Shown here: positions 1-64,000 of the stretch, one piece after another
Layout of the letters: the number at the start of each line of letters is the position of its first letter
How positions within the stretch are numbered: position 1 is the first letter of the stretch
DNA from: Phragmitibacter flavus
GTDB lineage: Bacteria > Verrucomicrobiota > Verrucomicrobiia > Verrucomicrobiales > Verrucomicrobiaceae
Reading direction: 5' to 3'
Length of the DNA: 64,000 nt
NCBI RefSeq assembly: GCF_005780165.1
Contig: NZ_VAUV01000008.1
Location: 186,001-250,000 of the forward strand
Notes under the pieces: model-generated
Database searches by the model: none
Told to the model about the DNA's origin: nothing
What the model saw: the letters and a program-made list of their open reading frames with translations, nothing else
Program-made: the position numbers and the translations under genes

Positions 1-2
1 GT

Positions 3-74
3 CGTCTGATCCTCGAAATGGTCTTCATGACCGACCGGGCGCGTTGGGAGACAACAGAACCAAATCCTGATTGA
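3..74 (+). CDS. C-terminal end of an unidentified protein (5' cut by window edge)
   Basis: An open frame enters from the left edge and stops with TGA just before xseB. The last visible residues are MVFMTDRARWETTEPNPD. Only 23 codons can be seen, so I cannot name the family. In related operons xseB often follows xseA or precedes a polyprenyl synthase gene, but nothing in these residues identifies either. The frame lies 67 bases upstream of xseB on the same strand, so it may belong to the same operon. Confidence 0.4.
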   Translation, partial: RLILEMVFMTDRARWETTEPNPD

Positions 75-141
75 CCTCCCCGCTTCATTCCACTTGCGAG
101 CAGCCGCCAAGCAGGCATGGTAACCGGCTCGCGCCATCACC

Positions 142-498
142 ATGTCCGACCAAGAACGCCCTATCGAAGAACTCGGCTTTGAAGAAGCCATGGAGTCTCT
201 GGACACCCTCGTGTCCTCGCTCGAAAGCGGCCAGCTCCCCTTGGAAGAAATGGTCGGCGCTTATGAACGCGGCATGGCCCTGCTCCGGGTCTGCCGTTCC
301 CGCATCGACACGGCAAGACGCCGCGTCGAAGCCATCAACCTCAACCTCGAAGGCAAAACTCAAGCGACCCTCACCGAATTCGCGCCCATGGACACCCCGG
401 AAACAGCCTCCCCCGCTTCCCCGGCCTCTCCCAAACGCAGTTCAAAAAGCAAAGAGCCCGGCGACAAAGCCGGCTCCGGTGAAATCCGCCTCTTCTAG
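142..498 (+). CDS. xseB: Exodeoxyribonuclease VII small subunit
   Basis: The small subunit of exonuclease VII pairs with the large subunit XseA to degrade single-stranded DNA to oligonucleotides. The protein is 118 aa. Its first ~75 residues form the typical helical hairpin (GFEEAMESLDTLVSSLESG, then LPLEEMVGAYERG). The Ser/Pro/Lys-rich C-terminal tail is longer than in E. coli XseB (about 80 aa) and probably disordered. The ATG at 142 is chosen because the family motif begins only about ten residues later. It lies 29 bases before dxs, a common pairing. Confidence 0.93.
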   Translation: MSDQERPIEELGFEEAMESLDTLVSSLESGQLPLEEMVGAYERGMALLRVCRSRIDTARRRVEAINLNLEGKTQATLTEFAPMDTPETASPASPASPKRSSKSKEPGDKAGSGEIRLF

Positions 499-527
499 CT
501 CGTCCGATTGAAATAAATCCTACCACC

Positions 528-2420
528 ATGGCGGAACTTCCTCACATCCACTCACCAGCCGACCTCAAAGCTCTTCCCCAGGAACAGCTCGCTGACCTCG
601 CAGAAAAAATCCGGCAGGATCTCATCACCACCCTGGCGGAAACCGGCGGCCACCTCGGCCCCAACCTCGGCGTTGTCGAACTCAGCATTGCCCTCCATCG
701 CGTCTTCAACACCCCGAAAGACAAGTTCATCTTCGACGTCGCCCATCAGGCTTATGTCCACAAAATGCTCACCGGGCGCTGGGACAAAATCCACACCATC
801 CGCCAATACGAAGGCCTTAATGGCTTCTGCCTGCGCACCGAATCCGAACACGACTGCTACGGCGCAGGCCACGCCGGCACCGCCGTCTCCGCCGCTCTCG
901 GCATGGCCGTTGGGCGCGACCTCCGTGGCGCCGAAGACGAAAACGTCGTCTGCATCGCCGGCGACGCCGCCTTTACCTGCGGCCCCACCTTCGAAGCTCT
1001 CAACAACGTCGCCGCGCAGACCAAAAAGTTCATTTTGGTCCTCAACGACAACGAATGGTCCATCGACCGCAACGTCGGTGCCATTGCCAAATACCTCAAC
1101 CAGATCAACACCCACCCCACCTACGCCCACCTCCACCAGACCGCCGCCGGCCTGCTGGAAAAAATCGGAGGCAAAACCATCCGCCGCATCGCTGGCAAGG
1201 TTGAAGAAAGCGCCAAGGGTCTGTTGCTCACCACCAACTCCCAGCCAAGCCCCACCACCTCCGTCATCTTCGAAGAATTTGGCTTCCGCTACTACGGCCC
1301 CATCGACGGACACGACCTGCCGTTGCTGATCAAAACTTTTGAGTTCCTCAAAACTCAAAACCAGCCTGTCATCCTCCACATCATCACCGAAAAAGGCCGC
1401 GGCTACCGCCCTGCGCTTGATGATCCAGGCAAGTTCCACGGACTCGGCAAATACAACATCGAAACCGGCGAGACCCAGGCCACCGCCTCCCCCACCTACT
1501 CGCAAATCTACGCCCGCAGCGTCACCGATTTCGCCAAGGCCGATGAAAAAATCGTCGCCATCACCGCTGCCATGCCAGGCGGCACCGGCCTCAGCGTCTT
1601 CAAGAAGGAAATCCCCGAACGTTATTACGACGTCGGCATCGCCGAAGAACACGCGGCCCTGTTTGCCTGCGGCCTCGCCGTCCAGGGACTCAAACCTTTC
1701 CTCACCATCTACTCGACCTTCATGCAACGCGCCTATGACATGATCGTTCATGACATGGCGATTCAAAACCTCCCTGTCCGTCTCGCCATGGACCGCGGCG
1801 GTCTCTCCGGCGACGACGGCCCAACGCACCACGGCCTGTTTGACATCGGTTACCTCCGTCCCGTCCCCAACATCGTCCACATGCAGCCCAAGGACGAAGA
1901 CGAATTCGTCGACATGCTGTGGACCATGGCCAACTACGAAGCCGGCCCCATCGCCATCCGTTACCCACGTGGCAACGGACCCGGCGTCACTCCAAAAGAC
2001 AAACCCCAGCTCCTCGAAATCGGAAAAGCCGAAGTCGTCGAACCCGCCGGGGAAATCGCGCTTATCGGACTCGGCGACATGTTTGTCATGGCCCAGGAAA
2101 CCCGCGACCTTCTCGCCGCCCAAGGCATTCAGGCCGCGTTGATCAATCCGCGCTGGATCAAACCCCTCGACACCGCCGTCCTCGAACAATTTGCCGCCCA
2201 GTGCAAAGTCATCTGCACCTTTGAAGACCACGTGCTTCATAACGGCTTCGGATGCGGCGTCATCGAGCATCTGCACAGCGCCGGTTTCACCACTCCCATC
2301 GTGCGCATCGGCTGGCCCGACGAGTTCATCGAACACGGCACCATCCCCATCCTGCGCGCCAAACACGGCCTCACCGCCGAAAACGCCGTCGTCAAAATCC
2401 TCGCCGCCCTCGGCAGATAA
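528..2420 (+). CDS. dxs: 1-deoxy-D-xylulose-5-phosphate synthase
   Basis: DXS condenses pyruvate with glyceraldehyde 3-phosphate using thiamine diphosphate. It is the entry enzyme of the MEP isoprenoid pathway and also feeds thiamine and pyridoxal synthesis. The 630-aa length is normal. The N-terminal ThDP domain shows GHLGPNLGVVELSIALH and a GDAAFTCG...LNDNEWSID cofactor motif, in which the usual GDGA reads GDAA. The transketolase pyrimidine domain shows GIAEEHAALFACGLA and DRGGLSGDDGPTHHG, and a transketolase C-terminal domain follows. It sits in an operon with xseB. A hairpin follows the stop codon. Confidence 0.98.
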   Translation: MAELPHIHSPADLKALPQEQLADLAEKIRQDLITTLAETGGHLGPNLGVVELSIALHRVFNTPKDKFIFDVAHQAYVHKMLTGRWDKIHTIRQYEGLNGFCLRTESEHDCYGAGHAGTAVSAALGMAVGRDLRGAEDENVVCIAGDAAFTCGPTFEALNNVAAQTKKFILVLNDNEWSIDRNVGAIAKYLNQINTHPTYAHLHQTAAGLLEKIGGKTIRRIAGKVEESAKGLLLTTNSQPSPTTSVIFEEFGFRYYGPIDGHDLPLLIKTFEFLKTQNQPVILHIITEKGRGYRPALDDPGKFHGLGKYNIETGETQATASPTYSQIYARSVTDFAKADEKIVAITAAMPGGTGLSVFKKEIPERYYDVGIAEEHAALFACGLAVQGLKPFLTIYSTFMQRAYDMIVHDMAIQNLPVRLAMDRGGLSGDDGPTHHGLFDIGYLRPVPNIVHMQPKDEDEFVDMLWTMANYEAGPIAIRYPRGNGPGVTPKDKPQLLEIGKAEVVEPAGEIALIGLGDMFVMAQETRDLLAAQGIQAALINPRWIKPLDTAVLEQFAAQCKVICTFEDHVLHNGFGCGVIEHLHSAGFTTPIVRIGWPDEFIEHGTIPILRAKHGLTAENAVVKILAALGR

Positions 2421-2429
2421 ATCAAGGAG

Positions 2430-2455
2430 GAGGGACCTTCGTGTCCCTCTCATCT
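2430..2455 (+). terminator. Probable rho-independent terminator after dxs
   Basis: A 7-bp perfect stem (GAGGGAC / GTCCCTC at 2430-2436 and 2443-2449) with a CTTCGT loop lies ten bases after the dxs stop and is followed by TCATCTTTT. The T-run is interrupted, so it is a moderate terminator. It lies between the convergent dxs and the gene at 2511. Confidence 0.6.
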
Positions 2456-2510
2456 TTTCATCCATCCCCCTTGTGTGAGCTGGCAAATTCCCGGCTCACC
2501 CGATCCGCGC

Positions 2511-3299
2511 CTACTTGTCCTTCTTCCCAAAAGGCCAGAACCTGCGCTTTTTCTCTTCCTTCGGTGCCCCAGGGGCCTGCTGTGTCTGATTCTGAGTCTG
2601 GGCCGGAGCCATCTGAGTCTGCTGCATCTGCTGCTGCCGGTAGGCCTCCTCATACGCCTGCTGCTGAGTCGGCTGCACGTATCCTGAACTCGGCGACACA
2701 CTCATGATCTGCGGTTGTCCCCCCGGCTGAACCACCCCCGTCGGCTGCGGATTCCCTGGATTTAGCGCATTCACCGCATTCCCCGGCGTCACCCTTTCCG
2801 GTGCCCGTTTTCTCCCGGTAAAATCCAACGTCGCCACCTTCATGTTCGGTGCGTTCACCTTAAAATCATAAGCCAGCGGTCGCAGCTTTTGCCCCGCCGC
2901 ATCATATTGGTGAATCACCCGACGAAAAACTTCCCCGCTGGTGTTCACACAACGCTCCTCCTTCAAGCGCCCCAAGTCATCAAAACCAAACAGCACCTTC
3001 GCAATCAAATTGCCCGCGCCATCATGAATCACCCCCTGAATGGGGTCGCCATTGCGGTTCACCTGGAAAGTCTTTTTGCTGATCGGTGTGCCGCGCGAAT
3101 CAAAAGTCGTCTCCGTGATCTCCCCCTTGTTCATGTCCTTCACCGACTCCGTCTGTGTGCCATCATCATGCAACACCTTCTTCCCATGCTGAATCCCGGA
3201 ATAAAAAATACTCTGCGCCACTGCCACCTCGCCACCCAACAACCCGAGCAACATCAACCCCATGGCAAGCCTGAGCAAAAACGAACAATTAAACTTCAT
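2511..3299 (-). CDS. Secreted hypothetical protein with Gln/Pro-rich tail
   Basis: I do not recognise a named family. The 262-aa protein starts with a clear Sec signal peptide (hydrophobic stretch at residues ~9-28, cleavage expected near GEVAVAQS). The middle (about 30-160) is a polar region with short repeated-looking turns such as SKKTFQVNRNGDP and DGAGNLIAK, reminiscent of loosely periodic Rhs/YD-like or MORN-like strands. Residues 170-250 are low-complexity Gln/Pro/Gly, and the C-terminus is Lys-rich (KRRFWPFGKKDK). It is probably exported. It converges on dxs across the terminator. Confidence 0.75.
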   Translation of the reverse strand: MKFNCSFLLRLAMGLMLLGLLGGEVAVAQSIFYSGIQHGKKVLHDDGTQTESVKDMNKGEITETTFDSRGTPISKKTFQVNRNGDPIQGVIHDGAGNLIAKVLFGFDDLGRLKEERCVNTSGEVFRRVIHQYDAAGQKLRPLAYDFKVNAPNMKVATLDFTGRKRAPERVTPGNAVNALNPGNPQPTGVVQPGGQPQIMSVSPSSGYVQPTQQQAYEEAYRQQQMQQTQMAPAQTQNQTQQAPGAPKEEKKRRFWPFGKKDK

Positions 3300-3352
3300 T
3301 GATTGAGGCTACCACAAACCCCAAAACCCAGCAAGACCCTCTGTTTTCGCCC

Positions 3353-4672
3353 TCATCCTTCATCCTTCATCCTTTCAGAAAGCCATATCAGTGCCGATTC
3401 ACGGTCGTTCAAAACCCCCTCCAGTTGCAAAGTCTGCACCCCCAACAATAGCTCCCCGATCCTCGGACCCGGCACCACCCCCATCGCCAGCAAATCATGA
3501 CCCGTCACCAGCGGCGGCGGAATCAGCGGTTTCGTCTCCGCTTCATAACCCGCCCGCTTCTCCTTCAACAACTCATAATTGTCCAGCATCCCGTTGCTCG
3601 ACAGACAATCCACCCGGTGCAGCTCCAGCTCGTCCTCAAAATAGGGACGCGCCATGAACCGCTTCAAGGTCGACTCGCGCATGTGCGGCACATCCTTGAA
3701 TCCCATGTGATTCGCCACCGCCTCCACCGTCGGATCCACCACCTGATTTGGAAACTTCAAACGCCGCAAAATCTTTCCCGCCTTGATCGCCCCCAAACGA
3801 TCATGCCCGTTGAAACGAATCCGACCCGTCTCATCCACCGTAAAAGTCTCCGGCTTCGAAATATCATGAAGCAGCACCGACCACACCAGCGGCAACGACA
3901 CCTCATCCCCCAGCAGCTCCAGCATCTTGCGCGTGTGCACAAACACATCCCCTTCCGGATGAAACTGCGGCGGCTGCTCGCAACCCTGCAACTCCATCAC
4001 CTCCGGCATCACCGCCTTCATCAATCCGCTTTCCACCAGCAAATCAAATCCTCGCACCCGGTTCCGATCCAAAAAGATCTTGTTCAACTCATCGCGAATC
4101 CGCTCCGCGCTCACCGACACCACCTCACCCGCCAGTTCCTTCAAAGCCTCCCAAGTCCCCGTCTCCACCGGAAACCCCAACACCGTCGCAAACCTCACCG
4201 CCCGCAACAAACGCAAACGGTCCTCCTGGAACCTCGACCGCGCATCGCCAATCGCCCTCAACACCCGCGCCTCCAGATCCACCCGACCTCCCACAAAATC
4301 CAGAACCTCGTCCTTCAGCGGATCATAAAACAACCCGTTCACCGTGAAATCCCGACGCTTCGCATCCTCCTCCGCACTGGTAAACACCACCGAATCCGGC
4401 CTCCTGCCATCCGAATAATCGCCATCCTGACGAAACGTCGCCACCTCGAAATTTTCTCCATCGCGATGCACCACGATCACCCCAAAATGTGCCCCCACCG
4501 CATGCGACCCGGGAAACAACCCCATCACCTGCTCCGGCCGCGCACTCGTCGCGATGTCAAAATCCTTCGGCTCCTTGTCCAACAACATGTCACGCACACA
4601 GCCACCCGCAAACACCGCCTCATGTCCGGCCGCGCGCAACTGTTTGACTAGACTGGTCGCAATCTCTCGCAT
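3353..4672 (-). CDS. CCA tRNA nucleotidyltransferase / poly(A) polymerase family protein
   Basis: Class II nucleotidyltransferase that adds or repairs the 3' CCA end of tRNA, or a poly(A)-adding relative. The head domain shows GGCVRD followed by DFDIAT, which carries the metal-binding aspartates, then RRDFTVNGLFYDP and the EDRLRLLRAVRFA motif of the neck. An HD-like region (SVLLHDISKPET) follows at about residue 250. The frame is open to a TTG at 4711, but the ATG at 4672 begins right before the family's first helix and is preferred. The last codons lie in an AAGGATG-like heptamer repeat. Confidence 0.93.
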   Translation of the reverse strand: MREIATSLVKQLRAAGHEAVFAGGCVRDMLLDKEPKDFDIATSARPEQVMGLFPGSHAVGAHFGVIVVHRDGENFEVATFRQDGDYSDGRRPDSVVFTSAEEDAKRRDFTVNGLFYDPLKDEVLDFVGGRVDLEARVLRAIGDARSRFQEDRLRLLRAVRFATVLGFPVETGTWEALKELAGEVVSVSAERIRDELNKIFLDRNRVRGFDLLVESGLMKAVMPEVMELQGCEQPPQFHPEGDVFVHTRKMLELLGDEVSLPLVWSVLLHDISKPETFTVDETGRIRFNGHDRLGAIKAGKILRRLKFPNQVVDPTVEAVANHMGFKDVPHMRESTLKRFMARPYFEDELELHRVDCLSSNGMLDNYELLKEKRAGYEAETKPLIPPPLVTGHDLLAMGVVPGPRIGELLLGVQTLQLEGVLNDRESALIWLSERMKDEG

Positions 4673-4742
4673 CAAAAAAGACTTTTTGTTCACTACCCCG
4701 GATTCGGCCAATCATTACCGACTCTCGTTAATTTTTTCAAAC

Positions 4743-5456
4743 CTACCTTCTTGATCGCGATCTCGGCTTGTTGATCTGCGGCAGCTGAATTCCCAGTTCC
4801 GAAGCAAACACCACCGGCGGCGGCGTGGCATTGTTGTAGTCCGCATCATCAAAATGCCACCACTCCGTGTCCAGCATCGTGAACCCCGCCGTCAGCATCG
4901 CCTGTTGCAAGGCACTCAGGTTGCGTCGCACTTCTGGATCACTCCCCGAATACAAATAATACGAAAGCGGTCCCCCTTCATCAAACCCCGTCGGCATCTT
5001 CACCTCCCGACCTTTCAAATCCGTCAACGTCAAGTCCACGGCCGTGCCCGAGCAATGCCTCGACCACACAATCGACGGATCAGCAAACATCCCTGTCCGG
5101 CCCCCATGCTCAAACAAACTCACCTGAACTTCCGGCGGACGCCACGCGTCCCAGATCTTCAATCGATAACCCTGAGGCCGCAAAATGTCCGCCGCCACCG
5201 CCAGCTTGCGCGCCGTCGTCACATGCAGAACACACGGCAAATGCACCGGATACAGCCCCTGATAGGTCACGTTCTCTTTGGTGATGTATCGCATGTCGAC
5301 CACCGCATCCGGCACCAGCTGAGTCACCCCCACCAACGCCCGTTGCGCCGCCCGCATGTTCACATCCCCGGGCACAAAACCCTTCCTGGCCGCAGGATCA
5401 CCTGCACACTGACAGAGAAACAACCCTGAAATAACCACACAAAGCCAACGCATCAT
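4743..5456 (-). CDS. D-alanyl-D-alanine dipeptidase (VanX family)
   Basis: Zinc dipeptidase that hydrolyses D-Ala-D-Ala. In a non-resistance context this serves peptidoglycan recycling. The 237-aa protein has the two metal-binding signatures: SRHCSGTAVDLTL (Ser-x-His...Asp) and EWWHFDD (Glu...Trp-His). The N-terminus is hydrophobic and ends in a Cys (FLCQCAGD), so it may be a lipoprotein, although the lipobox is atypical. No vanRS or vanHA genes are nearby, which argues against glycopeptide resistance. It is transcribed divergently from the prepilin peptidase gene. Confidence 0.92.
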   Translation of the reverse strand: MMRWLCVVISGLFLCQCAGDPAARKGFVPGDVNMRAAQRALVGVTQLVPDAVVDMRYITKENVTYQGLYPVHLPCVLHVTTARKLAVAADILRPQGYRLKIWDAWRPPEVQVSLFEHGGRTGMFADPSIVWSRHCSGTAVDLTLTDLKGREVKMPTGFDEGGPLSYYLYSGSDPEVRRNLSALQQAMLTAGFTMLDTEWWHFDDADYNNATPPPVVFASELGIQLPQINKPRSRSRR

Positions 5457-5538
5457 CCTTCAATTAATAAAATTAAGTTTTCCCCTACAACCACACGCAG
5501 GCTAACATTGCCAGCACTTTTTCACCACCGACCCGCCC

Positions 5539-6699
5539 ATGCCGTCCACCCAGCTCATCGAGTTCCTCCTGCACAGCATTCTCTTCGTGCTCGGTGCCAA
5601 CATCGGCTCCTTCCTCAATGTCGTCATCTACCGGCTCCCCCTCGGCATCTCCCTCAGCAATCCCAAGCGCTCCTTCTGCCCCCACTGCAAAACCCAGATC
5701 CCCATTTATCGCAACATCCCCCTCTTCACCTGGCTCTTCCAACGCGGCAAATGCGCCGCCTGCAAAGCCCCCATCCCCTTCCGATATTTCTTCGTCGAAC
5801 TGCTCACCGCCGTCCTGTTTTATCTGATCTTCCTCAAATTCCGCGGCCACTGGGACGACATCACCGGCTGGGGCGACCTCGTCCTCATTTATTGGATCTT
5901 CACGGCCCTGCTCATCGCCGGCACCTTCATCGACATCGATTATTTTATTCTCCCCCATGAAATCACCCTGGGTGGACTCGCCGTCGGTCTCCTCGGCAGC
6001 TACCTTATCCCCGAGATGATGGGCGAAGTCGAACGCGGACGCGCCATCCTCCTTTCTTTTGTCAGCGCCTGCATTGGCCTCGGACTGCTCTGGACCGTTG
6101 TCGAACTCGGCAAACTCGCCTTCGGCCGACTCAAACAAAAGTTCGACCAACCCGAGTCCTGGACCATTCACCAACCCGACGAAACCCAGCCCCCCATCTT
6201 CAAAATCGCCGGCGACGAACTCAGCTGGGCCGACATCTACACCCGACCCAGCGACCGGCTCATCATCACCGGCCCCGCGATCACCATCAACGACGAAACT
6301 TTCACCACTGCGAATGCGAAAGCCGAAATCACCGTCGACAAAATCAAACTCCATCTCTCTTCCGGTGAATCCAAAACCTTCTCACTCGAAACCGTCACCA
6401 AACTCGAAGGCAAGGCCACTGACATCGTCATCCCGAGAGAAGCCATGGGATTCGGCGACGTCCTCCTCATCGCCATGATCGGCTCCTTCCTTGGATGGCA
6501 GGCCGTTTTTTTCACGATTGTCGCCGCGTCCTTCCTTGGCAGTCTCCTCGCCATCCTCCCGCGCTTGATCGGCAAAACCGAATGGACCGCCAAAATCCCC
6601 TTCGGCCCCTACCTCGCCGGCGGAGCCATGATCTGGCTATTCTCCGGCCCGCAATTGGTGGACTGGTATCTCACCAAGACAGGGTTTAGGGATTGGTAG
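5539..6699 (+). CDS. pilD: Prepilin peptidase / N-methyltransferase (A24 family) with internal insertion
   Basis: Bifunctional inner-membrane enzyme that cleaves type IV prepilin or type II pseudopilin leaders and N-methylates the new N-terminus. The N-terminal region has GANIGSFLNVVIYRLP and the zinc cysteines C47/C50 and C72/C75. One catalytic Asp is in GTFIDIDYFILPHE and the other in AMGFGDVLL. About 110 mostly soluble residues (roughly 185-295) are inserted between these membrane segments, so the protein is 386 aa where typical PilD is ~280. No pilus genes are adjacent. Confidence 0.93.
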   Translation: MPSTQLIEFLLHSILFVLGANIGSFLNVVIYRLPLGISLSNPKRSFCPHCKTQIPIYRNIPLFTWLFQRGKCAACKAPIPFRYFFVELLTAVLFYLIFLKFRGHWDDITGWGDLVLIYWIFTALLIAGTFIDIDYFILPHEITLGGLAVGLLGSYLIPEMMGEVERGRAILLSFVSACIGLGLLWTVVELGKLAFGRLKQKFDQPESWTIHQPDETQPPIFKIAGDELSWADIYTRPSDRLIITGPAITINDETFTTANAKAEITVDKIKLHLSSGESKTFSLETVTKLEGKATDIVIPREAMGFGDVLLIAMIGSFLGWQAVFFTIVAASFLGSLLAILPRLIGKTEWTAKIPFGPYLAGGAMIWLFSGPQLVDWYLTKTGFRDW

Positions 6700-6853
6700 G
6701 AATAGGAGCGGGCAACTGCCAACTAGATAAGCTTTACCCAACAAAGCTATCAGCCAGCGCGCGCGGCAACCAAGTAAAATGTGTGAGAACGAGATCCAAA
6801 AATATTGGAGCTTGAAACTCTATCCGCCACCGCCATCGGATCTCCGATTACAA

Positions 6854-7534
6854 CTATCTTTTCCGCCTCAGAAAGAATGTTATGCAGCTAAAGCCGAACA
6901 AAATCATGCGAGATGGCTCCGGAACGGCTGTAAAGTTATAAACTAGGGTTATATCGTCTATGCGCCAATTCGTGGTGCTGGACGTCGCGGTCGCATTGTC
7001 TCCCAGTAAAGAAAACACAAAGGTGGTGCCCGCCGAACTAGTGAAATCGGCAGGATTAATCAAACTCCACTCACTGTTTCTGTTTAATGCTCCTGATGCC
7101 AATGAAGTCGAAGCGCCTCCATCGACAGAGACAGACAAAACCCAATCTTGAGGTCCAGTGCCCGTCACCCGGGAACCAAAAGTAATATCGGTGAATGTTA
7201 ACTGTCCACCATTCTGGGCCGTCAATGTCCACGTCAGCAATCCATCAATCGTGTCTCTAGTATTTAGGCCCGCGTTCATTTCACCTGATGCCCCTGTATA
7301 CGTTCCCGTGCCAGTGCTGGGTGATGTGGTGTTGATAGCCGTGAAACCCGAAAGGGTCCCACCTGCCACCTCTGCGGAGTTAATCGTTGTTGGATTCGCA
7401 TTGGAAACGGCAGTTCCCATGTTCCAGTAGATCGTCGCAGCCTCCATTTGAATAGTTGCCAGCAATAACAGGGCAGACACCAGTCCGCCCATTGCACGCA
7501 AATGCCTCAAACTCGCAGATGATAATGGTGACAT
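6854..7534 (-). CDS. PEP-CTERM sorting-domain exported protein
   Basis: The 226-aa protein starts with a signal peptide (residues ~15-32, ending near MEAATIYW). A Thr/Ser/Gly-rich beta-type domain follows (TGTGTYTGASGEMN, FVFSLLGDNATA). The C-terminus is a textbook PEP-CTERM anchor: VPEPS, a hydrophobic helix, then RRKR. Such proteins are processed by an exosortase and linked to the outer surface or exopolysaccharide matrix. The exact function is unknown. Flanking stretches of about 150 and 195 bases contain nothing else recognisable. Confidence 0.88.
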   Translation of the reverse strand: MSPLSSASLRHLRAMGGLVSALLLLATIQMEAATIYWNMGTAVSNANPTTINSAEVAGGTLSGFTAINTTSPSTGTGTYTGASGEMNAGLNTRDTIDGLLTWTLTAQNGGQLTFTDITFGSRVTGTGPQDWVLSVSVDGGASTSLASGALNRNSEWSLINPADFTSSAGTTFVFSLLGDNATATSSTTNWRIDDITLVYNFTAVPEPSRMILFGFSCITFFLRRKR

Positions 7535-7729
7535 AAGATTTGTTAGACGGTTAAGGACTCAGAGAATAATGATTCCGTCGGGCCAAGGCTCAATATTGCT
7601 CGTGTGAACAATATGACATTTAGCACTCGTTCTCACCCCGCTAACTGTTCGCACGATCAATGCCAGTTCGCCCCGGTGATCTCGCATGACCACAAGATAC
7701 CATCATCCAACCCTCCAAATTCCGTTCGC

Positions 7730-8314
7730 TCACCCCTGCGGAACGCCCAAAATCGCCAGCGCCCCCACGGGCACCGTTGGCCGCAATGGGATCGGCTGGT
7801 TCATCGGGGCGGTCACTTGATGGATCTCGCTCTCATCCGGTTTCCACACCTCCCAGTCCGGCGGCACCCCGGGGACTTCCTCAAAAAATCGGCGACGCAC
7901 GTCCTTGGTCTGCTGACTCAGCAGTTCATGCATCCCCGCCTGACAAGTGAAACAGATCAGCAAACTGTCCAAAACCTCGTTGCGCTCGCAAAGCGCCGTG
8001 GTGGTAAAGTCCTGATTGGCGATTCCCGGCCGCCCGCTTCCACAAAACGCACACTCTTCCGTGCCTTTCGAACCATCGCGCATGTGCTGCTCCTGATGAT
8101 TCAACAAATTTCCCTTCGACTCCTCTGAAAACTCCGCCAGCAAAGCATCACGGCACACGGCACAAAACGCATATTCAAAAATGCACTCCCCCGCACGCCA
8201 GGCTTTGTTGATCTGATAAGGCTGACCCTCAATCAACGACGCCGAGCAACGCGAACACTCCTGAAAAGGTCCGTCGTGCTCGATGCTGTAAAATTCCTCT
8301 TCCATCCAGTCCAT
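7730..8314 (-). CDS. Hypothetical protein with several Cys-X2-Cys pairs
   Basis: I do not recognise the family. The 194-aa soluble protein has four cysteine pairs that could form two zinc sites: CSRCSA and CAVCRD in the first half, CAFCGSG and CFTCQAG in the second. The C-terminus is Pro-rich (PIPLRPTVPVGALA). There is no signal peptide or membrane segment. It starts with ATG at 8314. It lies upstream of nothing functionally obvious and downstream of the iron-binding protein gene on the same strand, with about 110 bases between. Confidence 0.75.
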   Translation of the reverse strand: MDWMEEEFYSIEHDGPFQECSRCSASLIEGQPYQINKAWRAGECIFEYAFCAVCRDALLAEFSEESKGNLLNHQEQHMRDGSKGTEECAFCGSGRPGIANQDFTTTALCERNEVLDSLLICFTCQAGMHELLSQQTKDVRRRFFEEVPGVPPDWEVWKPDESEIHQVTAPMNQPIPLRPTVPVGALAILGVPQG

Positions 8315-8421
8315 TTAAAAACAAAAACGAAAAGGCAGAAAGCGGAAAATCGCCTTCTGCCCTTTTGACCTGTGCGATGAACACTATTTCATCACAATTC
8401 CCGACCGCTGCCGCCCTTTCC

Positions 8422-9465
8422 TTACTTCCAACCCGCGCGATCAAACACCCGCACGGCGGCTTCCTGATTTTCGCCAAGTTTCGGGAACGTCTCCAGGTCC
8501 ATCTTGAATTTGCCCCACGCCTCATGCGTTGGGCTCAGGGAAACATCCAGGTTCACCGGAAACTCATGGGAACCATTGGCGATCATTTTCTGCACTTCGG
8601 GCGTGGTCAAAAACTCCAGATACTTGGTCGCGTTCTCCACATTTTTGGCATGCTTGGCCAATCCCGCACCGCCGATGTTGCACTGCGCTCCGCGTCCGTC
8701 CTGATTCGGAAACAACACCACCACCTTGCTCGCCGCCTCGCGATCCGCGGCATCTTCTGAATTCGCCAGCAAACCCAGATAATACGTGTTCGAAACACAA
8801 ACATCCGCCAGCCCTGATGCCACGCCCTTGATCTGATCCCGATCCCCGCCCTGCGGTGCGCGCGCCATGTTCCCCACCACCGCCTTCGCCCAGGCCTCCG
8901 CCTTCTCCTCACCATTCGCCGCAATCAACGATGCCAGTAGTGACTGGTTGTAGCTGTTTCCCGAAGACCTCACCAACACACGACCACGCCATTTTGGATC
9001 AGCCAGATCCTCATAATTTTTGATCTCCCCCGCCTGCACCCGATCCTTCGCATACATGATCACCCGCGCCCGCACCGTGTAGGCATACCACTGCTTGTCT
9101 GCATCCCGCAGCCCCTCGGGCACCCGGTCGTCCAGCAGCTTCGAATCCATCGACTTCAACAGCCCCGCCTCCTTGGCCCGCTGCAAACGCCCCACGTCCA
9201 CCGTCACCAGCAAATCTGCCGGACTGCTTTCACCCTCCGACTTCAACCGCTCAATCAACTGGTCGGCCTCCGCGTTCACCACCTTCACCGCAATGCCCGT
9301 TTGCTCCGTGAACAGCTGGTTGATCGCCTCATCCACCTTGTAATGACGGTGCGAATAAACATTCAACTCCGAAGCATCAACCGACCCGATCCCAACCGCC
9401 ATCAAACCGGCCCCCATCAGCAAACCACCCATCTTGGAAACTTTGTTGCGAATAAATCTCATCAT
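8422..9465 (-). CDS. Fe(3+) ABC transporter substrate-binding protein
   Basis: Periplasmic ferric-iron binding protein of the FutA/AfuA/FbpA type (347 aa). A signal peptide covers residues ~1-31 (to VDASELNVYS). The LNVYSHRHYKVDEAI opening, a central ITxADxxR-like strand (DLLVTVDVGRLQRAKEAG) and an AYTVRARVIMYAKDRV segment are characteristic. The stretch VSNTYYLG carries the paired tyrosines that ligate iron. A Shine-Dalgarno-like AAGGTGA precedes the tandem ATGs. No permease or ATPase gene is beside it, so it must work with a transporter encoded elsewhere. Confidence 0.93.
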   Translation of the reverse strand: MMRFIRNKVSKMGGLLMGAGLMAVGIGSVDASELNVYSHRHYKVDEAINQLFTEQTGIAVKVVNAEADQLIERLKSEGESSPADLLVTVDVGRLQRAKEAGLLKSMDSKLLDDRVPEGLRDADKQWYAYTVRARVIMYAKDRVQAGEIKNYEDLADPKWRGRVLVRSSGNSYNQSLLASLIAANGEEKAEAWAKAVVGNMARAPQGGDRDQIKGVASGLADVCVSNTYYLGLLANSEDAADREAASKVVVLFPNQDGRGAQCNIGGAGLAKHAKNVENATKYLEFLTTPEVQKMIANGSHEFPVNLDVSLSPTHEAWGKFKMDLETFPKLGENQEAAVRVFDRAGWK

Positions 9466-9553
9466 TCACCTTTATCCAATCTCACTGCCATAATCAAGAA
9501 AATTCCATCCTTGAAATTTATCCCTGCACGTGGCTCGTAACTGTCCACTGCCC

Positions 9554-11179
9554 ATGCGACTCCACGATCTCACCCGCAACAAATCCTTCCTCCGCCGTGG
9601 ATTCCTTATCATCATCGGCAGTTCCATTCTGATTTGTTGGATCATCCAGTTCTTTCGCAGCGCCCAGCCCTCCGCCGTCCTCGATCTTTTGCCGACCTCC
9701 GAACTCAGCCAGCTGCGCGAAAGTTACCAACGGCTCCGCCTCGCCTCATCCTCATCCCCCGACCCCGCCGCACTTGCCGACTGGCTGCGCTCCGCCGCCA
9801 TCCTCCATGAATACACCAGCGTCCCCGAAATCGAAATCAACGAACCGGAGCAAACCGTCGAAACCCTTTTCCGCTGTGAGATCCCCGTCCTCATCCAGCA
9901 GCATACCCGCAACGAAACCGAGCGTCAGCTGTTCACCGACTACACCCGCGTCCGCTTCCTCAAAGCGTTTGATCCGCGAGCCGAAGCCCGCAACCGGCTC
10001 GAACAATCTTCCCTCAAAGAACCACCACCCCGATTCGCCAACGAACTGTTCGCCGATCTCGAACGCCTCGACCAACGTCCCCGCCAGGCCCTGCTCGCCT
10101 ACCTCCGCGAAGCCCCCCAACCCGAAGCCATCTACGCACGACGCACCGCCCTGCGCCTCGCCCTCGAACTTCAGGACACTTCCGCCCTCGAACTCCTCGT
10201 TCGCGAACCCTCCTTCGCCAGCGAAACTCCCTACCTGATGCTCCGTCAGGTGGCCCTCGACCTCAAAGACCACTCCCTGCTTCTCCAATCCCATGCGCGC
10301 ATCGTCCTCAACCACTGGACCCAACCCGTCCCCGTGGCCATCGCCCTCCTGGCCACCACCATTTGGGGTTTCATCCTGTTTTGTTCCGGTAACCGTCGTA
10401 AACGCACCCTCTGGCTTTGCGCCGCCGCCATCCTTTGCGGAATCGCCAGCGCCTGGCTGGTCCGCTGGAGCATCGACACCCTCCAATACGGCCTCGAAAA
10501 CGAACAACAATCCACTCCGGTCCACCAAATTTTCCACTGGATCATGTATGTCGGCATCCCCGAGGAAACCGCGAAACTTCTTTTGCTGCTCCCTTTTGTT
10601 CCCCTGATGCTCACCCGGCTCACCACCAGCGGTGCCGCCCTGTTGGGTGGATTTGTCGGACTCGGTTTTGCCCTGGAAGAAAACCTTCAATACTTCATCA
10701 ATCACAGCGAAGCCGTGGCCATCGGACGACTGCTCACCGCGAACGTCATCCACTTCAGCCTCACCGGACTCATCGCCTGGCAACTCCATCGCCTCCTGCG
10801 ATCCCGTTTTCACCTCGCCACCGACTTCCTCGTCGCCTTTGCCCTCATCGCCATCGCCCATGGCCTCTACAACTATTTCATCGTCGCCGACGGTGGCGAT
10901 GGAGGCAGTCAGTTGTTCGCCTTCATCATCCTCGCCCTCGCCGCCCGGCAATACCTCAAAACCCTTCCCACCGACGAACCCACCGGACGCCGTTTTGTCA
11001 TCTCGCGAACCTGTGTGTTTGTGTTTGGGGCCACTCTGCTCACCGGATTGGTCATGATCATTCTGACCTTTCGCAACACCAGTCTCGACGCGCAGACCAT
11101 CGCCCCCGTTCTCGCCGGTGCCATCGCCCTGATTCCCGTCGGCCTGATCTTCATCCACGAGTTCGACGAAGTAAGGTAA
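9554..11179 (+). CDS. PrsW-like intramembrane metalloprotease
   Basis: Membrane protease of the PrsW/CAAX-like group, named for the anti-sigma factor protease of Bacillus. The C-terminal two thirds carries the family motifs: PEETAKL (Glu-Glu), FALEEN (second Glu pair), HFSLTG and AHGLYNY (His), in multi-helix membrane segments. The first ~240 residues form a soluble helical domain after one N-terminal membrane segment, which may be a substrate-binding or regulatory part. The frame is open to a GTG at 9530, but the ATG at 9554 is preferred. The substrate is not predictable. Confidence 0.85.
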   Translation: MRLHDLTRNKSFLRRGFLIIIGSSILICWIIQFFRSAQPSAVLDLLPTSELSQLRESYQRLRLASSSSPDPAALADWLRSAAILHEYTSVPEIEINEPEQTVETLFRCEIPVLIQQHTRNETERQLFTDYTRVRFLKAFDPRAEARNRLEQSSLKEPPPRFANELFADLERLDQRPRQALLAYLREAPQPEAIYARRTALRLALELQDTSALELLVREPSFASETPYLMLRQVALDLKDHSLLLQSHARIVLNHWTQPVPVAIALLATTIWGFILFCSGNRRKRTLWLCAAAILCGIASAWLVRWSIDTLQYGLENEQQSTPVHQIFHWIMYVGIPEETAKLLLLLPFVPLMLTRLTTSGAALLGGFVGLGFALEENLQYFINHSEAVAIGRLLTANVIHFSLTGLIAWQLHRLLRSRFHLATDFLVAFALIAIAHGLYNYFIVADGGDGGSQLFAFIILALAARQYLKTLPTDEPTGRRFVISRTCVFVFGATLLTGLVMIILTFRNTSLDAQTIAPVLAGAIALIPVGLIFIHEFDEVR

Positions 11180-11187
11180 CAGTAAAT

Positions 11188-11511
11188 CGTCCTCGTCCTC
11201 CTACTCGAACTCGTCCTCGAAACTGCGCGGCCCTCACGCCCCGCGTCACCAATTCAGACATCCTCCTCCTACTCTTACTCCTCCTCCTACTCCCCACTTT
11301 GCGGCAATCAGCTTCCCCGCCGCCAAGTCACCCACCAAAAACAACGACTTGTGTCTCATTCAAAGCGCCTCATCCGAGGACGAGTTCGAGTAGTAGGACG
11401 AGGACGAGAATACCGTTAGAAACACCCTTTCCCTAACTCGGAAGCCATGGGTGTTAGCGATCCACAATGCGGGGAGGAAGAGGAGGAGTAAGAGGAAGAG
11501 GAAGAGGAGGA
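11188..11511. repeat. Two interleaved inverted repeats (A-B-A'-B') in an intergenic region
   Basis: This 334-base gap between the PrsW-like gene and nagB holds no gene. Arm A (11188-11219) matches the reverse complement of A' (11375-11406) over 32 bases with one mismatch. Arm B (11261-11304) is an almost pure pyrimidine tract and is imperfectly complementary to the purine tract B' (11468-11511). The order A-B-A'-B' means the two hairpins cannot nest. The units are built from CTCGTC/CTCCTC-type words. Function unknown. Confidence 0.8.
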
Positions 11512-11513
11512 TT

Positions 11514-13400
11514 TTAGCTCCCCACAACCCGTCTCTGAAAACTCTCGATCGCCTCATAATTCGCCAATCCCAATCCATCATACTGCTCGGCCGTCATCTG
11601 GTTCACCCTCGTCACTTCCTGCTCCATCGAAGTCAGCGACTGACACCTTGCCAACGCCCGCGCTTTCCTTTCCAACTGCATTGGACTGATCGGCATCGCC
11701 ATCGCAATCTGCCATGGCTCCAATGCCTTCTCCCTGCCGCGATACAACCACACCGAACACGCATCCACCCACGTCTCCCCCTGCAGACTTGCCAGCCCCT
11801 GTTCCACCAGCTTTGCACATAGAGCCGCCACACTCGATGGATCAGACGCACTCCCCGTCAGGTAAATCTGGTGCGGCATGAACTCCCGCAACAGCCCCGT
11901 CACCAACCGCTCATCCTCCGACCCCAATACAAAACGCCGATACCGACCCTTCTCATAAAACGGTAGATCAAGGAACCTCAGCCGCTCATGCGACAACCCC
12001 AAAGCCTGCGCCGCATCCCGCACCTCCCCTCGCAGAATCAGACTCTTCAACTGCCTAAGCGAAGCCGGATCCTCCCCGACCGCGCCCTTGTCCGTCAACG
12101 ATTGCAATGTCATCCGCGCATACTCCGCCTGCTGACCCCACCCCTCCGCAAACGTCTCACCAATCTCCAGAAGAATCGACGCAAACTTGTCAGCCTCACT
12201 GTCCGGCACCCGCAAATTGCCACTCGTCATGCACACCACCATCACCTCATGACCCTGCTCCACCAAGCGGTCAATCGTCGCCCCAATGCTCACCACCGCA
12301 TCCTGCGGCTCCGGACTAAAAATCAAACACCGCTTCGGATACGGCTTCGCCCGCTCCGGCCGGAACGTGTCATCCGCCCCCGGCTTCCCACCCGGCCAGC
12401 CCGAAATCGTGTGCTGCAGCTGATTAAAAATCCGGATGTTCAACTGATAGGCCGGACCCTGCTCGCTCAACAAATCCGACAACCCGTGCTCATTGTAATC
12501 CTCATCCGTCAGCTTCAACACCGGCCGCTTGAACGTCGATGACAACCAGCAAACCGCCCGCCGCGTCTCCTCCGGTGACCACCGCACCGGCCCCGTCAAC
12601 CATGGCAGCTTGATCCGCGTCAACTCCCTCGACGCCGGAGCATCAATCACAAACCGCGCATCCCCATGCTCCTGCAAAAAGGAAGCCGACACCGCCTCCG
12701 TCACCACTCCCTCCACCGCGCGCGCCACCACCTCCGCCTTGCCCTCGCCCCACGCCATCAAAACAATCTTGCGCGCCCGTAGAATCGTTCCCACGCCCAT
12801 CGTGATCGCAAATCTCGGCACATTCTCCTCCCCACGAAAATCCCCCGCCGCATCCTGCCTCGTGATCCGGTCCAGCGTGATCCGACGCGTCAAAGAATCC
12901 CTCGACGATCCCGGCTCATTGAACCCGATATGTCCCGTGCGCCCAATTCCCAGAATCTGAAAATCAATCCCCCCCGCCGCATCGATCATCTCCTCATAAG
13001 CGTGGCAGTGATCAAAAATCTCCTCCACCGCCACCAGCCCGCTTGGCAGATGAATGTTCTCATCGGGAATGTCCACATGATCAAACAACTGCTCGCGCAT
13101 GAAGCGGAAATAACTCTCCGGATGCGTCGGCGCCAGTCCATGATACTCATCCAGGTTAAACGTCACCACATTTCGCAAACTCAAACCCTCCTCGCGGTGC
13201 AAACGGATCAATTCGCGATAGAACGGAACCGGCGTCGACCCTGTTGCCAACCCCAAAACCACCTGCCTGCCCTCCTTCTGCCGAGTCTCCACCAACGCCT
13301 TCACCTCCCCTGCCAGCGCCGCAGCCGCAGCCGATGAAGTCTCAAAAATCACCGTCGGAATTTTCTCAAAAATCTCAGCAGTAGAGCGGCGCGAAGTCAT
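11514..13400 (-). CDS. nagB: Glucosamine-6-phosphate deaminase fused to a PIG-L-like domain
   Basis: Residues ~1-280 are NagB, which converts glucosamine-6-phosphate to fructose-6-phosphate and ammonia in amino-sugar catabolism. GLATGSTPVPFY is the phosphate loop, VTFNLDEYHGL holds the catalytic Asp, and GIGRTGHIGFNEPGS holds the active-site His/Glu. Residues ~330-628 resemble the LmbE/PIG-L deacetylase fold, as in the long NagB of Bacteroidetes and Verrucomicrobia. In place of the usual HPDD zinc motif the sequence reads SPEPQDAVVS, so the second domain is probably not an active deacetylase. The ATG at 13400 fits. Confidence 0.93.
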   Translation of the reverse strand: MTSRRSTAEIFEKIPTVIFETSSAAAAALAGEVKALVETRQKEGRQVVLGLATGSTPVPFYRELIRLHREEGLSLRNVVTFNLDEYHGLAPTHPESYFRFMREQLFDHVDIPDENIHLPSGLVAVEEIFDHCHAYEEMIDAAGGIDFQILGIGRTGHIGFNEPGSSRDSLTRRITLDRITRQDAAGDFRGEENVPRFAITMGVGTILRARKIVLMAWGEGKAEVVARAVEGVVTEAVSASFLQEHGDARFVIDAPASRELTRIKLPWLTGPVRWSPEETRRAVCWLSSTFKRPVLKLTDEDYNEHGLSDLLSEQGPAYQLNIRIFNQLQHTISGWPGGKPGADDTFRPERAKPYPKRCLIFSPEPQDAVVSIGATIDRLVEQGHEVMVVCMTSGNLRVPDSEADKFASILLEIGETFAEGWGQQAEYARMTLQSLTDKGAVGEDPASLRQLKSLILRGEVRDAAQALGLSHERLRFLDLPFYEKGRYRRFVLGSEDERLVTGLLREFMPHQIYLTGSASDPSSVAALCAKLVEQGLASLQGETWVDACSVWLYRGREKALEPWQIAMAMPISPMQLERKARALARCQSLTSMEQEVTRVNQMTAEQYDGLGLANYEAIESFQRRVVGS

Positions 13401-13539
13401 ATAAAAGAGAGGAAGTGTTACATCTCCACACTAGCCGTTTATCGCTCAATATTACTTCCGTTATTCCAGCGTTGTTGTGTGTTTTTTGTTGCCGAAACCT
13501 TCCAATGCAACTCCCGCAAATCACGTCTAACATCGCCCC

Positions 13540-14463
13540 ATGCATCCTTCCGTCGCCCTTCGAACGCTCATCCTGGCGTGGCTATTTGCACACGCCTCCA
13601 GCCACGCCCAAACTCCCATTCCCGTCCCCACGGAAACCAACATCTCCTACGGTCCCCATTCCGCCCAGGTTCTCGACTTCTACCGTGCCAAAACTCAAGA
13701 CGACCAACCCGCGCCCCTCATGTTTTTCGTCCACGGCGGCGGCTGGATGAACGGCGACAAAGCCAATCCCGATTTCCTCAACCAATGCCTCGAATCCGGC
13801 ATTTCCATCGTCTCCATCAACTACCGGCTCATCCCTGACGCCATAGCTCAAAAGGTCCATCCTCCCGTCAAAGCCTGCCTCGACGACACCGCCCGCGCGC
13901 TCCAGTTCGTCCGAAGCAAAGCCGCCGAATGGCACATCGACAAAACCCGCATCGGCGGCTGCGGGGGTTCCGCAGGAGGCTTCAACGTCCTCTGGCTCGC
14001 CTTCCATCCCGACCAGGCCCAGCCCCAAAGTCCCGACCCTATCGCGCGCGAATCCACCCGACTCAGCTGCGTCATCGCCTTCGTCCCTCAAACCTCGCTC
14101 GATCCCGTCCAGATGCGACAATGGATTCCCAACAACGACTACGGCCATCACGCCTTCTCACTTCCCAGCATGCAGTCCTTCATCGACCAACGCGACCAGC
14201 TCCTCCCCCAAATCGAACCCCTCTCTCCCTATCACCTCGCCACCTCCGACGACCCGCCCGTCTACCTCTTCTACGACTCCATCCCCGCCCTCGGCCAACC
14301 CGCCAAAGACCCGCCCCACTCCGCCAACTTCGGACTCGGCCTCGTCGAAAAACTCAAGCAAGTCGGCATCGAATACCAGTTCAATCACACCGGAGCCAAA
14401 GACATCAAACACCCCAACATCTTCGACTTCTTCCTCGAACACCTCAATCCCGCCAAACCATAA
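13540..14463 (+). CDS. Secreted alpha/beta hydrolase (esterase/lipase type)
   Basis: Exported carboxylesterase-like enzyme (307 aa). The signal peptide ends near residue 23 (HASSHAQT). The oxyanion-hole motif HGGGW lies at about residue 66 and the nucleophile elbow GGSAGG at about 147. The family is that of BD-FAE-like and hormone-sensitive-lipase-like esterases. Substrate unknown; xylan or plant-ester side chains are possible in this lineage. It converges on the phosphodiester-glycosidase gene with only eight bases between stops. Confidence 0.85.
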   Translation: MHPSVALRTLILAWLFAHASSHAQTPIPVPTETNISYGPHSAQVLDFYRAKTQDDQPAPLMFFVHGGGWMNGDKANPDFLNQCLESGISIVSINYRLIPDAIAQKVHPPVKACLDDTARALQFVRSKAAEWHIDKTRIGGCGGSAGGFNVLWLAFHPDQAQPQSPDPIARESTRLSCVIAFVPQTSLDPVQMRQWIPNNDYGHHAFSLPSMQSFIDQRDQLLPQIEPLSPYHLATSDDPPVYLFYDSIPALGQPAKDPPHSANFGLGLVEKLKQVGIEYQFNHTGAKDIKHPNIFDFFLEHLNPAKP

Positions 14464-14471
14464 CACCCTTC

Positions 14472-15221
14472 CTATTTCCCAGGCACCGCAATCCCAATCA
14501 TCGGCCCTAAGTCCATCTTCTTGTCGTTCCGCTTCAATTCCGGCGCATACAAGCTCGAAATCGTCCCGTCCAAAAACAACGCATCCGGACACTTCAGCAC
14601 ATCCCGAAAGAACGTCGCAAACTCGTAAAAATTCACCGGCTCCTCGCTGATCGCAAAAAACACCTCGTGCGGCGATTTTACGCCCACACCATTGCGGAAC
14701 AAACGCGACTTCGACTCCAAATTAAACATCGGATGCAAAATCCCCGCCCTCAACAGAAGCGGACCCGATTGTGTCGCCAGTTTTACCCTCTCCTTCTCCC
14801 GCACCTTCAAATACTCCGCCGACTCCACCACACGCGCTCCTTTGTCGCTGATCAAAAAAACGCCGTTGGGTTTCAGGAAAAAATTCCCTTCCGCATCTTC
14901 AAGATTCAACGGCACCACTTGCCTTCCATCCGCCACATACAAACCCACCGCCGAAAAATCCCCATGATACATTCCCGCATTCATCGCAAAACTTAAAACC
15001 CGGCCTTTCGCCTCAAGCCATGCGCCTAGACCATCAAACGATTTCAAGGGCAGGCCCGCATCATCCCGATGGAACAACTCCAATTTCTCCTTTCGCAAGT
15101 CCACTTTGCACACCGTCACCTTCTTTCCAGCGGCCATCATCTCGAGATACTCAACCCCCATCAGCGAACCTCCCGCCAACCAAAGCAGTCCAAAAGAAAC
15201 AAGTGCGAATTTTTCAAACAT
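14472..15221 (-). CDS. Exported phosphodiester glycosidase-like protein (NAGPA domain)
   Basis: The 249-aa protein has an N-terminal signal (hydrophobic residues 7-22). It resembles the DUF2233 / NAGPA family, the relatives of the enzyme that removes terminal N-acetylglucosamine phosphodiester caps. Family features visible are FAMNAGMYHGDFSAVGLYV, NGVFLISDKG, ATQSGPLLL and DALFLDGTISSLY. The bacterial role is probably turnover of a cell-wall or surface glycan phosphodiester. Confidence in the family is good; the substrate is unknown. Confidence 0.82.
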   Translation of the reverse strand: MFEKFALVSFGLLWLAGGSLMGVEYLEMMAAGKKVTVCKVDLRKEKLELFHRDDAGLPLKSFDGLGAWLEAKGRVLSFAMNAGMYHGDFSAVGLYVADGRQVVPLNLEDAEGNFFLKPNGVFLISDKGARVVESAEYLKVREKERVKLATQSGPLLLRAGILHPMFNLESKSRLFRNGVGVKSPHEVFFAISEEPVNFYEFATFFRDVLKCPDALFLDGTISSLYAPELKRNDKKMDLGPMIGIAVPGK

Positions 15222-15771
15222 GGATGAAGTCTACCTAAACCCTGCAAACTCGACAACCTTCATGACCGCAAAGAATACCATTGCTCTGATGAATGCTGAA
15301 ACTACAAGGAGCCCGCCAGAAGCCCTGTCATGGTCTCCGTCGTCCTTCAGCATTAACATCGCCCGTCGCTTTCAACAGACAGCCTCTCCCAAAACGGTCA
15401 CCTTAGGGCTCACCCACGTCCGCTTATAGGATGGATAACAGTTGGGAAGCCCATGAGCAGGCGTCCCCGCCAGCGTCTGTTAGCGTATCCGACATCCATA
15501 CAGGCCGCGAGCAGGGCGCACCCTTCACCGAGCGGGGCGGGTGCGATCTTAAAAAAGACAATGCATTAACTGGGTCAATCACCCTTCACTGCATTCAATT
15601 GATGGGTGTAGGCAACCTTCTCCCGTCCCAGCGGGACGATTTATAAGAGCCCGGCACAGGGTGCCGGGTTCCGAACCTTCACCATCACCGTCCTGCAAGG
15701 ACGGCTCATGCCGCCAGCGGCTACCTCACCTCATCCCGCCGCGTCAATCATCCTACTTGATCCAATCCTGC
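15222..15771. repeat. Gene-free stretch ending in four consecutive mini-hairpins
   Basis: No convincing gene lies in these 550 bases. The right part carries four perfect short inverted repeats in a row: GTCCC/GGGAC (15625-15637), CCCGGCAC/GTGCCGGG (15650-15668), CCGTCCT/AGGACGG (15688-15704) and GCCGC/GCGGC (about 15709-15720). Loops are two or three bases. This looks like a REP/BIME-type extragenic repeat cluster rather than a terminator, because no T-run follows. The left part (15222-15600) shows nothing recognisable. Confidence 0.6.
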
Positions 15772-16293
15772 TTACTCCGCTTTCTTCGAAGGCTCAGCGG
15801 TTTTCTTCGGCGTCTTCGTTTCTCCTTCCGCCTTGGTTTTCGGTGCTGGTTTCTTCTCCGTCTTCGCCGCAGGCTTGGCAGCTGGTTTGGCCTTTTTCTG
15901 CTTGGCACTCAAATTGATCGTTGCCGCAGTCTCTTCACCTGCCGCATTCTTTTCAACCGATCCACCTACCCATTGACCGACCACCACATCATCCGTCGTG
16001 GCAGGCTTGTCATTCTTCATGATTTGCGTTTCAGCAGTCACGGCGATCTTTCGTTCCGGCGCTTCCTCACTGGTCTTGATCGTCAGCGTGCGCTTGGTGA
16101 TGGCAGCCACCTGACCGTAGTAAGGGAACTTTTTGGCTTTGGACTTTTCTGCCGCCTTGGGCGCCTCCTTTTTCGCGACCTCGGTTTTGGCCGCCGCCTT
16201 TTTCTCTTCCGTAGGTTTTTTCGTTTCTGCCGCTCCAATGTTGGAAATCAACAAAAGGGCAATCGCAAAAGTCGTAGCTTGAATTTTTTTCAT
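15772..16293 (-). CDS. Exported Lys/Ala-rich hypothetical protein
   Basis: The 173-aa protein starts with a signal peptide (ATTFAIALLLISNIGAAE). Lys/Ala/Glu-rich low-complexity arms flank a compact central part (about residues 55-125: FPYYGQVAAITKRTLTI to WVGGSVEKNAAG) that looks like a small beta barrel or OB-like module. It resembles short exported proteins seen in Verrucomicrobia. Function unknown. The upstream ~165 bases are AT-rich and probably hold its promoter. Confidence 0.75.
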   Translation of the reverse strand: MKKIQATTFAIALLLISNIGAAETKKPTEEKKAAAKTEVAKKEAPKAAEKSKAKKFPYYGQVAAITKRTLTIKTSEEAPERKIAVTAETQIMKNDKPATTDDVVVGQWVGGSVEKNAAGEETAATINLSAKQKKAKPAAKPAAKTEKKPAPKTKAEGETKTPKKTAEPSKKAE

Positions 16294-16458
16294 AGGAGTT
16301 TGGGTAAGTGTTGACTAACACCCCCAACTAACATCACTCCAATAACGCGCAAGATAAAAATGGTATTCAAAAGAACAATTTTTACGATTAGATATACGAA
16401 TGAATTTGCAGGTAAACGAGCTGGAGAAATAAATTCTAATCGTCTGCATTTTCTCCAA

Positions 16459-17328
16459 TCAGGACACTAATAACTTATCCATAATCTGCTCTGCATGCAA
16501 AGTCGGCAGCGAGTAGTGCCCGTCTTGCTCATGCACCACCAGTTTCGCTCCTGGAATACGATCGATATACCGCTTCACCAAGGCCAGCGGAATGTTCTTG
16601 TCCAAAGCGCCATGACAGAAATACGGCACCTTCGACAATTGCGCCGGATCAAATCCCCAAGGATCAGAATACAAATCCCCATCCGCCCGCAACGCTGCGG
16701 CACCACTTCTCAATGACTCTTGAAAACTTCGGGTAATAACGTGGAAGTTATCGTCCACCGCCAAAGCCTTCTGGTCTTGCGGCCCAAGCGTCGCCAGCAA
16801 CCGGCGCATCACCAGCCCACTCTGTTTTTGATGCGAAATCCGCCCGGCAATCCGCAAACCTTGATCCAGCAGAACCGGCGCCTTTTGGCGGATGAACATC
16901 GCCGTTCGATACGGCCACATCATGCCTTCCACCCCCACCTCACTCAGTGGTGGTGCCCCACAAATCACCGCCGCCCCCAATACTCTTTCCGGCAATGCAT
17001 AGGCCGTGGCCAACACATACGGCCCTCCTCCCGACACACCCACCACATGGAACTTTTGATAACCCAGCCGATCCGCCAGCTCCGCCATCAAAGGGGGCCA
17101 GTCCAGCAACGCCCTCCCCGGTTGCGCATCCGACATCCCGATGCCGGGCCGGTCGGGCGCAATCACACAAAGCCCCCGCTTTTTCCCAATCCCATCCAGC
17201 AACGCCCCCTGCAATCGTGAGCTCGGCCAGCCATGGAAATAAAACAACGGCACCCCCTCAGGATCACCGTATTGCGCATAGGCAAGCTTGCGCCCGCTTT
17301 CCATCTCAAGAATGTGCAAGTCTGCCAT
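16459..17328 (-). CDS. Alpha/beta hydrolase
   Basis: Cytoplasmic alpha/beta-hydrolase fold protein of about 289 aa. The motifs are FYFHGWPSSRLQG (oxyanion HG), APDRPGIGMSD, VVGVSGGGPYVLA (nucleophile elbow GVSGGG) and a C-terminal HEQDGHYSLP with the probable catalytic His. Related proteins act as esterases or haloperoxidase-like enzymes. The substrate cannot be told from the sequence. The frame is open to 17373, but the ATG at 17328 directly precedes the conserved start of the fold. Confidence 0.85.
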   Translation of the reverse strand: MADLHILEMESGRKLAYAQYGDPEGVPLFYFHGWPSSRLQGALLDGIGKKRGLCVIAPDRPGIGMSDAQPGRALLDWPPLMAELADRLGYQKFHVVGVSGGGPYVLATAYALPERVLGAAVICGAPPLSEVGVEGMMWPYRTAMFIRQKAPVLLDQGLRIAGRISHQKQSGLVMRRLLATLGPQDQKALAVDDNFHVITRSFQESLRSGAAALRADGDLYSDPWGFDPAQLSKVPYFCHGALDKNIPLALVKRYIDRIPGAKLVVHEQDGHYSLPTLHAEQIMDKLLVS

Positions 17329-17381
17329 AGATCGATAAATTTGCTCCACCAACAGACAACCTGAACCGCACATGGTTCAAT

Positions 17382-18227
17382 TCAATCCTTGCGTTGACGA
17401 GCCAATTTCCCGCACCGGTTTTCAAACAACCACGACAGCCGTTTTTCCGGAACCTGACCGCGCCTCAACCCAAACTGGCGGATCGCCCGGTCCTTCAGAT
17501 GTGCCATCGCGTCCTCGACGGAATCCGTCAAATGAATCAATGCCAGATCCTCCGTGGCGATCATTCCCGCCGCCGGCATGCGTTCGACAAAATCCATCAA
17601 TGGCCTCCAGTAATCCACCCCCATCAACACAATCGGAAAATGCCGGATCTTCCCGGTCTGAATCAACGTCAACGCCTCGAAAGTTTCGTCCATCGTGCCC
17701 ACCCCGCCCGGCAGCACCACAAATCCATAGCTGTATTTCATCAGGATCGTCTTCCGCACAAAAAAATGTTGGAGCGTCACGGTGCGATCCAGCCAAGGAT
17801 TCGGCTGTTGCTCCATCGGCAGCTCAATGTTGCACCCCACGGAACGACCACCCACCTCCTTCGCCCCGCGATTCGCCGCCTCCATGATCCCCGGTCCGCC
17901 ACCTGTCATCACCGTAAATCCCAACTTCGCAATCTCGGCCCCCACCTTGCGTGCCAGTTGATAATGCGGATGCGACTCCGGCGTGCGAGCCGATCCAAAC
18001 ACCGTGATGCAAGGCCCCACAAAATGCAGCGCCCGAAACGCCCGCAAAAAATCCCGGATCGTCCCCATCAACAATCGCAAGTCCGTCGTCCGCCAGTTCG
18101 GCCCCCGCAGAAACATCCGGTCAGCATCCGCATGACTAAACCGCTCCTCCTCCCGCTTCTCAGCCGCAGTCACCGCCCCCTGCACCGGCAGCCGGTGCCG
18201 CCCGTCTTCCACTGGAAAGTCACTCAT
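17382..18227 (-). CDS. LOG family (TIGR00730) Rossmann-fold protein
   Basis: Lysine-decarboxylase-like, LOG-type nucleoside 5'-monophosphate phosphoribohydrolase. The family releases cytokinin-like bases from nucleotides and is widespread in bacteria. The protein shows ITVFGSARTPE, VMTGGGPGIMEAANRGA and the signature PGGVGTMDETFE. It is about 281 aa, longer than minimal LOG proteins because of an N-terminal extension. The ATG at 18227 is chosen; the frame opens at 18260. It is divergent from dndC, so the ~100-base gap probably holds both promoters. Confidence 0.9.
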   Translation of the reverse strand: MSDFPVEDGRHRLPVQGAVTAAEKREEERFSHADADRMFLRGPNWRTTDLRLLMGTIRDFLRAFRALHFVGPCITVFGSARTPESHPHYQLARKVGAEIAKLGFTVMTGGGPGIMEAANRGAKEVGGRSVGCNIELPMEQQPNPWLDRTVTLQHFFVRKTILMKYSYGFVVLPGGVGTMDETFEALTLIQTGKIRHFPIVLMGVDYWRPLMDFVERMPAAGMIATEDLALIHLTDSVEDAMAHLKDRAIRQFGLRRGQVPEKRLSWLFENRCGKLARQRKD

Positions 18228-18326
18228 CTTCCCATGCTGGTCCAGGTCACCTTGCCGCACAATAAAAACTGCAATTCACCATCCGGGATTGACCCACCAC
18301 CCCGCCAGTTGCATAAAAAGTGACCC

Positions 18327-19616
18327 GTGTTTGCAGAAATCAAAAATTCGCTCAAAGAACTCTACCTCTCCGACCCCCGACCCTGGATCATCGGCTTCAG
18401 CGGTGGCAAAGACTCCACCATGGTCGCCTCATTGATTTTCGATGTCGCCGCCAGCATTCCCAAAGAGAAACGCACCAAAACCATCTCCGTCGTCTGCACC
18501 GACACCCGCGTCGAGATCCCCGCCATCGTGGAAATGATCGAGGGAACCCTCCTCAAGATGCGGCGCTTCTCAGACACGGCGGACCTCAACCTGCAAGTCC
18601 ACCTCCTCAGGCCTCCATCGGAACAATCCTTTTGGGTCAACATCATCGGCCGCGGATATCCCCCGCCCAACCGAACCTTCCGCTGGTGCACGCAACGGAT
18701 GAAAATCGATCCGGTAAACAATTTTGTGGAACGCCAACTCGGTCGCACCGGCCAGGCCATCCTGCATCTGGGCGCGAGAAGTTCGGAAAGCTCCAGCCGT
18801 GCCCAGACCCTCGCTGGCATCGAACTCAAAAACGGCCTGCGTCGCCACCCCAACCTGCCACGCGTCGATGTCTCCAACCCCATCGAACACCTTACTACCG
18901 GAGAAGTCTGGGCCTATCTCCTGCAAAACAACCCTCCATGGGGCGGCAGCAACCAGGACCTCTATCGCCTCTACAAGGACGCCGGCGGCGGCGAGTGCCC
19001 AATCCACATCGACTCCAGCACGCCAAGTTGCGGCAACTCACGCTTCGGATGCTGGACATGCACCGTTGTCGAACGGGACAAAGCCAGCGAAGGCCTCCTC
19101 GCCAGCGGCGATGAACGCATGGAGTCCATGCTCGAGTTTCGCGAACTCCTCCTGGAAATCCAGGACCCTGCCAATGGTTTCCGCGAGCCCATGCGCATGA
19201 ACAACCAGCCGGGAAACGGCCCCATCAAAATCGAAGGCCGACGGAAATTATTGCGTGAGCTGCTTAAACTACAGGATACGGTAAAATTAAGATTGATCAG
19301 CGACGAAGAATTGCTTCTTATACAGCAGTTGTGGAAATCCGCGCACAAACCCGATGATGGTCGGGGCGTAGCCCGCATCATCAATGCCCACTCTGGACTG
19401 CCCATGCATGACCTGCGCAATTCTTCACGCCTTCGCAAACTCGAGGCTGAAGTCGCCGACGAGCTGAGCCTCTCCGCCGATACCCTGCAAAGACTCGTGG
19501 CCAAGGTCGAGGAGTTCAGCGAAAACAACCGGGCTCATGGACTCCCTGCTGAACTGAAAAGAATCCTTGAGTATGACATCAATCAACTCACAACAGACGG
19601 TTCCCCTCAAGAGTAG
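18327..19616 (+). CDS. dndC: DNA phosphorothioation sulfurtransferase DndC
   Basis: DndC activates the DNA backbone and transfers sulfur to replace a non-bridging phosphate oxygen, working with DndA, DndD and DndE. It is a PAPS-reductase-like ATP pyrophosphatase: the P-loop SGGKDST is at residues 25-31. Cysteines C121, C235, C242 and C245 (RWC, SCGNSRFGCWTC) are those expected for its [4Fe-4S] cluster. At 429 aa it is shorter than E. coli DndC (about 500 aa). The start is GTG, the only start after an upstream in-frame TGA. The 3' third is less GC-rich than the 5' part. Five bases separate it from dndD. Confidence 0.93.
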   Translation: MFAEIKNSLKELYLSDPRPWIIGFSGGKDSTMVASLIFDVAASIPKEKRTKTISVVCTDTRVEIPAIVEMIEGTLLKMRRFSDTADLNLQVHLLRPPSEQSFWVNIIGRGYPPPNRTFRWCTQRMKIDPVNNFVERQLGRTGQAILHLGARSSESSSRAQTLAGIELKNGLRRHPNLPRVDVSNPIEHLTTGEVWAYLLQNNPPWGGSNQDLYRLYKDAGGGECPIHIDSSTPSCGNSRFGCWTCTVVERDKASEGLLASGDERMESMLEFRELLLEIQDPANGFREPMRMNNQPGNGPIKIEGRRKLLRELLKLQDTVKLRLISDEELLLIQQLWKSAHKPDDGRGVARIINAHSGLPMHDLRNSSRLRKLEAEVADELSLSADTLQRLVAKVEEFSENNRAHGLPAELKRILEYDINQLTTDGSPQE

Positions 19617-19621
19617 CTGGC

Positions 19622-21703
19622 ATGCCTCACCTCATTTCCATTGATTCAGTCTCAATCACTAACTTTGGTCCGTTTTACGGCACCAACCGGCTCGATTTAG
19701 CCACTCCTAAAGATGCTCCTCCGCATGTGCTAATTGGCGGGAAAAACGGAGCAGGCAAGACTCACATACTTCGCGCCATGTATTTGGCAGTGGTAGGCAG
19801 AGCCGGTATCGGTGATCTTCGGAGAGTTGAATCAGGCTCTGACGCGACACGCTTTAACTTTGATCGTGTCCTCAACCGACGGGCCGCCAGAGAAGGAGTT
19901 GATACATGCTCACTTTCCGTCGTTATCCGCCAGCAAGATGCCGATAGTATTAAAGAGCAAACTCTGACCCTCCATCGCGAGATCCGATTCCGCACAAATT
20001 CGCCTCCAGAATGGAAATCATGGGCCGAACGTTCCAATGATGTGGAAGCAGTCGAAGATGATCAACTTATCGAGCGCTTGCGTGACGCCTTTCTTCCACG
20101 TCATCTCGCTCGCTTTTTCTTTTTCGATGCAGAGAAGAGCCAGAATGTGCAACTGGGAGAAAAGGACATCGTCAAAGGCATCAGCCAAATTCTCGGACTT
20201 TGGGCTTACGAAAAACTTGAGGAAGATTTGCGGGAACTCTTTCAGACTACCAATCGCAATCTCACCGTGACTGGAGCAAACGAGGCCGTGGAAAAGCAGG
20301 GTGAAATTGGCGGAAAAATCAAAGCCCTCAAAGCAGCCATCAAATCCAACGAGCAAAAACAACACACCCTAATTGAAAGCCAGCAAGAAGCGGAAGCAGA
20401 ACTTGCTGACATTGAAGATCAGCTGAAGACGATCGGAGCTGTTGACCCATCGAAATTGGAGGCTGACCGACAAAAGCGGGAAGAAATTGCCAATGCGAAA
20501 CGAGAGGTTGAACAACGACTCTCGGCGGCTTGGGAAACGCCACTTCCCATTTCTCTGCTGTCTACAATGCGGTCCGAATTGGTGGCACAACTGGAATCAG
20601 AAGATCAAAAACGCGCTTGGTTAGATCGAAAATCTGCACTGGAGCCGAAACTGCCAGCCATTAAATCACAGGTTTTTGACAATCCCCCAAGTGAGTTCGT
20701 CTTGCCCAAAAAAACGCACGGCTTCTATACCTCGCGACTCAATGACGCTTTGCAGAGTTTGTTCAACCCACCGCCTGACGGGTTGGAAGACGTAGAGGTC
20801 ATACTCACGGATCGTCCGGAAACCAATTTCTCGGTCCGCCAGTGGCTAACGACCCGATCACCAGAATTAGCCGGCCTTGAAGAAGCCTGTCGCAAACTCG
20901 ATCTCCTCGAAGCGGACGTTCGCGACCTCGACTACGAGATCCGCCAGCAATCTCAAAATATCGCCGCCATTGGCGCAGGAAAGGAATTGCACGAAAAACG
21001 TGGCGAACTCCGCTCCGCACTGAAAACCATGGCAAAAGAGCTCGAAGAACACCAGATCGCCCACGGACAGTTCGAAGCGCAAATGACCCAGCTGAAGACC
21101 GAGGAAGATCGCTGGTCAAAAGCCGTCACCGAAGCCAGCAAAGGACGGGACCTCGCCTCCAGGGCGCACCAATACCGCGAGGCCGCCAGCCTCATGCGTA
21201 AACGCGCTTCCGAGCAAATGCGCAAAAAAATCAACGAGCTTGTCAGCGAGCTTTGGCTGGAAATTACCGACCGCGCCCACGAATTCCGTGGACTCACCTT
21301 CACGGGCGATCTTTGGCAATGTGAACTTATCCGCAAGAATGGGGTCCGCATACCCTGGGAAGATGCCAACCCCTCCGCCGGTCAGAAGCAGGTCCGTCTG
21401 CTCGCCTTTTACGAAGCCCTCCGTCGCCTCGCCCAAAAAGTGCCGCCACTCGTCGTTGACACACCTCTCGGACGTCTCGACCGCGAAGTGCGGGCCGCCG
21501 TGCTTGATAAACTTTACCTCAGCCGGGACGGCCATCAGTCCATCGTGCTCGCCACCAACGCCGAGATCGATCCCGACGGTCCGCTCTTCGGAAAAATCCG
21601 CGATCAGTTCGGACGCGCCTACACCCTTGTCCCAGAAGGCCACGCCGACAGTGACGATTACGAAGTCACCATTCAAAAAAACTACTTCGGTAAACGCGTA
21701 TGA
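19622..21703 (+). CDS. dndD: DNA sulfur modification ATPase DndD
   Basis: SMC/RecN-like ATPase of the Dnd modification complex, thought to open or nick DNA for sulfur insertion. The 693-aa protein has Walker A GGKNGAGKT at residues 39-47, a long coiled-coil region (about 220-560, heptad-rich), the ABC signature PSAGQKQVRLLAF, and Walker B as VVDTPLGRLD (about residue 612). That last motif is typical of DndD. The first half is AT-richer than the second. The stop overlaps the next ATG as ATGA, implying translational coupling. Confidence 0.92.
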   Translation: MPHLISIDSVSITNFGPFYGTNRLDLATPKDAPPHVLIGGKNGAGKTHILRAMYLAVVGRAGIGDLRRVESGSDATRFNFDRVLNRRAAREGVDTCSLSVVIRQQDADSIKEQTLTLHREIRFRTNSPPEWKSWAERSNDVEAVEDDQLIERLRDAFLPRHLARFFFFDAEKSQNVQLGEKDIVKGISQILGLWAYEKLEEDLRELFQTTNRNLTVTGANEAVEKQGEIGGKIKALKAAIKSNEQKQHTLIESQQEAEAELADIEDQLKTIGAVDPSKLEADRQKREEIANAKREVEQRLSAAWETPLPISLLSTMRSELVAQLESEDQKRAWLDRKSALEPKLPAIKSQVFDNPPSEFVLPKKTHGFYTSRLNDALQSLFNPPPDGLEDVEVILTDRPETNFSVRQWLTTRSPELAGLEEACRKLDLLEADVRDLDYEIRQQSQNIAAIGAGKELHEKRGELRSALKTMAKELEEHQIAHGQFEAQMTQLKTEEDRWSKAVTEASKGRDLASRAHQYREAASLMRKRASEQMRKKINELVSELWLEITDRAHEFRGLTFTGDLWQCELIRKNGVRIPWEDANPSAGQKQVRLLAFYEALRRLAQKVPPLVVDTPLGRLDREVRAAVLDKLYLSRDGHQSIVLATNAEIDPDGPLFGKIRDQFGRAYTLVPEGHADSDDYEVTIQKNYFGKRV

Positions 21704-22101
21704 ACTCCCTCGGAATCCCCACCTGCTTGGACGACCTTCACTGCGTCCAACATTGGCCCGCCCTCCGCCTTCCAATGGCCGAAGGCGGCTTCGAACCAAG
21801 CTGGCTTCCTTCAAGTAAGGTCGACGCTTCCAGCCAAGCCGAGGAAGTCGCACGCTACCGAGTCCCCGGTTCTCGCGGCAGCTATGTTTACAAAGTTCGC
21901 CCCTGCGAATCCGATTCTCGCTGGTATGCCTGGGGTGACTGGTGCCCATATGGTCGCACCGCCACCGATGCCTGTTACGATTTTCTCGATGGTGGCGGCA
22001 GCTTCGCCAACCGCAGCGCCGCCGAATGGGCCATCCACACCTTTGTGGCCGCCCTTTGCGCCGCCGAACACGCCAATCTTCCGAAGTCTTATGCTGCCTA
22101 G
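21700..22101 (+). CDS. Unknown 133-aa protein inside the dnd operon
   Basis: I do not recognise this protein. It begins in an ATGA overlap with dndD and ends 11 bases inside the next gene, so it is tightly embedded in the operon. Its codon use is GC-rich like the 3' part of dndD. It is soluble, with aromatic/Trp-rich patches (DSRWYAWGDWCPYGR) and an Ala-rich C-terminal helix (AAEWAIHTFVAALCAAEH). It does not look like canonical small DndE. It could be an adaptor or a DNA-recognition subunit of the modification complex; that is only inference from position. Confidence 0.75.
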   Translation: MNSLGIPTCLDDLHCVQHWPALRLPMAEGGFEPSWLPSSKVDASSQAEEVARYRVPGSRGSYVYKVRPCESDSRWYAWGDWCPYGRTATDACYDFLDGGGSFANRSAAEWAIHTFVAALCAAEHANLPKSYAA

Positions 22102-23557
22102 CCTCTCCGCAGAAAAATTTATTGAAGACGTTCACAGCCGCGTCGGTGCCAAAACCAAGGCCGTGCTCGGACGTGCCGCCGTTTCTCTGGCCCTCGGTGA
22201 AAGCATTCCCGCCGAATACAAACCGCCTGCGGGCACTGGCAAAGACATCAGTTGGGACGCCCTTGTCGGCCCGCTGGAGGATGTCTTCCGCGTCGCCATC
22301 CGCTCGCGTGCCGGCAAAGCCCTTGATGAACCCGCCTTCCAACGGGAATTCCGCCGTGCCTTCGAGTTCGGATGCATGCGCATGGAACAAATTTGGGAGT
22401 TTTCCGGTCGCGATCAGGCGCGATTCGTGGCGGAACTCATGCGTTCCACCCAGCATCCGGGAGGAACCACCCCATCGCCAGGACTCACCTCCTCACGCTC
22501 AACCTCCACCGCCATCGATCAGGAAGTCATCCTTCAACTCCTCACCGACGGCCAATCCTGGAGCATCAACGGAGAAAAAACACCGAACGGTCTCCTCATC
22601 ATCTCAGGTCAGTCGGGTCGCGGCAAAAGCCAGCTCGCCCTCGACTTGCTCGCCCAATTATCCCGGCAAGGCGTGCGATTTCTGTTCTTTGATCTCAAAG
22701 GCGAACTCGAAGAAGCCGATGACGATGCGCAGAAAGCCGAGAGTCGCCGCAAATTTCTGGAACTCACCGGAGCCAGATACCTCCGACTCATTGACTCCAA
22801 CCTGCCCGTCAATCCCCTCTATCCCGGCAAGAACAAAGCCGACACCGCCAACATCGCCTCCCGTGTCGCGGCGTTGGTTCGCGCCTTTGGACCGCAAATG
22901 GGCCCCAATCAGGAAACCGCCATCCGCGATGCCTACCAGCAGTTAAAACACCCCGACTTCACTTCGTTGGTAGAGCAGCTCAAGAAAAACGGCCAGGAAG
23001 GCGTTGCCGTATCCGTGCTCAGCAAAGTCGTCGAACTCAACATCTTTTCCCGCGCCACCTCCGCCGAGCGATTCGAAGATTGGATCAGCCATTCCAACAT
23101 CATCGACCTAAAGCGACTCGATAATGAAACCCGTGTCCTCGTCGTAGCCTTCATCCTCAATTTCTTCATTGAGCGACTGAACAAAAACCTGTCCGTTCGC
23201 AATGGCATCCAGCCCATCCAGATGGTTCTCTTTGTCGATGAAGCCCACAACATACTCCCCAAAGACGGCAAAGCCCGACTCTTGGAAAAACTCGCCCGCG
23301 AAGGCCGTTCCTGGGGATTCCCCCTGTGGTTAGCCAGTCAGGACGCCGATAAATTTGTCAGTTCCGACGCCGATTTCTCCGAATTCGCATCCGCAGGCAT
23401 TCATTTCTCCCCCCAAACTTTGAGCACAAAAGAACAAAAACAAATCCTCGGCGGCGTGGTCACCCAGTCCCTGGAAAAAGGCGAAGCCGTGATGTGTCTC
23501 GGCGGTAAAACCACTACTGGAGCAGCAAGACAATTCTGGAGGGAGGGAGGGAAATAG
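22091..23557 (+). CDS. dndE: DndE-like domain fused to a HerA/FtsK-like ATPase
   Basis: The 488-aa protein starts at ATG 22091. The frame is open from 21884, but that extension is out-of-frame shadow of the previous gene. Residues ~1-115 (SRVGAKTKAVLGRAAVSLAL, then a Trp-Asp-Leu-Val-Gly segment) resemble the small DndE protein, which binds nicked DNA. Residues ~145-480 form a P-loop translocase domain: Walker A GQSGRGKS at 173-180 and Walker B MVLFVDEAH at 378-386. This combines a modification subunit and a motor. An alternative reading is a DptH/HerA-like restriction motor. The next gene starts directly after the stop. Confidence 0.8.
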   Translation: MLPSLSAEKFIEDVHSRVGAKTKAVLGRAAVSLALGESIPAEYKPPAGTGKDISWDALVGPLEDVFRVAIRSRAGKALDEPAFQREFRRAFEFGCMRMEQIWEFSGRDQARFVAELMRSTQHPGGTTPSPGLTSSRSTSTAIDQEVILQLLTDGQSWSINGEKTPNGLLIISGQSGRGKSQLALDLLAQLSRQGVRFLFFDLKGELEEADDDAQKAESRRKFLELTGARYLRLIDSNLPVNPLYPGKNKADTANIASRVAALVRAFGPQMGPNQETAIRDAYQQLKHPDFTSLVEQLKKNGQEGVAVSVLSKVVELNIFSRATSAERFEDWISHSNIIDLKRLDNETRVLVVAFILNFFIERLNKNLSVRNGIQPIQMVLFVDEAHNILPKDGKARLLEKLAREGRSWGFPLWLASQDADKFVSSDADFSEFASAGIHFSPQTLSTKEQKQILGGVVTQSLEKGEAVMCLGGKTTTGAARQFWREGGK

Positions 23558-24139
23558 ATGCCCACATTCACAGCTATGAGCCATAAATTTAAAGAGTATT
23601 GCAGCGAAGTTTGGACTAATTCTCCTCTAGGCACATTCGAAAGACGTGTCGAAGTTTATCAATGGGGATTCCACAATATCATTCTGGGTTTTGCAGGTAT
23701 CTGGGTTCCGCTTTTAGCATTGTCTTTTTTTGGCCTATTTCGGAAGGAGGCACTTATCTTAAGCGGAGATATTCCAATGTTTGCAGTGACACTTTCTGCG
23801 GTATCCCTCGGATTCTTCGTCAAGGAAACCCAATTAGTTTTAAGAAAACGTGCAATAGTCACATATATCTTATTAATGCTCACGATGATTGTTGGCGTGA
23901 TAGCACGATCAATGCTCGCCCTCTATCCAACCACGCCGTCACTTCAATTGGATATGACGCTGGTTAAATGGGTGACTATTGCTCTTGTTGTTATCGCGGT
24001 ATTTTCAAATTTTCGCTTGTTCATGATTCAAATCGATTCAACTTCACCAGCGAAAATTCAAAAGGAATTTGATAAAAATGCCGACCAAATGTCCGAACAA
24101 GCTAAGACGGGAAACCAAGCTTCTGGAGTGCGCGTATGA
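23558..24139 (+). CDS. Four-helix membrane protein of the Dnd island
   Basis: Unknown family. The 193-aa protein has four predicted membrane helices (about residues 42-62, 70-90, 101-122 and 134-156), an N-terminal cytoplasmic part rich in charged residues and a polar C-terminal tail. It starts right after the stop of the ATPase gene and overlaps the DGQHR gene by ATGA, so all three are likely co-translated. Base composition is clearly AT-richer than the chromosome. A membrane protein here could be an effector that acts on the host membrane when phage is sensed, but the sequence alone does not show this. Confidence 0.78.
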   Translation: MPTFTAMSHKFKEYCSEVWTNSPLGTFERRVEVYQWGFHNIILGFAGIWVPLLALSFFGLFRKEALILSGDIPMFAVTLSAVSLGFFVKETQLVLRKRAIVTYILLMLTMIVGVIARSMLALYPTTPSLQLDMTLVKWVTIALVVIAVFSNFRLFMIQIDSTSPAKIQKEFDKNADQMSEQAKTGNQASGVRV

Positions 24140-25236
24140 ACGACGAATCGAATGTGAAGATTCAGATTTTCACGGTAAAACAGCCTATTGGTGAGTTTTA
24201 TGTTGGAGTAATGCGGGCTCCAGACCTAAAGAGCATCGCATTTGCCGATGTCAGAAGTAAAAACCAGATAGAGCAGGATGCCTCTCCTGGAATTCAACGC
24301 GATTTAAATGTCAAGAGGCGGGAAGAAATTAAAAGGTATGTTAGATCCCCAGATGCATCCTTCCCAAACTCGTTCATACTTTCCGTCAAACAGGAGGATG
24401 TCGTCAATTTGACCGAATCGGAGTTAGTTATTCGGCGCCATCCAAATGCTGCAAGCATTATTGACGGTCAACATCGTTTGGCTGGCCTCGAGAATGATGA
24501 TGCGGAGAACTTTGATCTAATAGTTTCGGTGTTCATTGATCTTCCACCTGAGGATCAAGCAATGTTGTTCGCAACTATCAATCTAAAACAGACAAAGGTG
24601 AATGAATCTCTTGTTTTTGACCTTTTTGAGGAAAGTAGAATACGTTCGCCTCAAAAAACCGCACACGATGTCGCCAAAAATCTTAATCGCGACTCAGATT
24701 CCCCATTTTACAGGGAGATTAAAGTATTAGGGGTGAAAACACCCGAACAGGGCGGCAGGCTAACACAAGCCACCTTCGTAAAGCGCTTGCTACCGCTCAT
24801 CGCCAAGGATTCAGAAGCTGTCCGTATCTCAATCAAGAAAAAGGAATCATTAAAAAAATTCCACGCTGAAAACAGCTCCCGGATCTTTTGGAAGTTCTTC
24901 GAACAAGGCGAAGATTGGGCGATTCAAAAAACTGTGTATAATTTCTTCCTGGCAGTTCGGGATGTGTTTCCGCAAGAATGGAATTCGCTTAAATCCCCCC
25001 TGGCTCGGACGATTGGATTTGGAGCACTTATGCGATTACTTGCTAAACTCGGACATGTAGGCATCAGCTTGCCGACGGGACCAAGAATGGATTACGACTT
25101 TTTCTTCGAGCGTATTTTGCGCGCAAAGGATTTGGCACCTTTCAGTTTCGATACTTATCCAGCGAGCGGCACGGGAGAGACCCTTCTCTTCACTGCGTTT
25201 TCTGATCGAGTAATGTCGCCTCCCGAACAGATTTGA
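24136..25236 (+). CDS. DGQHR-domain protein (DndB-like)
   Basis: The 366-aa protein carries the family signature DGQHRL at residues 110-115, preceded by NAASII and followed by VSVFIDLPPEDQAMLFATIN. DndB, the regulator of many Dnd clusters, belongs to this family. The order of genes, however, places it last behind a membrane protein rather than at the head of the operon. Its codons are AT-rich like the preceding gene. The 3' end overlaps the convergent 55-aa gene by 47 bases. It could be DndB itself or a paralogue specialised to pair with the membrane protein. Confidence 0.82.
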   Translation: MNDESNVKIQIFTVKQPIGEFYVGVMRAPDLKSIAFADVRSKNQIEQDASPGIQRDLNVKRREEIKRYVRSPDASFPNSFILSVKQEDVVNLTESELVIRRHPNAASIIDGQHRLAGLENDDAENFDLIVSVFIDLPPEDQAMLFATINLKQTKVNESLVFDLFEESRIRSPQKTAHDVAKNLNRDSDSPFYREIKVLGVKTPEQGGRLTQATFVKRLLPLIAKDSEAVRISIKKKESLKKFHAENSSRIFWKFFEQGEDWAIQKTVYNFFLAVRDVFPQEWNSLKSPLARTIGFGALMRLLAKLGHVGISLPTGPRMDYDFFFERILRAKDLAPFSFDTYPASGTGETLLFTAFSDRVMSPPEQI

Positions 25237-25357
25237 GAAACATGCTCCTCAAACGGAGCCTCTCTAAAAAGACAATTTTCTCCTCAAAACGTAGCGCCGC
25301 GAGTTTACTTCGGTGGTCGCGCTTGCTTTCAAGTATCCGTTTCATCTGCTCACTCAT
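25190..25357 (-). CDS. Small 55-aa protein coupled to dndA
   Basis: The ATG overlaps the dndA stop as ATGA (25354-25357), a strong sign of translational coupling. The protein is MSEQMKRILESKR... with a basic, helical body (LAALRFEEKIVFLERLRLR). It resembles short proteins of the type found next to nucleotidyltransferase or other defence genes, recalled from general knowledge rather than a search. No known domain is visible. It overlaps the end of the DGQHR gene on the other strand. A longer reading of this frame through dndA is a shadow. Confidence 0.65.
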   Translation of the reverse strand: MSEQMKRILESKRDHRSKLAALRFEEKIVFLERLRLRSMFLKSVREATLLDQKTQ

Positions 25358-26496
25358 GACAACTGCCCCCCAAACGTGTCCGCGATCTGTTTCAGTGATT
25401 CCAATGTCTTGGCAATATCTTGAGCACCTGTCTGTAAACCCAACGAAAACCGCACACACTGCCTTGCGGCAGATCCCGGATTCATCGCAGCGATGACATG
25501 CGATGGGTCGGGAGAATCCGCCAAACACGCGGAGCCGCTGCTGGCACAAATATCTGCCTGATCCAGCAACAACAACAGGGCTTCAGATTCGATGCCATGA
25601 AACGTGATGTTGCTGGTATTCGCCAGGCGAGGCGCGGCATGGCCATTGATTTCCGTGTTCGGAATGGAGTTCAAAACTCTGGTTTCCAACTCGTCTCGAA
25701 TAACTCTCACCGTGCGGTCATACGAGGGCAGTTTCTTGCGGGCCAATTCGGCTCCTTTACCCAGACCAATGATGTAAGGGACATTCTCTGTGCCTCCTCG
25801 TCTGGCTCGCTCCTGATGGCCACCATGCAAGTAGGGCACGAAGGGAGCTTTTTTATGCACATAAACAGCACCGACACCTTGGGGCACCCCCAGTTTGTGA
25901 CCGGAAAGAGTGAGATAATCGACTGGCAACTCTCGGACATTGACGGGGAGCTTCCCCACCGCCTGCACCGCATCGCAATGAAAAGGCACGCCCCTGCCAC
26001 GACAGAGTTCGGCAATGGCAGCGACAGGAAACAGCACCCCGGTTTCGTTGTTGGCCCACATCAGTGAAACCAATGCCACGTCATCACCCAGCGCACTTTC
26101 AAGGTCGACCAAAGAAAGCAATCCTTCTTGGTTTACGGGCAAGTAGGTAACCCGGTAGCCGTGGTGACGCTCAAGGTATCCACAATACGTGAGCACCGAC
26201 GAATGCTCCACTTGCGAAGTGATGATGTGCCGCTTGTCAGGTTGCGCCATGATCGCCGCATGGATGGCGGTGTTGTTGCTCTCGGTGCCTCCGCTCGTGA
26301 ACACGATTTCACGAGGCATTTTACAACCGATCAAGCCCGCGACCTGCTCGCGCGCTTCTTCGACTCGGGATTTCATCCGCGAACCGAAGCGATAGGAACT
26401 CGACGGATTGCCCCATTCGTCAGACAAATACGGAAGCATCGCTTCGCGAACTTCCTGAAGCACAGGGGTGGTGGCGTTGTGGTCGAGATAAATCAC
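25354..26496 (-). CDS. dndA: Cysteine desulfurase DndA
   Basis: PLP-dependent NifS/IscS-type desulfurase (380 aa) that supplies persulfide sulfur for DNA phosphorothioation and assembles the DndC iron-sulfur cluster. MIYLDHNATTPV is the family start, the PLP lysine is in TLSGHKLGVPQG, the HCDAVQAVGK segment is conserved, and the catalytic Cys is in the SSGSAC loop. It is opposite in direction to dndC-dndE and convergent with them, so it has its own promoter. A housekeeping IscS role cannot be excluded, but its place beside dndCDE makes DndA likely. Confidence 0.92.
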   Translation of the reverse strand: MIYLDHNATTPVLQEVREAMLPYLSDEWGNPSSSYRFGSRMKSRVEEAREQVAGLIGCKMPREIVFTSGGTESNNTAIHAAIMAQPDKRHIITSQVEHSSVLTYCGYLERHHGYRVTYLPVNQEGLLSLVDLESALGDDVALVSLMWANNETGVLFPVAAIAELCRGRGVPFHCDAVQAVGKLPVNVRELPVDYLTLSGHKLGVPQGVGAVYVHKKAPFVPYLHGGHQERARRGGTENVPYIIGLGKGAELARKKLPSYDRTVRVIRDELETRVLNSIPNTEINGHAAPRLANTSNITFHGIESEALLLLLDQADICASSGSACLADSPDPSHVIAAMNPGSAARQCVRFSLGLQTGAQDIAKTLESLKQIADTFGGQLS

Positions 26497-26586
26497 GAGG
26501 GAAATTCCGTTAAACAGATGGCGACACCATCTTCACGAGCATCACCATGGAACGCTTGCTCCCGATTTCCAACGTTTTCACCCACC

Positions 26587-26874
26587 TCACCGTGCTGATC
26601 CCCGAAACCACGCCATCAACAGCATCAAGACCAAAATCACCACCACATACCAGCTCACCCGCTTCGCCAACGCACGCCAGCGCCGATCCTCATTCCGCTT
26701 CGATCCCAGATGCGCAATCAGCACCCCGGCGATCGCCAATGGAATCGATCCCATGGTCGGATACACCGCGCCCAGTGAACATCCCAGCGCCACAATCGCC
26801 ACAAAATCCGGTCCGCGATCCACCGTTCCCTCCACCGGCTCAATGGGCGGTTGCTTTTCCTTCAACTTCGACAT
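26587..26874 (-). CDS. Small membrane protein
   Basis: The 95-aa protein has two hydrophobic segments: one around FVAIVALGCSLGAVYP... to VLIAHLG and one near the C-terminus (VVVILVLMLLMAWF). This resembles DUF4190-like small membrane proteins. The ATG at 26874 shares its A with the stop of the cupin gene (TGATG), so the two are co-translated. Function unknown. Confidence 0.7.
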   Translation of the reverse strand: MSKLKEKQPPIEPVEGTVDRGPDFVAIVALGCSLGAVYPTMGSIPLAIAGVLIAHLGSKRNEDRRWRALAKRVSWYVVVILVLMLLMAWFRGSAR

Positions 26875-27230
26875 CAACTAAAGAACGTATCCTCATGCCG
26901 ATACGGTGGTGCACAACAGCACAAAAATCTCAACCCCTCCAGCGCTTCTATCTGATGCCAGGCTCCTGCCGGAATCAACACCGCGTCACCGGGGCCTACC
27001 ACGCGCACCTCCCCATCGATCTCCATCGTTCCACGACCTTCCAATAAGAAATAAATCTCCTCGCTCGCCTTGTGATAATGCCGGTCGGTTTTGGCCCCCG
27101 GGGGGAGACTTGCCTCCGCCAGACTTTGCTGCTGCACGGGAGCGTTCGTGCTGTCCAAAATGCTGCGAATGGTCGACCCGTCCTTGGTGGTAAAAGGCGC
27201 TTGCTCGGAAAGCTGGTTGATTGTCATCAT
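26874..27230 (-). CDS. Cupin-domain protein
   Basis: Small single-domain cupin of about 118 aa. The metal-binding motifs are DRHYHKASEEIYFLLEGRG (two His and a Glu) and PAGAWHQIEA (second motif His). The frame extends to 27269, but the tandem ATGs at 27230/27227 precede the conserved start. It could be an isomerase, dioxygenase or a metabolite sensor. It is coupled to the small membrane protein downstream. Confidence 0.85.
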   Translation of the reverse strand: MMTINQLSEQAPFTTKDGSTIRSILDSTNAPVQQQSLAEASLPPGAKTDRHYHKASEEIYFLLEGRGTMEIDGEVRVVGPGDAVLIPAGAWHQIEALEGLRFLCCCAPPYRHEDTFFS

Positions 27231-27290
27231 GGCTGGGGGCATGCTGGCCTCAAACCGTCGCCATCTCAAGTCCTAGTCCACGCCGATCGC

Positions 27291-28160
27291 ATGTCCGAAG
27301 AATCCTCATCCCCCAATGCTGACCAGCCCTTTGTTCGCGGCTTTTCCTTCAAACACTGCGTCGCCCTCATCACCGGAGCCTCCTCCGGACTCGGTGCCGA
27401 GTTCGCCCGACAACTCGCCCCGCAGGCCGATACCTTGCTGCTCGCTGCCCGGACGAAAGAAACCATGGAGACCCTCGCCGCCGAACTCTCCCAAGAGCAC
27501 CCCCATCTCAAATTGGTCATCTGTCCCTGCGACCTCTCCACCGATGCCGGTCGCGAAACCTTCTGGCAAAACGTCGCCCAACTTCCGACCAAGCCCAACC
27601 TGCTTATCAACAACGCCGGCCTCGGCGACTATGGCCTCTTTGCCGACGCCAGCGGCGACCGCATCCGCCGCCAGATCGACCTCAACATCACTGCGCTGAC
27701 CCTGCTCGCCCGCTCTTTTCTCGACCACATCAGTCCCACTCCCCAACGACCCGCCGCCATCCTCAACGTCAGTTCCCTTGCCGGAGCCGTTCCCGTCCCC
27801 GATCTCGCTGTCTACGCCGCCACCAAATCCTACGTCACCAGCCTGACCGAATCGCTGGCCATCGAACTCGCCTCGCGGCACATCCAGGTCGCCGCCGTCT
27901 GCCCCGGGCCGACGCCCACCAACTTCGGCAACAACGCCCGCCGCCCCGGCGAGAAAGACATCGACCGCGGCGGACAAGACGTCCTCAAAATTCCACCCCA
28001 CCGCGTCGTCGAAGCCGCCCTGCAAACCCTCCGCGATGGACGCCCCATCGTTTATCCCGGCAAACGCGTGACCCTCGCCGCCACCGTATTTAGAATCATG
28101 CCGCGCAGCCTCATGCGCTTCATCCTTGCCGCCCGCTTCCAACGGGGCCAATCCAAATAA
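27291..28160 (+). CDS. Short-chain dehydrogenase/reductase (SDR)
   Basis: Classical SDR of 289 aa, NAD(P)-dependent. It shows the cofactor motif TGASSGLG, the NNAG motif (LINNAGLGDYG), the catalytic Ser in NVSSLAG and the YxxxK pair in YAATKSYV. The PGPTPTNF segment follows. The C-terminal part matches the DltE/short-chain oxidoreductases of unknown substrate. The ATG at 27291 fits; the longer open frame upstream is antisense to the cupin gene. It is divergent from the cupin. Confidence 0.9.
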   Translation: MSEESSSPNADQPFVRGFSFKHCVALITGASSGLGAEFARQLAPQADTLLLAARTKETMETLAAELSQEHPHLKLVICPCDLSTDAGRETFWQNVAQLPTKPNLLINNAGLGDYGLFADASGDRIRRQIDLNITALTLLARSFLDHISPTPQRPAAILNVSSLAGAVPVPDLAVYAATKSYVTSLTESLAIELASRHIQVAAVCPGPTPTNFGNNARRPGEKDIDRGGQDVLKIPPHRVVEAALQTLRDGRPIVYPGKRVTLAATVFRIMPRSLMRFILAARFQRGQSK

Positions 28161-28176
28161 CTCATTCGCACTGATC

Positions 28177-29805
28177 ATGCCCAAAGATCCCAATTCCACT
28201 CCCCCTTCCAACAAGCGCCGCACCAAAAAAACGTCGATTCCTCACGACGACGATTTTGCCATTCCCGAAAACTGGCAAAAACGCCGCCCCGGCTTTTTCA
28301 GTGCTTTCAGCCGCCTGCTGCTGCTGTTGATTGTCCTCGCCCTGCTCGTCCTCCCCTTCACTCCTTACGCAGGCCGCATCAAACGCAGCATCGACGACCT
28401 CGTCGAAAAGGCCCGCACCTCCAAAATCGTCTACCGCGACGTCCCCAAAGAAGTCACCATCACCCGGGAAGTCGACCGCGAAGTCATCAAGGAAGTGGAA
28501 GTCGTTAAAGAAGTCCCCGCCCCGCCGCCACCGCTTCCCTCCAATTTCATCCCCCGCCAGGAGGTCGACGTTGCCACCCTCTACAACGGCATCACCATTC
28601 AAACCCAGCTGGATGCCCAGCAAGGCACCTATGCCAGCACCGAACGCCTCGACAAGGACGCCTTCACCGTCAACTTCAAGCTCTCCGTCCGCATCCCCAA
28701 AGCGAACGACACCCTGCCCGAGCTTGCCCGCGTCAATGAGCACCTTCCCAAAATGCTCCCCGGCTTCCCGAGCCTCCTCGAAGGTGCCAAAGTCTCCGGC
28801 TTCTACCACAAGCTCTACGACCTCAAAACCACCCGGGTCCAACGCGAACTCACCCGCCTCAACCGCGTCCTCGACCGGCACAACTTCTTCGACACCGAAA
28901 CCATCCTCGAACTCACCCACCCCCAGAGCAAACGCCGCGCCCTGCTCATTCAAAGTGACATGGACGTCGTTGCCGACGGATCCGATGGCGACCGCATGCC
29001 CAACATGAGCGCCTCGATCTACCAGAGCACCCACTACCAGCCCTCCACGAGCTACGAATGGGCCAAAAAAGGCAAAACCCAGAACCCTCTTCTCCCCCTC
29101 TGGCTCAAATCGCTCGATACCGCCAAAAAAGAGTTCGCCGTCAAAGGACTTTCCGCCGCCCGCAACGCCGAACTGCGCAGCGAAATCGACCATGCCGAAC
29201 GTGTCATCACCGGCCTCCGCACCCGCAGCAGCCTCATTGCCGAAAAAGATCCCTTTATCGTTCTCTCCCTGCTGTTCCGCGACTATCCCAAAACCCATCC
29301 CCACGCCCCCGGCATGGGCGATTACGCTGCGGTCATCTTCGAAGACAAAATCTACCCCGCCATCTGCGGCGACTACGGGCCCACCTTCAAAATGGGCGAA
29401 GCCTCCCTGCGCATGGCCAAAACCATCAACGAAAACTCCTCCCCCTACCGCCGTCCCGTCAGCGACCTCACCGTGACCTATCTCATCTTTCCCGGCACCG
29501 CCGAACGCCCCTTCGGTCCCCCCAAACTCGACCACTGGCACCAAAAAGTCTCCGCCTACCTCGAAGAATGCGGCGGACTCGGCACCGGCTACACCCTCCA
29601 TCAATGGGAGGATCTCTTCGCCCCACCCGCACCCGCCACACCGCCTGCTGCACCTGCTCCCGCAGCTGATCCAGCCCAGCCGGAATCTCCACCAACCACT
29701 CCTCCCGCCACCTCCCCCGCTAGTGCAACGGAGACTCCAACCACGCCGGTCGATCCCATCCCATCCCCCTCGCCCGCCAGCCCAAATACTCCTCCATCAC
29801 CGTAA
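28177..29805 (+). CDS. Membrane-anchored GH75-like (fungal-type chitosanase) protein
   Basis: About 542 aa. A cytoplasmic basic N-terminus and one membrane helix (about residues 48-66, RLLLLLIVLALLVLPF) are followed by a charged stalk with repeated EVDREVIKEVEVVKEV. The body (about 130-480) resembles the GH75 family: LLIQSDMDVVADGSDGDR, GDYAAVIFEDKIYPA and VSDLTVTYLIFPGT. The C-terminal ~60 residues are Pro/Ala/Thr-rich. It may act on chitosan or a cell-wall amino-sugar polymer. The ATG at 28177 is preferred to the open frame from 28126. Confidence 0.75.
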   Translation: MPKDPNSTPPSNKRRTKKTSIPHDDDFAIPENWQKRRPGFFSAFSRLLLLLIVLALLVLPFTPYAGRIKRSIDDLVEKARTSKIVYRDVPKEVTITREVDREVIKEVEVVKEVPAPPPPLPSNFIPRQEVDVATLYNGITIQTQLDAQQGTYASTERLDKDAFTVNFKLSVRIPKANDTLPELARVNEHLPKMLPGFPSLLEGAKVSGFYHKLYDLKTTRVQRELTRLNRVLDRHNFFDTETILELTHPQSKRRALLIQSDMDVVADGSDGDRMPNMSASIYQSTHYQPSTSYEWAKKGKTQNPLLPLWLKSLDTAKKEFAVKGLSAARNAELRSEIDHAERVITGLRTRSSLIAEKDPFIVLSLLFRDYPKTHPHAPGMGDYAAVIFEDKIYPAICGDYGPTFKMGEASLRMAKTINENSSPYRRPVSDLTVTYLIFPGTAERPFGPPKLDHWHQKVSAYLEECGGLGTGYTLHQWEDLFAPPAPATPPAAPAPAADPAQPESPPTTPPATSPASATETPTTPVDPIPSPSPASPNTPPSP

Positions 29806-29926
29806 CGGTGTAAATTCATCGTAAACACGAACTGCTGTAAAAGCATCATTTCACGTCACAAATGGGTTTTTTTATCGAGGTTGGATTTGCAAAGTCGCTC
29901 CAATTGCTCCACATGCATAACGAATC

Positions 29927-30250
29927 ATGGCAGGGGTTACAAAACGAGATCTGGTAGTTGAACTGAGCAACAGGACGGGGCTGACCCAAAGTCAGGCATT
30001 TGACCTGTTCCAACATGCTCTCGACCTTATCACCGAGGAACTCGCTCAAGGCAACGAAGTCACCCTACGTCGATTCGGAACTTTCGAAGTTCGTGTCACC
30101 AAAGCCAAGGTAGGGCGCAATCCCAACAAGCCAGGCACCGAAATGAAGATCCCGCCTCGCGCGGTGGTTCGTTTCAAGCCCGGCAAGGAAATGAAAGCCC
30201 AGGTCGCCGACGTGCTGCCCAAGCTTCTCAACGGCGAGAGCGAGAGTTAA
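29927..30250 (+). CDS. HU/IHF-family DNA-binding protein
   Basis: Nucleoid-associated histone-like protein of 107 aa. It begins with the HU dimerisation helices (TKRDLVVELSNRTGLTQSQA) and has the family signature region VTLRRFGTFEVR, then GRNPNKPGTEM and IPPRAVVRFKPGKEM, the arm that intercalates DNA. The upstream ~120 bases are AT-rich and likely contain its promoter. It overlaps the convergent methyltransferase gene by 23 bases. Confidence 0.92.
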   Translation: MAGVTKRDLVVELSNRTGLTQSQAFDLFQHALDLITEELAQGNEVTLRRFGTFEVRVTKAKVGRNPNKPGTEMKIPPRAVVRFKPGKEMKAQVADVLPKLLNGESES

Positions 30251-30878
30251 TCGCTGCGTTCGAAGCCGCACCCGCTCCGGTCACACTGGCCGAATACACA
30301 AAAGCCGGCGGCAGATTGCTCAGCACCGTCTTGGTGGTCTCCAACTCCACACAACGCCCCTTCAGCAACGTTCTGAACCGCCGGCCCGACGGCAGCAGAT
30401 GCAACCCTGCATACGCAAACGTCACAAACTTCCCCCCCGGTTCCAGCCAGGGCAGAACCTGATCCAGAATCGACTCCTGCAATCCCTGCGGAAACGCCGC
30501 CCACGGCAATCCGCTCACGATGCAATCAAAGCGGTTCCCCTCCCCCAAAAACGCCGCAAAATCACACTCCTGAGCCGCCACTGACTCAAAGTTCATCCGG
30601 TCAAACCGCGCCCTCAGCCGCTCGACAAAACCTTCGTTCAAGTCGATCCCCAAATAACGCGCCTCCTTCCCCATCACCTCCGCAATCCTCTGCGTGAACG
30701 CCCCGGTGCCGGTGCCCAGTTCCAGGATCGTGCGGGCCTTCGCCACCCCTGCGGTTGCAACGATCAAATCGGCCAGCTCCGGCGACGACGGCGCAATCGC
30801 CCCGGTCGTCTTCCAGTTGAGCATAAATTGACGAAAAAACGTCCACGACATCCGTGCCAACCTTATCCTTCGATTCAT
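30228..30878 (-). CDS. Class I SAM-dependent methyltransferase (phospholipid N-methyltransferase-like)
   Basis: The 216-aa protein resembles the PmtA/rRNA-adenine-dimethylase-like group. The N-terminus FFRQFMLNWKTTGAIAPSS is typical of phospholipid N-methyltransferases. The SAM site is ILELGTGTGAFTQRIAE, and IVSGLPWAAFP is the N/DPPF-like substrate motif. The start could be 30878 or the ATG at 30851. It could methylate phosphatidylethanolamine or another lipid; not proven. Confidence 0.82.
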   Translation of the reverse strand: MNRRIRLARMSWTFFRQFMLNWKTTGAIAPSSPELADLIVATAGVAKARTILELGTGTGAFTQRIAEVMGKEARYLGIDLNEGFVERLRARFDRMNFESVAAQECDFAAFLGEGNRFDCIVSGLPWAAFPQGLQESILDQVLPWLEPGGKFVTFAYAGLHLLPSGRRFRTLLKGRCVELETTKTVLSNLPPAFVYSASVTGAGAASNAAINSRSRR

Positions 30879-30999
30879 CCAACGCGAACCCTTTTGTCAC
30901 TCATCCAAATGAATTCTGCGGTTGCCCCCCACCTGCCTTTGGTTGATAACCTTCCCATCACCTTCGTCGATCCGACCTCCCTTCAACCACCTCGCTGAA

Positions 31000-31221
31000 A
31001 TGATCAAAACGAGATTCTTCATCCTGCTGCTGGTGCCCTGCCTGCTGCTCGCCTCCTGTGGAACTTCTCATTACAAAATCACCCTCCGCGACGGACGCGA
31101 ATTCATGACCGCCAGCCAGCCCGAACTCAACCGCAAAACCGGCTACTACAAGTTCCGCAGCCTCTCCGACAAAGACGCCCTCATCCGCGCCGACGAAGTG
31201 CTCATGATCAACGAAATGTAA
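31000..31221 (+). CDS. Small YgdI/YgdR-type lipoprotein
   Basis: The 73-aa lipoprotein has a signal (FFILLLVPCLLLASCG) with lipobox LLASC. The mature part (HYKITLRDGREFMTASQPEL ... YKFRSLSDKDALI) matches the short DUF903 lipoproteins such as YgdI and YgdR, small beta-structured outer-membrane-associated proteins of unknown function. The ATG at 31000 is preferred. It sits two bases upstream of maf. Confidence 0.82.
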   Translation: MIKTRFFILLLVPCLLLASCGTSHYKITLRDGREFMTASQPELNRKTGYYKFRSLSDKDALIRADEVLMINEM

Positions 31222-31223
31222 TC

Positions 31224-31832
31224 ATGTCCGCCCCTGCATCAATGCCCACCCAACGCCTCATCCTTGCCTCCGCCTCGCCCCGTCGCGTCGAACTCCTCAG
31301 CGAAGCCGGCTATCAATTTGAAGTCCGCATCCCCGAAGTCGAAGAAAGCCACGACCCCACCCTTAGCTGCGAAGCCCTCACCCTCGAAAACGCCCGCCTC
31401 AAGGCCTCCGTCATCACCCATCAGCAACCCGGAGCCCTCGTCATCGCCGCCGACACTCTCGTCTATCTCGACAACATCCCCTTCGGCAAACCCAACGACC
31501 TCAGCCACGCCGCCGAAATGCTGCGCCAACTCAGCAACCGCACCCACACCGTCTGCACTGGCGTCGCCATCGCCAGCTCCGACGGCTTCGAAAAAACCTT
31601 CGCCGTCCTCAGCCAGGTCACCTTCAAATCTCTCAATGATGCCCTCATTGCCGACTACCACTCGCGCATCCAACCCCTCGACAAGGCCGGTGCCTACGCC
31701 GTTCAGGACGAAAGCGCCATGATCATCCATTCCGTCACCGGCTCCTGGTCCAACGTCAAAGGCCTCCCCATGGAAAAGCTTATGGAAGAACTCACCGCCC
31801 TCGGCATCGAGTCCACCCCATCAGGTCTCTAA
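31224..31832 (+). CDS. maf: Maf family nucleotide pyrophosphatase
   Basis: House-cleaning pyrophosphatase that hydrolyses dTTP, UTP or modified nucleotides and is linked to septum control. The 202-aa protein shows LILASASPRRVELL, VIAADTLVYL and the GKP motif (IPFGKPNDL). Its KAGAYAVQDESAMII segment matches the family. The start could be 31224 or 31242 (MPTQRL). It overlaps the WxcM-like gene on the other strand by 12 bases. Confidence 0.92.
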   Translation: MSAPASMPTQRLILASASPRRVELLSEAGYQFEVRIPEVEESHDPTLSCEALTLENARLKASVITHQQPGALVIAADTLVYLDNIPFGKPNDLSHAAEMLRQLSNRTHTVCTGVAIASSDGFEKTFAVLSQVTFKSLNDALIADYHSRIQPLDKAGAYAVQDESAMIIHSVTGSWSNVKGLPMEKLMEELTALGIESTPSGL

Positions 31833-32711
31833 ACTGACCGCCGCGACATCCCGATCCCGCCTCGCCCGCAGCTCGCACAAAAACTCCTCATAACTGCGGA
31901 TATAATCTCCCGGATCATAATGCTCCGAGGCAAACACCATCAGCGCACTGTCCGCACTGTGTTTGTATTCCACCGCCCACGTCATCGGCGGCACCAACAC
32001 CCCCGAGGTCGGCCGGTCCAAAAGGAACTCCTCCCGCCTCAGCCCGTCATCCACCATGACCGAACAGGAGCCGTGCACGCACACCAAAAATTGCGAACAT
32101 TGCCGGTGGGCATGCTCCCCTCGCACCTTGGCGCTCGGCACTTTGAACGTCATGAAATACCGCTTTGGGACAAACGGAAGCTGCGTCCCAAACTCCCCCA
32201 CCGTCAAATTGCCGCGCGGATCACCGATGAACGGCATTTGGTAAAACAACACTCCTCGCACCCGCGATTCCGTCACCTGCACCCCGGCCGCCGACTCTCT
32301 TGCGGCATCGCAAAGCCCATTCTGACCCGTGCTCACAAAACCCACCACCGAGGCCGGATTGCCCGCCACAATCGCAAACGGCGGCACATCCTGCTTCACC
32401 ACCGCGCCCGGCTCCACCACGGCTTCTTCGCCGATCACCAAGTCCTCCTCCACCGTGGCATTGGCTCCAATTCGACATCCCCGTCGCAACCGTGTCCGAC
32501 TGCTCCCGCCGGTTGCACTTCCGACCAGTGTCGCCTGATATCCCATCCGCACCCCCTCCTCCACCACCATGCCGGACCAAATCCTTGTTCCCCCTTCCAG
32601 AATCACCCCCGCGTTCAAAACCGCCCCGGCATCCACCACCACAAATGGACCGATCTGCACATCCGGCACAATGGACGCCGCAGGAGAAATGCTGATCAAT
32701 CTTTCACTCAT
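31821..32711 (-). CDS. Fused acyltransferase / sugar 3,4-ketoisomerase (WxcM-like)
   Basis: About 296 aa. Residues ~1-125 are a left-handed beta-helix hexapeptide acyltransferase (ISPAASIVPDVQIGPFVVV, ... GCRIGANATVEEDLVIGE). Residues ~150-296 are a FdtA/WxcM cupin domain (FYQMPFIGDPRGNLTVGEF, GEHAHRQCSQFLVCVHGS). This is the layout of bifunctional WxcM enzymes, which isomerise dTDP-4-keto-6-deoxyglucose and N-acetylate the 3-amino product. With the aminotransferase at 34523 it points to a dTDP-3-acetamido-3,6-dideoxyhexose for a surface glycan. Confidence 0.87.
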   Translation of the reverse strand: MSERLISISPAASIVPDVQIGPFVVVDAGAVLNAGVILEGGTRIWSGMVVEEGVRMGYQATLVGSATGGSSRTRLRRGCRIGANATVEEDLVIGEEAVVEPGAVVKQDVPPFAIVAGNPASVVGFVSTGQNGLCDAARESAAGVQVTESRVRGVLFYQMPFIGDPRGNLTVGEFGTQLPFVPKRYFMTFKVPSAKVRGEHAHRQCSQFLVCVHGSCSVMVDDGLRREEFLLDRPTSGVLVPPMTWAVEYKHSADSALMVFASEHYDPGDYIRSYEEFLCELRARRDRDVAAVSLET

Positions 32712-32734
32712 ATCGGTCAAAAGTATCCAGTTTA

Positions 32735-33709
32735 TCAGGACTCCGCTGCCGCGCCATTTACATTTTCTTTCCCATGAAAATGCCTCGCCCTGCGCACAAT
32801 CGACTGCGGTTTGCCGGACACCGTCATGAACGCGCGTCCCACATACTCGCCAATCACCCCCAGCATCATCAACTGCCCGCCTGAAAAAATCGAAATCGCC
32901 GCCATCAACGACGACCAGCCCTGCGTCTGCGGTCGCGAGAAAAAATGCTCCAAAAACACCACCAGCAGCATCACCATCCCAAACACCACCAACACCGCCC
33001 CCATCACACTCGCCATCCGCAGTGGCATGATGCTGAAGTTAAAAAACATGTTCATCCACAACCTCACCAGCTTGCGCAACGTGTAACCACTGCTCCCATC
33101 CGCGCGCTCATCATGCGCCACCGTCAACTCCTCAATCCGGTTCGTCGCGCCCAAAATCAATCCGTCGATGTAGGGAAACGGACCCGTGTAGGCAATCACC
33201 CGCTGCACCAGATCCCGATGCATCGCCCGGAAGCTGCAGAGATACAAATGCGGCGGTTTGTCGAGCAACCACGTCGCCATTTTGTTGGTGAACCAGCTGC
33301 CCCAATTGCGCCATCTGCTGTGCTTCTTTTCCTCATACTTCGCATACACCACATCCGAGTCCGTGGCCCGCAGATGCGCCAGCAACTTCAACGCCTCACT
33401 GATCGGATTCTGCAGATCATCATCCAGGTTGATCACGTATTCTCCACGCGCATGCCGGAACCCCTCCAGCACCGCCGCATGCTCCCCAAAATTGCGCGCC
33501 ATATCCACAAAAATCACCGGCACCGGCAACTCCCTCGCCAACGCCGGCACCCGCGCGCCCGATCCATCCGGGCTGCCGTCATTCACCAATACCAGCTCAT
33601 ACCCACCCTCAATCGGAAGGTCCCGAAACGCCTCCAGCAACGGTTCAAGCGCCTTCCCTGTATTATAGAGAGGCACCACAAAACTCACCAACGGACGCAA
33701 TTCACTCAT
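32735..33709 (-). CDS. Family 2 glycosyltransferase with C-terminal membrane helices
   Basis: The 324-aa protein matches the GtrB/ArnC-type polyprenyl-phosphate glycosyltransferases. The GT-A core has SFVVPLYNTGKALEPLL, LVNDGSPDGSG, RNFGEHAAVLEGFRHARGEY and the metal motif NLDDDLQNP. Two or three membrane helices follow (about residues 230-300). It probably transfers a sugar to undecaprenyl phosphate. It lies in the surface-sugar cluster, between the WxcM gene and the methyltransferase. Confidence 0.9.
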   Translation of the reverse strand: MSELRPLVSFVVPLYNTGKALEPLLEAFRDLPIEGGYELVLVNDGSPDGSGARVPALARELPVPVIFVDMARNFGEHAAVLEGFRHARGEYVINLDDDLQNPISEALKLLAHLRATDSDVVYAKYEEKKHSRWRNWGSWFTNKMATWLLDKPPHLYLCSFRAMHRDLVQRVIAYTGPFPYIDGLILGATNRIEELTVAHDERADGSSGYTLRKLVRLWMNMFFNFSIMPLRMASVMGAVLVVFGMVMLLVVFLEHFFSRPQTQGWSSLMAAISIFSGGQLMMLGVIGEYVGRAFMTVSGKPQSIVRRARHFHGKENVNGAAAES

Positions 33710-33730
33710 GCTGAAAACGAAAATCCCTCA

Positions 33731-34501
33731 TCAATCAACGGGTTTGACCGCAACTGCATAAACCGAAATCCCAAAAGGCCAACGAAAAAACCTGCAAAAT
33801 CCCATGTCCAATCGCGTCACCCCTGTCAGCAACGCGTTCGCCCAACCCGGCAGCAGCCCCAAATCCGACTTCGCCGACCCCGCCTCTTGCTTCTCCACCA
33901 TATCCTGCCGCCTGCCGCTCCACTGCCGCCAGCACCACACCGGAAAAAACAACCAAGCATTCCAGTAATGCAAATGCCGCACCTGCAATCCCTCCGCCAC
34001 CAGCATTGCCCTCAACTCCGACGCCCGATAACGCCTCACCCCACTAACCGCCACATCATGCCGCCCCGACAACGACGCAAACGCGGGCAAATTCAAAATC
34101 AACACCCCGCCCGGCTTCAACACCCTCACCAGCTCCCGCATCGCCCGACCGTTGTCCACCCCTTCGTGATACAGCACATCCAGACTTGTCACCGCATCAA
34201 AACTCTCGTCCTCCACCGGAACGGACTCCACGCTCGCCTTCATCACTTCTTCAAATCCGCGCGCTTTGGTATGCGCCAACGCCTCTTCAAAAACATCCAC
34301 CCCCCTCAACCTCCAGCCCGGCATCACCACACGCAACCGCTCCATCAATCCACCCGTCCCACAACCGGCGTCCAACACCTCAGCCTTCGCCTTCTTTTCC
34401 AGCGCCTCACGCAAATCCCCCAGCACCAAACCATGCAAAGCCCGATACCACCAGTGGCAGTCCTCCACCTTCCGCATCGTGTCATATTCGTGAGCCAGCA
34501 T
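33731..34501 (-). CDS. Class I SAM-dependent methyltransferase
   Basis: The 256-aa protein has the SAM-binding motif VLDAGCGTGGLMERL, then a post-I acidic residue (GVDVFEEAL) and motif IV (FDAVTSLDVLYH). The N-terminus MRKVEDCHWWYRALH is typical of methyltransferases of glycan and lipid clusters. The substrate is likely a sugar intermediate or lipid carrier of the surrounding locus. Confidence 0.87.
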   Translation of the reverse strand: MLAHEYDTMRKVEDCHWWYRALHGLVLGDLREALEKKAKAEVLDAGCGTGGLMERLRVVMPGWRLRGVDVFEEALAHTKARGFEEVMKASVESVPVEDESFDAVTSLDVLYHEGVDNGRAMRELVRVLKPGGVLILNLPAFASLSGRHDVAVSGVRRYRASELRAMLVAEGLQVRHLHYWNAWLFFPVWCWRQWSGRRQDMVEKQEAGSAKSDLGLLPGWANALLTGVTRLDMGFCRFFRWPFGISVYAVAVKPVD

Positions 34502-34522
34502 CGCAGTATTGAAAAAAGCCCA

Positions 34523-35650
34523 TCACTCCAAACGCAGCCGCTCAAAATCCAGCACCGCCTCACACGTCGCCAGCACGGCCTCATCACTCAAAAACGGATG
34601 CAACGGCAACGTCAAAATTTCTCTGACCAACCGCTCCGTATTCGGCAACCGAGCCGACTGCTTCGCCTCCGCAAAATAGGCAGGCTGCTGATGCACCGCC
34701 GCCGGATAATGCAACGCCACCGGAATCCCCTTCTGCGTCAAAAATGCCATCAACTCATCCCGGCACTCGCTACGCACCACATACAAGTGATACGCATGCT
34801 CGCACCCCTTCCGCAGCACCGGCAGCTTCACCACGGAACACTCCGACAGCCGCTCCGCATACAACGCCGCCAGCTCGCGACGCCGAGCGATGCTATTCGC
34901 CAACGACCCCAGCTTCACCCGTAAAATCGCCGCCTGCAGCTCGTCCAGCCGACTGTTGATCCCCACACAAGCACTGATGTATCGCTCCACCCAGCCATAT
35001 TGCCGGATCACCCGCATCTTCTCCGCCAGCACCGCATCATTTGTCGCCACCGCACCGCCATCCCCAATCGCTCCGAGGTTTTTGGTCGGATAAAAACTAA
35101 AAGCCGCCGCCCTTGCCAGCGACCCCACCGGTCGTCCCTCAAAAGTCGCCCCATGTCCCTGCGCCACATCCTCCACCACCACCACACCAAATCGACCCGC
35201 CACCGCCTGCAATGCCCCCATCTCACAAGGATGACCATACAAATGCACCGCCAGCACCGCTTTGATCTTCCTTTCGTCATCCGCCACCAGCACCTGCTCC
35301 AAAGCCTTCGGACAAATCGTCGCCGTCTCCCCATCCACATCCACAAAAACCGGCTTCGCCCCCGTCCTTGAAATCGCCGATACACTCGCCACCGCCGTCT
35401 GCGAAGGCACCGCCACCCCATCGCCCGCCCCAATGTCCAACCCACGCAAAATCAACTCTATCGCATCCGTCCCGTTCGCCACCCCAATCACCTCACCGAC
35501 CTGCACAAACGCCGCAAACTCCCGCTCAAACTCCGCCACTTCCGGACCCAAGATGTAATGTCCTCCCGCCAGCATCTTCTGCACTGCCGCATCAATGGCC
35601 GTTTGATGAGCTTGATAATCAGCGAGCGGATAGGCAGGAAATAGCGACAT
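34523..35650 (-). CDS. DegT/DnrJ/EryC1/StrS-family aminotransferase
   Basis: PLP enzyme (375 aa) of the sugar aminotransferase group. It shows VANGTDAIELILRGLDIGAGD, VVVEDVAQGHGA, FSFYPTKNLGAIGDGG with the PLP lysine, and AYHLYVVRS. With the FdtA/WxcM-type isomerase it fits FdtB, which makes the dTDP-3-amino-3,6-dideoxyhexose. The rmlA/rmlB genes that make the precursor are not in this window. The four glycan genes share a strand with short gaps and likely form an operon. Confidence 0.92.
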   Translation of the reverse strand: MSLFPAYPLADYQAHQTAIDAAVQKMLAGGHYILGPEVAEFEREFAAFVQVGEVIGVANGTDAIELILRGLDIGAGDGVAVPSQTAVASVSAISRTGAKPVFVDVDGETATICPKALEQVLVADDERKIKAVLAVHLYGHPCEMGALQAVAGRFGVVVVEDVAQGHGATFEGRPVGSLARAAAFSFYPTKNLGAIGDGGAVATNDAVLAEKMRVIRQYGWVERYISACVGINSRLDELQAAILRVKLGSLANSIARRRELAALYAERLSECSVVKLPVLRKGCEHAYHLYVVRSECRDELMAFLTQKGIPVALHYPAAVHQQPAYFAEAKQSARLPNTERLVREILTLPLHPFLSDEAVLATCEAVLDFERLRLE

Positions 35651-35677
35651 GAGAATAAGCAGTCAAAATGAATCAGT

Positions 35678-37537
35678 TCACGGCAATGGCAACGTCACGC
35701 TCCCATCGAGTCGCGAAAAAACGCCCGTTCTCGGATCAAATGCATACGCCCTGAAAGTCGCCTCACCCGACGGCAATGGAGCCCGCTGCAACGTCAGCTT
35801 CGCCCCCGACACCGCCACCCTCTCCTCGCCCGTCATCGGCACATAGGCCCAGCCAATCCGATCCTCCATCGCCCGCGCATCCACTTTTTTCGCCACCTTC
35901 GCCTCCCGTTTCCTGCGCGTCACAATCCCCAACCAGCGCTCTGGAACCCCCGCCTGCTCAATCGAAATCACCACCGACCGCGCCGCATCACGCGAAGCCT
36001 TCTCCATTGCCCAACCTTCAATGCTCACGCCACTGCCTTCCAACTCCCCTTTCACCAACTTGCCCTGAAACATCCCTTCCGGTGCCATCGTCGCCTCCGC
36101 CACCAAGCTGCTTCGCACCGTCGCCACGCTCAACACACCTGCCGCATCCAGTTCGTCCAGTGCCTTTCCAATCCGCAACCCCGATCCCGGATCAACGCTG
36201 TCCAGCAACAGCGGCTCCACCACCACCTGACGCAACGACACCGACGCCTCCAGCAATCCACACGACCTCGCATCCTTGACCCCGTCCCGCCATCCCTGCA
36301 CCGCCCCAACTCCCCAGCCCCACACCAAAAACAAAAACCACCCACGCCCCACCCATCGCAACCACCTCGAGCCCGGACCCGTCATGACCATCGCCAGCAA
36401 CCCAAACAACCCAATGTAAAACCACAGCGTGTAAGCCGGATACCTCGACTGAAACGGCAAGAACCCTGGCGAATCCACCCTCGCCAGCGAAATCGCCGCC
36501 GCATTTGCCAACCCCCATCCACACAACAACAACCACGGCCCCATCTGACCCACCTCAACCTCACCGCGCCGCAGTTTAGCCCACAACTTCCACCCCACTA
36601 CCAACAACAAAACCAGAGAAAACACCCCGACGACACTCGACAACGCAAAAACCAGCTGCGACCTCAATTCACGATCCAAAGTCGGCCACCCCTCTGCAAA
36701 CGGTGCCCCCAACAACCTCACAAAAAACACCACCACCTTCTCCGCCTTCTCCATCGACATGCCGCTCTCCGAACCACTGAGCGCCTTCTCCTCCGGCCAC
36801 CCGCTGACAAATACCCACAATGTCACCCCGAACATCAACCCCCACAATCCCAGTGCCGTCCACCCTTCTCCACCGCGCCCGCGCCGTTTGATCAATTCCC
36901 AAAAAAGCAACACCCCACCCAACCCCCAGGCCAGCCAGCCATTGATGAACGAAAACGCCGCCACCACCGCAAAGCCCCCTGCCACCAAGGTCCGCAACCA
37001 CAACGGCCAACCCCGCTCAAACACCCACACCACCCCCACCGACGCCGCAATCACCAGCATGTAACAAATCTGCACCCCCCACGTCCAGTTCATCCACTGC
37101 ATCGGCGACAACAGCAGCACCACACTGAACCCCCCCAGAAGCCAGCGCGTCCCCCAGCTCCCCGGATGACTCCGACGCCACAATGACAACACCATCGCAC
37201 ACGAAACCAGTCCCAATCCCACACACACCAGCGACTCCACCACCAGATTCCAATCCGTCAACCGCACCACCAGCCAGTGCAAAATCCTCGCTGCATCATG
37301 CCGGCTGTCATTGCCCGGACTGTGCAGAAAATTGCCAAAACTGCCATCCTGCAAAAACCCCAGATACGGATCCCCCACCACAAACCAATGATCCGCCTTC
37401 GGCACCTGACACGTCAAACTCACCGCCAGCAGCACCGGCCCGATGACCGCCAGCAGTGGCAAAGCCCAAAACCACCCTTCCCATCGGGAACCCTTCAAAC
37501 TCAAGACCATGGAACAAATTTGGCGAAAAATAGGCAT
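35678..37537 (-). CDS. Large polytopic membrane protein of the glycan cluster
   Basis: No family is recognised with confidence. The 619-aa protein has about 10-11 hydrophobic helices in the first ~430 residues (for example LPLLAVIGPVLLAVSLTC, WGVQICYMLVIAASVGVVWV). A soluble C-terminal domain of ~180 residues follows, with beta-strand character (GEERVAVSGAKLTLQRAPLP). This is the layout of GT39/GT83-like membrane glycosyltransferases or O-antigen-type proteins. Its position upstream of the aminotransferase supports a role in surface sugar assembly. Confidence 0.75.
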   Translation of the reverse strand: MPIFRQICSMVLSLKGSRWEGWFWALPLLAVIGPVLLAVSLTCQVPKADHWFVVGDPYLGFLQDGSFGNFLHSPGNDSRHDAARILHWLVVRLTDWNLVVESLVCVGLGLVSCAMVLSLWRRSHPGSWGTRWLLGGFSVVLLLSPMQWMNWTWGVQICYMLVIAASVGVVWVFERGWPLWLRTLVAGGFAVVAAFSFINGWLAWGLGGVLLFWELIKRRGRGGEGWTALGLWGLMFGVTLWVFVSGWPEEKALSGSESGMSMEKAEKVVVFFVRLLGAPFAEGWPTLDRELRSQLVFALSSVVGVFSLVLLLVVGWKLWAKLRRGEVEVGQMGPWLLLCGWGLANAAAISLARVDSPGFLPFQSRYPAYTLWFYIGLFGLLAMVMTGPGSRWLRWVGRGWFLFLVWGWGVGAVQGWRDGVKDARSCGLLEASVSLRQVVVEPLLLDSVDPGSGLRIGKALDELDAAGVLSVATVRSSLVAEATMAPEGMFQGKLVKGELEGSGVSIEGWAMEKASRDAARSVVISIEQAGVPERWLGIVTRRKREAKVAKKVDARAMEDRIGWAYVPMTGEERVAVSGAKLTLQRAPLPSGEATFRAYAFDPRTGVFSRLDGSVTLPLP

Positions 37538-37746
37538 GCAGATGGAAACAAATCCGGAGCATCAATAAACAAATAAATCACAAAGGCAACCCCTCTGGCC
37601 AACTTTGCCTCCGACCGCCATCCCATCCTCCAATCCCGCCCCGCTCCGAAGTGAAGATTCGCTCATAATTGACCCCGTCCGGCCTTTCCCGTTTCACTCG
37701 TCCAAAAATCATCCATCCTGTTCAGGTTGCCCAACCGCCCCACCCC

Positions 37747-38424
37747 ATGAACATCCTTACCGTGGAAGACGATCCCCGCACCGCCGACGCCATCCGTCAC
37801 GGACTCGAAGAAGCAGGATGGAACGCCGACCTGCTCACCCGCGGAGACGAAGCCGTTCAACGCATCAGCACCCAGGCCTACGACGCCGTCATCATGGACA
37901 TCATGCTCCCCGGCTGCGACGGACTCTCCGCCGTCCGCCAGCTCCGCAACATGAGCAACTCCACCCCCGTCCTCCTGCTCTCCGCCCGGGGCGATGTCGA
38001 CCAGCGCATCAGCGGACTCAATGCCGGAGCCGATGACTACCTCCCCAAACCTTTTTCCATGGCCGAGGTCATCGCCCGCGTCCGCGCCATCACCCGTCGC
38101 GGCGGCGAGGCCGGTGCGATCCTTCTCCGCCTGGCCGATCTCACCCTCAACGTTCCCCAGCGCACCGCCCAGCGCGCCGGTCGCAGCATCGAACTCAGCC
38201 CGCGCGAATTCCGCCTGCTCGAAGTCCTGCTTCAAAACGTCGGCAACGTCTGCACCCGCACCGAACTCCTCCGCCAGGTGTGGGACTACGCCTTCGATCC
38301 CGGCACCAACCTCGTCGACGTCTACATCCGCAAACTGCGGGAAAAAGTCGATTACGGCTACGATCTCCCCCTTCTCCACACAGTCCGCGGCGTCGGCTAC
38401 CAGCTCAGCGACAAAACCCCTTAA
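37747..38424 (+). CDS. OmpR-family response regulator
   Basis: The 225-aa protein has a receiver domain with the acidic pocket VEDDP, phospho-acceptor Asp51 (AVIMDIMLPG), and the conserved Thr/Ser (LLLSARG) and Lys (DDYLPKPFS). A C-terminal winged helix follows (ELSPREFRLLEVLLQNVG, VDVYIRKLREKV). It pairs with the histidine kinase 65 bases downstream. The ATG at 37747 is preferred to the open frame from 37669. Confidence 0.95.
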   Translation: MNILTVEDDPRTADAIRHGLEEAGWNADLLTRGDEAVQRISTQAYDAVIMDIMLPGCDGLSAVRQLRNMSNSTPVLLLSARGDVDQRISGLNAGADDYLPKPFSMAEVIARVRAITRRGGEAGAILLRLADLTLNVPQRTAQRAGRSIELSPREFRLLEVLLQNVGNVCTRTELLRQVWDYAFDPGTNLVDVYIRKLREKVDYGYDLPLLHTVRGVGYQLSDKTP

Positions 38425-38452
38425 ATTCGCCTCATCATTCCGTTCCGTTTTT

Positions 38453-38489
38453 ATCCCTTAGCCTTTATCCTTTATCCTTTATCCTTTCG
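38453..38489. repeat. Tandem TTTATCC heptamers just before the kinase start
   Basis: Three perfect copies and partial copies of TTTATCC/CTTTATC run right up to the kinase ATG at 38490. The tract leaves no normal Shine-Dalgarno sequence. The same type of heptamer in the other sense (AAGGATG, three copies) lies at the 3' end of the CCA enzyme gene near 3353. A simple-sequence tract here could vary by slippage. Confidence 0.7.
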
Positions 38490-39554
38490 ATGAAGCGCTC
38501 CCTGCAAACCCGCCTGTTTTGGGGGCACGCCTGCTTTTTCCTCATCGCCAGCATCATCACCATCCTCATCACCTGGGATGAGCTCGAACACCGACACCAC
38601 CCCGGCACCGCGCAGGCCTGGCGCGCGCTCTACACCGCCGCCCTCGTCGCCTGCGCCCCCGTCCTCCTCATCGCCTCCGCCAGCTGGTGGCTGACCCGAC
38701 GCGCGCTCTCGCCAGTGATCGATCTCACCCGCGCCGCCGAACACATTCACGAAGACAGCCTCCATCAAAATATCCCCCTGCGCGGCACTGGCGACGAAAT
38801 CGACCGGCTCACTTCCGTCCTCAATGACATGACCAGCCGGCTCGACACCTCCTTCCAGCGGGTCCGCGAATTCACCCTCCACGCTTCCCACGAACTCAAA
38901 ACCCCCCTCACCATCCTCCGCAACGGCTTCGAGACGTCTCTCTCCGATCCCACCCTCACCCCCTCCCACCGCGACAAACTCTGCCTCTGGCTCGATGAAA
39001 CCGACCGGCTCAACCGCATCGTCTCCGGCCTCACCTTCCTCACCCAGGCCGATGCCCAGCAAATCGAACTCAACTTCGAAACCGTCGACCTCGCCGAACT
39101 CGTCCGCGACACCGCCAACGAAGCCAACATCCTCGGCCAGTCTCAAAACATCGCCGTCAACACCCTCATCAACAGTCCTCACATCCTCCAGGCCGACCGC
39201 CACCGCCTTCGCCAGCTGCTCCTCAACCTCACCGACAACGCCATCAAATACAACCGCCCCAACGGCTACGTCACCTATCGCATTCGCGAAGACGCCGTCC
39301 ACCACCATGTCGATGTCCAGAGTGGCGGCCGCGGCATCGACGCCGAGGAACTCCCTAAAATCTTCGACCGCTTCTTTCGCAGCGGCACCTCCCGGGGAAC
39401 CAGCACCGAAGGCTGCGGACTCGGTTTGAGCATCGCCTTGTGGATCGCCCAATCCCACGGCGGCACCCTCACCGCCCGTTCCTCTCCCGACAACACCACC
39501 CTCACCCTCTCTCTCAAGCGTTCAAACGCCAGCCCAAACCCATCGTCCCCTTAG
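38490..39554 (+). CDS. Sensor histidine kinase
   Basis: The 354-aa membrane kinase has two membrane helices (about residues 9-28 and 46-68), a HAMP linker (RALSPVIDLTRAAEHIH), and the phospho-acceptor His134 in HASHELKTPLTILR. The ATPase domain has the N box (NLTDNAIKYNRP), G1 as GRGIDAEELP, F box (FFRSGTS) and G2 as GCGLGLSIA. The periplasmic loop is only ~15 residues, so sensing may be within the membrane. The cognate regulator is upstream. The long frame from 38280 is rejected because it overlaps the regulator. Confidence 0.93.
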   Translation: MKRSLQTRLFWGHACFFLIASIITILITWDELEHRHHPGTAQAWRALYTAALVACAPVLLIASASWWLTRRALSPVIDLTRAAEHIHEDSLHQNIPLRGTGDEIDRLTSVLNDMTSRLDTSFQRVREFTLHASHELKTPLTILRNGFETSLSDPTLTPSHRDKLCLWLDETDRLNRIVSGLTFLTQADAQQIELNFETVDLAELVRDTANEANILGQSQNIAVNTLINSPHILQADRHRLRQLLLNLTDNAIKYNRPNGYVTYRIREDAVHHHVDVQSGGRGIDAEELPKIFDRFFRSGTSRGTSTEGCGLGLSIALWIAQSHGGTLTARSSPDNTTLTLSLKRSNASPNPSSP

Positions 39555-39736
39555 CCACCCGTCGTCCAATCCCACCCCGACGGCTGACATCGCGAGTAAC
39601 CAACCCGGAGCAATCCCGGCACGGTCGTTCCAAAACGCCTTGATCTTCCCAACAATTACCGTATCGGCAGATTCAGTGCCGGACGGTCTATTGAACAGAA
39701 TGCCTCCAGCATGACTGATGATCTTTCTCGACAGCC

Positions 39737-40759
39737 ATGAAACGCCTCAAGAGCAGCTATGACCTGGATCCTTGGGACGCTGGCGAATTGACCCCCTGGG
39801 AGCCGGTCGTTTCACCCAAAATCGGCACAACGGGAACGGAATGGTCCTGCAAAGGCAACAACACCCTGCTCTCCGGCTTGTATCAGGAAGTCGTTTTTAA
39901 CGACGACATGTTCATGCATTGGACAGATCTCAAGCTGGCTTCAGATCTCTGGATGCCGGTCGAAACCGGAGACGCATGGTTTGCCTTCCAATTCACCCTC
40001 ACCGGTGCCTGGGAATCACGCGTTTCCAGTCCCAAACGACGCAGCTATGGTCAGGTCGCCGGCCAGATGGGGGTGCTTCATGCGCGATGGGACTGCAAAC
40101 CTGGTTGGATGGCCAGCGATTCCTACGTGCATCTCACGGCGGTCATCAGCGAAGCACGTCTGCGCCAGTGGCTGGGTCAGATCGAAGCAAACGAACCTCA
40201 GGGCGTGGCGAGATTACGACAATTCCTTGACCAAAACGACCACGCCATCATCTCCCGGCCCATCACCGAGAAAGCAGCACAATTGGTGCGCAACACCATG
40301 GCCTGCGACTACACCGGCCCCCTCCGTGCCTGGTTCATGGAAGCCAGATTCCACGATCTTGCCATTGAGGTCATCGACGCCCTGGGCGACAAGCCTGAAC
40401 CCATCCGCCCCCTGCGTTCCTCGGAAAGAGACAGCATGAAAGAAGCCAGTGATCTGCTCCTGGCCAATCTTCAATCCCCACCCGAACTCTCCGACGTGGC
40501 AACCCAAGTGGGCCTCAGCGTTTCCACCCTCAAACGCCGGTTCGCTGCAGAATTCGGAAAACCGCCCTTCGCTTATCTCCGCGAACAGCGAATGAAACAT
40601 GCCCGCATGCTACTCGAAACCGGCCGCACCAGTGTCCTTGAAGCAGCCGACCTCGTTGGTTATGCAAACCCAAGCAATTTCACGGCGGCATTCAGAGCGA
40701 CGTTCGGACTGAATCCACAGCAATTCCTCAAACAACTGAGGAGTTCTTCCCACCGATAG
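39737..40759 (+). CDS. AraC-family transcriptional regulator
   Basis: The 340-aa protein has a C-terminal double helix-turn-helix: LSDVATQVGLSVSTLKRRFA and VLEAADLVGYANPSNFTAAF with FGLNPQQF. The N-terminal ~230 residues form a sensing domain like those of PchR-type siderophore regulators. It directly precedes the TonB receptor on the same strand, so it most likely activates that receptor in response to its siderophore. This assignment is inference from context. Confidence 0.88.
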   Translation: MKRLKSSYDLDPWDAGELTPWEPVVSPKIGTTGTEWSCKGNNTLLSGLYQEVVFNDDMFMHWTDLKLASDLWMPVETGDAWFAFQFTLTGAWESRVSSPKRRSYGQVAGQMGVLHARWDCKPGWMASDSYVHLTAVISEARLRQWLGQIEANEPQGVARLRQFLDQNDHAIISRPITEKAAQLVRNTMACDYTGPLRAWFMEARFHDLAIEVIDALGDKPEPIRPLRSSERDSMKEASDLLLANLQSPPELSDVATQVGLSVSTLKRRFAAEFGKPPFAYLREQRMKHARMLLETGRTSVLEAADLVGYANPSNFTAAFRATFGLNPQQFLKQLRSSSHR

Positions 40760-40808
40760 ATCCGTGGTCCTCAGCAGGGAATAAAAGGACCTAGGCAGGT
40801 AGATATTT

Positions 40809-40823
40809 TGAGTTTCATTCTCA
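40809..40823. promoter_or_regulatory. Fur-box-like palindrome upstream of the TonB receptor
   Basis: TGAGTTTCATTCTCA matches the 7-1-7 Fur consensus (TGATAATnATTATCA) at 10 of 14 positions and sits in an imperfect palindrome TTGAG/CTCAA. It lies 55 bases before the receptor's ATG. Iron-controlled expression fits the genes that follow. Confidence 0.5.
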
Positions 40824-40878
40824 ATAGTTGCGCCTCAAACTGCCTCGACTTAATTCAACAACGATCCTCCAAAATCAA

Positions 40879-43029
40879 ATGAGACCAACTCCTGCCGAGC
40901 CGCGCTCCCACGCTGGCCGCGTCATTGCCTGTCTGTATGCCACCCAATTCCTGCTCCTTGCTGGCGCAAGCGCTCAGGTCAACCCCGCCACTGCCAACGA
41001 GGGGTCGTCCCTTCAAGCATCCGTTCCCTCCGCCGCCACCAGCGATCCCGAGGAACTGGCTCCGGTTGTCGTTACCGCTAACAACCCCACCTTCATGCCA
41101 CCAGCGGCAACCGTCGGGGTGCTTGGCGAACGCGACATTCTCGACGTGCCATTCTCCATATCACGAATTGATCGCGAAATGCTCGACACCCGCCAGGTGC
41201 GCGACATCGGCGATATTTTCAAATACGAGGCCTCGAGCTACGAAGCCACCAGTTCAGACACGTTCATTCCCATCATCAATATTCGAGGCTTCGAGTCGAA
41301 CAACTACCTCATTGATGGCCTCACAGGTCCGGCGATCACGCAGACCTTCATGATAGATTCCGCCAACATCTTCAAAGGACCAAGCTCGGCCTTTTTCGGT
41401 GCCGGTGCGACTTTTACGGGCTTTTCAGGTGCCATCGACCTGCTTCCCAAGCGAGCCCCTCAAGGAGAAGAAGTGATCCGCCGAATGACGATCGGCTGGC
41501 AAACTCAAAATCACTGGCTCGGCAATCTCGACCTGGGTGAACGTTTGGGAAAAGAAAATCAGTTCGGCTACCGGCTTAACTTCGGCGGCAACTACGGAGA
41601 GCGGGCCACGGACAATTACGAACCCGAAGAATATTATATCGGCCTTTCCCTCGACTGGCGCGTCACGGACGCGGTCACCCTCACGGCAGACCTCGGCCAC
41701 ATTCGCGAAAGCAAGAATGGCTACCGCGACGGAGTGCTGCTGACTCCAGGCGTGAAGCTGCCCGCGCCTCCCGACCTCAGCCAGTCCACCGCCCAACTGT
41801 GGTCGCGTTATGACCGTGACACCGACTACGCCTACCTCCGGGCCGACATTGAACTCTCGAGCGACTGGACGCTCGAGCTCGACGGCGGTTACGCCCGCAT
41901 GCAAGACCCGTATCGCAGCTCTTTCATCTTCATCACCGCACCCAATGGCGACGGCGATGCCATTGGCGGCACCACCCGTTTTGTCGATCCCTATGAAACC
42001 TGGGCCGCGCGTGTCCTCCTCTCGGGAAAATTCGACACCGGACCCCTCAGTCATCAGATGTCGCTGAGCTACAACTTCAACCGCCAGACGGCCATCGGAG
42101 AATATTTCCCCTACCCCACGACATCGACCAACCTCTACAGCCCGGTTCAAATTCCGGTGCCCTCCACGGCCAGCGCGACAAGCCGCTTCGGACCTAACTT
42201 CACCTCACACGTGACCCAAGTGACCGACTTCATTGAAATCCATCCCATGCTCACCGTCATGGGCGGCATGGCGCATGTTCATTTCAAAGATGGCAACTCA
42301 GGGTTCGATGATGGAGCCTTCACTCCCCTGGGCGGCATCATCTTCAAACCATGGGACAACACCTCCTTCTATGTCGGCTACTCCGAAGGCTTGGAGCAAG
42401 GTGCCATCGCGCCAGTGGGAACGACCAACCAAAACCAGTCACTGCCACCACGCGAAAACAACCAGTTTGAATTTGGTATCAAACACCGCGCAGGAGGAAT
42501 GGATTTCACCCTTGCCGCTTTTGAACTGAACCAGGCGCTGCAATATGTGGATTCCAGCAACACCTTCGTTCAAGACGGCGACCAAACTCATCGTGGAGTC
42601 GAGTTCAGCGCTGGCGGCAATCTCAGTCGTGACCTCTCCCTGATCGTGACCGTCGCCTACTTTGACACCGAACTTGGAGCCAACAACCCCTCGGTCGAAG
42701 GCAATGAAGCCGTTGGCGTTCCCGAATGGTCCGTCCGTGCATTCGCCGAATACCGCCTCACGGATTGGGTCCCCGGACTCGCCTTCAATGCAGGCATGAT
42801 CTACGCCGACAAAGCGCAGATCTTCGCTGACAACAGCCAGCAGATTCCCAGTTGGTGCGTTTTCGATGTCGGCATGAGCTACGACCTCAAGCCCACCTGG
42901 AATGTGCCCGCCCTGCTGCGCTTCAGCATCGACAATATCGGAGGAAAAAATTACTGGGCTGGCGGAAGTTATACCATCGCCCACGGCGAACCCCGCACCT
43001 TCAAGGTTTCTCTTCAGTATGATTTTTGA
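40879..43029 (+). CDS. TonB-dependent siderophore receptor
   Basis: Outer-membrane iron-siderophore transporter of about 716 aa. A signal peptide (residues ~14-33, ending GASAQV) is followed by a TonB-box-like ELAPVVVTANN. The plug domain has VGVLGERDILDVPFS and FKGPSSAFFGAGA. A long beta-barrel region follows and ends in a C-terminal aromatic (KVSLQYDF). A TTG at 40828 opens the frame earlier, but the ATG at 40879 gives a proper signal peptide. It forms an iron module with the AraC gene and the PepSY gene. Confidence 0.93.
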   Translation: MRPTPAEPRSHAGRVIACLYATQFLLLAGASAQVNPATANEGSSLQASVPSAATSDPEELAPVVVTANNPTFMPPAATVGVLGERDILDVPFSISRIDREMLDTRQVRDIGDIFKYEASSYEATSSDTFIPIINIRGFESNNYLIDGLTGPAITQTFMIDSANIFKGPSSAFFGAGATFTGFSGAIDLLPKRAPQGEEVIRRMTIGWQTQNHWLGNLDLGERLGKENQFGYRLNFGGNYGERATDNYEPEEYYIGLSLDWRVTDAVTLTADLGHIRESKNGYRDGVLLTPGVKLPAPPDLSQSTAQLWSRYDRDTDYAYLRADIELSSDWTLELDGGYARMQDPYRSSFIFITAPNGDGDAIGGTTRFVDPYETWAARVLLSGKFDTGPLSHQMSLSYNFNRQTAIGEYFPYPTTSTNLYSPVQIPVPSTASATSRFGPNFTSHVTQVTDFIEIHPMLTVMGGMAHVHFKDGNSGFDDGAFTPLGGIIFKPWDNTSFYVGYSEGLEQGAIAPVGTTNQNQSLPPRENNQFEFGIKHRAGGMDFTLAAFELNQALQYVDSSNTFVQDGDQTHRGVEFSAGGNLSRDLSLIVTVAYFDTELGANNPSVEGNEAVGVPEWSVRAFAEYRLTDWVPGLAFNAGMIYADKAQIFADNSQQIPSWCVFDVGMSYDLKPTWNVPALLRFSIDNIGGKNYWAGGSYTIAHGEPRTFKVSLQYDF

Positions 43030-43113
43030 TTGGGTTCCAACCGATCCACGGAGAAATGCTCCGTCGACAGACTTGAACCATCCCGTCCGAAAGCCGCCAA
43101 CCACCCCTCCTCC

Positions 43114-44304
43114 ATGACGCCTGATCGTCGGACCCAAGCACGGGATGTTCTTGTATTGATTCATCGCTACACCGGCCTCTGCATCGCCATCTTTCTGGTC
43201 GTTGCAGGGGTTACCGGAAGCATCCTGGCATTCGGTCATTCATTGGATGCCTGGATCAATCCTCACCTCCACCACCTCCCTCCGTCCTCCACCTCTCAAC
43301 CAGTGGTGAACCCCTTCGAATTGCGCGAGACCGTCGCAGCAAATCTCGGCAAGGCGGTGAATGAGGTTAGACTGGATCTCGACCCCGGGGACGTTTGGAA
43401 GGTGCTCGTGGAAGGGAGGGAAACGTATGTGAATCCCCACGATGGCTCCATTCTTGGATCACGGGAATGGGGAAATCTCAGCGAAGGTTTTCGACTGAAC
43501 CTCATTCCCTTCGTCTTGCGACTCCACTTCAGCCTCGCCCTGGGCGATGTCGGAACATGGCTCTTCGGCATCGTCGCCCTGCTGTGGACGCTCGATTGTT
43601 TTGTCGGCATCTGGCTAACCCTCCCACCAAAACGCCGCCTCAAAGCACCCGACAGTCGCAAGTCCTGGCTTCGTCGCTGGCTGCCCTCCTGGACGGTGAA
43701 AACCGGAAACCTGTTCAGCAGCATCTTCACCTTCCACCGCGCGACCGGACTCTGGTTGTGGGCCATGCTGCTTGTTTTTGCCTGGTCATCGGTTGGATTT
43801 AATCTTCAATCCGTCTACCAGCCAGTGATGCGCACCTTTGGGTATCGCAACCTCGACCTGCCAGAGCTGACAGTCCCACGCGACACGCCCGTCCTCAACT
43901 ATCAGGCCGCACACGCCATCGCCCGAGGCCTCATGCAAAACGAGGCCCAAGCAAATCAATGGACCATCCACCGCGAAGCGCACCTCAGATACAATTCCGC
44001 CACCGGCTTGTATGCCTATTCCGTCTTCGGCAGCCTCGACCTCGGAAGCAAATTCCCAGGCACCACGCTCTGGCTCGACGGCGATACTGGCGACCAACAA
44101 AAATTTTATTCCCATACAGGCCAAACAACCGCCAATAGCTTCAGCAGCTGGCTGATCGCCTTGCACCTGGGCGACGTGGGAGGCCTTCCCTACAAAATGA
44201 TCCTGAACCTCATCGGCCTCTTGATCGCAGCTCTGTCAGTCAGCGGAGTGTTCATCTGGTGGCGTAAACGGAAGATTCGAGTGAGACGACGGTCAGACCC
44301 ATAG
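43114..44304 (+). CDS. PepSY-domain membrane protein (iron-siderophore reductase type)
   Basis: The 396-aa protein has about four membrane helices: one at the N-terminus (GLCIAIFLVVAGVTGSILAF), two in the middle and one near the C-terminus (LIGLLIAALSVSGVFIWWRKR). The PepSY-type soluble parts lie between them. This family sits beside TonB receptors and is thought to reduce or process ferric siderophores. It follows the receptor by 84 bases. The frame from 43030 is open, but the ATG at 43114 begins the family's conserved start. Confidence 0.87.
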   Translation: MTPDRRTQARDVLVLIHRYTGLCIAIFLVVAGVTGSILAFGHSLDAWINPHLHHLPPSSTSQPVVNPFELRETVAANLGKAVNEVRLDLDPGDVWKVLVEGRETYVNPHDGSILGSREWGNLSEGFRLNLIPFVLRLHFSLALGDVGTWLFGIVALLWTLDCFVGIWLTLPPKRRLKAPDSRKSWLRRWLPSWTVKTGNLFSSIFTFHRATGLWLWAMLLVFAWSSVGFNLQSVYQPVMRTFGYRNLDLPELTVPRDTPVLNYQAAHAIARGLMQNEAQANQWTIHREAHLRYNSATGLYAYSVFGSLDLGSKFPGTTLWLDGDTGDQQKFYSHTGQTTANSFSSWLIALHLGDVGGLPYKMILNLIGLLIAALSVSGVFIWWRKRKIRVRRRSDP

Positions 44305-44549
44305 TCCTACGGTCTTAAGGTCTCCCCCCCTCGATAAGACCTGCCAGAATTCTGAGAACCAAGGTTTACCATTCAAAAGACTTATTCTTCGCAACAACCT
44401 TTAACCCACTCAAACCGTCCAAAATCCTCCATCGTTTAGGGGATTCTAAAATTGGTGCATCGTCCAGTTGAGGATGGATCGCTTGGTGCAGGAATTGGGG
44501 AGCCATCGACCCATCTGACGCATGAACCAAGCAACCAGTGGACCCGGGG

Positions 44550-45197
44550 TCAAGCGCGGGTCAACACGAGGTGAGTCGCCCGTTCCGATGCGACATGCTG
44601 CGCGCATTTGTATCCCAAGTTCGGTAGATCGACACCGCCGAACAGATGCTCGCCCGTGCCGAGCAAGACGGGCGCGATGGCCACATGCAGTTCATCAATC
44701 AGCCGCTCCTGTAAATACTGCCGGATGGTCGCTGCTCCCCCTCCGATGCGGACATCCTTTCCTTCGGCGGCTTCACGGGCTCGTTCAAGTGCGACGCGAA
44801 TCCCGTCCGTAACAAAATGAAACGTCGTGCCGCCCTCCATCACGAGTGGCGCACGAGGATGATTCGTCAGCACAAAAACCGGCGTATGATACACCGGATT
44901 ATCTCCCCACCAACCTCTCCAGCTCTCATCCAGCCAGGGACCGCGCACTGGTCCGAACATGTTGCGGCCCAAAATCCATGCACCGACATGGTGGAAACCC
45001 CGTGCCGCAAAGTCGTCATCGATCCCGATCTCGCCGCCTTGGTTGCCAAACAATTGCGTTTGGAACGTGCGAGTGGCGAACGCCCATTCATGCAAGGCTG
45101 TTCCGCCGACGCCGAGCGGGTTCTCCAGGCTTTGCTCGGGGCCTGCGCCAAAGCCGTCAATCGAGATGCTGAAGCTTTCTACGCGGACTTTGGTCAT
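44550..45197 (-). CDS. Dihydrofolate-reductase-like (RibD C-terminal domain) protein
   Basis: The 215-aa protein belongs to the RibD-C/DHFR-like family. It opens with VRVESFSISIDGFGAG, has GAWILGRNMFGPVRG, VFVLTNHPRAPL and the nucleotide motif IGGGAATIRQYLQ followed by IDELHVAIAPVLLGTGEHLF. Members are NADPH-dependent reductases of unknown substrate. It appears to be the cassette furthest from intI, since the elements flanking it are attC-like although degenerate. The - strand orientation agrees with the array. Confidence 0.87.
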   Translation of the reverse strand: MTKVRVESFSISIDGFGAGPEQSLENPLGVGGTALHEWAFATRTFQTQLFGNQGGEIGIDDDFAARGFHHVGAWILGRNMFGPVRGPWLDESWRGWWGDNPVYHTPVFVLTNHPRAPLVMEGGTTFHFVTDGIRVALERAREAAEGKDVRIGGGAATIRQYLQERLIDELHVAIAPVLLGTGEHLFGGVDLPNLGYKCAQHVASERATHLVLTRA

Positions 45198-45227
45198 TGG
45201 TTGGTTTACTGTTGGAGTGTTTTGGCA

Positions 45228-45412
45228 ACGAATCTCAGCACCAGACGTGAAGCACAGCGACGGGGACGAAGGTCGAAATGGGGGTCGGGATGCAGGTGCC
45301 AGTAATCATCGAAATTGAACGGCTGATACGGATTGTCACGTCGCGGCATATTTTTCTTAACGACTACTAACCCTGGTGCGATTCGCTACCGAAGCAAACT
45401 TGAGGATTAGCT
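45228..45412 (-). repeat. attC-like element of the RelE/ParE cassette (long form)
   Basis: About 185 bases between the DHFR-like and toxin genes. The ends are complementary (CGAATCTCAGCACCAG near 45234 with CTGGTGCGATTCG near 45373). The middle resembles the element at 55927. The toxin stop codon lies at its right end. It is longer than typical attC sites. Confidence 0.45.
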
Positions 45413-45694
45413 CCTGCTTTTTAAGCTTTCTGCGATTCGCTCTGGACTCATGCGCAGGTCAAGAACTGCATGCACGAAAACTCTTTTCCCCTCTATCGCG
45501 TGGAAGATGCCGAAAGGTGTCTTCGGGATGAGCAGGCTGTGAAACGGATGAGAGTAAATTGGAGCGGAGTTGGGGAAATGGCGAATTTGCTCAAGACAAT
45601 TGTCGAAGACGAAATAGAACGCATCCCCTCGACGAGAATATAGATCTAGAAACTCAATTTCGGCCCCCAGCAGGAACTCAACGTCAAACTCCAT
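45407..45694 (-). CDS. RelE/ParE-family toxin
   Basis: The 95-aa protein fits the RelE/ParE mRNA-interferase or gyrase-toxin fold: EAEIEF-like start (LGAEIEFLDLYSRRG), CLEQIRHFPNSAPIY, and strand-rich C-terminus (FGIFHAIEGKRVFVHAVLDLRM). It follows its antitoxin with a TAATG overlap at 45694. Toxin-antitoxin cassettes stabilise integron arrays by penalising loss of the cassette. Confidence 0.82.
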   Translation of the reverse strand: MEFDVEFLLGAEIEFLDLYSRRGDAFYFVFDNCLEQIRHFPNSAPIYSHPFHSLLIPKTPFGIFHAIEGKRVFVHAVLDLRMSPERIAESLKSRS

Positions 45695-45903
45695 TATTTT
45701 CCGATAACTGTCTTAATATCAGTCCACGGCCGAGAAGCGTGGCTTCCCGCTTTAAAGTCAGCATGTCTCTGCTCCAACAGACCCACAATTTCAGGATTGG
45801 GAGTAATATCCGAAGAGGTTGATAGCTGTTCCCATAGCTCCGTAGCGAGTTGAAACTTCTCGTCATTGGTAAGTTGTTGAACTTCTGGAAGCTGTTCGAT
45901 CAT
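45694..45903 (-). CDS. Addiction-module antitoxin (unstable antitoxin family)
   Basis: The 69-aa protein (MIEQLPEVQQLTNDEKFQLA..., ELWEQLSTSSD) matches the short 'putative addiction module component' antitoxins that pair with RelE/ParE toxins. It is mostly helical and acidic. The ATG at 45903 is chosen; the longer open frame upstream runs into the neighbouring attC-like element. It is translationally coupled to the toxin. Confidence 0.82.
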   Translation of the reverse strand: MIEQLPEVQQLTNDEKFQLATELWEQLSTSSDITPNPEIVGLLEQRHADFKAGSHASRPWTDIKTVIGK

Positions 45904-45952
45904 GATTGAGAATTTTATCGTGATTGTGACGAAGTGGCAAATGAATCTTGAA

Positions 45953-46075
45953 GCCAACAACCCCAGGCACAGCGGCAGCGGAGTGCGGCTCACCACCTGC
46001 ATGGTGGGAGGAAAGGCGGCGGCGGAAGCAGATGGCGTGATGCACAGAGCGGTTTGCTACAGCGCCTTGTTGACC
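45953..46075 (-). repeat. attC-like element
   Basis: The left end carries GCCAAC (45953) and the right end GTTGACC (46069). Inside is a hairpin CCACC-TGCAT-GGTGG. It lies in a 330-base stretch without a gene between the antitoxin and the DUF3592 gene. The rest of that stretch shows nothing recognisable. Confidence 0.45.
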
Positions 46076-46236
46076 GAAGCAGCTTCGCTAAAGAGGTTCG
46101 CGTGGTGCGCGGATTGGAATGACCACAGTGGGTTTGCACATCCAGGCCCGGTTGTTTAAAATCCCTCTTGCAGTTCGACGCTCCGTGTCAAAAAAATCCC
46201 TTGCTTCAAGGAGATGGTGGACCAAAAGAATCAACC

Positions 46237-46764
46237 ATGACCGTAATCCGTTCCCGGACAAAATCAGGCAGCAAGATCATGCTCATATTCGGGCTGGTCG
46301 CGATGTTGTTTTCCGTCATCTTCATTCCCCTTGGCGCCCGCTCCCTCGAAGAGGAAAGGCGTTTTGATGCCGAAGGCATCTCAGCACCAGCCATTGTCAC
46401 TTCAAAAAGAGTCCACGAAAGAAGAGAGTGGGATCGCGAGACCAAGCGAGAAAAAATCATCACCACCTACTACCTGACATATGCCTTCACGACCGACCAA
46501 GGCCAGCCAATCGAGACCGAGAACTCCGTGTCGAAAACACGGTGGGAAAAATCCACCGAACAAGAAAGCCTCCAGGTTCAGCATCTACCCACCGATCCCA
46601 CCAAGAACCGGATCGCTGGCGAGTCCGACCACACAACCACCCTCTTATTCGTCGGCCTTTCAGCCTTGGGCGGGCTCATCGGGCTGGGTTGCATCTTGAC
46701 CTACATTTGGAAAACCTTCGCCCCCTCTGGAAAACCAGCCCGTCGCCCAGACCAAACTTGGTAG
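46237..46764 (+). CDS. DUF3592-type membrane protein
   Basis: The 175-aa protein has two membrane helices (about residues 16-35 and 125-147). Between them is a beta-rich DUF3592-like domain (GISAPAIVTSKRVHERREW, YYLTYAFTTDQGQPI, LQVQHLPTDPTKNRIAG). It is one of only two cassette genes on the + strand, against the array direction. The ATG at 46237 is chosen over the open frame from 46168. Function unknown. Confidence 0.8.
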   Translation: MTVIRSRTKSGSKIMLIFGLVAMLFSVIFIPLGARSLEEERRFDAEGISAPAIVTSKRVHERREWDRETKREKIITTYYLTYAFTTDQGQPIETENSVSKTRWEKSTEQESLQVQHLPTDPTKNRIAGESDHTTTLLFVGLSALGGLIGLGCILTYIWKTFAPSGKPARRPDQTW

Positions 46765-46799
46765 TCAATCCGTCCCGGCCCGCCCGCCAAGAACCCCGC

Positions 46800-46851
46800 T
46801 CTATACAACAACAAACGCCCCCTCCGTTGTCCAGCAGCGCCATTGTTCGCC
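46800..46851 (-). repeat. Short attC-like element
   Basis: ACAAC...GTTGT arms around 46806-46830 and a terminal GTTCGCC core (46845-46851) directly before the stop of the next gene. The assignment is weak because the left core is unclear. Confidence 0.35.
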
Positions 46852-46856
46852 TTCGT

Positions 46857-47357
46857 TTAAATGTCACTACGGTTTTGGTTCTGTTGATGTAGCAATCCAG
46901 CAATGGCTGCTCCAATCAACATGAAAGCTCCGAGGCCAATGGAACCGCGAAGCAGCATGACCACAAGTGCCCAGAGACTGATGACGAGACCAAATCCAAG
47001 GAGTCCACGAATGATGTTCCGGGGCACGTCAGAGATGCCTGTTGCATTGGTAATCGTCACGGCAAGGCCAAAAATCACCGCAGCAATGGCCAGCCAATAG
47101 GGTAACTTGATCGGGCCTAGACCCACACTACCGTTCTGTCCGGTCAATGGAACGGTCATGCCAGTCAACATCGAGGACATCATCCCCGAGAGCATGCCTT
47201 CCATTCCAACCTTCTGGCCATTGATCGTCATGCTGTCTCGCAGATCGTCTGCCGTCAGCTTGATCGTTCCCCACTGCGCGAATAGAGATGCAACGGCAAA
47301 GACGATGGCGACGCTCAAAAGGATGATGCGGTTTCCTAGCTTTGGATTTGGTGTCAT
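46857..47357 (-). CDS. Cassette membrane protein, unknown function
   Basis: The 166-aa protein has about four hydrophobic segments: residues ~11-28 (IILLSVAIVFAVASLFAQW), ~85-104, ~117-135 and ~138-155. A polar extracytoplasmic loop lies between the first and second (TADDLRDSMTINGQKVG). No family is recognised. It is bounded by attC-like elements on both sides. Confidence 0.72.
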   Translation of the reverse strand: MTPNPKLGNRIILLSVAIVFAVASLFAQWGTIKLTADDLRDSMTINGQKVGMEGMLSGMMSSMLTGMTVPLTGQNGSVGLGPIKLPYWLAIAAVIFGLAVTITNATGISDVPRNIIRGLLGFGLVISLWALVVMLLRGSIGLGAFMLIGAAIAGLLHQQNQNRSDI

Positions 47358-47370
47358 GCTTTGTGATTAG

Positions 47371-47472
47371 GCGAACGTTGAGACATGGCGAGCTTCATAC
47401 ACTTGACCTGGGTCGAGGCTCTGACTGCGAGTTGAAGTTGTAGTGGTCCTGACGGCGGGTCAAGCGTTGGGA
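47371..47472 (-). repeat. attC site
   Basis: On the - strand it starts with CCCAACGC containing the stop context of the HEAT gene, continues with TTGACCC, later GGTCAAG (its complement), and ends CAACGTTCGCC. The paired TTGACC/GGTCAA arms act as L''/L' and the outer AAC/GTT cores as R''/R'. This is a well-formed integron recombination site of about 100 bases. Confidence 0.7.
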
Positions 47473-48308
47473 GTGATGTCCTGTTCTGCTTTGGGTTTGC
47501 AGGCTTCAATCGCATCTGCCAATCGTCGTGCGAAGTAGGGATCATCATCAAGTGTAAGGATCTCCGTGAAGCTCTTCAAGCGGTGATACAATCGAGGATC
47601 ACGGGTCTGCTCAGCAGCCTCAATGCTAAGAATGCTGACCTCATCGTCTCTCCACTCGTTGATCAACTCAGGCAGAAGAGCAGAGTCTCCTCGCCTGGCC
47701 AGACCAACCAGGCCCTCACCTCGGATCTCATGGTCAGCATCCCTCAATGCCTGGCGCAGGGCATCGCGGATGTCCGGCGAATCTGTATCGATCTGAGATC
47801 CTAGCCCAAAGACAGCCCAACTCCTGACATCACGGTCAGCATCGCGGGTCAGCTCAATGAGTGCCTCAATCGCACGAGGGTCCTGGTGCCCGGAAAGTCC
47901 GAACACCACTCCATACCTCACCAGCGGGTCGGAATGCATGGACAGACTGACGAGGGCGGAGATCGCTGATTCTGCGGAACGGTGCCCCAACCCAACGGCC
48001 GCGCGATGGATGACGTGAGGATCGGAATCACCAAGCAATTCGGTCAGTATCGCCACGCTCTCATCCTGAAAAGTGTGATCGCTCCAGCCTAGTTGAGCCA
48101 GAATATCGGCCCCGATTGCGCGATTCCCTGCATCGTCGCTACGACTGTAATCCCTGCCGAGGCGGAATTCCTCATCACCGCCCCGGTAGTGCAGCAACGC
48201 CAAGAGCACGTCACGATCATCGTCATCAATGGCTTCACGACAGCGCTGCGCAACTTCGCGACTCGGAGTAGGATCGCCTTCATAGCGTTCGTCGTGCCGT
48301 GTCTTCAT
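47460..48308 (-). CDS. HEAT-repeat protein
   Basis: The protein is about 282 aa and consists of tandem HEAT/PBS-lyase-type repeats: VHRAAVGLGHRS-like, SDPLVRYGVVFGLSGHQDPRAIEAL, DRDVRSWAVFGLGS and DHEIRGEGLVGLARRG. Such proteins bind other proteins; no enzymatic motif is seen. Its stop lies within the attC. The upstream TPR gene is only 47 bases away with no attC between, so the two form one cassette. Confidence 0.82.
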   Translation of the reverse strand: MKTRHDERYEGDPTPSREVAQRCREAIDDDDRDVLLALLHYRGGDEEFRLGRDYSRSDDAGNRAIGADILAQLGWSDHTFQDESVAILTELLGDSDPHVIHRAAVGLGHRSAESAISALVSLSMHSDPLVRYGVVFGLSGHQDPRAIEALIELTRDADRDVRSWAVFGLGSQIDTDSPDIRDALRQALRDADHEIRGEGLVGLARRGDSALLPELINEWRDDEVSILSIEAAEQTRDPRLYHRLKSFTEILTLDDDPYFARRLADAIEACKPKAEQDITPNA

Positions 48309-48355
48309 GACTTGGCAGAACGTAATGGATGAAGCGCGGCACGCAAGATCCCCTT

Positions 48356-48763
48356 TCAAATTGACGGTTTGTCGTCGTTGCCTCGACCAGTTTGTTCTGC
48401 TTTTTGTTCGATCTGATTGAAGCGTTTCCAGTTCTTGATTGCCAATTCGTCATCGGGTGCAACTTCCAATGCCCGAAGATACAGCTCTCGGGCTTCATCA
48501 GCATCTCCCAGACAATGCAGAGCGTCACCCTGCAAGCCAATTGGCGTCGGATTCTCCGGCTCCAACTGCTCTGCTCTTCTGAACCAATCCAGCGCTGCCT
48601 GGTAGTCCTGCAATTCGTAGTAGCAACTGCCGAGATACATCGGACTCCACGGATCTCTCGGATTCGCTTCGATGTCTTCCAAAAGAATGGGTAGTGCATC
48701 CTCCCAGCGGTGCTCTCTCATGATCCGCTTGGCTTCGTCTTGCAGAGTAGAAGGTGGAGTCAT
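48356..48763 (-). CDS. TPR-repeat protein
   Basis: The 135-aa protein has about three tetratricopeptide repeats (SPMYLGSCYYELQDYQAALD, ... IGLQGDALHCLGDADEAREL). It should form a small helical scaffold. It shares a cassette with the HEAT-repeat gene downstream, which suggests a joint role in protein binding. Confidence 0.82.
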   Translation of the reverse strand: MTPPSTLQDEAKRIMREHRWEDALPILLEDIEANPRDPWSPMYLGSCYYELQDYQAALDWFRRAEQLEPENPTPIGLQGDALHCLGDADEARELYLRALEVAPDDELAIKNWKRFNQIEQKAEQTGRGNDDKPSI

Positions 48764-48767
48764 TTGT

Positions 48768-48884
48768 GCGGAACGTCTAAACTGTGCGGACCGCCGTGCG
48801 GGGTGGGCGGGTCAACCTATGAAAAGTATGGCCGACAGAGCAGCCCCGGCACTCATCAACCAAAGCTACTTTGTAGGGTTCGGT
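48768..48884 (-). repeat. attC-like element
   Basis: The left core is GCGGAAC (48768-48774) and the right core GTTCGGT (48878-48884), which overlaps the yoeB stop region. The interior is GC-rich with GTGCGGACCGCC-type arms. The secondary structure is less clear than in other sites. Confidence 0.5.
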
Positions 48885-49144
48885 TATTTTTTGTAATGGT
48901 AGCGAAGTTGGATCAACAGTATCCCTGACTCAATCTGTCGATACACCATACGATGCTCTTCGGTGATCCGGCGAGACCAATAACCCGAGAGCCCTTGCCG
49001 AAGAGGTTCCGGTTTGCCGATCCCTTCGAGAGGTGATCTGAGAGTGTCTTTGATCAGTTCGTTGATTCTCTTCAGCACCTTTTTGTCCATCTGAAGCCAG
49101 TATTGGTAATCTTCCCAAGACTGTGCGGTGAAAGAGAGGTTCAC
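48884..49144 (-). CDS. yoeB: YoeB-family toxin (Txe/YoeB)
   Basis: The 86-aa mRNA interferase matches YoeB closely in pattern: SWEDYQYWLQMDKKVLKRIN, KPEPLRQGLSGYWSRRI, TEEHRMVYR and the C-terminal YHY. It cleaves ribosome-bound mRNA. The start is GTG at 49144, overlapping the antitoxin stop (GTGA). The cassette lies between two attC-like elements. Confidence 0.9.
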   Translation of the reverse strand: MNLSFTAQSWEDYQYWLQMDKKVLKRINELIKDTLRSPLEGIGKPEPLRQGLSGYWSRRITEEHRMVYRQIESGILLIQLRYHYKK

Positions 49145-49398
49145 GCGTCGAGGTCAATATCTTTGTGGATCAGATTGCCCTTCTCAGCTTCTTCAATCGA
49201 GTCAAAAAGGCGTTTTGCGTTAGCGGGGCTACGAAGAAGGTAGGCGGTTTCCTGAAGGGACTCGTAATCATCCAATGAGATCATTACCACCGCTTGATCT
49301 CGATTGCGCGTAATGATGACGGGATCCCGGTCCAGGCAAACTCGATTCATGGTGGAAGCCAAATTCTCCCTAGCGGCGGTGTAGGTAATGGCGGTCAT
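49141..49398 (-). CDS. yefM: YefM/Phd-family antitoxin
   Basis: The 85-aa antitoxin has the YefM DNA-binding N-terminus (ITYTAARENLASTMNRVC, DRDPVIITRNRDQAVVMISL, DDYESLQETAYLLRSP). It neutralises YoeB and represses the operon. It sits upstream of yoeB with a 4-base overlap. Confidence 0.9.
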   Translation of the reverse strand: MTAITYTAARENLASTMNRVCLDRDPVIITRNRDQAVVMISLDDYESLQETAYLLRSPANAKRLFDSIEEAEKGNLIHKDIDLDA

Positions 49399-49453
49399 AT
49401 GGACAGGAACATGACCATGTTTGGGCCAATGTCAAATTTTTTGGCCGGCCGCT

Positions 49454-49534
49454 TCGGATCTGACGATGGTAAGTGGAAAGCTTTGATGACACGACACATG
49501 CCATCCGAGCCGTTGCCTGCATCCGTTTTGCTCG
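49454..49534 (-). repeat. attC-like element, family 1 copy 1
   Basis: Closely similar to the elements at 51546 and 53385: TCGGATC..GACG, GATGACACGACA, CCGAGCCG.TGCCTG and CCGTTTTG. A further ~95 bases to the next gene stop (49535-49630) hold no recognisable feature. Confidence 0.6.
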
Positions 49535-49630
49535 CTCTCTTGTCGGTGATTCATTGTGCTTCCAGCCGGCAGCCGTAGTTCTTGATCGGCAGTTCGTCTG
49601 GACAGGCCCAGACGCTGCCAGCCAAGCTTG

Positions 49631-49981
49631 CTATCGGAGAGGGCTAGATCCACCAAGAATGCGATAATCGTCTTCCTCCCCATCGAATTCCGGGTAGAAA
49701 ATAAATCCCTTCGGACAACTGCCAAATACAAAGGTCCAGAAACTGATTTCATACAATTTTGTCACTCTGAACGTGGGCGCACGACCGATCGCGCGGGCTT
49801 GGCGCACCATCTCTCGAACTCGCCCCTCACTCTGCACGCTGGCCCACATCCGCTCGCGAGCGGTCAACTCGTCGGGTGCAAAGATCTTCCGCCCCGTGAA
49901 AAATCCGTAGAGTGGATTCTCGTCTCCCTCACATTCGATGTGTAGGCCCTCGGCGTTGATGATGCTCTGGTAGAATGGCAT
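49631..49981 (-). CDS. Cassette protein related to the gene at 55591
   Basis: The 116-aa protein of unknown function shares a pattern with the 109-aa protein at 55591: start MPFYQ (MPTYQ), GFFTGRKIFAPDE (GFYTSRRAAAPNSEE), and a C-terminal GFIFYPEFDGEEDD (GLAFYPFDPDEDD). This points to a cassette-borne family. No enzymatic motif is seen. The attC side on its left is degenerate. Confidence 0.7.
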   Translation of the reverse strand: MPFYQSIINAEGLHIECEGDENPLYGFFTGRKIFAPDELTARERMWASVQSEGRVREMVRQARAIGRAPTFRVTKLYEISFWTFVFGSCPKGFIFYPEFDGEEDDYRILGGSSPLR

Positions 49982-50173
49982 GGTTGGCTGATGCCTCGCT
50001 ATGAATGACAGGGCGGTTGGACACAGTTCTTCGGGCGAACGTCAAAATTGAACGAAGCCGCTTCGCGGGGGTGGGGTTGGTGCGGGACGTGGATCGACAT
50101 GAACAAGGTGGGTTTACAAAGATGTCAGGGACCTCAGGCGGGCGCTTGAGGGTGCGGCCCCGCATTCGCCAGG

Positions 50174-50911
50174 CTATTTGCTCCTCTTGGTTTCCTCGCT
50201 TTTCATTTTGATTGTAGACGCATCGTCATCGCCCGTCCTAAACCATTCTAACGACTCCTTGATTCGGCCGGCATAGAAGGTGTAGGGAATCTAGCCGTGA
50301 CCACCCTCAGGTGAATGCCAGAAGTAATACCTCTTGCCCTTTGCGTTCTGGGGATGCGCAAACCATGATTGCTGAAAGCGAGACATGGCGATACAGAAAC
50401 CTCGGATCATCGGGTTCTCAAACGATGAGGATAAGATTGCATGCCCACTCGACGACCATCCAAGCGTGAACACCCAACCTTCGCGGATCGCGTGTGACAT
50501 CTCGACATCCTTGATGACATCGGCAATAAAATCTTCACTCGTAAATCTTGCTTCCTTGCTGGGAAACGCCCTGCTCGGCCAAAAGATCGTCGAGTCGTTC
50601 AGTGTCCCTCAGACCGGCGCAACCAGTGGCGCCACAATGAAGTCTTGCGGGGTGCCGTGGGCAATAATGACCTTCGCGCAAAATGGCAAGAACTCGGCAC
50701 CACCCGGTCCGACAGGAAGAATCACAAGTAGCCCATATTCTTTTGGGGTCTCAGCGGGAACCAGCTTGTGGCGAATCAGGAAGTAGCGTTTGTTGGTATC
50801 GCCCCCGACGGTGTGTTCCTCGGTCGTCACTGACTTATCGATCTCCTGCGCTTGACCGCCGGGATACACCACACAAAAGAGAAGCAAGACTAAGCTGAAC
50901 AGCGTTTTCAT
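50174..50911 (-). pseudogene. Alpha/beta hydrolase cassette broken by two in-frame stops
   Basis: One reading frame from the ATG at 50911 (signal peptide MKTLFSLVLLLFCVVYPGG) to the stop at 50174 is interrupted by TGA at 50609-50611 and TAG at 50291-50293. Read across them, the ~245 codons give LVILPVGPGG, ...FTLGWSSSGHA (nucleophile elbow GWSSSG) and HSPEGGHG-x-IPYTFY, with the catalytic His. Both stops sit where Trp would be natural (APV-x-GTLND, GHG-x-IPY), as if TGG had mutated to TGA and TAG. This is most simply a decaying secreted hydrolase gene. Confidence 0.8.
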
Positions 50912-50935
50912 CGTGGCAGGCGGACTCTTTTCTTG

Positions 50936-51045
50936 GCCGAACGATCCAAGCTTGGAGCCCACCGCCGAGTGGCGCTGGCTGTGCCAGAGCGAAGCGGAGC
51001 AGAGGCCGTGAGCTCGGCGGTGGTTCGCTGCAACACTTGTTAGGC
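50936..51045 (-). repeat. attC site with GTTAGGC core
   Basis: On the - strand it begins GCCTAACAAGTG, which overlaps the GNAT stop codon, and ends ATCGTTCGGC. The arms ACCACCGCCGAG and CTCGGCGGTGG pair over 11 bases. This is the clearest R''-to-R' attC of the left half, about 110 bases. Confidence 0.8.
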
Positions 51046-51522
51046 GACGGTTGTTGGCGTGAGTTCAAGGTAGTAAGCGGTATCGCACCGAGCAGCCAGA
51101 TGCTCGGGAACATAGGGACGAAAGCCGTATCGCTCGTAAAGCAACACCGCCTCGCGTAGCACAGAGGCCGTCTCTAACACCACTCGCGTAAAGCCAAGAG
51201 CAGACGCCCTCGCCAAACCGTGTTCGAGGAGGCGGCGCCCCAGACCCTGCCCTCGTGCGGAACGGGCCAAATACATCTTACGGAGTTCGCAGGTGGATGG
51301 TGAAACCCGAAAGAGTCCGACTGTGCCAAGCACCTGACCCGAATCACCAACCAGAATATCAAAGGTGCCGCCCGCGGCGTGATAGGAGGCGTGAATGTCG
51401 TGCAGGTCGCAGTCTGTTCCGTCCGGGTCGGGAGTGAGGCCATACTCGGCCAAGACGCTAAAGACTAGGTTCTCGACCGCGACTCGGTCATCGTTGGTTG
51501 CTGGTCGGAGACTATGTTGCAT
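51040..51522 (-). CDS. GNAT-family N-acetyltransferase
   Basis: The 160-aa protein has the GNAT acetyl-CoA motif: LRKMYLARSARGQGLGRRLL (Q/RxxGxG/A), GLARASALGFTRVVLET and LLYERYGFRPY. Substrate unknown; cassette GNAT proteins often modify antibiotics or toxins, but no subfamily is clear. Its stop TAA is part of the attC core GCCTAAC, a hallmark of integron cassettes. Confidence 0.88.
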   Translation of the reverse strand: MQHSLRPATNDDRVAVENLVFSVLAEYGLTPDPDGTDCDLHDIHASYHAAGGTFDILVGDSGQVLGTVGLFRVSPSTCELRKMYLARSARGQGLGRRLLEHGLARASALGFTRVVLETASVLREAVLLYERYGFRPYVPEHLAARCDTAYYLELTPTTVA

Positions 51523-51545
51523 TACGAGGAAGACGCGCGTTGTCG

Positions 51546-51638
51546 CCTAACTCTTCGAATCAGGCGACGGCGAAGCGGGAGGCGTCGATGACACGACAGA
51601 TGCCATACGAGCCGCTGCCTGCATCCGTTTTGTTCGTC
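51546..51638 (-). repeat. attC-like element, family 1 copy 2
   Basis: Homologous to the elements at 49454 and 53385. The left core is GCCTAAC (51545-51551) and the right core GTTCGTC (51632-51638). The block GATGACACGACAGATGCCAT is shared with 53385 with one change. Confidence 0.7.
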
Positions 51639-51666
51639 CTTGGTGATTCTGATGTGTGCGGCTGCC

Positions 51667-52098
51667 TCATCGTGGGGGTGTGTCTGAGTCCGGAATGGTG
51701 TAGCACTCCATCGTGCCAATGCCGAATGACTGCAGAAAAACAACGATGCGTAAACGAGTAGCCTCACCAAATGCCTCCTCAGAGGTAAAGGTGAATCCCC
51801 AACGATTGAAGGTGCCGCAAATCGGCGCAGCCTCTGAAGTGGCTAAACGAAAAGCAACTGTCCGCCCGTGGCTCAGTTGCTTGGAGCGGAGCTGACGGAG
51901 CATCGTGCTACCAATCGTAGCGTCTGTCTCTGACTGCTCCAGTAAGCACTCCAATTGCTGATACTCGGCAACCTCCAGCCACTCATCCTCAAGGACGGCC
52001 TCTGGGAAAGACTGCAACAATCTGTCAGCGGCACCAGAGTAGGCGAGCCACAGGACGGTCTCGTAAATCGGGATGCTCAATCTGCATACATGAGTCAT
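51667..52098 (-). CDS. Cassette protein, unknown function
   Basis: The protein is about 143 aa, soluble and helical at its N-terminus (YETVLWLAYSGAADRLLQ, ECLLEQSETDATIG) with a strand-rich C-terminal half. No domain is recognised. The ATG at 52098 is chosen because the frame upstream of it runs through the attC at 52123. Confidence 0.65.
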   Translation of the reverse strand: MTHVCRLSIPIYETVLWLAYSGAADRLLQSFPEAVLEDEWLEVAEYQQLECLLEQSETDATIGSTMLRQLRSKQLSHGRTVAFRLATSEAAPICGTFNRWGFTFTSEEAFGEATRLRIVVFLQSFGIGTMECYTIPDSDTPPR

Positions 52099-52122
52099 TC
52101 TCGGATGGTGCTCTCGAAGTTG

Positions 52123-52250
52123 GGCGAACGTTCGAGCTAACCTGCCCGCGGAGGCGAGCGGCGTAAGCCCGGGCTGCAAGGTTAGCTCGCGTGCGGCGGC
52201 CGGGCTTACGCCGCTTTCCGTAGGGGGTCAGGTTGACCGAGGGATTAGGC
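52123..52250 (-). repeat. Complex attC-like element with two interleaved perfect inverted repeats
   Basis: An 11-bp perfect repeat (CGAGCTAACCT, 52133-52143 with 52179-52189) is interleaved with a 15-bp perfect repeat (GCGGCGTAAGCCCGG, 52158-52172 with 52200-52214). The left core is GGCGAAC at 52123 and the right side carries GATTAGGCC near 52242. The A-B-A'-B' order suggests two fused attC sites or an alternative fold. Confidence 0.6.
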
Positions 52251-52279
52251 CGCACTTGATAACTGCACAGGGGCTTGGA

Positions 52280-52657
52280 CTATGCATTGAGACGCCAGGG
52301 CGGATGCCGGCGATTTACGCCAGCCCAGTAAATGCAGACCGCATTGCCCGTTGGGTCTTGCAGGCGGGCCTCGCGCCAAAGCCAGGGTTCATCTTTTGGA
52401 CCGCTGATAAACGAGTAGCCCATTGCCTTGAGTTCCTCAACTTTATGGTCTAGTTCCGGACACTCGAAGTAGACCACCACACCACCTGTTGATGATTTGT
52501 CCTGACTGAGATGGACCGAGAAGGTCGACTCTCCATCGGGACACTCGAATCTTGCGTAGTGAGGCGAGCTGACAATGAGCTTCAGGCCGAGGCCGACGTA
52601 AAACTGCACGGAGGCAGCTATGTCGAGTGCAGGAACCGTGACTTGATTGAGTCGCAT
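52280..52657 (-). CDS. VOC (glyoxalase/bleomycin-resistance) superfamily protein
   Basis: The 125-aa protein has the paired beta-alpha-beta-beta-beta units of the VOC fold: LNQVTVPALDIAASVQFYVG and, in the second half, YFECPELDHKVEELKAMGY, GPKDEPWLWREARLQDPTGN. Metal-binding positions are partly conserved. Possible roles are metal-dependent lyase or drug sequestration. The ATG at 52657 is chosen; the long frame upstream is inside the attC. Confidence 0.85.
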   Translation of the reverse strand: MRLNQVTVPALDIAASVQFYVGLGLKLIVSSPHYARFECPDGESTFSVHLSQDKSSTGGVVVYFECPELDHKVEELKAMGYSFISGPKDEPWLWREARLQDPTGNAVCIYWAGVNRRHPPWRLNA

Positions 52658-52684
52658 GACGAGGGCGGTAGGTGTGGTTGTGCG

Positions 52685-52808
52685 GCGTAACGTCGAGGCC
52701 TGGCACCCGCTACCGGGAGCGCCCCTCCGCTTCAGGTTGAGGTTTGTCGCTACCCTCAGACTTCGACTGGGAACGGGTAGCGGGTTGATCAATGCCGGCT
52801 TGTTCTGA
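52685..52808 (-). repeat. attC site, family 2 copy 1
   Basis: The arms ACCCGCTACC (52705-52714) and GGTAGCGGGT (52776-52785) pair perfectly. The left core is GCGTAAC and the right GTTCTGA. The element closely resembles that at 57653 (shared GGGAGCGCCCCTCCGCTTCA). Its sequence encodes the last ~33 codons of the gene at 52710. Confidence 0.75.
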
Positions 52809-53372
52809 TTCTTCTTTTTCTGCGGCCTTTTCGTATCGCTTATAGGGTAGACGCGCATCACAAAACGCAAGCAGATCCTTGGCGCTCTTGCTGTCAGCCA
52901 TGAATCCATACCACCCCGACATGCCGGGATAGGCAGTCACATAAAAATTACAGCACTCCCAGCAGATCGACGTCTCACCAGCCAGTCTACCTCCACGATA
53001 CAGGCGATATCCGTAGACTGCGCCATGGCACATCGCTTGACTCCAGTAATTGGGCGCCTGATAGCTCCAAAGCTCAAGAAATTCATCAAGCTCGCTCTCG
53101 GTCAAGGTTACGCTTCCGTAAACAGGGGTTGTCGATCCATAGGGGCGAAGTGGAAAAGTCTCCTCTCGCTCATCCACAGCCTCTCCCTTCAACAAAAAGA
53201 CTTCAACCTTCGCGATGCCCTCAGTATCTGAAAACAGCTCAATCGCCTTACGATGGAAGCGCCCAACCGTTGCATCGCGCCACCCGCCGAGAAGTCCGAA
53301 GTAAACGGCGCAAACTCCAACGATTAACCACGGCAGCCACTTACTGCCCCTATGTATCCACTTGCGCATCAA
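52710..53372 (-). CDS. Membrane-anchored cassette protein with attC-encoded tail
   Basis: The 220-aa protein has one N-terminal membrane helix (WLPWLIVGVCAVYFGLLGG) and a soluble outer domain with paired cysteines (TSICWECCNFYV). No family is recognised. The last ~33 residues, ending KPQPEAEGRSR, are encoded within the attC element. They closely match the tail of the unrelated protein at 57676. The tail is charged and looks disordered. Confidence 0.75.
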   Translation of the reverse strand: MMRKWIHRGSKWLPWLIVGVCAVYFGLLGGWRDATVGRFHRKAIELFSDTEGIAKVEVFLLKGEAVDEREETFPLRPYGSTTPVYGSVTLTESELDEFLELWSYQAPNYWSQAMCHGAVYGYRLYRGGRLAGETSICWECCNFYVTAYPGMSGWYGFMADSKSAKDLLAFCDARLPYKRYEKAAEKEESEQAGIDQPATRSQSKSEGSDKPQPEAEGRSR

Positions 53373-53384
53373 TTTTTAGTAGAA

Positions 53385-53471
53385 AGTCTCGGATCAGGTG
53401 ACGGCAAGCGGAAAGCGTCGATGACACGACAGATACCATTCGAGCCGTTGCCTGAATCCGTTTTGTTCGGC
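53385..53471 (-). repeat. attC-like element, family 1 copy 3
   Basis: Matches 49454 and 51546 along its length (GGATCAGG.GACGGC, GATGACACGACAGAT, CGAGCCGTTGCCTG). The right core is GTTCGGC (53465-53471). The left core is degenerate. Confidence 0.65.
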
Positions 53472-53491
53472 ATCTTGTTGTGCCTGGGAAA

Positions 53492-53809
53492 TCATGATGA
53501 GGGGGGATGTTCAGGACGGCGGTCAATTAGCAGGTGCCCAACCACAGAACCAACAAGTGCCCCAAAGCACGACGGGGTGGCATGAAGAATGAAATCAACT
53601 GAAAGACCAACTACCCAAGAACTAGTAGAGCCTGGAGTCGCCCAAATGGCAAGCCCATCAAAGTCACTCCAATCGCGCCGAACGAGATAAACCACGAAGC
53701 TGATGACTGGGCACAACAGGACAGCGGTGACTGGGTGCTTGCGAAGAACGAAACCCACGACCAAAGAGGCGACGAAGAACACCGAGAGGTATGAGATAAG
53801 TGGCTCCAT
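53492..53809 (-). CDS. Small cassette membrane protein
   Basis: The 105-aa protein has about three hydrophobic segments (LISYLSVFFVASLVVGFVL, HPVTAVLLCPVISFVVYLV and a C-terminal GALVGSVVGHLLI). No family is recognised. The ATG at 53809 is chosen because the frame upstream of it crosses an attC-like element. Confidence 0.68.
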   Translation of the reverse strand: MEPLISYLSVFFVASLVVGFVLRKHPVTAVLLCPVISFVVYLVRRDWSDFDGLAIWATPGSTSSWVVGLSVDFILHATPSCFGALVGSVVGHLLIDRRPEHPPSS

Positions 53810-53833
53810 GCTTGTGGGGGTCGTTACGGGGTA

Positions 53834-53878
53834 GCCGAACGTCCAAGAGGTGGCAGGCAAAGCCTCGCCGTGTTCGCT
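53834..53878 (-). repeat. Short attC-like element
   Basis: Bounded by GCCGAAC (53834-53840) and GTTCGCT (53872-53878). Short GGCAGG/CCTCGCC arms lie between. The assignment rests mainly on the cores and the position between two cassette genes. Confidence 0.4.
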
Positions 53879-53918
53879 TTCGTGATTGCGCGGTTTGGCA
53901 ACTCCTGAAGGAAGAACG

Positions 53919-54479
53919 CTACTTTTGCTTTCTCTGTAGTGGCATCGTCGCGCCGTCCTTGCTTGGTCCGTAGTAGGCTTCTGATTCCGAAACGAAGAGG
54001 AAATACCAGGTAGTCTTTTGACCACCTTGAGTTCCAGCTCCTGTCACCTCAACGAAGCCGCCAGCCCGCTTCCGCCAGGCGATCGACGTCGGATCTGCTC
54101 CACCGAATGACCGCGTCCCTTTCCCATCAGGTTCGAATGTGAAGTCTGTGCCCGTGGGGGTTTTCCAGACTGTTCCTTCAAATCCAAATTGGGTGGAGGT
54201 AGAAGCTACGACCGGTGCGCCATCATTGGAAACACCCTCAGCAGCTCCGATAGCCTTGAGTTCAGCCAAGACTTTGGCAACGTCGTCGAGTCGACCAGCC
54301 TTTGCGTGTTGCTGCATCAGGCTCCGTAGTTCCCTCTCGTAAGTGGCCTTCAATGGTTCCACTGCCTTCGAAACAGCATTTTCATAAGAGGCTTTCAAAC
54401 GATCCAGATTGTCCTGGGCAAAACAGAGCAATGGTAGCATGACCAGTCCGACGATGAGGTTTTGTGTTTTAGTTTTCAT
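53919..54479 (-). CDS. Exported cassette protein, unknown function
   Basis: The protein is about 186 aa. The signal peptide (LIVGLVMLPLLCFAQD) is followed by a helical region (residues ~25-75, RLKASYENAVSKAVEPLKAT) and a beta-rich domain (EGTVWKTPTGTDFTFEPDG to TTWYFLFVSESEAYYG) resembling a small lipocalin-like or 'WxxxxG' sheet found in other exported Verrucomicrobia and Planctomycetes proteins. The ATG at 54479 is chosen. Confidence 0.75.
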   Translation of the reverse strand: MKTKTQNLIVGLVMLPLLCFAQDNLDRLKASYENAVSKAVEPLKATYERELRSLMQQHAKAGRLDDVAKVLAELKAIGAAEGVSNDGAPVVASTSTQFGFEGTVWKTPTGTDFTFEPDGKGTRSFGGADPTSIAWRKRAGGFVEVTGAGTQGGQKTTWYFLFVSESEAYYGPSKDGATMPLQRKQK

Positions 54480-54491
54480 CAATTTTTCAAA

Positions 54492-54582
54492 GCGAACGAT
54501 GAGTGGTGGCACCGGTGAAATCAAGCTTCGATTCAACTAGAGACGTTATCGCTGGTTGCCACTCACGACTTGGGGGTTAGGC
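54492..54582 (-). repeat. attC site, family 3 copy 1
   Basis: Bounded by GCGAAC (54492) and GTTAGGC (54576-54582). The arms GAGTGG.GGCACCGG and CTGGTTGCCACTC pair. It is homologous to the elements at 59087 and 59683, but with diverged outer parts. Confidence 0.75.
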
Positions 54583-54954
54583 GCATTTCTCGGTTGCATC
54601 CATCTTGGAGTATTCAGTAGCCACGCGCGCGTCCAGCCAGTCGGGCCGCTGCTCCCAAGAAATGCGTAGCCAAGTGTGAACTCCGCCGCCATAATTCTAG
54701 GTAAGCCGATCGCCATCGAGTTGAAACTCGTGAACTCGCCATTCGTCGGTTGGTCGCAGTCTGGCAGAGATTGAGGTGGCTGATGCAGGCTCATACCAGT
54801 TCCGCATCGGCGCACGTTTGTCCGAGTTGGCGATAAAGACAACGAACGTGATGATCCGCCTACGCTCCTCGTCGATGAACATGAAGTCATTGTGGGTGGG
54901 GAACGTGGCAGAAGGGTAAGTCCAGAGGCCGCCGAAAGAGGACGCGATCATCAT
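54577..54954 (-). pseudogene. Cassette gene interrupted by an in-frame TAG
   Basis: One frame runs from ATG 54954 to TAA at 54577-54579, which lies in the attC core GCCTAAC as in intact cassettes. It is interrupted at 54697-54699 by TAG after ...QLDGDRLT. Beyond it the frame continues NYGGGVHTWLRISWEQR ... YSKMDATEKCA. Without the stop it would give ~125 aa, a plausible immunity- or heterocyst-like small protein of no known family. Either the gene is decaying or only the first 85 aa are used. Confidence 0.7.
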
Positions 54955-54956
54955 GC

Positions 54957-55012
54957 GCCTAACGTTCGATGCGCCGGGTTGTTCGTTGTTGCGGATGTGG
55001 GAGGAAAGATGG
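54957..55012 (-). repeat. Short attC-like element with perfect R' core
   Basis: On the - strand it ends AACGTTAGGC, a perfect R' core, at 54957-54966. The other end is poorly defined (CAACAACGAACAACCC). It separates the interrupted gene from the next membrane-protein gene. Confidence 0.5.
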
Positions 55013-55465
55013 TCATCCCGTGTTCTTTTGTTTAGAGTCGCGGAACAGGAACCATCCCGGTGAATGGATGCAGGCACTAAGCAAGAAAAGTGCAACAAGG
55101 TCGAGGAGCTTGTGCAACCACAGCAGCGGCAAACTCTGCGGTGTATGGAGAATGAAAGAGGCCGGACAAGCAAGCCAAGCCCAACAGTAGAATGCAAACC
55201 CGACGCCAGGAACGCCGGAACTGAATCTCCCGGTGACTCGGGTGAAGATGTAGCAGGCGCATGATAAGAGGTCGAAAAGCAAGCCAACGCCAAACAGCAA
55301 CGTTGGAAATGGATAGCGAGTAGCAAAAGGCTTGTTCGATGTCTCTTCAACGTGCCAAAATACGATGCTGGAAAATGAAACGATGATGATGAAAACCACG
55401 ACCCCTCGCCACTCGTCCCATCGCGAGAGTCTGCTTGTGATTGGGATCGGGGCTGGCGAACTCAT
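55013..55465 (-). CDS. Cassette membrane protein, unknown function
   Basis: The 150-aa protein has about four hydrophobic segments (VVVFIIIVSFSSIVFW, LLFGVGLLFDLLSCACYIF, GFAFYCWAWLACPASFIL and LLDLVALFLLSACI). No family is recognised. It is flanked by attC elements. Confidence 0.7.
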   Translation of the reverse strand: MSSPAPIPITSRLSRWDEWRGVVVFIIIVSFSSIVFWHVEETSNKPFATRYPFPTLLFGVGLLFDLLSCACYIFTRVTGRFSSGVPGVGFAFYCWAWLACPASFILHTPQSLPLLWLHKLLDLVALFLLSACIHSPGWFLFRDSKQKNTG

Positions 55466-55494
55466 GGTGCGATTTACAGAATGCGCTTATCTAA

Positions 55495-55584
55495 GCCTAA
55501 AGTCGAGCTCATCCACGGCGGGGAGGGAAGCCCGAATTCAAACTGGCGTGTTGCCCGCCGTTGGATGGAGCGGCTTGTTCGCAT
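55495..55584 (-). repeat. attC site, family 4 copy 1
   Basis: Homologous over about 75 bases to the element at 58324: GAGCTCATCCAC, GGGAGGGAAGCCCGAATTCA and GTTGCCCGCC.TTGGATGGAGC. The right core is GTTCGCA. The CATCC/GGATG arms pair. Confidence 0.75.
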
Positions 55585-55590
55585 TGTTTT

Positions 55591-55920
55591 TTAGGCAGGG
55601 GCATCGCTGTCGTCTTCATCGGGGTCGAAGGGGTAGAATGCCAATCCGGGCTTCCGCCAGGGCAGAATGGCCCGCCACCATGGAATTATGTAAGTCTCCT
55701 CCGAGACAGTTCGGGGTCGCAGGCCTGCATCATGTGCCGTCGTGAAGATGTCCTTCAAATCCGGATCTACGTCCATCGCAGCCATCACAATCTTGTATGC
55801 TTCCTCCGAATTGGGGGCAGCTGCACGTCTGCTTGTATAAAATCCGATTGCAGGAGCCTCCCCATCGCCCATGTCCAGACTGATGCCGGTCGTATGCAGG
55901 AGGAACTGATAGGTGGGCAT
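55591..55920 (-). CDS. Cassette protein related to the gene at 49631
   Basis: The 109-aa protein of unknown function shows the same layout as the 49631 protein: MPTYQFLLHT, GFYTSRRAAAPNSEEAY, and C-terminal GLAFYPFDPDEDD. Both lie in separate cassettes. The acidic C-terminus and small size are compatible with an immunity-type protein, but this is only a guess. Confidence 0.72.
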   Translation of the reverse strand: MPTYQFLLHTTGISLDMGDGEAPAIGFYTSRRAAAPNSEEAYKIVMAAMDVDPDLKDIFTTAHDAGLRPRTVSEETYIIPWWRAILPWRKPGLAFYPFDPDEDDSDAPA

Positions 55921-55926
55921 ATTTGA

Positions 55927-56051
55927 TGCGAACGATGAGCGCAGGCACCCCTACCAGCGGGGGCGAGCGTCGATCACCGGGTTGGGATCATGGTCAGGAA
56001 ATCATCGAAACTGGGCGGCTGGTAGGGGCTGCTCTGGCGCGGCTTGTTCTC
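55927..56051 (-). repeat. attC site with 11-bp paired arms
   Basis: CCCCTACCAGC (55948-55958) pairs perfectly with GCTGGTAGGGG (56018-56028). The left core is TGCGAAC and the right core GTTCTCC. Its interior resembles part of the element at 45228. Confidence 0.75.
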
Positions 56052-56060
56052 CGGTCTTTT

Positions 56061-56597
56061 TTAATCGACACCAAGGTCATGAACAAACTCATCGGAGTCT
56101 CGAAACTTGTCGATGCCTAATTGAGCTCGGATGATCTGCCGAACGACCTGCCGAACTTCCTCATCTGTCCAACTTCGCTCATCCCTCAGCTCATTCGCGT
56201 TCTGTGTGACCGCAATGGTAACAAGATCTCGCACAGTTGTTGGGGAAAAAATCCACCCTCTCCCAAATCGAAGGTTGGGAAGTGTGGCAAGAGAGGAATC
56301 ATGTCGGAACGAATCCCGAAGGTGCGATCGGCGTGACACGGGAAACAGGGTTTCAATCCGAGTGTGAAGCGCGACCTCAGAACGACTAGCGCCAACCGAT
56401 CCCATCAGACTGGCTCGAACACGGTGAAAAGCTCGTAGTGATATACATGCCCTCCGATCCCGTGTTGCCCCCACAGCTCTTTGAACATGAAAAATCAGGT
56501 GCGCCGGAGTGATCATTGCGCCTGCCTCAGCATCAGAAATAGCAATTCCAAAGGCCTCCTCAACGGCTATCACTAACTCTACGGCGTCGAGTCCCAT
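56061..56597 (-). CDS. Permuted acyl-carrier-protein-like cassette protein
   Basis: The 178-aa protein is unusual. Its N-terminus (MGLDAVELVIAVEEAFGIAI) looks like the second half of an acyl carrier protein. Its C-terminus (EEVRQVVRQIIRAQLGI ... DEFVHDLGVD) looks like the first half, so the fold appears circularly permuted. The Ser that would carry phosphopantetheine is Ala (MGLDAVEL), so it may not be a carrier. About 80 unrelated residues lie between. I recall similar proteins in Verrucomicrobia and Planctomycetes. Confidence 0.75.
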   Translation of the reverse strand: MGLDAVELVIAVEEAFGIAISDAEAGAMITPAHLIFHVQRAVGATRDRRACISLRAFHRVRASLMGSVGASRSEVALHTRIETLFPVSRRSHLRDSFRHDSSLATLPNLRFGRGWIFSPTTVRDLVTIAVTQNANELRDERSWTDEEVRQVVRQIIRAQLGIDKFRDSDEFVHDLGVD

Positions 56598-56604
56598 AAT
56601 TTCT

Positions 56605-56664
56605 GGAGAGCGTTAAAGATGAGCCACGGCCGCTTGGGCCGTTGGCTCTGGCGACTGGTTAGCC
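56605..56664 (-). repeat. Compact attC site with GTTAGCC core
   Basis: On the - strand it begins GGCTAACCAG (overlapping the stop of the next gene), has CAGAGCC and GGCTCAT arms around a CGGCCCAAGCGGCCG centre, and ends TTTAACGC. About 60 bases, the classical size of class-1-type attC sites. Confidence 0.75.
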
Positions 56665-57120
56665 ACTTCCCTCATCCACCGTAAGGGTCGGAGTTCTGAT
56701 CTCATAAACCTCGTGAAAAATGCGTAGAGCAAAATCTGTCGCATTTTTGGGGTCTTTTTCAAAATCGGCTTGGTAGGTCTGAATGGTCGTGGATTTTAAT
56801 GTCTTCGGGTCGCGGGACTCCATCTGGATCGGTCGCGCCACGCCGATGCTTCTAAAAACGCGCGCTATCTTCTTTTTTTCTTCGTCCGACTTACCAACGA
56901 GCGGAATATCGATAAAAAGGATATTCTGCTCGAAACCGAACTGAACGAACTTGTCACTTGGCGAATCCGTAAAAACTGCCCATGGGTGCTTTTCCGAGCC
57001 GCGCAACGCGAGCTTACCCAAAGCGCTTTCAACGAGCATCACGGTCGCTTTCTCTCCTCCGCGAGCTTCGCAAAGACTCAACACGATCAAAAATGCTGCG
57101 AGAGTGTATATCGAACGCAT
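56659..57120 (-). CDS. Exported cassette protein, unknown function
   Basis: The 153-aa protein has a signal peptide (IYTLAAFLIVLSLCEARGG) and a soluble domain (VMLVESALGKLALRG, FGFEQNILFIDIPLVG, KKKIARVFRSIGVARP). No family is recognised. Its TAA stop is in the attC core GGCTAAC, as expected for a cassette gene. Confidence 0.78.
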   Translation of the reverse strand: MRSIYTLAAFLIVLSLCEARGGEKATVMLVESALGKLALRGSEKHPWAVFTDSPSDKFVQFGFEQNILFIDIPLVGKSDEEKKKIARVFRSIGVARPIQMESRDPKTLKSTTIQTYQADFEKDPKNATDFALRIFHEVYEIRTPTLTVDEGSG

Positions 57121-57130
57121 GTTTTTCTTT

Positions 57131-57194
57131 GGCTAACGTTGGAGCTCAGACACGAGGGCCGAAGGGCCGAGTTGTCTGTGACGATTGGTTAGCC
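57131..57194 (-). repeat. Textbook attC site
   Basis: On the - strand: GGCTAACC (R'') ... CACAGACAA arm, CGGCCCTTCGGCC centre, TGTCTGAG arm ... CAACGTTAGCC (R'). Both core sites match the GTTRRRY consensus. Length 64 bases. Confidence 0.88.
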
Positions 57195-57643
57195 TCTTCC
57201 TTCATAACGCCGATTCGCTTTACACGCTCCGCCAGTGCAAGCACACGACCTCCAATTTCCTCATCGGGCAATCGTGGATTAAAGACAGTGGAAAAAGAAA
57301 ACTCTTCGTCACCGGGGACGGGGAGCTCGGCGCGAGCAACCGCGCCCGACGGATTGAGGCATGATACCGAAAGTCGGTAGAATTCAGCTTCGAACTGCCT
57401 CATCGACTTCGCGCCGCTCGCTTGAAAAGCCGGCCAATCGGACTTCCTGGAATCTCGAAGATTATTCGTGCGCATGGAAAAACCCTCGAATGCTCTCTTG
57501 ATCGCGGCACCGATAGTTTGTGGCGATGCGACGGGCAACACGATAGGCACATCTTGCTCGTAGAGAATGCCATCTGGCGTCGAGTGGCACGGCGCGACGA
57601 TTACGGCATTCGGTCCGACATAGACTGCGAGCGACGGATTCAT
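57146..57643 (-). CDS. CdiI-like / immunity-like cassette protein with attC-encoded tail
   Basis: The 165-aa protein has a beta-rich body with KSMRQFEAEFYRLSVSC, ARAELPVPGDEEFSFS and NPRLPDEEIGGRVLALAERV. This reminds me of contact-dependent inhibition immunity proteins; I am only moderately sure. The last ~16 residues (ANQSSQTTRPFGPRV) are encoded by the attC at 57131. The ATG at 57643 is preferred. Confidence 0.7.
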   Translation of the reverse strand: MNPSLAVYVGPNAVIVAPCHSTPDGILYEQDVPIVLPVASPQTIGAAIKRAFEGFSMRTNNLRDSRKSDWPAFQASGAKSMRQFEAEFYRLSVSCLNPSGAVARAELPVPGDEEFSFSTVFNPRLPDEEIGGRVLALAERVKRIGVMKEEANQSSQTTRPFGPRV

Positions 57644-57652
57644 CTTTCTTTG

Positions 57653-57790
57653 GCTAACGATAGGCCTGGCACCTGCTACCGGGAGCGCCCCTCCGCTTCA
57701 GGTTTAGGTTTCTCGCCACCCTCCGACTCCAACTGGGAACGGGTTGCGGGTTGCCCAGGGCCGGCTTGTCCAGCGCCGGGTTGTTCGGCA
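57653..57790 (-). repeat. attC site, family 2 copy 2
   Basis: Bounded by GGCTAAC (57653-57659) and GTTCGGC (57784-57790). Closely similar to 52685 over about 110 bases, but with a GC-rich extension (GCCGGCTTGTCCAGCGCCGGG). It encodes the last ~38 codons of the gene at 57676. Confidence 0.78.
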
Positions 57791-58317
57791 TTGGGTGCGT
57801 TCTCTGGCGCGAGAATCGCACGAAGGCTAGGACCAGCACGGAAACTCCAAGGGGCGTTCATGAAGATGTCTGAGATACGCCAAGCCTTTTCAGAGCGCTG
57901 CAACACGATGACGTCAATCCAACGAGCCTTCTCGCCGTTCAGACTCCATTCCAAATAGACGGGAATGCTTGCGAATTGGTCATGCACAAGCGGCCGTCCG
58001 AGGGAGAAGCTATCAACCCCCTCCCAAAGGCTTGCGAATAGATTGCCTTCAATCCAAGGCGGCTTATCCGACGGATATTTCTTAATGAAGGCTGCTTGCG
58101 CTCGCCTCGCTTGCTCGATCGTTTCGGTGAGTTCATCCGTAAAGATGGGCGCAAATGTCTTCATCGCCGATTCTGACGGCAATCCCCGTGGACCGAGCTT
58201 CACGTAAGCGATGTAGAAAGCCTCGGCTACTCGAACCGCCTCGCTCTCACCTTGGTTGCCGCGGACCGGTTGTGAGAGTGACAACCCAAATAACAATAGA
58301 AGAAGGGTGAGTCTCAT
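57676..58317 (-). CDS. Exported DUF3828-like cassette protein with attC-encoded tail
   Basis: The protein is about 213 aa. The signal peptide (LTLLLLLFGLSLSQPVRG) is followed by a DUF3828-like domain (AVRVAEAFYIAYVKLG, FTDELTETIEQARRAQAAF, VEWSL/LEWSLNGEKARWIDVIV, WRISDIFM). The C-terminal ~38 residues, ending KPKPEAEGRSR, come from the attC and match the tail of the protein at 52710. The ATG at 58317 is preferred to an upstream TTG. Confidence 0.8.
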   Translation of the reverse strand: MRLTLLLLLFGLSLSQPVRGNQGESEAVRVAEAFYIAYVKLGPRGLPSESAMKTFAPIFTDELTETIEQARRAQAAFIKKYPSDKPPWIEGNLFASLWEGVDSFSLGRPLVHDQFASIPVYLEWSLNGEKARWIDVIVLQRSEKAWRISDIFMNAPWSFRAGPSLRAILAPENAPNAEQPGAGQAGPGQPATRSQLESEGGEKPKPEAEGRSR

Positions 58318-58323
58318 TTTGTT

Positions 58324-58412
58324 GCCCAACGTCTAGCTCATCCACAGCAGGGAGGGAAGCCCGAATTCAAACTGGAGCGTTGCCCGCCTTTGGATGGAGC
58401 GTCTTGTTCGGT
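58324..58412 (-). repeat. attC site, family 4 copy 2
   Basis: On the - strand it ends GACGTTGGGC, a full GTTRRRY R' core, and starts at ACCGAACAAGACGC. The arms GCTCCATCC and GGATGAGC pair. Homologous to 55495. Confidence 0.82.
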
Positions 58413-58437
58413 TTGTCTTCATTTGTTGCTGCTTAAT

Positions 58438-58683
58438 TCAGTCGCCACCACAATCACCACCAGCGTCACAGCCGTCAAATCCCCATCCCGTGGATGCATC
58501 ACCGCTGCTCCCTGAGCCTCCCGGTCTTGAGGTCCGCCGTGCTCGCGCATTCTCGGCATCCATCAGCTTCTTCTCTGCATCAGTAAGTTTCATCGAGTCA
58601 GGTAGTGGGCGGTGACATCCGGGACAAAACCCTACTCTTCTAGAGAGAATCTGCTCACCGCATTCTGGACAGTGCAATGCCAT
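58438..58683 (-). CDS. Small zinc-ribbon cassette protein
   Basis: The 81-aa protein has two Cys-X2-Cys knuckles (HCPECGEQI and FCPGCHRPL) forming a zinc ribbon. A charged helix follows (KLTDAEKKLMDAENARARR), then a Gly/Asp/Cys-rich tail. It may bind nucleic acid or protein. The ATG at 58683 is chosen; the frame to 58761 runs through an attC-like element. Confidence 0.75.
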   Translation of the reverse strand: MALHCPECGEQILSRRVGFCPGCHRPLPDSMKLTDAEKKLMDAENARARRTSRPGGSGSSGDASTGWGFDGCDAGGDCGGD

Positions 58684-58684
58684 G

Positions 58685-58750
58685 TTTGTAACGCAATAGG
58701 TGAGGCACGGGCGGACAACGCCAGCCCGCCGCACGATCAAACTCTCTAAC
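58685..58750. repeat. Possible attC element between divergent cassette genes
   Basis: About 65 bases with GGCGGAC/GCCCGCC arms (one wobble) around AACGCCA, and TTGTAAC/CTCTAAC ends. It sits between two divergent genes. If it is not an attC, those two genes share one cassette. Confidence 0.4.
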
Positions 58751-58754
58751 CACC

Positions 58755-59099
58755 ATGCCACTCCGAAACAACACCGCCCCGCCCGTTGCTCTCGACCGAC
58801 TTGTTCAGCGTCTTGATGCGCTGGTCACGCTCGGCGTCCCCGTCCCCGTAAAGATCGCTGGCCTAAAAAAGCTGGCTACGATGGGAGAGATTGGGGAACG
58901 CATCTTCCGCAAGTGTGTGGAAGTCCTCGAAGTCACCAACAAGAAGCGTCAATACTGGCCGCTGATGGATCTACTGATGGTAGAGCGTGCCATCGCGGAA
59001 CAATGCTTCCCGGCCGCAGAATCGGCAGTGCCGGAACACATGCGAAACGCCCCCGAATGGCTCACTGAGTCGGAAACGATTCTTCCGCTGAACGTCTAG
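58755..59099 (+). CDS. Cassette protein on the + strand, unknown function
   Basis: The 114-aa protein is helical and soluble (ALDRLVQRLDALVTLGVPVP, KKLATMGEIGERIFRKCVEV). No family is recognised. It reads against the array direction. Its stop TAG lies in AACGTCTAGC at the edge of the attC at 59087. Confidence 0.72.
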   Translation: MPLRNNTAPPVALDRLVQRLDALVTLGVPVPVKIAGLKKLATMGEIGERIFRKCVEVLEVTNKKRQYWPLMDLLMVERAIAEQCFPAAESAVPEHMRNAPEWLTESETILPLNV

Positions 59100-59175
59100 C
59101 TGTGGCACCGGCGAAATGGAAGCTCGAATTTAACTAGGGGCGTTATCGCCGGTTGCCACAAGCGTCTTGTTCGCT
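59087..59175 (-). repeat. attC site, family 3 copy 2
   Basis: Nearly identical to the element at 59683: AACGTCTAGCTGTGGCACCG, GATGGAAGCTCGAATT-like centre and CGTTATCGCCGGTTGCCAC. The arms GTGGCACCGG/CCGGTTGCCAC pair. The right core is GTTCGCT. It encodes the last 11 codons of the SUKH gene. Confidence 0.85.
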
Positions 59176-59676
59176 TTTTGATTTGATGATGGCGCGTTGC
59201 ACCAATCCCATGAATTCGTCGAGTGAATGTGTCACGACATCCAGTTCACCAGTCTCGTGGTCATGAAAAAGAATCGGGTGAGGTTTGTCCAACGGGTCAA
59301 ACACATACTCGTTCCCACACCCATCGTTGGCGATACTGACAAACCGTTCACAGCCAGGCCACGACTCACGCATGGAGTCTGCGTCGAGCGGCTCGAAGAA
59401 GGCAATGCTCCAGTCTTCATCATTGATTGTGAGGTCGCAACCCTCCATCACAAGGACGCCGCCGTAGAAGTCTTTCAAGGTCGCCGGAAGGCTGGTGTTA
59501 AAGTGATCTTCAATTGAAGCAAAGTCCGGAGAGCGTAGCCTCTCTTGGAACCTTCTGGTGTAATCGTCGTTCTTCCTCTTATCGAAGAGCGCCCGGATCT
59601 TACTCCAAATCCAAACGACACCGATCGCCGGAAGAGCTAGAACCGCAATCAAAACGTAAACCTCAAGATCGGACAT
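59143..59676 (-). CDS. SMI1/KNR4 (SUKH) family protein with N-terminal membrane helix
   Basis: The 177-aa protein has a membrane helix (residues ~5-24, EVYVLIAVLALPAIGVVWIW) and a SUKH domain: IEDHFNTSLPATLKDFYGGVLV, then FVSIANDGCGNEYVFDP and a DVVTHSLDEFMG end. SUKH proteins are common immunity proteins against polymorphic toxins. The last residues EQDACGNRR come from the attC. No cognate toxin is nearby. Confidence 0.87.
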   Translation of the reverse strand: MSDLEVYVLIAVLALPAIGVVWIWSKIRALFDKRKNDDYTRRFQERLRSPDFASIEDHFNTSLPATLKDFYGGVLVMEGCDLTINDEDWSIAFFEPLDADSMRESWPGCERFVSIANDGCGNEYVFDPLDKPHPILFHDHETGELDVVTHSLDEFMGLVQRAIIKSKSEQDACGNRR

Positions 59677-59682
59677 GTATAG

Positions 59683-59770
59683 AGCGAACGTCTAGCTGTG
59701 GCACCGGCGAAATGGAAGCTCGAATTCAAGAAGGACGTTATCGCCGGTTGCCACTAGCGTCTTGTTCGCC
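59683..59770 (-). repeat. attC site, family 3 copy 3
   Basis: The attC of the first cassette. Left core AGCGAAC, right core GTTCGCC (59764-59770), paired GTGGCACCGGCG/CGCCGGTTGCCAC arms. Almost identical to 59087, which suggests recent duplication or cassette capture from the same source array. Confidence 0.85.
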
Positions 59771-60166
59771 TTTGGTTGTTGCTGCTAGCGTCGCATGCTT
59801 CTTAGCCAGAAGGTTGAGCACATTATAGCCAGCGGTTGGGATATCGTCACGTCCAGAAACCTCAAGAGGCCACTCCCACCAAGGCACGACCTCCCCGATA
59901 ATCTCCCCTCCGCTCATTGTAATGGCCTTGATGTGAGCGAATCGCGTTGCAATCACCTCTCGATTCTCGATCTCCGATGCTCTCGGCGGCGCATCTCCAT
60001 TCCAGTCTAAAAGACCTGCGAGAAACGAACGGGTCTCACGCTTGCCTTCTCGGTTGAGGTGAAGTGCAAGAACGACGCCGCATCCGAATCGGTCGTCATC
60101 AATCGGAATGCTCCAGAAATGTCCTGGCTTTAAGTAGCTCGTCGACTTTGGGCAGAAGGGCTTCAT
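59738..60166 (-). CDS. Imm26-family immunity-like protein (first cassette)
   Basis: The 142-aa protein begins with YLKPGHFWSIPIDDDRFGCG, the hallmark of Imm26-type immunity proteins, and continues with strand-rich segments (ETRSFLAGLLDWNGD, GEVVPWWEWPLEVSGRDD). It is the first cassette, next to the attI core, with its ATG only about ten bases inside. It would be expressed from a promoter in the region up to intI. The last residues (EQDASGNRR) come from the attC. Confidence 0.83.
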   Translation of the reverse strand: MKPFCPKSTSYLKPGHFWSIPIDDDRFGCGVVLALHLNREGKRETRSFLAGLLDWNGDAPPRASEIENREVIATRFAHIKAITMSGGEIIGEVVPWWEWPLEVSGRDDIPTAGYNVLNLLAKKHATLAATTKGEQDASGNRR

Positions 60167-60173
60167 TTTTGGG

Positions 60174-60395
60174 GCGAACAGAGGGTTAATTTGATGATTT
60201 GTAGAATAATATCACCCTATATCCTTCAAATTTGAAGATTTTTCGAGAGTTGATCCGATTTCGTATGCAAAATAACACGGATTTTCGGGTGTTATTCTTC
60301 AAATTTGGAGATTTACACGAGAATTGAGGTGTTATTTTACACGTCAAATAACAAAATTCTTGATAGTGTGTTCTTTTGAACATTATTATTTAAGG
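60174..60395. promoter_or_regulatory. attI core and AT-rich promoter/operator region of the integron
   Basis: The core GCGAAC (GTTCGC on the - strand) at 60174-60179 marks the attI/cassette junction. To the right the DNA becomes very AT-rich. It has a perfect 14-bp palindrome CTTCAAATTTGAAG (60224-60237), a second near-copy CTTCAAATTTGGAG (60297-60310) 73 bases on, and AATAACAC/GTGTTATT arms (60271-60278 with 60289-60296) plus GTTATT/AATAAC (60331-60352). It probably holds the cassette promoter and the divergent intI promoter with operators for an unidentified repressor. Confidence 0.6.
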
Positions 60396-60521
60396 ATGAA
60401 TCCCTCGAACAAAATCAAGCTGGAAGCGCGTCTCCGCGAAGCGATTCGACAACGGCATTATTCAATCCGGACGGAGGACTGTTATGTAGTTTTGGCAGTC
60501 AGCGTGAAGGCAATTGATTGA
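60396..60521 (+). pseudogene. intI: Truncated integron integrase (N-terminal stump)
   Basis: From ATG 60396 the reading frame gives MNPSNKIKLEARLREAIRQR, then HYSIRTEDCYV. This is the start of the N-terminal SAM-like domain of integron integrases (typically LREAIRxRHYSxRTExxYV). The match ends there, and a TGA follows at 60519 after unrelated residues. The rest of the ~320-aa enzyme, including all catalytic residues, is absent from the next 460 bases. The orientation, away from the cassettes, is canonical. The enzyme is therefore lost or moved, and the array cannot recombine by its own integrase. Confidence 0.8.
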
Positions 60522-60913
60522 ATGCGAAGTGCAACTTCGCGGTCCGTTACTCGGGTCATCGCTCAATCCGCTAGTGGAATTTTTCGGGACTCGAATTGTC
60601 TTTTTGTCAGTTCTGGGGATGCTGCCGCCATTGGTGGCGAGATGCTGGCACCGGGCAACCGAGTTTTTTTTGGATATTGAAGGGAGGGTATCAGATTGGG
60701 TTGGGGATGTCGTGGGTTTAGTTTGGGGAATGGGGGGTGGGGAGTTTGGGGAGGGTGCTGGGGTTTGGTTGGCTTTGTGATGTTGGGGGCGGGGCTTTGG
60801 GATTTGTGGACTTTGGTTGACCGACGGGTCTGACTCTATTGCACGACCGACGACACGTCGGTGGTCCGATGGGGTGTTTGCCGACGACATGTCGGGGGTG
60901 ATCGATATTTATG
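60522..60913. other. Gene-free stretch with a G-rich tract
   Basis: No gene is seen here. A 17-base hairpin (GCGAAGT-GCA-ACTTCGC near 60523) follows the intI stump. From about 60690 to 60780 the + strand holds many runs of three to six Gs (GGGG repeated), which could form a G-quadruplex. Small CCGACGAC/CGTCGG repeats lie near 60850-60895. The deletion that removed most of intI probably ended in this stretch. Confidence 0.5.
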
Positions 60914-60949
60914 ACAAAAAAATGCCGCCCGGGTGGGGCGGCATTTTTC
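60914..60949 (-). terminator. Rho-independent terminator of rpoC
   Basis: A 9-bp perfect stem (ATGCCGCCC / GGGCGGCAT, 60922-60930 and 60936-60944) with a five-base loop is flanked by A-runs and T-runs. It lies about 40 bases after the rpoC stop on the - strand. Confidence 0.9.
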
Positions 60950-60985
60950 GGTAGAATTGTCTGATTGGCGCGAGACGCTTCGCAG

Positions 60986-63900
60986 TTAAGCGGTGGCGGC
61001 GGCGTTTTCGTCGGAGGCGGTCGAGTAGACGACTTTCTCGGTTTCGACGACCTGGAATTCGCGGTTGCTGTGGAAACCGGTGCCGGCAGGGATGAGGTGG
61101 CCCATGATGACGTTCTCTTTGAATCCGCGCAGCAAGTCGTTCTTCGCCAGGGTGGCAGCTTCGGTAAGAACACGGGTGGTGTCCTGGAAGCTGGCGGCGG
61201 AGATGAAGCTGTCGGTTTCGAGGGAAGCCTTGGTGATGCCAAGCAGGACCGGATCGGCGGTGGCAGGTTTGCCACCGGCGTCGACGATGCGGTTGTTCTC
61301 GCCTTCGAACTCGAGCCGGTCGATCTGGTCTCCCCAAAGGAAGGTGGTATCGCCTGGATCGGTGACTTTCACCTTGCGCAGCATCTGGCGGATGATGATC
61401 TCGACGTGCTTGTCGTTGATCTCCACACCTTGGGCGCGGTAAACTTCCTGCACTTCGTTGACCAAGTGTTCGCGGAGGGCCTGAGGTCCAAGGATGTCGA
61501 GGATCTCGTGGGGAACCACAGGACCTTCGGTAAGCTGGTCGCCTTTGACCACCACGTCATCGTTGGAAACGAGGAGGTGTTTGCTGCGTGGGATGAGATG
61601 CTCTTCCTGCTGGCCGGTTTTGGCATCGGTGACGATGACTTTGCGTTTGCCGCGGACGAGACCACCGATTTCGACGACACCGTCGATCTTGGCGATTTCG
61701 CAGGCGTCTTTCGGTTTGCGGGCTTCGAAAAGCTCGGCAACACGGGGAAGACCACCGGTGATGTCCTTGGTTTTGGACGCTTTGCGTGGAGTCTTGGCAA
61801 GGGTGGTGCCGGGCTCGACACTTTCCTTGTTTTTGACGGCCAAGTGGGCACCGGCAGGGATGGTGTAGCTGGCGATGATCTCCTTGGTCTTCGGATCGAC
61901 CACGACGATCTGCGGGTGCAAATCTTCTTTGTGTTCGATGACGACGATCTCTTCGCTGGCGGATTCCGGGTTGATCTGCTTGGTGATGGTAACACCAGGC
62001 ATCATGTCGCGGAACTCGATCTTACCACCGCGTTCGGTGATGATCGGCACGTTGTAAGGATCCCAAGTGACCACGGTCTCGCCTTTCTTGACCTTGTCGC
62101 CCTCGGGTTTGGCGATGATGGCGCCAAGAACCAGTTTGTGCGATTCCAGTTCGCGGCCGTTGTCGTCGTGAATGCTGACGGTGCCGTTCTTGTTGAGAGC
62201 GATCCAGCCTTCGGCGGTTTGCACCACGCGCATTTCGTTGAATTTGAGCGTTCCGGCGTTTTTGGAAACGATGATCGGTTTTTTGAACGCACCGGAAGCA
62301 ACCCCACCAACGTGGAAGGTTCGCATGGTGAGCTGCGTTCCTGGTTCGCCAATCGACTGGGCGGCGACGATACCGACCGCTTCCCCGATTTTGACGGGGC
62401 GGCTGGTGGCGAGGCTGAGGCCGTAACACTTGGAGCAGCAACCGCGCTTGCTTTCGCAGGTGAGCACGGAGCGGATCTTGAGTTTTTCGACACCGATTTT
62501 CGTGAGCGAGTCGGCGCAGACTTCGTCGATGAGCTGATTGACCTGAACGATGTATTCGTCTTTGACCAGCGGGTTATGGACGGACTCACAGGAGACGCGG
62601 CCATAAATACGGGTTTTGAGGTCGACCACTTCTTCGTCACCTTGATAGATGGAGGCGAGGGTGATGCCGTTGACGGTGCCGCAATCTTCTTCGGTAACAA
62701 TGACGTCCTGTGCCACGTCGACCAGTTTACGGGTCATGTAGCCGGAGTCAGCAGTTTTGAGAGCGGTGTCGGAAAGACCTTTACGGGCACCGTGGGTGGA
62801 GATGAAATATTCCAACACGGTCAGACCTTCACGGAAGTTCGACGTAATGGGCTGTTCGATGATCTCGCCCGAAGGTTTGGCCATCAAACCACGCATCCCG
62901 GAGAGCTGCTTGATCTGGGTCTGGTTACCACGGGCACCGGAGGTGACCATGATGTAGAGCGGGTTGTGCAGTTTTTTGCCTTCATTGTATTCCAGGGTGC
63001 GGAACACTTCTTTGGAAATCTCTTCACCAGCACCGGTCCAAATGTCGATGACCTTCTGCTGACGTTCACCGTTGGTGATGATACCACGCTTGTATTGTTT
63101 CTCGACGACATCGACTTCACCACGAGCACGGGCGAGGGTCTTGTATTTGGCGTCGGGAATCACCATGTCAGTGATACCAATCGAACAACCGGAGCGCATG
63201 GCTTCGCGGAAGCCGAGCGTTTTGAGGCGGTCGAGGGCGGCAACGGTCTCCTGGTGACCGGAGCGCTGGAAGCAGCGCCAAATGAGGTCGGAGAGTTGTT
63301 TTTTGCCAACGGTGTTGTTGTAGAATCCGAGTTCTTCAGGCCAGATTTCGCTGAAACGCACGCGACCAGGGGTTGTCTCGATGACGGCCTTGGTCGGGTC
63401 GCCATAAGTGCGGCCTTTGGTCTGGTAGTCAGGGTTGCGGTAAAGGATCTTCTGGTTGACCTCGACGGAGTTTTCGCTGAGCGCGAACTCCACTTCGCTT
63501 GGATCGTTGAACAGAGGACGGCGGGCCTGGACGGCTTTCGGATCAGCTCCTGGAAGTTCACGCAAATAGGTAAGCGCAAAGCAGCCGAGGGGAATGTCCT
63601 GGGAAGGGGTGTTGACGGGCTTGCCGGATGCAGGGCTGAACAGGTTGTTCGGCGCAAGCATGAGCAGGCGGGCTTCCATCTGAGCTTCGATGGAAAGCGG
63701 CACGTGAACGGCCATTTGGTCACCATCGAAGTCGGCGTTGTAAGCCGTGCAAACGAGGGGGTGAACGCGAATGGCTTCACCTTCGATGAGTTTCGGTTCG
63801 AAGGCCTGGATGGACAAACGGTGCAGCGTAGGTGCACGGTTGAGCATGACCGGGTGACCTTTGGTGACTTCATCAAGGATGTCCCAGACTTCCGGGGTGC

Positions 63901-64000
63901 GGCGCTCGATCATCTTCTTGGCGGAGCGCACGGTGTGCACGAGGCCAAGCTCTTTGAGGCGGCGGATGATGAAGGGCTCAAACAACACGAGCGCCATTTT
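60986..64000 (-). CDS. rpoC: DNA-directed RNA polymerase subunit beta' (3' part, cut by window edge)
   Basis: The visible ~1004 C-terminal residues are about two thirds of the usual ~1400. The start lies beyond the right edge. Residues near the edge include [16 protein letters not shown] and the catalytic magnesium loop NADFDGDQM. Further on are [20 protein letters not shown] (bridge helix/trigger-loop region), the second zinc-binding site [14 protein letters not shown], and [19 protein letters not shown] (trigger loop). The C-terminus is short (ENAAATA). The integron array sits directly downstream of its terminator. Confidence 0.98.

Follow-up and report, generated by a model that had tools for sequence, protein, structure and literature searches.

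The window, a stretch of 64,000 nucleotides of the Phragmitibacter flavus genome, contains an integron cassette array, the truncated 5' end of an integrase gene (intI), and an attI-like leader between the two. We consider it probable that this locus is an integrase-less cassette array that kept its attI, the intI side having decayed and the attI having been retained as the promoter of the first cassette. Similar leaders recur at other loci of the same genome, about 15 copies in all. A sequence-only reading had described the stub beside an attC array; that observation is confirmed and the reading as a whole is partly supported, but it was incomplete, as both the attI-like leader beside the stub and its other genomic copies were overlooked.

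The intI stub and the cassette array

The stub is an ORF of 41 codons (ATG at 60396, TGA at 60519-60521), and by its sequence it is a genuine integron integrase remnant, namely the 5' end of the gene with the remainder lost. Six intact IntI sequences from the same bacterial family were combined in an HMM, and a search of the window with it, covering 1604 six-frame segments, placed the stub first and as the only significant match (E = 7e-6), the runner-up having E = 2. The integron integrase family NF011946 was its sole NCBIfam match (residues 3-33 on model positions 10-40 of 337, E = 3.7e-4), and in tblastn the intact IntI of a relative was 59% identical to it across 27 aa (E = 0.004 for the sequence searched). 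Weaker matches were to Pfam Phage_int_SAM_4 (18.6 bits, under the Pfam cutoff) and to positions 4-24 of TIGR02249 (E = 0.38 in the genome-wide search). The IntI likeness stops at about codon 31 (..TEDCYV), and the last ten codons (VLAVSVKAID) are unmatched. The estimate of a gene reduced to its "first ~35 codons" was about right, with ~27 codons matching, and, as had been noted, the stub resembles only the start of IntI before it diverges and stops; all catalytic residues are gone, only the N-terminal part of IntI being left.

On the integrase side, the remnant is bounded by an ORF that we take, by reading, to be rpoC-like, the C-terminal 204 aa of which are 65-86% identical in relatives. The space between the stub and the stop of this ORF (60986) is ~465 bp, compared with ~960 bp for a whole intI, and tblastn with intact IntI found no more integrase sequence in it. 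A single sequencing error is therefore an insufficient explanation, and a full intI masked by such an error, the longer in-frame integrase that correction might have restored, was rejected. Since the window sits within a 348-kb contig, a contig end does not account for the truncation either. Inverted repeats, short and of the CCGACGAAACGTCGG type, occur near several loci (60820-60900 in the window, L056 ~8385-8430, and L099 ~6350-6380). As part of the explanation preferred above, the stub probably still occupies its original site, in divergent orientation to the array and with the attI-like site between it and cassette 1.

The attC sites of the array span ~48.3-59.8 kb (Table 1), and the clear ones have complementary outer boxes (AAC/GTT), an unpaired spacer, and an inner stem. 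A covariance model trained on seven of the window sites recovered these seven and three further window sites (42, 34, and 18 bits). It also found non-training sites on the expected side and strand at other loci (e.g., 87, 82, and 75 bits), and genome-wide it located more sites on contigs C1, C3, C4, C7, C9, C14, C23, and C31, and elsewhere on C8. The hairpin finder alone was noisy: it gave 25 matches, compared with 6-9 when shuffled sequence was scanned at that threshold, and some matches were scattered outside the array. The cassette genes are on the minus strand, pointing away from the stub, and encode an Imm26-like protein (just under the cutoff), a SUKH-1 protein, a GNAT acetyltransferase, and several products without a Pfam match. 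Imm26 and SUKH-1, to which the products of cassettes 1 and 2 (59143-60166) are assigned at these strengths, are both toxin-immunity-associated families.

Table 1. Features of the integron remnant (positions in the window, or in the locus named).
Feature	Position	Strand	Remark
rpoC-like ORF, C-terminal part	60986..63997	-	boundary of the integron remnant, integrase side
intI remnant	60396..60521	+	IntI-like at ~codons 5-31, then ten unrelated codons and stop
attI-like leader, family A, putative cassette promoter	60176..60369	-	similarity to other copies ends CTG/TT at cassette 1 start
Cassette 1 gene, 142 aa	59738..60166	-	weak Imm26-like match just under Pfam cutoff; start codon a few bases past leader
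attC	59683..59770	+	covariance model R1, 88 bits (training member); paired outer and inner boxes, unpaired spacer
Cassette 2 gene, 177 aa	59143..59676	-	SMI1/KNR4 (SUKH-1) family
attC	59087..59175	+	covariance model, 95 bits (training member)
attC	58324..58412	+	covariance model, 92 bits (training member)
Probable attC	55927..56052	+	strong hairpin; covariance model weak, 18 bits
attC	55495..55583	+	covariance model, 90 bits (training member)
attC	54491..54585	+	covariance model, 42 bits
attC	53380..53471	+	covariance model, 73 bits (training member)
attC	51546..51638	+	covariance model, 65 bits (training member)
Probable attC	50936..51045	+	read by eye in sequence; hairpin
Probable attC	49445..49536	+	covariance model, 34 bits
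attC, last clear one of array	48313..48400	+	covariance model, 60 bits (training member); hairpin finder
attI-like copies, family B	L096 8480-8680; L096 786-918; L095 12939-13125; L097 15111-15274		

Two families of attI-like leaders

Between the stub and cassette 1 is an A+T-rich leader of ~190 bp, with palindromic sequence in the two stretches that are most conserved (AATAACAC...GTGTTATT and CTTCAAATTTGAAG). A search of the own genome with 60150-60990 unexpectedly gave nine additional matches, of which eight were to the 190 bp that precede cassette 1, and by HMM and repeat searches this leader (referred to as family A) has 11 copies in the genome, the window copy included. On the cassette side, the similarity among family-A copies ends at or a few bases from CTG/TT, and the gene that follows this end is different in every leader copy; the integrase-side end of the similarity varies. 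The core is altered in two copies, reading CTTTT at C3:27.6k and TATTC at C7:214k, and the attC model detected no attC downstream of either. The window copy and C3:271k have common sequence through the leader into the 5' region of intI. We rejected the idea that the truncated intI and its downstream tail were duplicated together at these two loci, as 19.8% of shuffles reach the observed tail similarity.

A leader search of 387 genomes of the order, in which two candidates per genome were scored, found none outside the own genome. The exact family-A motif had no match in a scan of genome contigs, from which own-genome records may be left out, and Rfam had no match. Scanned for the sigma-70 consensus, the leader showed no clear promoter pointing toward the cassettes.

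Four other attI-like copies, not picked up by the family-A leader HMM, precede the C1 and C4 arrays and are referred to as family B. Three of them lie within one 20-kb stretch of C1. The altered core of C1:73.5k reads TATGATAGG, and C1:65.8k has lost 34 bp between two GCAGACTAT repeats.

Across the ~15 copies of both families, an ORF that starts with ATG and is no shorter than 99 aa begins within 35 bp at 14 of the 15, vs. 10.8% of 20,000 random positions. Downstream on the expected strand, 13 of the 15 loci have attC-model matches, of which several are weak (E 0.02-0.2 for the loci searched), and the G/TT-type core is altered in three copies. The junction positions at G/TT are at most suggestive of an attI identity, and, on the indirect evidence of the adjoining intact ORFs, the leader probably carries a predicted promoter for cassette 1.

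Integrase loss and the origin of the copies

No integron integrase scoring over the TIGR02249 cutoff of 265 bits was found in the assembly (99.89% complete, in 44 contigs), whereas the IntI of a relative (G011), used as a positive control, scores 405 bits. The sequence-only reading had proposed an attC cluster left without its integrase, and both the array beside the stub and this search bear it out. As the genome is in 44 contigs, an integrase could sit in a gap. The genome has eight tyrosine recombinase matches, all below the IntI cutoff; three were scanned in full, of which two are Xer-like and the third, on C23, has the integron integrase as its best family, under the cutoff. Elsewhere termed Xer-like, this C23 protein is the nearest to IntI in the assembly, but it was rejected as an IntI because it scores 164 bits and, aligned to intact IntI, shows a gap over the additional domain specific to IntI (profile positions ~180-227). 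It is encoded beside a transposase-like gene, presumably IS91-like by our reading, and the pair (L061 ~7834-9935; C23:36.8-38.9k) lies between two attI-like copies. With no integrase above the cutoff in the present assembly, cassettes should be neither captured nor excised, unless an integrase arrives from outside, and may still be expressed. The word "frozen", which had been applied to the array, concerns its inferred present state; for its past, the differing first cassettes suggest integrase activity.

Among 57 genomes searched (the own genome and 56 relatives), 21 had a match over the integron-integrase cutoff. The stretch before intI was read in eight relatives with such an IntI; several have a leader of similar length ending in a GTT-type core, and attC sites are present downstream, per the model, in four of the eight. 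In relatives, equivalent leaders sit between the first cassette and an intact intI. In G011, which belongs to a different genus, a leader similar to family B adjoins the intact intI; the same leader adjoins a stop-containing intI in G001, and in G018 it has attC on both sides and no detectable intI. The solitary G018 site (L128 ~1501-1561) is inside an array, directly past a cassette-like gene. A scan for the family-B motif matched two Verrucomicrobium sp. records.

The common order of intI, attI, and cassettes, together with a near-constant cassette-side end and a variable integrase-side end, fits a decay of the integrase side with retention of a promoter-bearing attI. The integrase side of these loci would have eroded, the attI region may have been kept for its putative promoter expressing the first cassette, and the attI-like copies would have multiplied inside the own lineage. 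For family B at least, the copies may have been duplicated once the integrase was gone and later loaded with different cassettes; loading such intI-less copies would at that stage have required integrase action in trans. The three C1 copies have ~120-340 bp of upstream flank in common, in which no intI is detectable, and different first cassettes, for which the simplest reading is duplication followed by insertion in trans, although the flank could also be inherited from an ancestor whose intI lay further away. The differing first cassettes at the 15 attI-like copies suggest that an integrase was active in the past, probably partly in trans. We tentatively propose, as a possibility to be held with some reserve, a distributed integron, in which dispersed attI-plus-promoter platforms of two families were duplicated without a cis integrase and loaded in trans by a shared integrase since lost.

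Alternatively, all fifteen loci may once have been complete integrons, duplicated or acquired repeatedly, each of which lost its intI independently and never relied on an integrase in trans. The intI 5' remnants left at the window and C3:271k are consistent with this, as are the intact integron, stop-containing integron, and attI-only copy found in the single genome of G031, and intI pseudogenes arising by intragenomic duplication, with multiple intI per genome, have been reported (Nemergut et al., 2008, PMC2426708). We regard this account as conceivable yet rather doubtful, as at least 12 copies have no detectable intI, and the C1 copies combine a common intI-less flank with different first cassettes. 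It is unlikely that the leader is not an attI at all, being instead a small dispersed repeat or cassette-borne promoter element inserted upstream of cassettes by chance. A short, A+T-rich, palindromic, multicopy element would suit such an origin, but its end is constant only on the cassette side, at the G/TT-type core, and attC sites lie on that same side; moreover, two copies lie exactly between an intI remnant and cassette 1, and relatives have equivalent elements next to intact intI. It is most unlikely that the stub resembles IntI by chance or derives from the beginning of some other, unrelated tyrosine recombinase. Only ~27 residues match and single-family scores are modest, which would suit such a reading, but the stub is the best in the window by a wide margin, matches no NCBIfam family other than integron integrase, and has the right position and orientation relative to the attI and the array.

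Comparison with known integron systems

The usual description of an integron has a single attI next to a single intI. The ~15 attI-like platforms without an integrase in this genome suggest that attI is able to spread on its own, apart from intI, and provide fifteen natural replicates for asking whether promoter function retains attI after integrase loss. A phrase search of the open-access literature, judged by title, found no description of a multicopy or solitary attI without an integrase. Fifteen copies look exceptional among the relatives sampled, in a comparison that is no census and in which queries and scoring limits differed; G011, G013, and G029 each had one match to the leader query used.

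The class of integrase-less attC arrays is known as CALIN, for which Cury et al. 2016 is reportedly the source. At the window locus, at least two attC sites are present in the array and no integron integrase lies nearby, as in a CALIN. Of the features of a complete integron, an integrase over the TIGR02249 cutoff is absent, and a candidate attI is present between intI and cassette 1, as judged from sequence position, homology, and junction. Such loci may help to locate attI beside CALINs, as IntegronFinder-type searches target attC and integrase.

By themselves, intI decay and an integrase-less array are ordinary and already described. CALINs are a described class (IntegronFinder 2.0, PMC9024848), intI pseudogenes are common, at about one third (Nemergut et al., 2008, PMC2426708), and decayed chromosomal integrons with intI pseudogenes are also covered by a Xanthomonas survey (PMC12444791). 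Similar to CALINs, which are thought to be degraded integrons, the window locus has an attC array with an integrase neither in cis nor in the assembly; unlike them, it keeps an attI-like site and an intI stub, in a genome with ~15 attI-like sites of two families. It also resembles the decayed chromosomal integrons (PMC2426708; PMC12444791) in that the integrase is inactivated and the array kept, whereas the own genome has many dispersed attI-like copies, mostly without an intI remnant, and no intact intI. With the sedentary chromosomal integrons of same-family relatives (G011, G013, G029, and others), it shares an intI divergent from the array, an attI-type leader (~220 bp in these relatives) with a G/TT-type core, and similar attC sites. 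However, in G011, G013, and G029, unlike in the own genome, IntI is intact and a single copy of that leader was detected.
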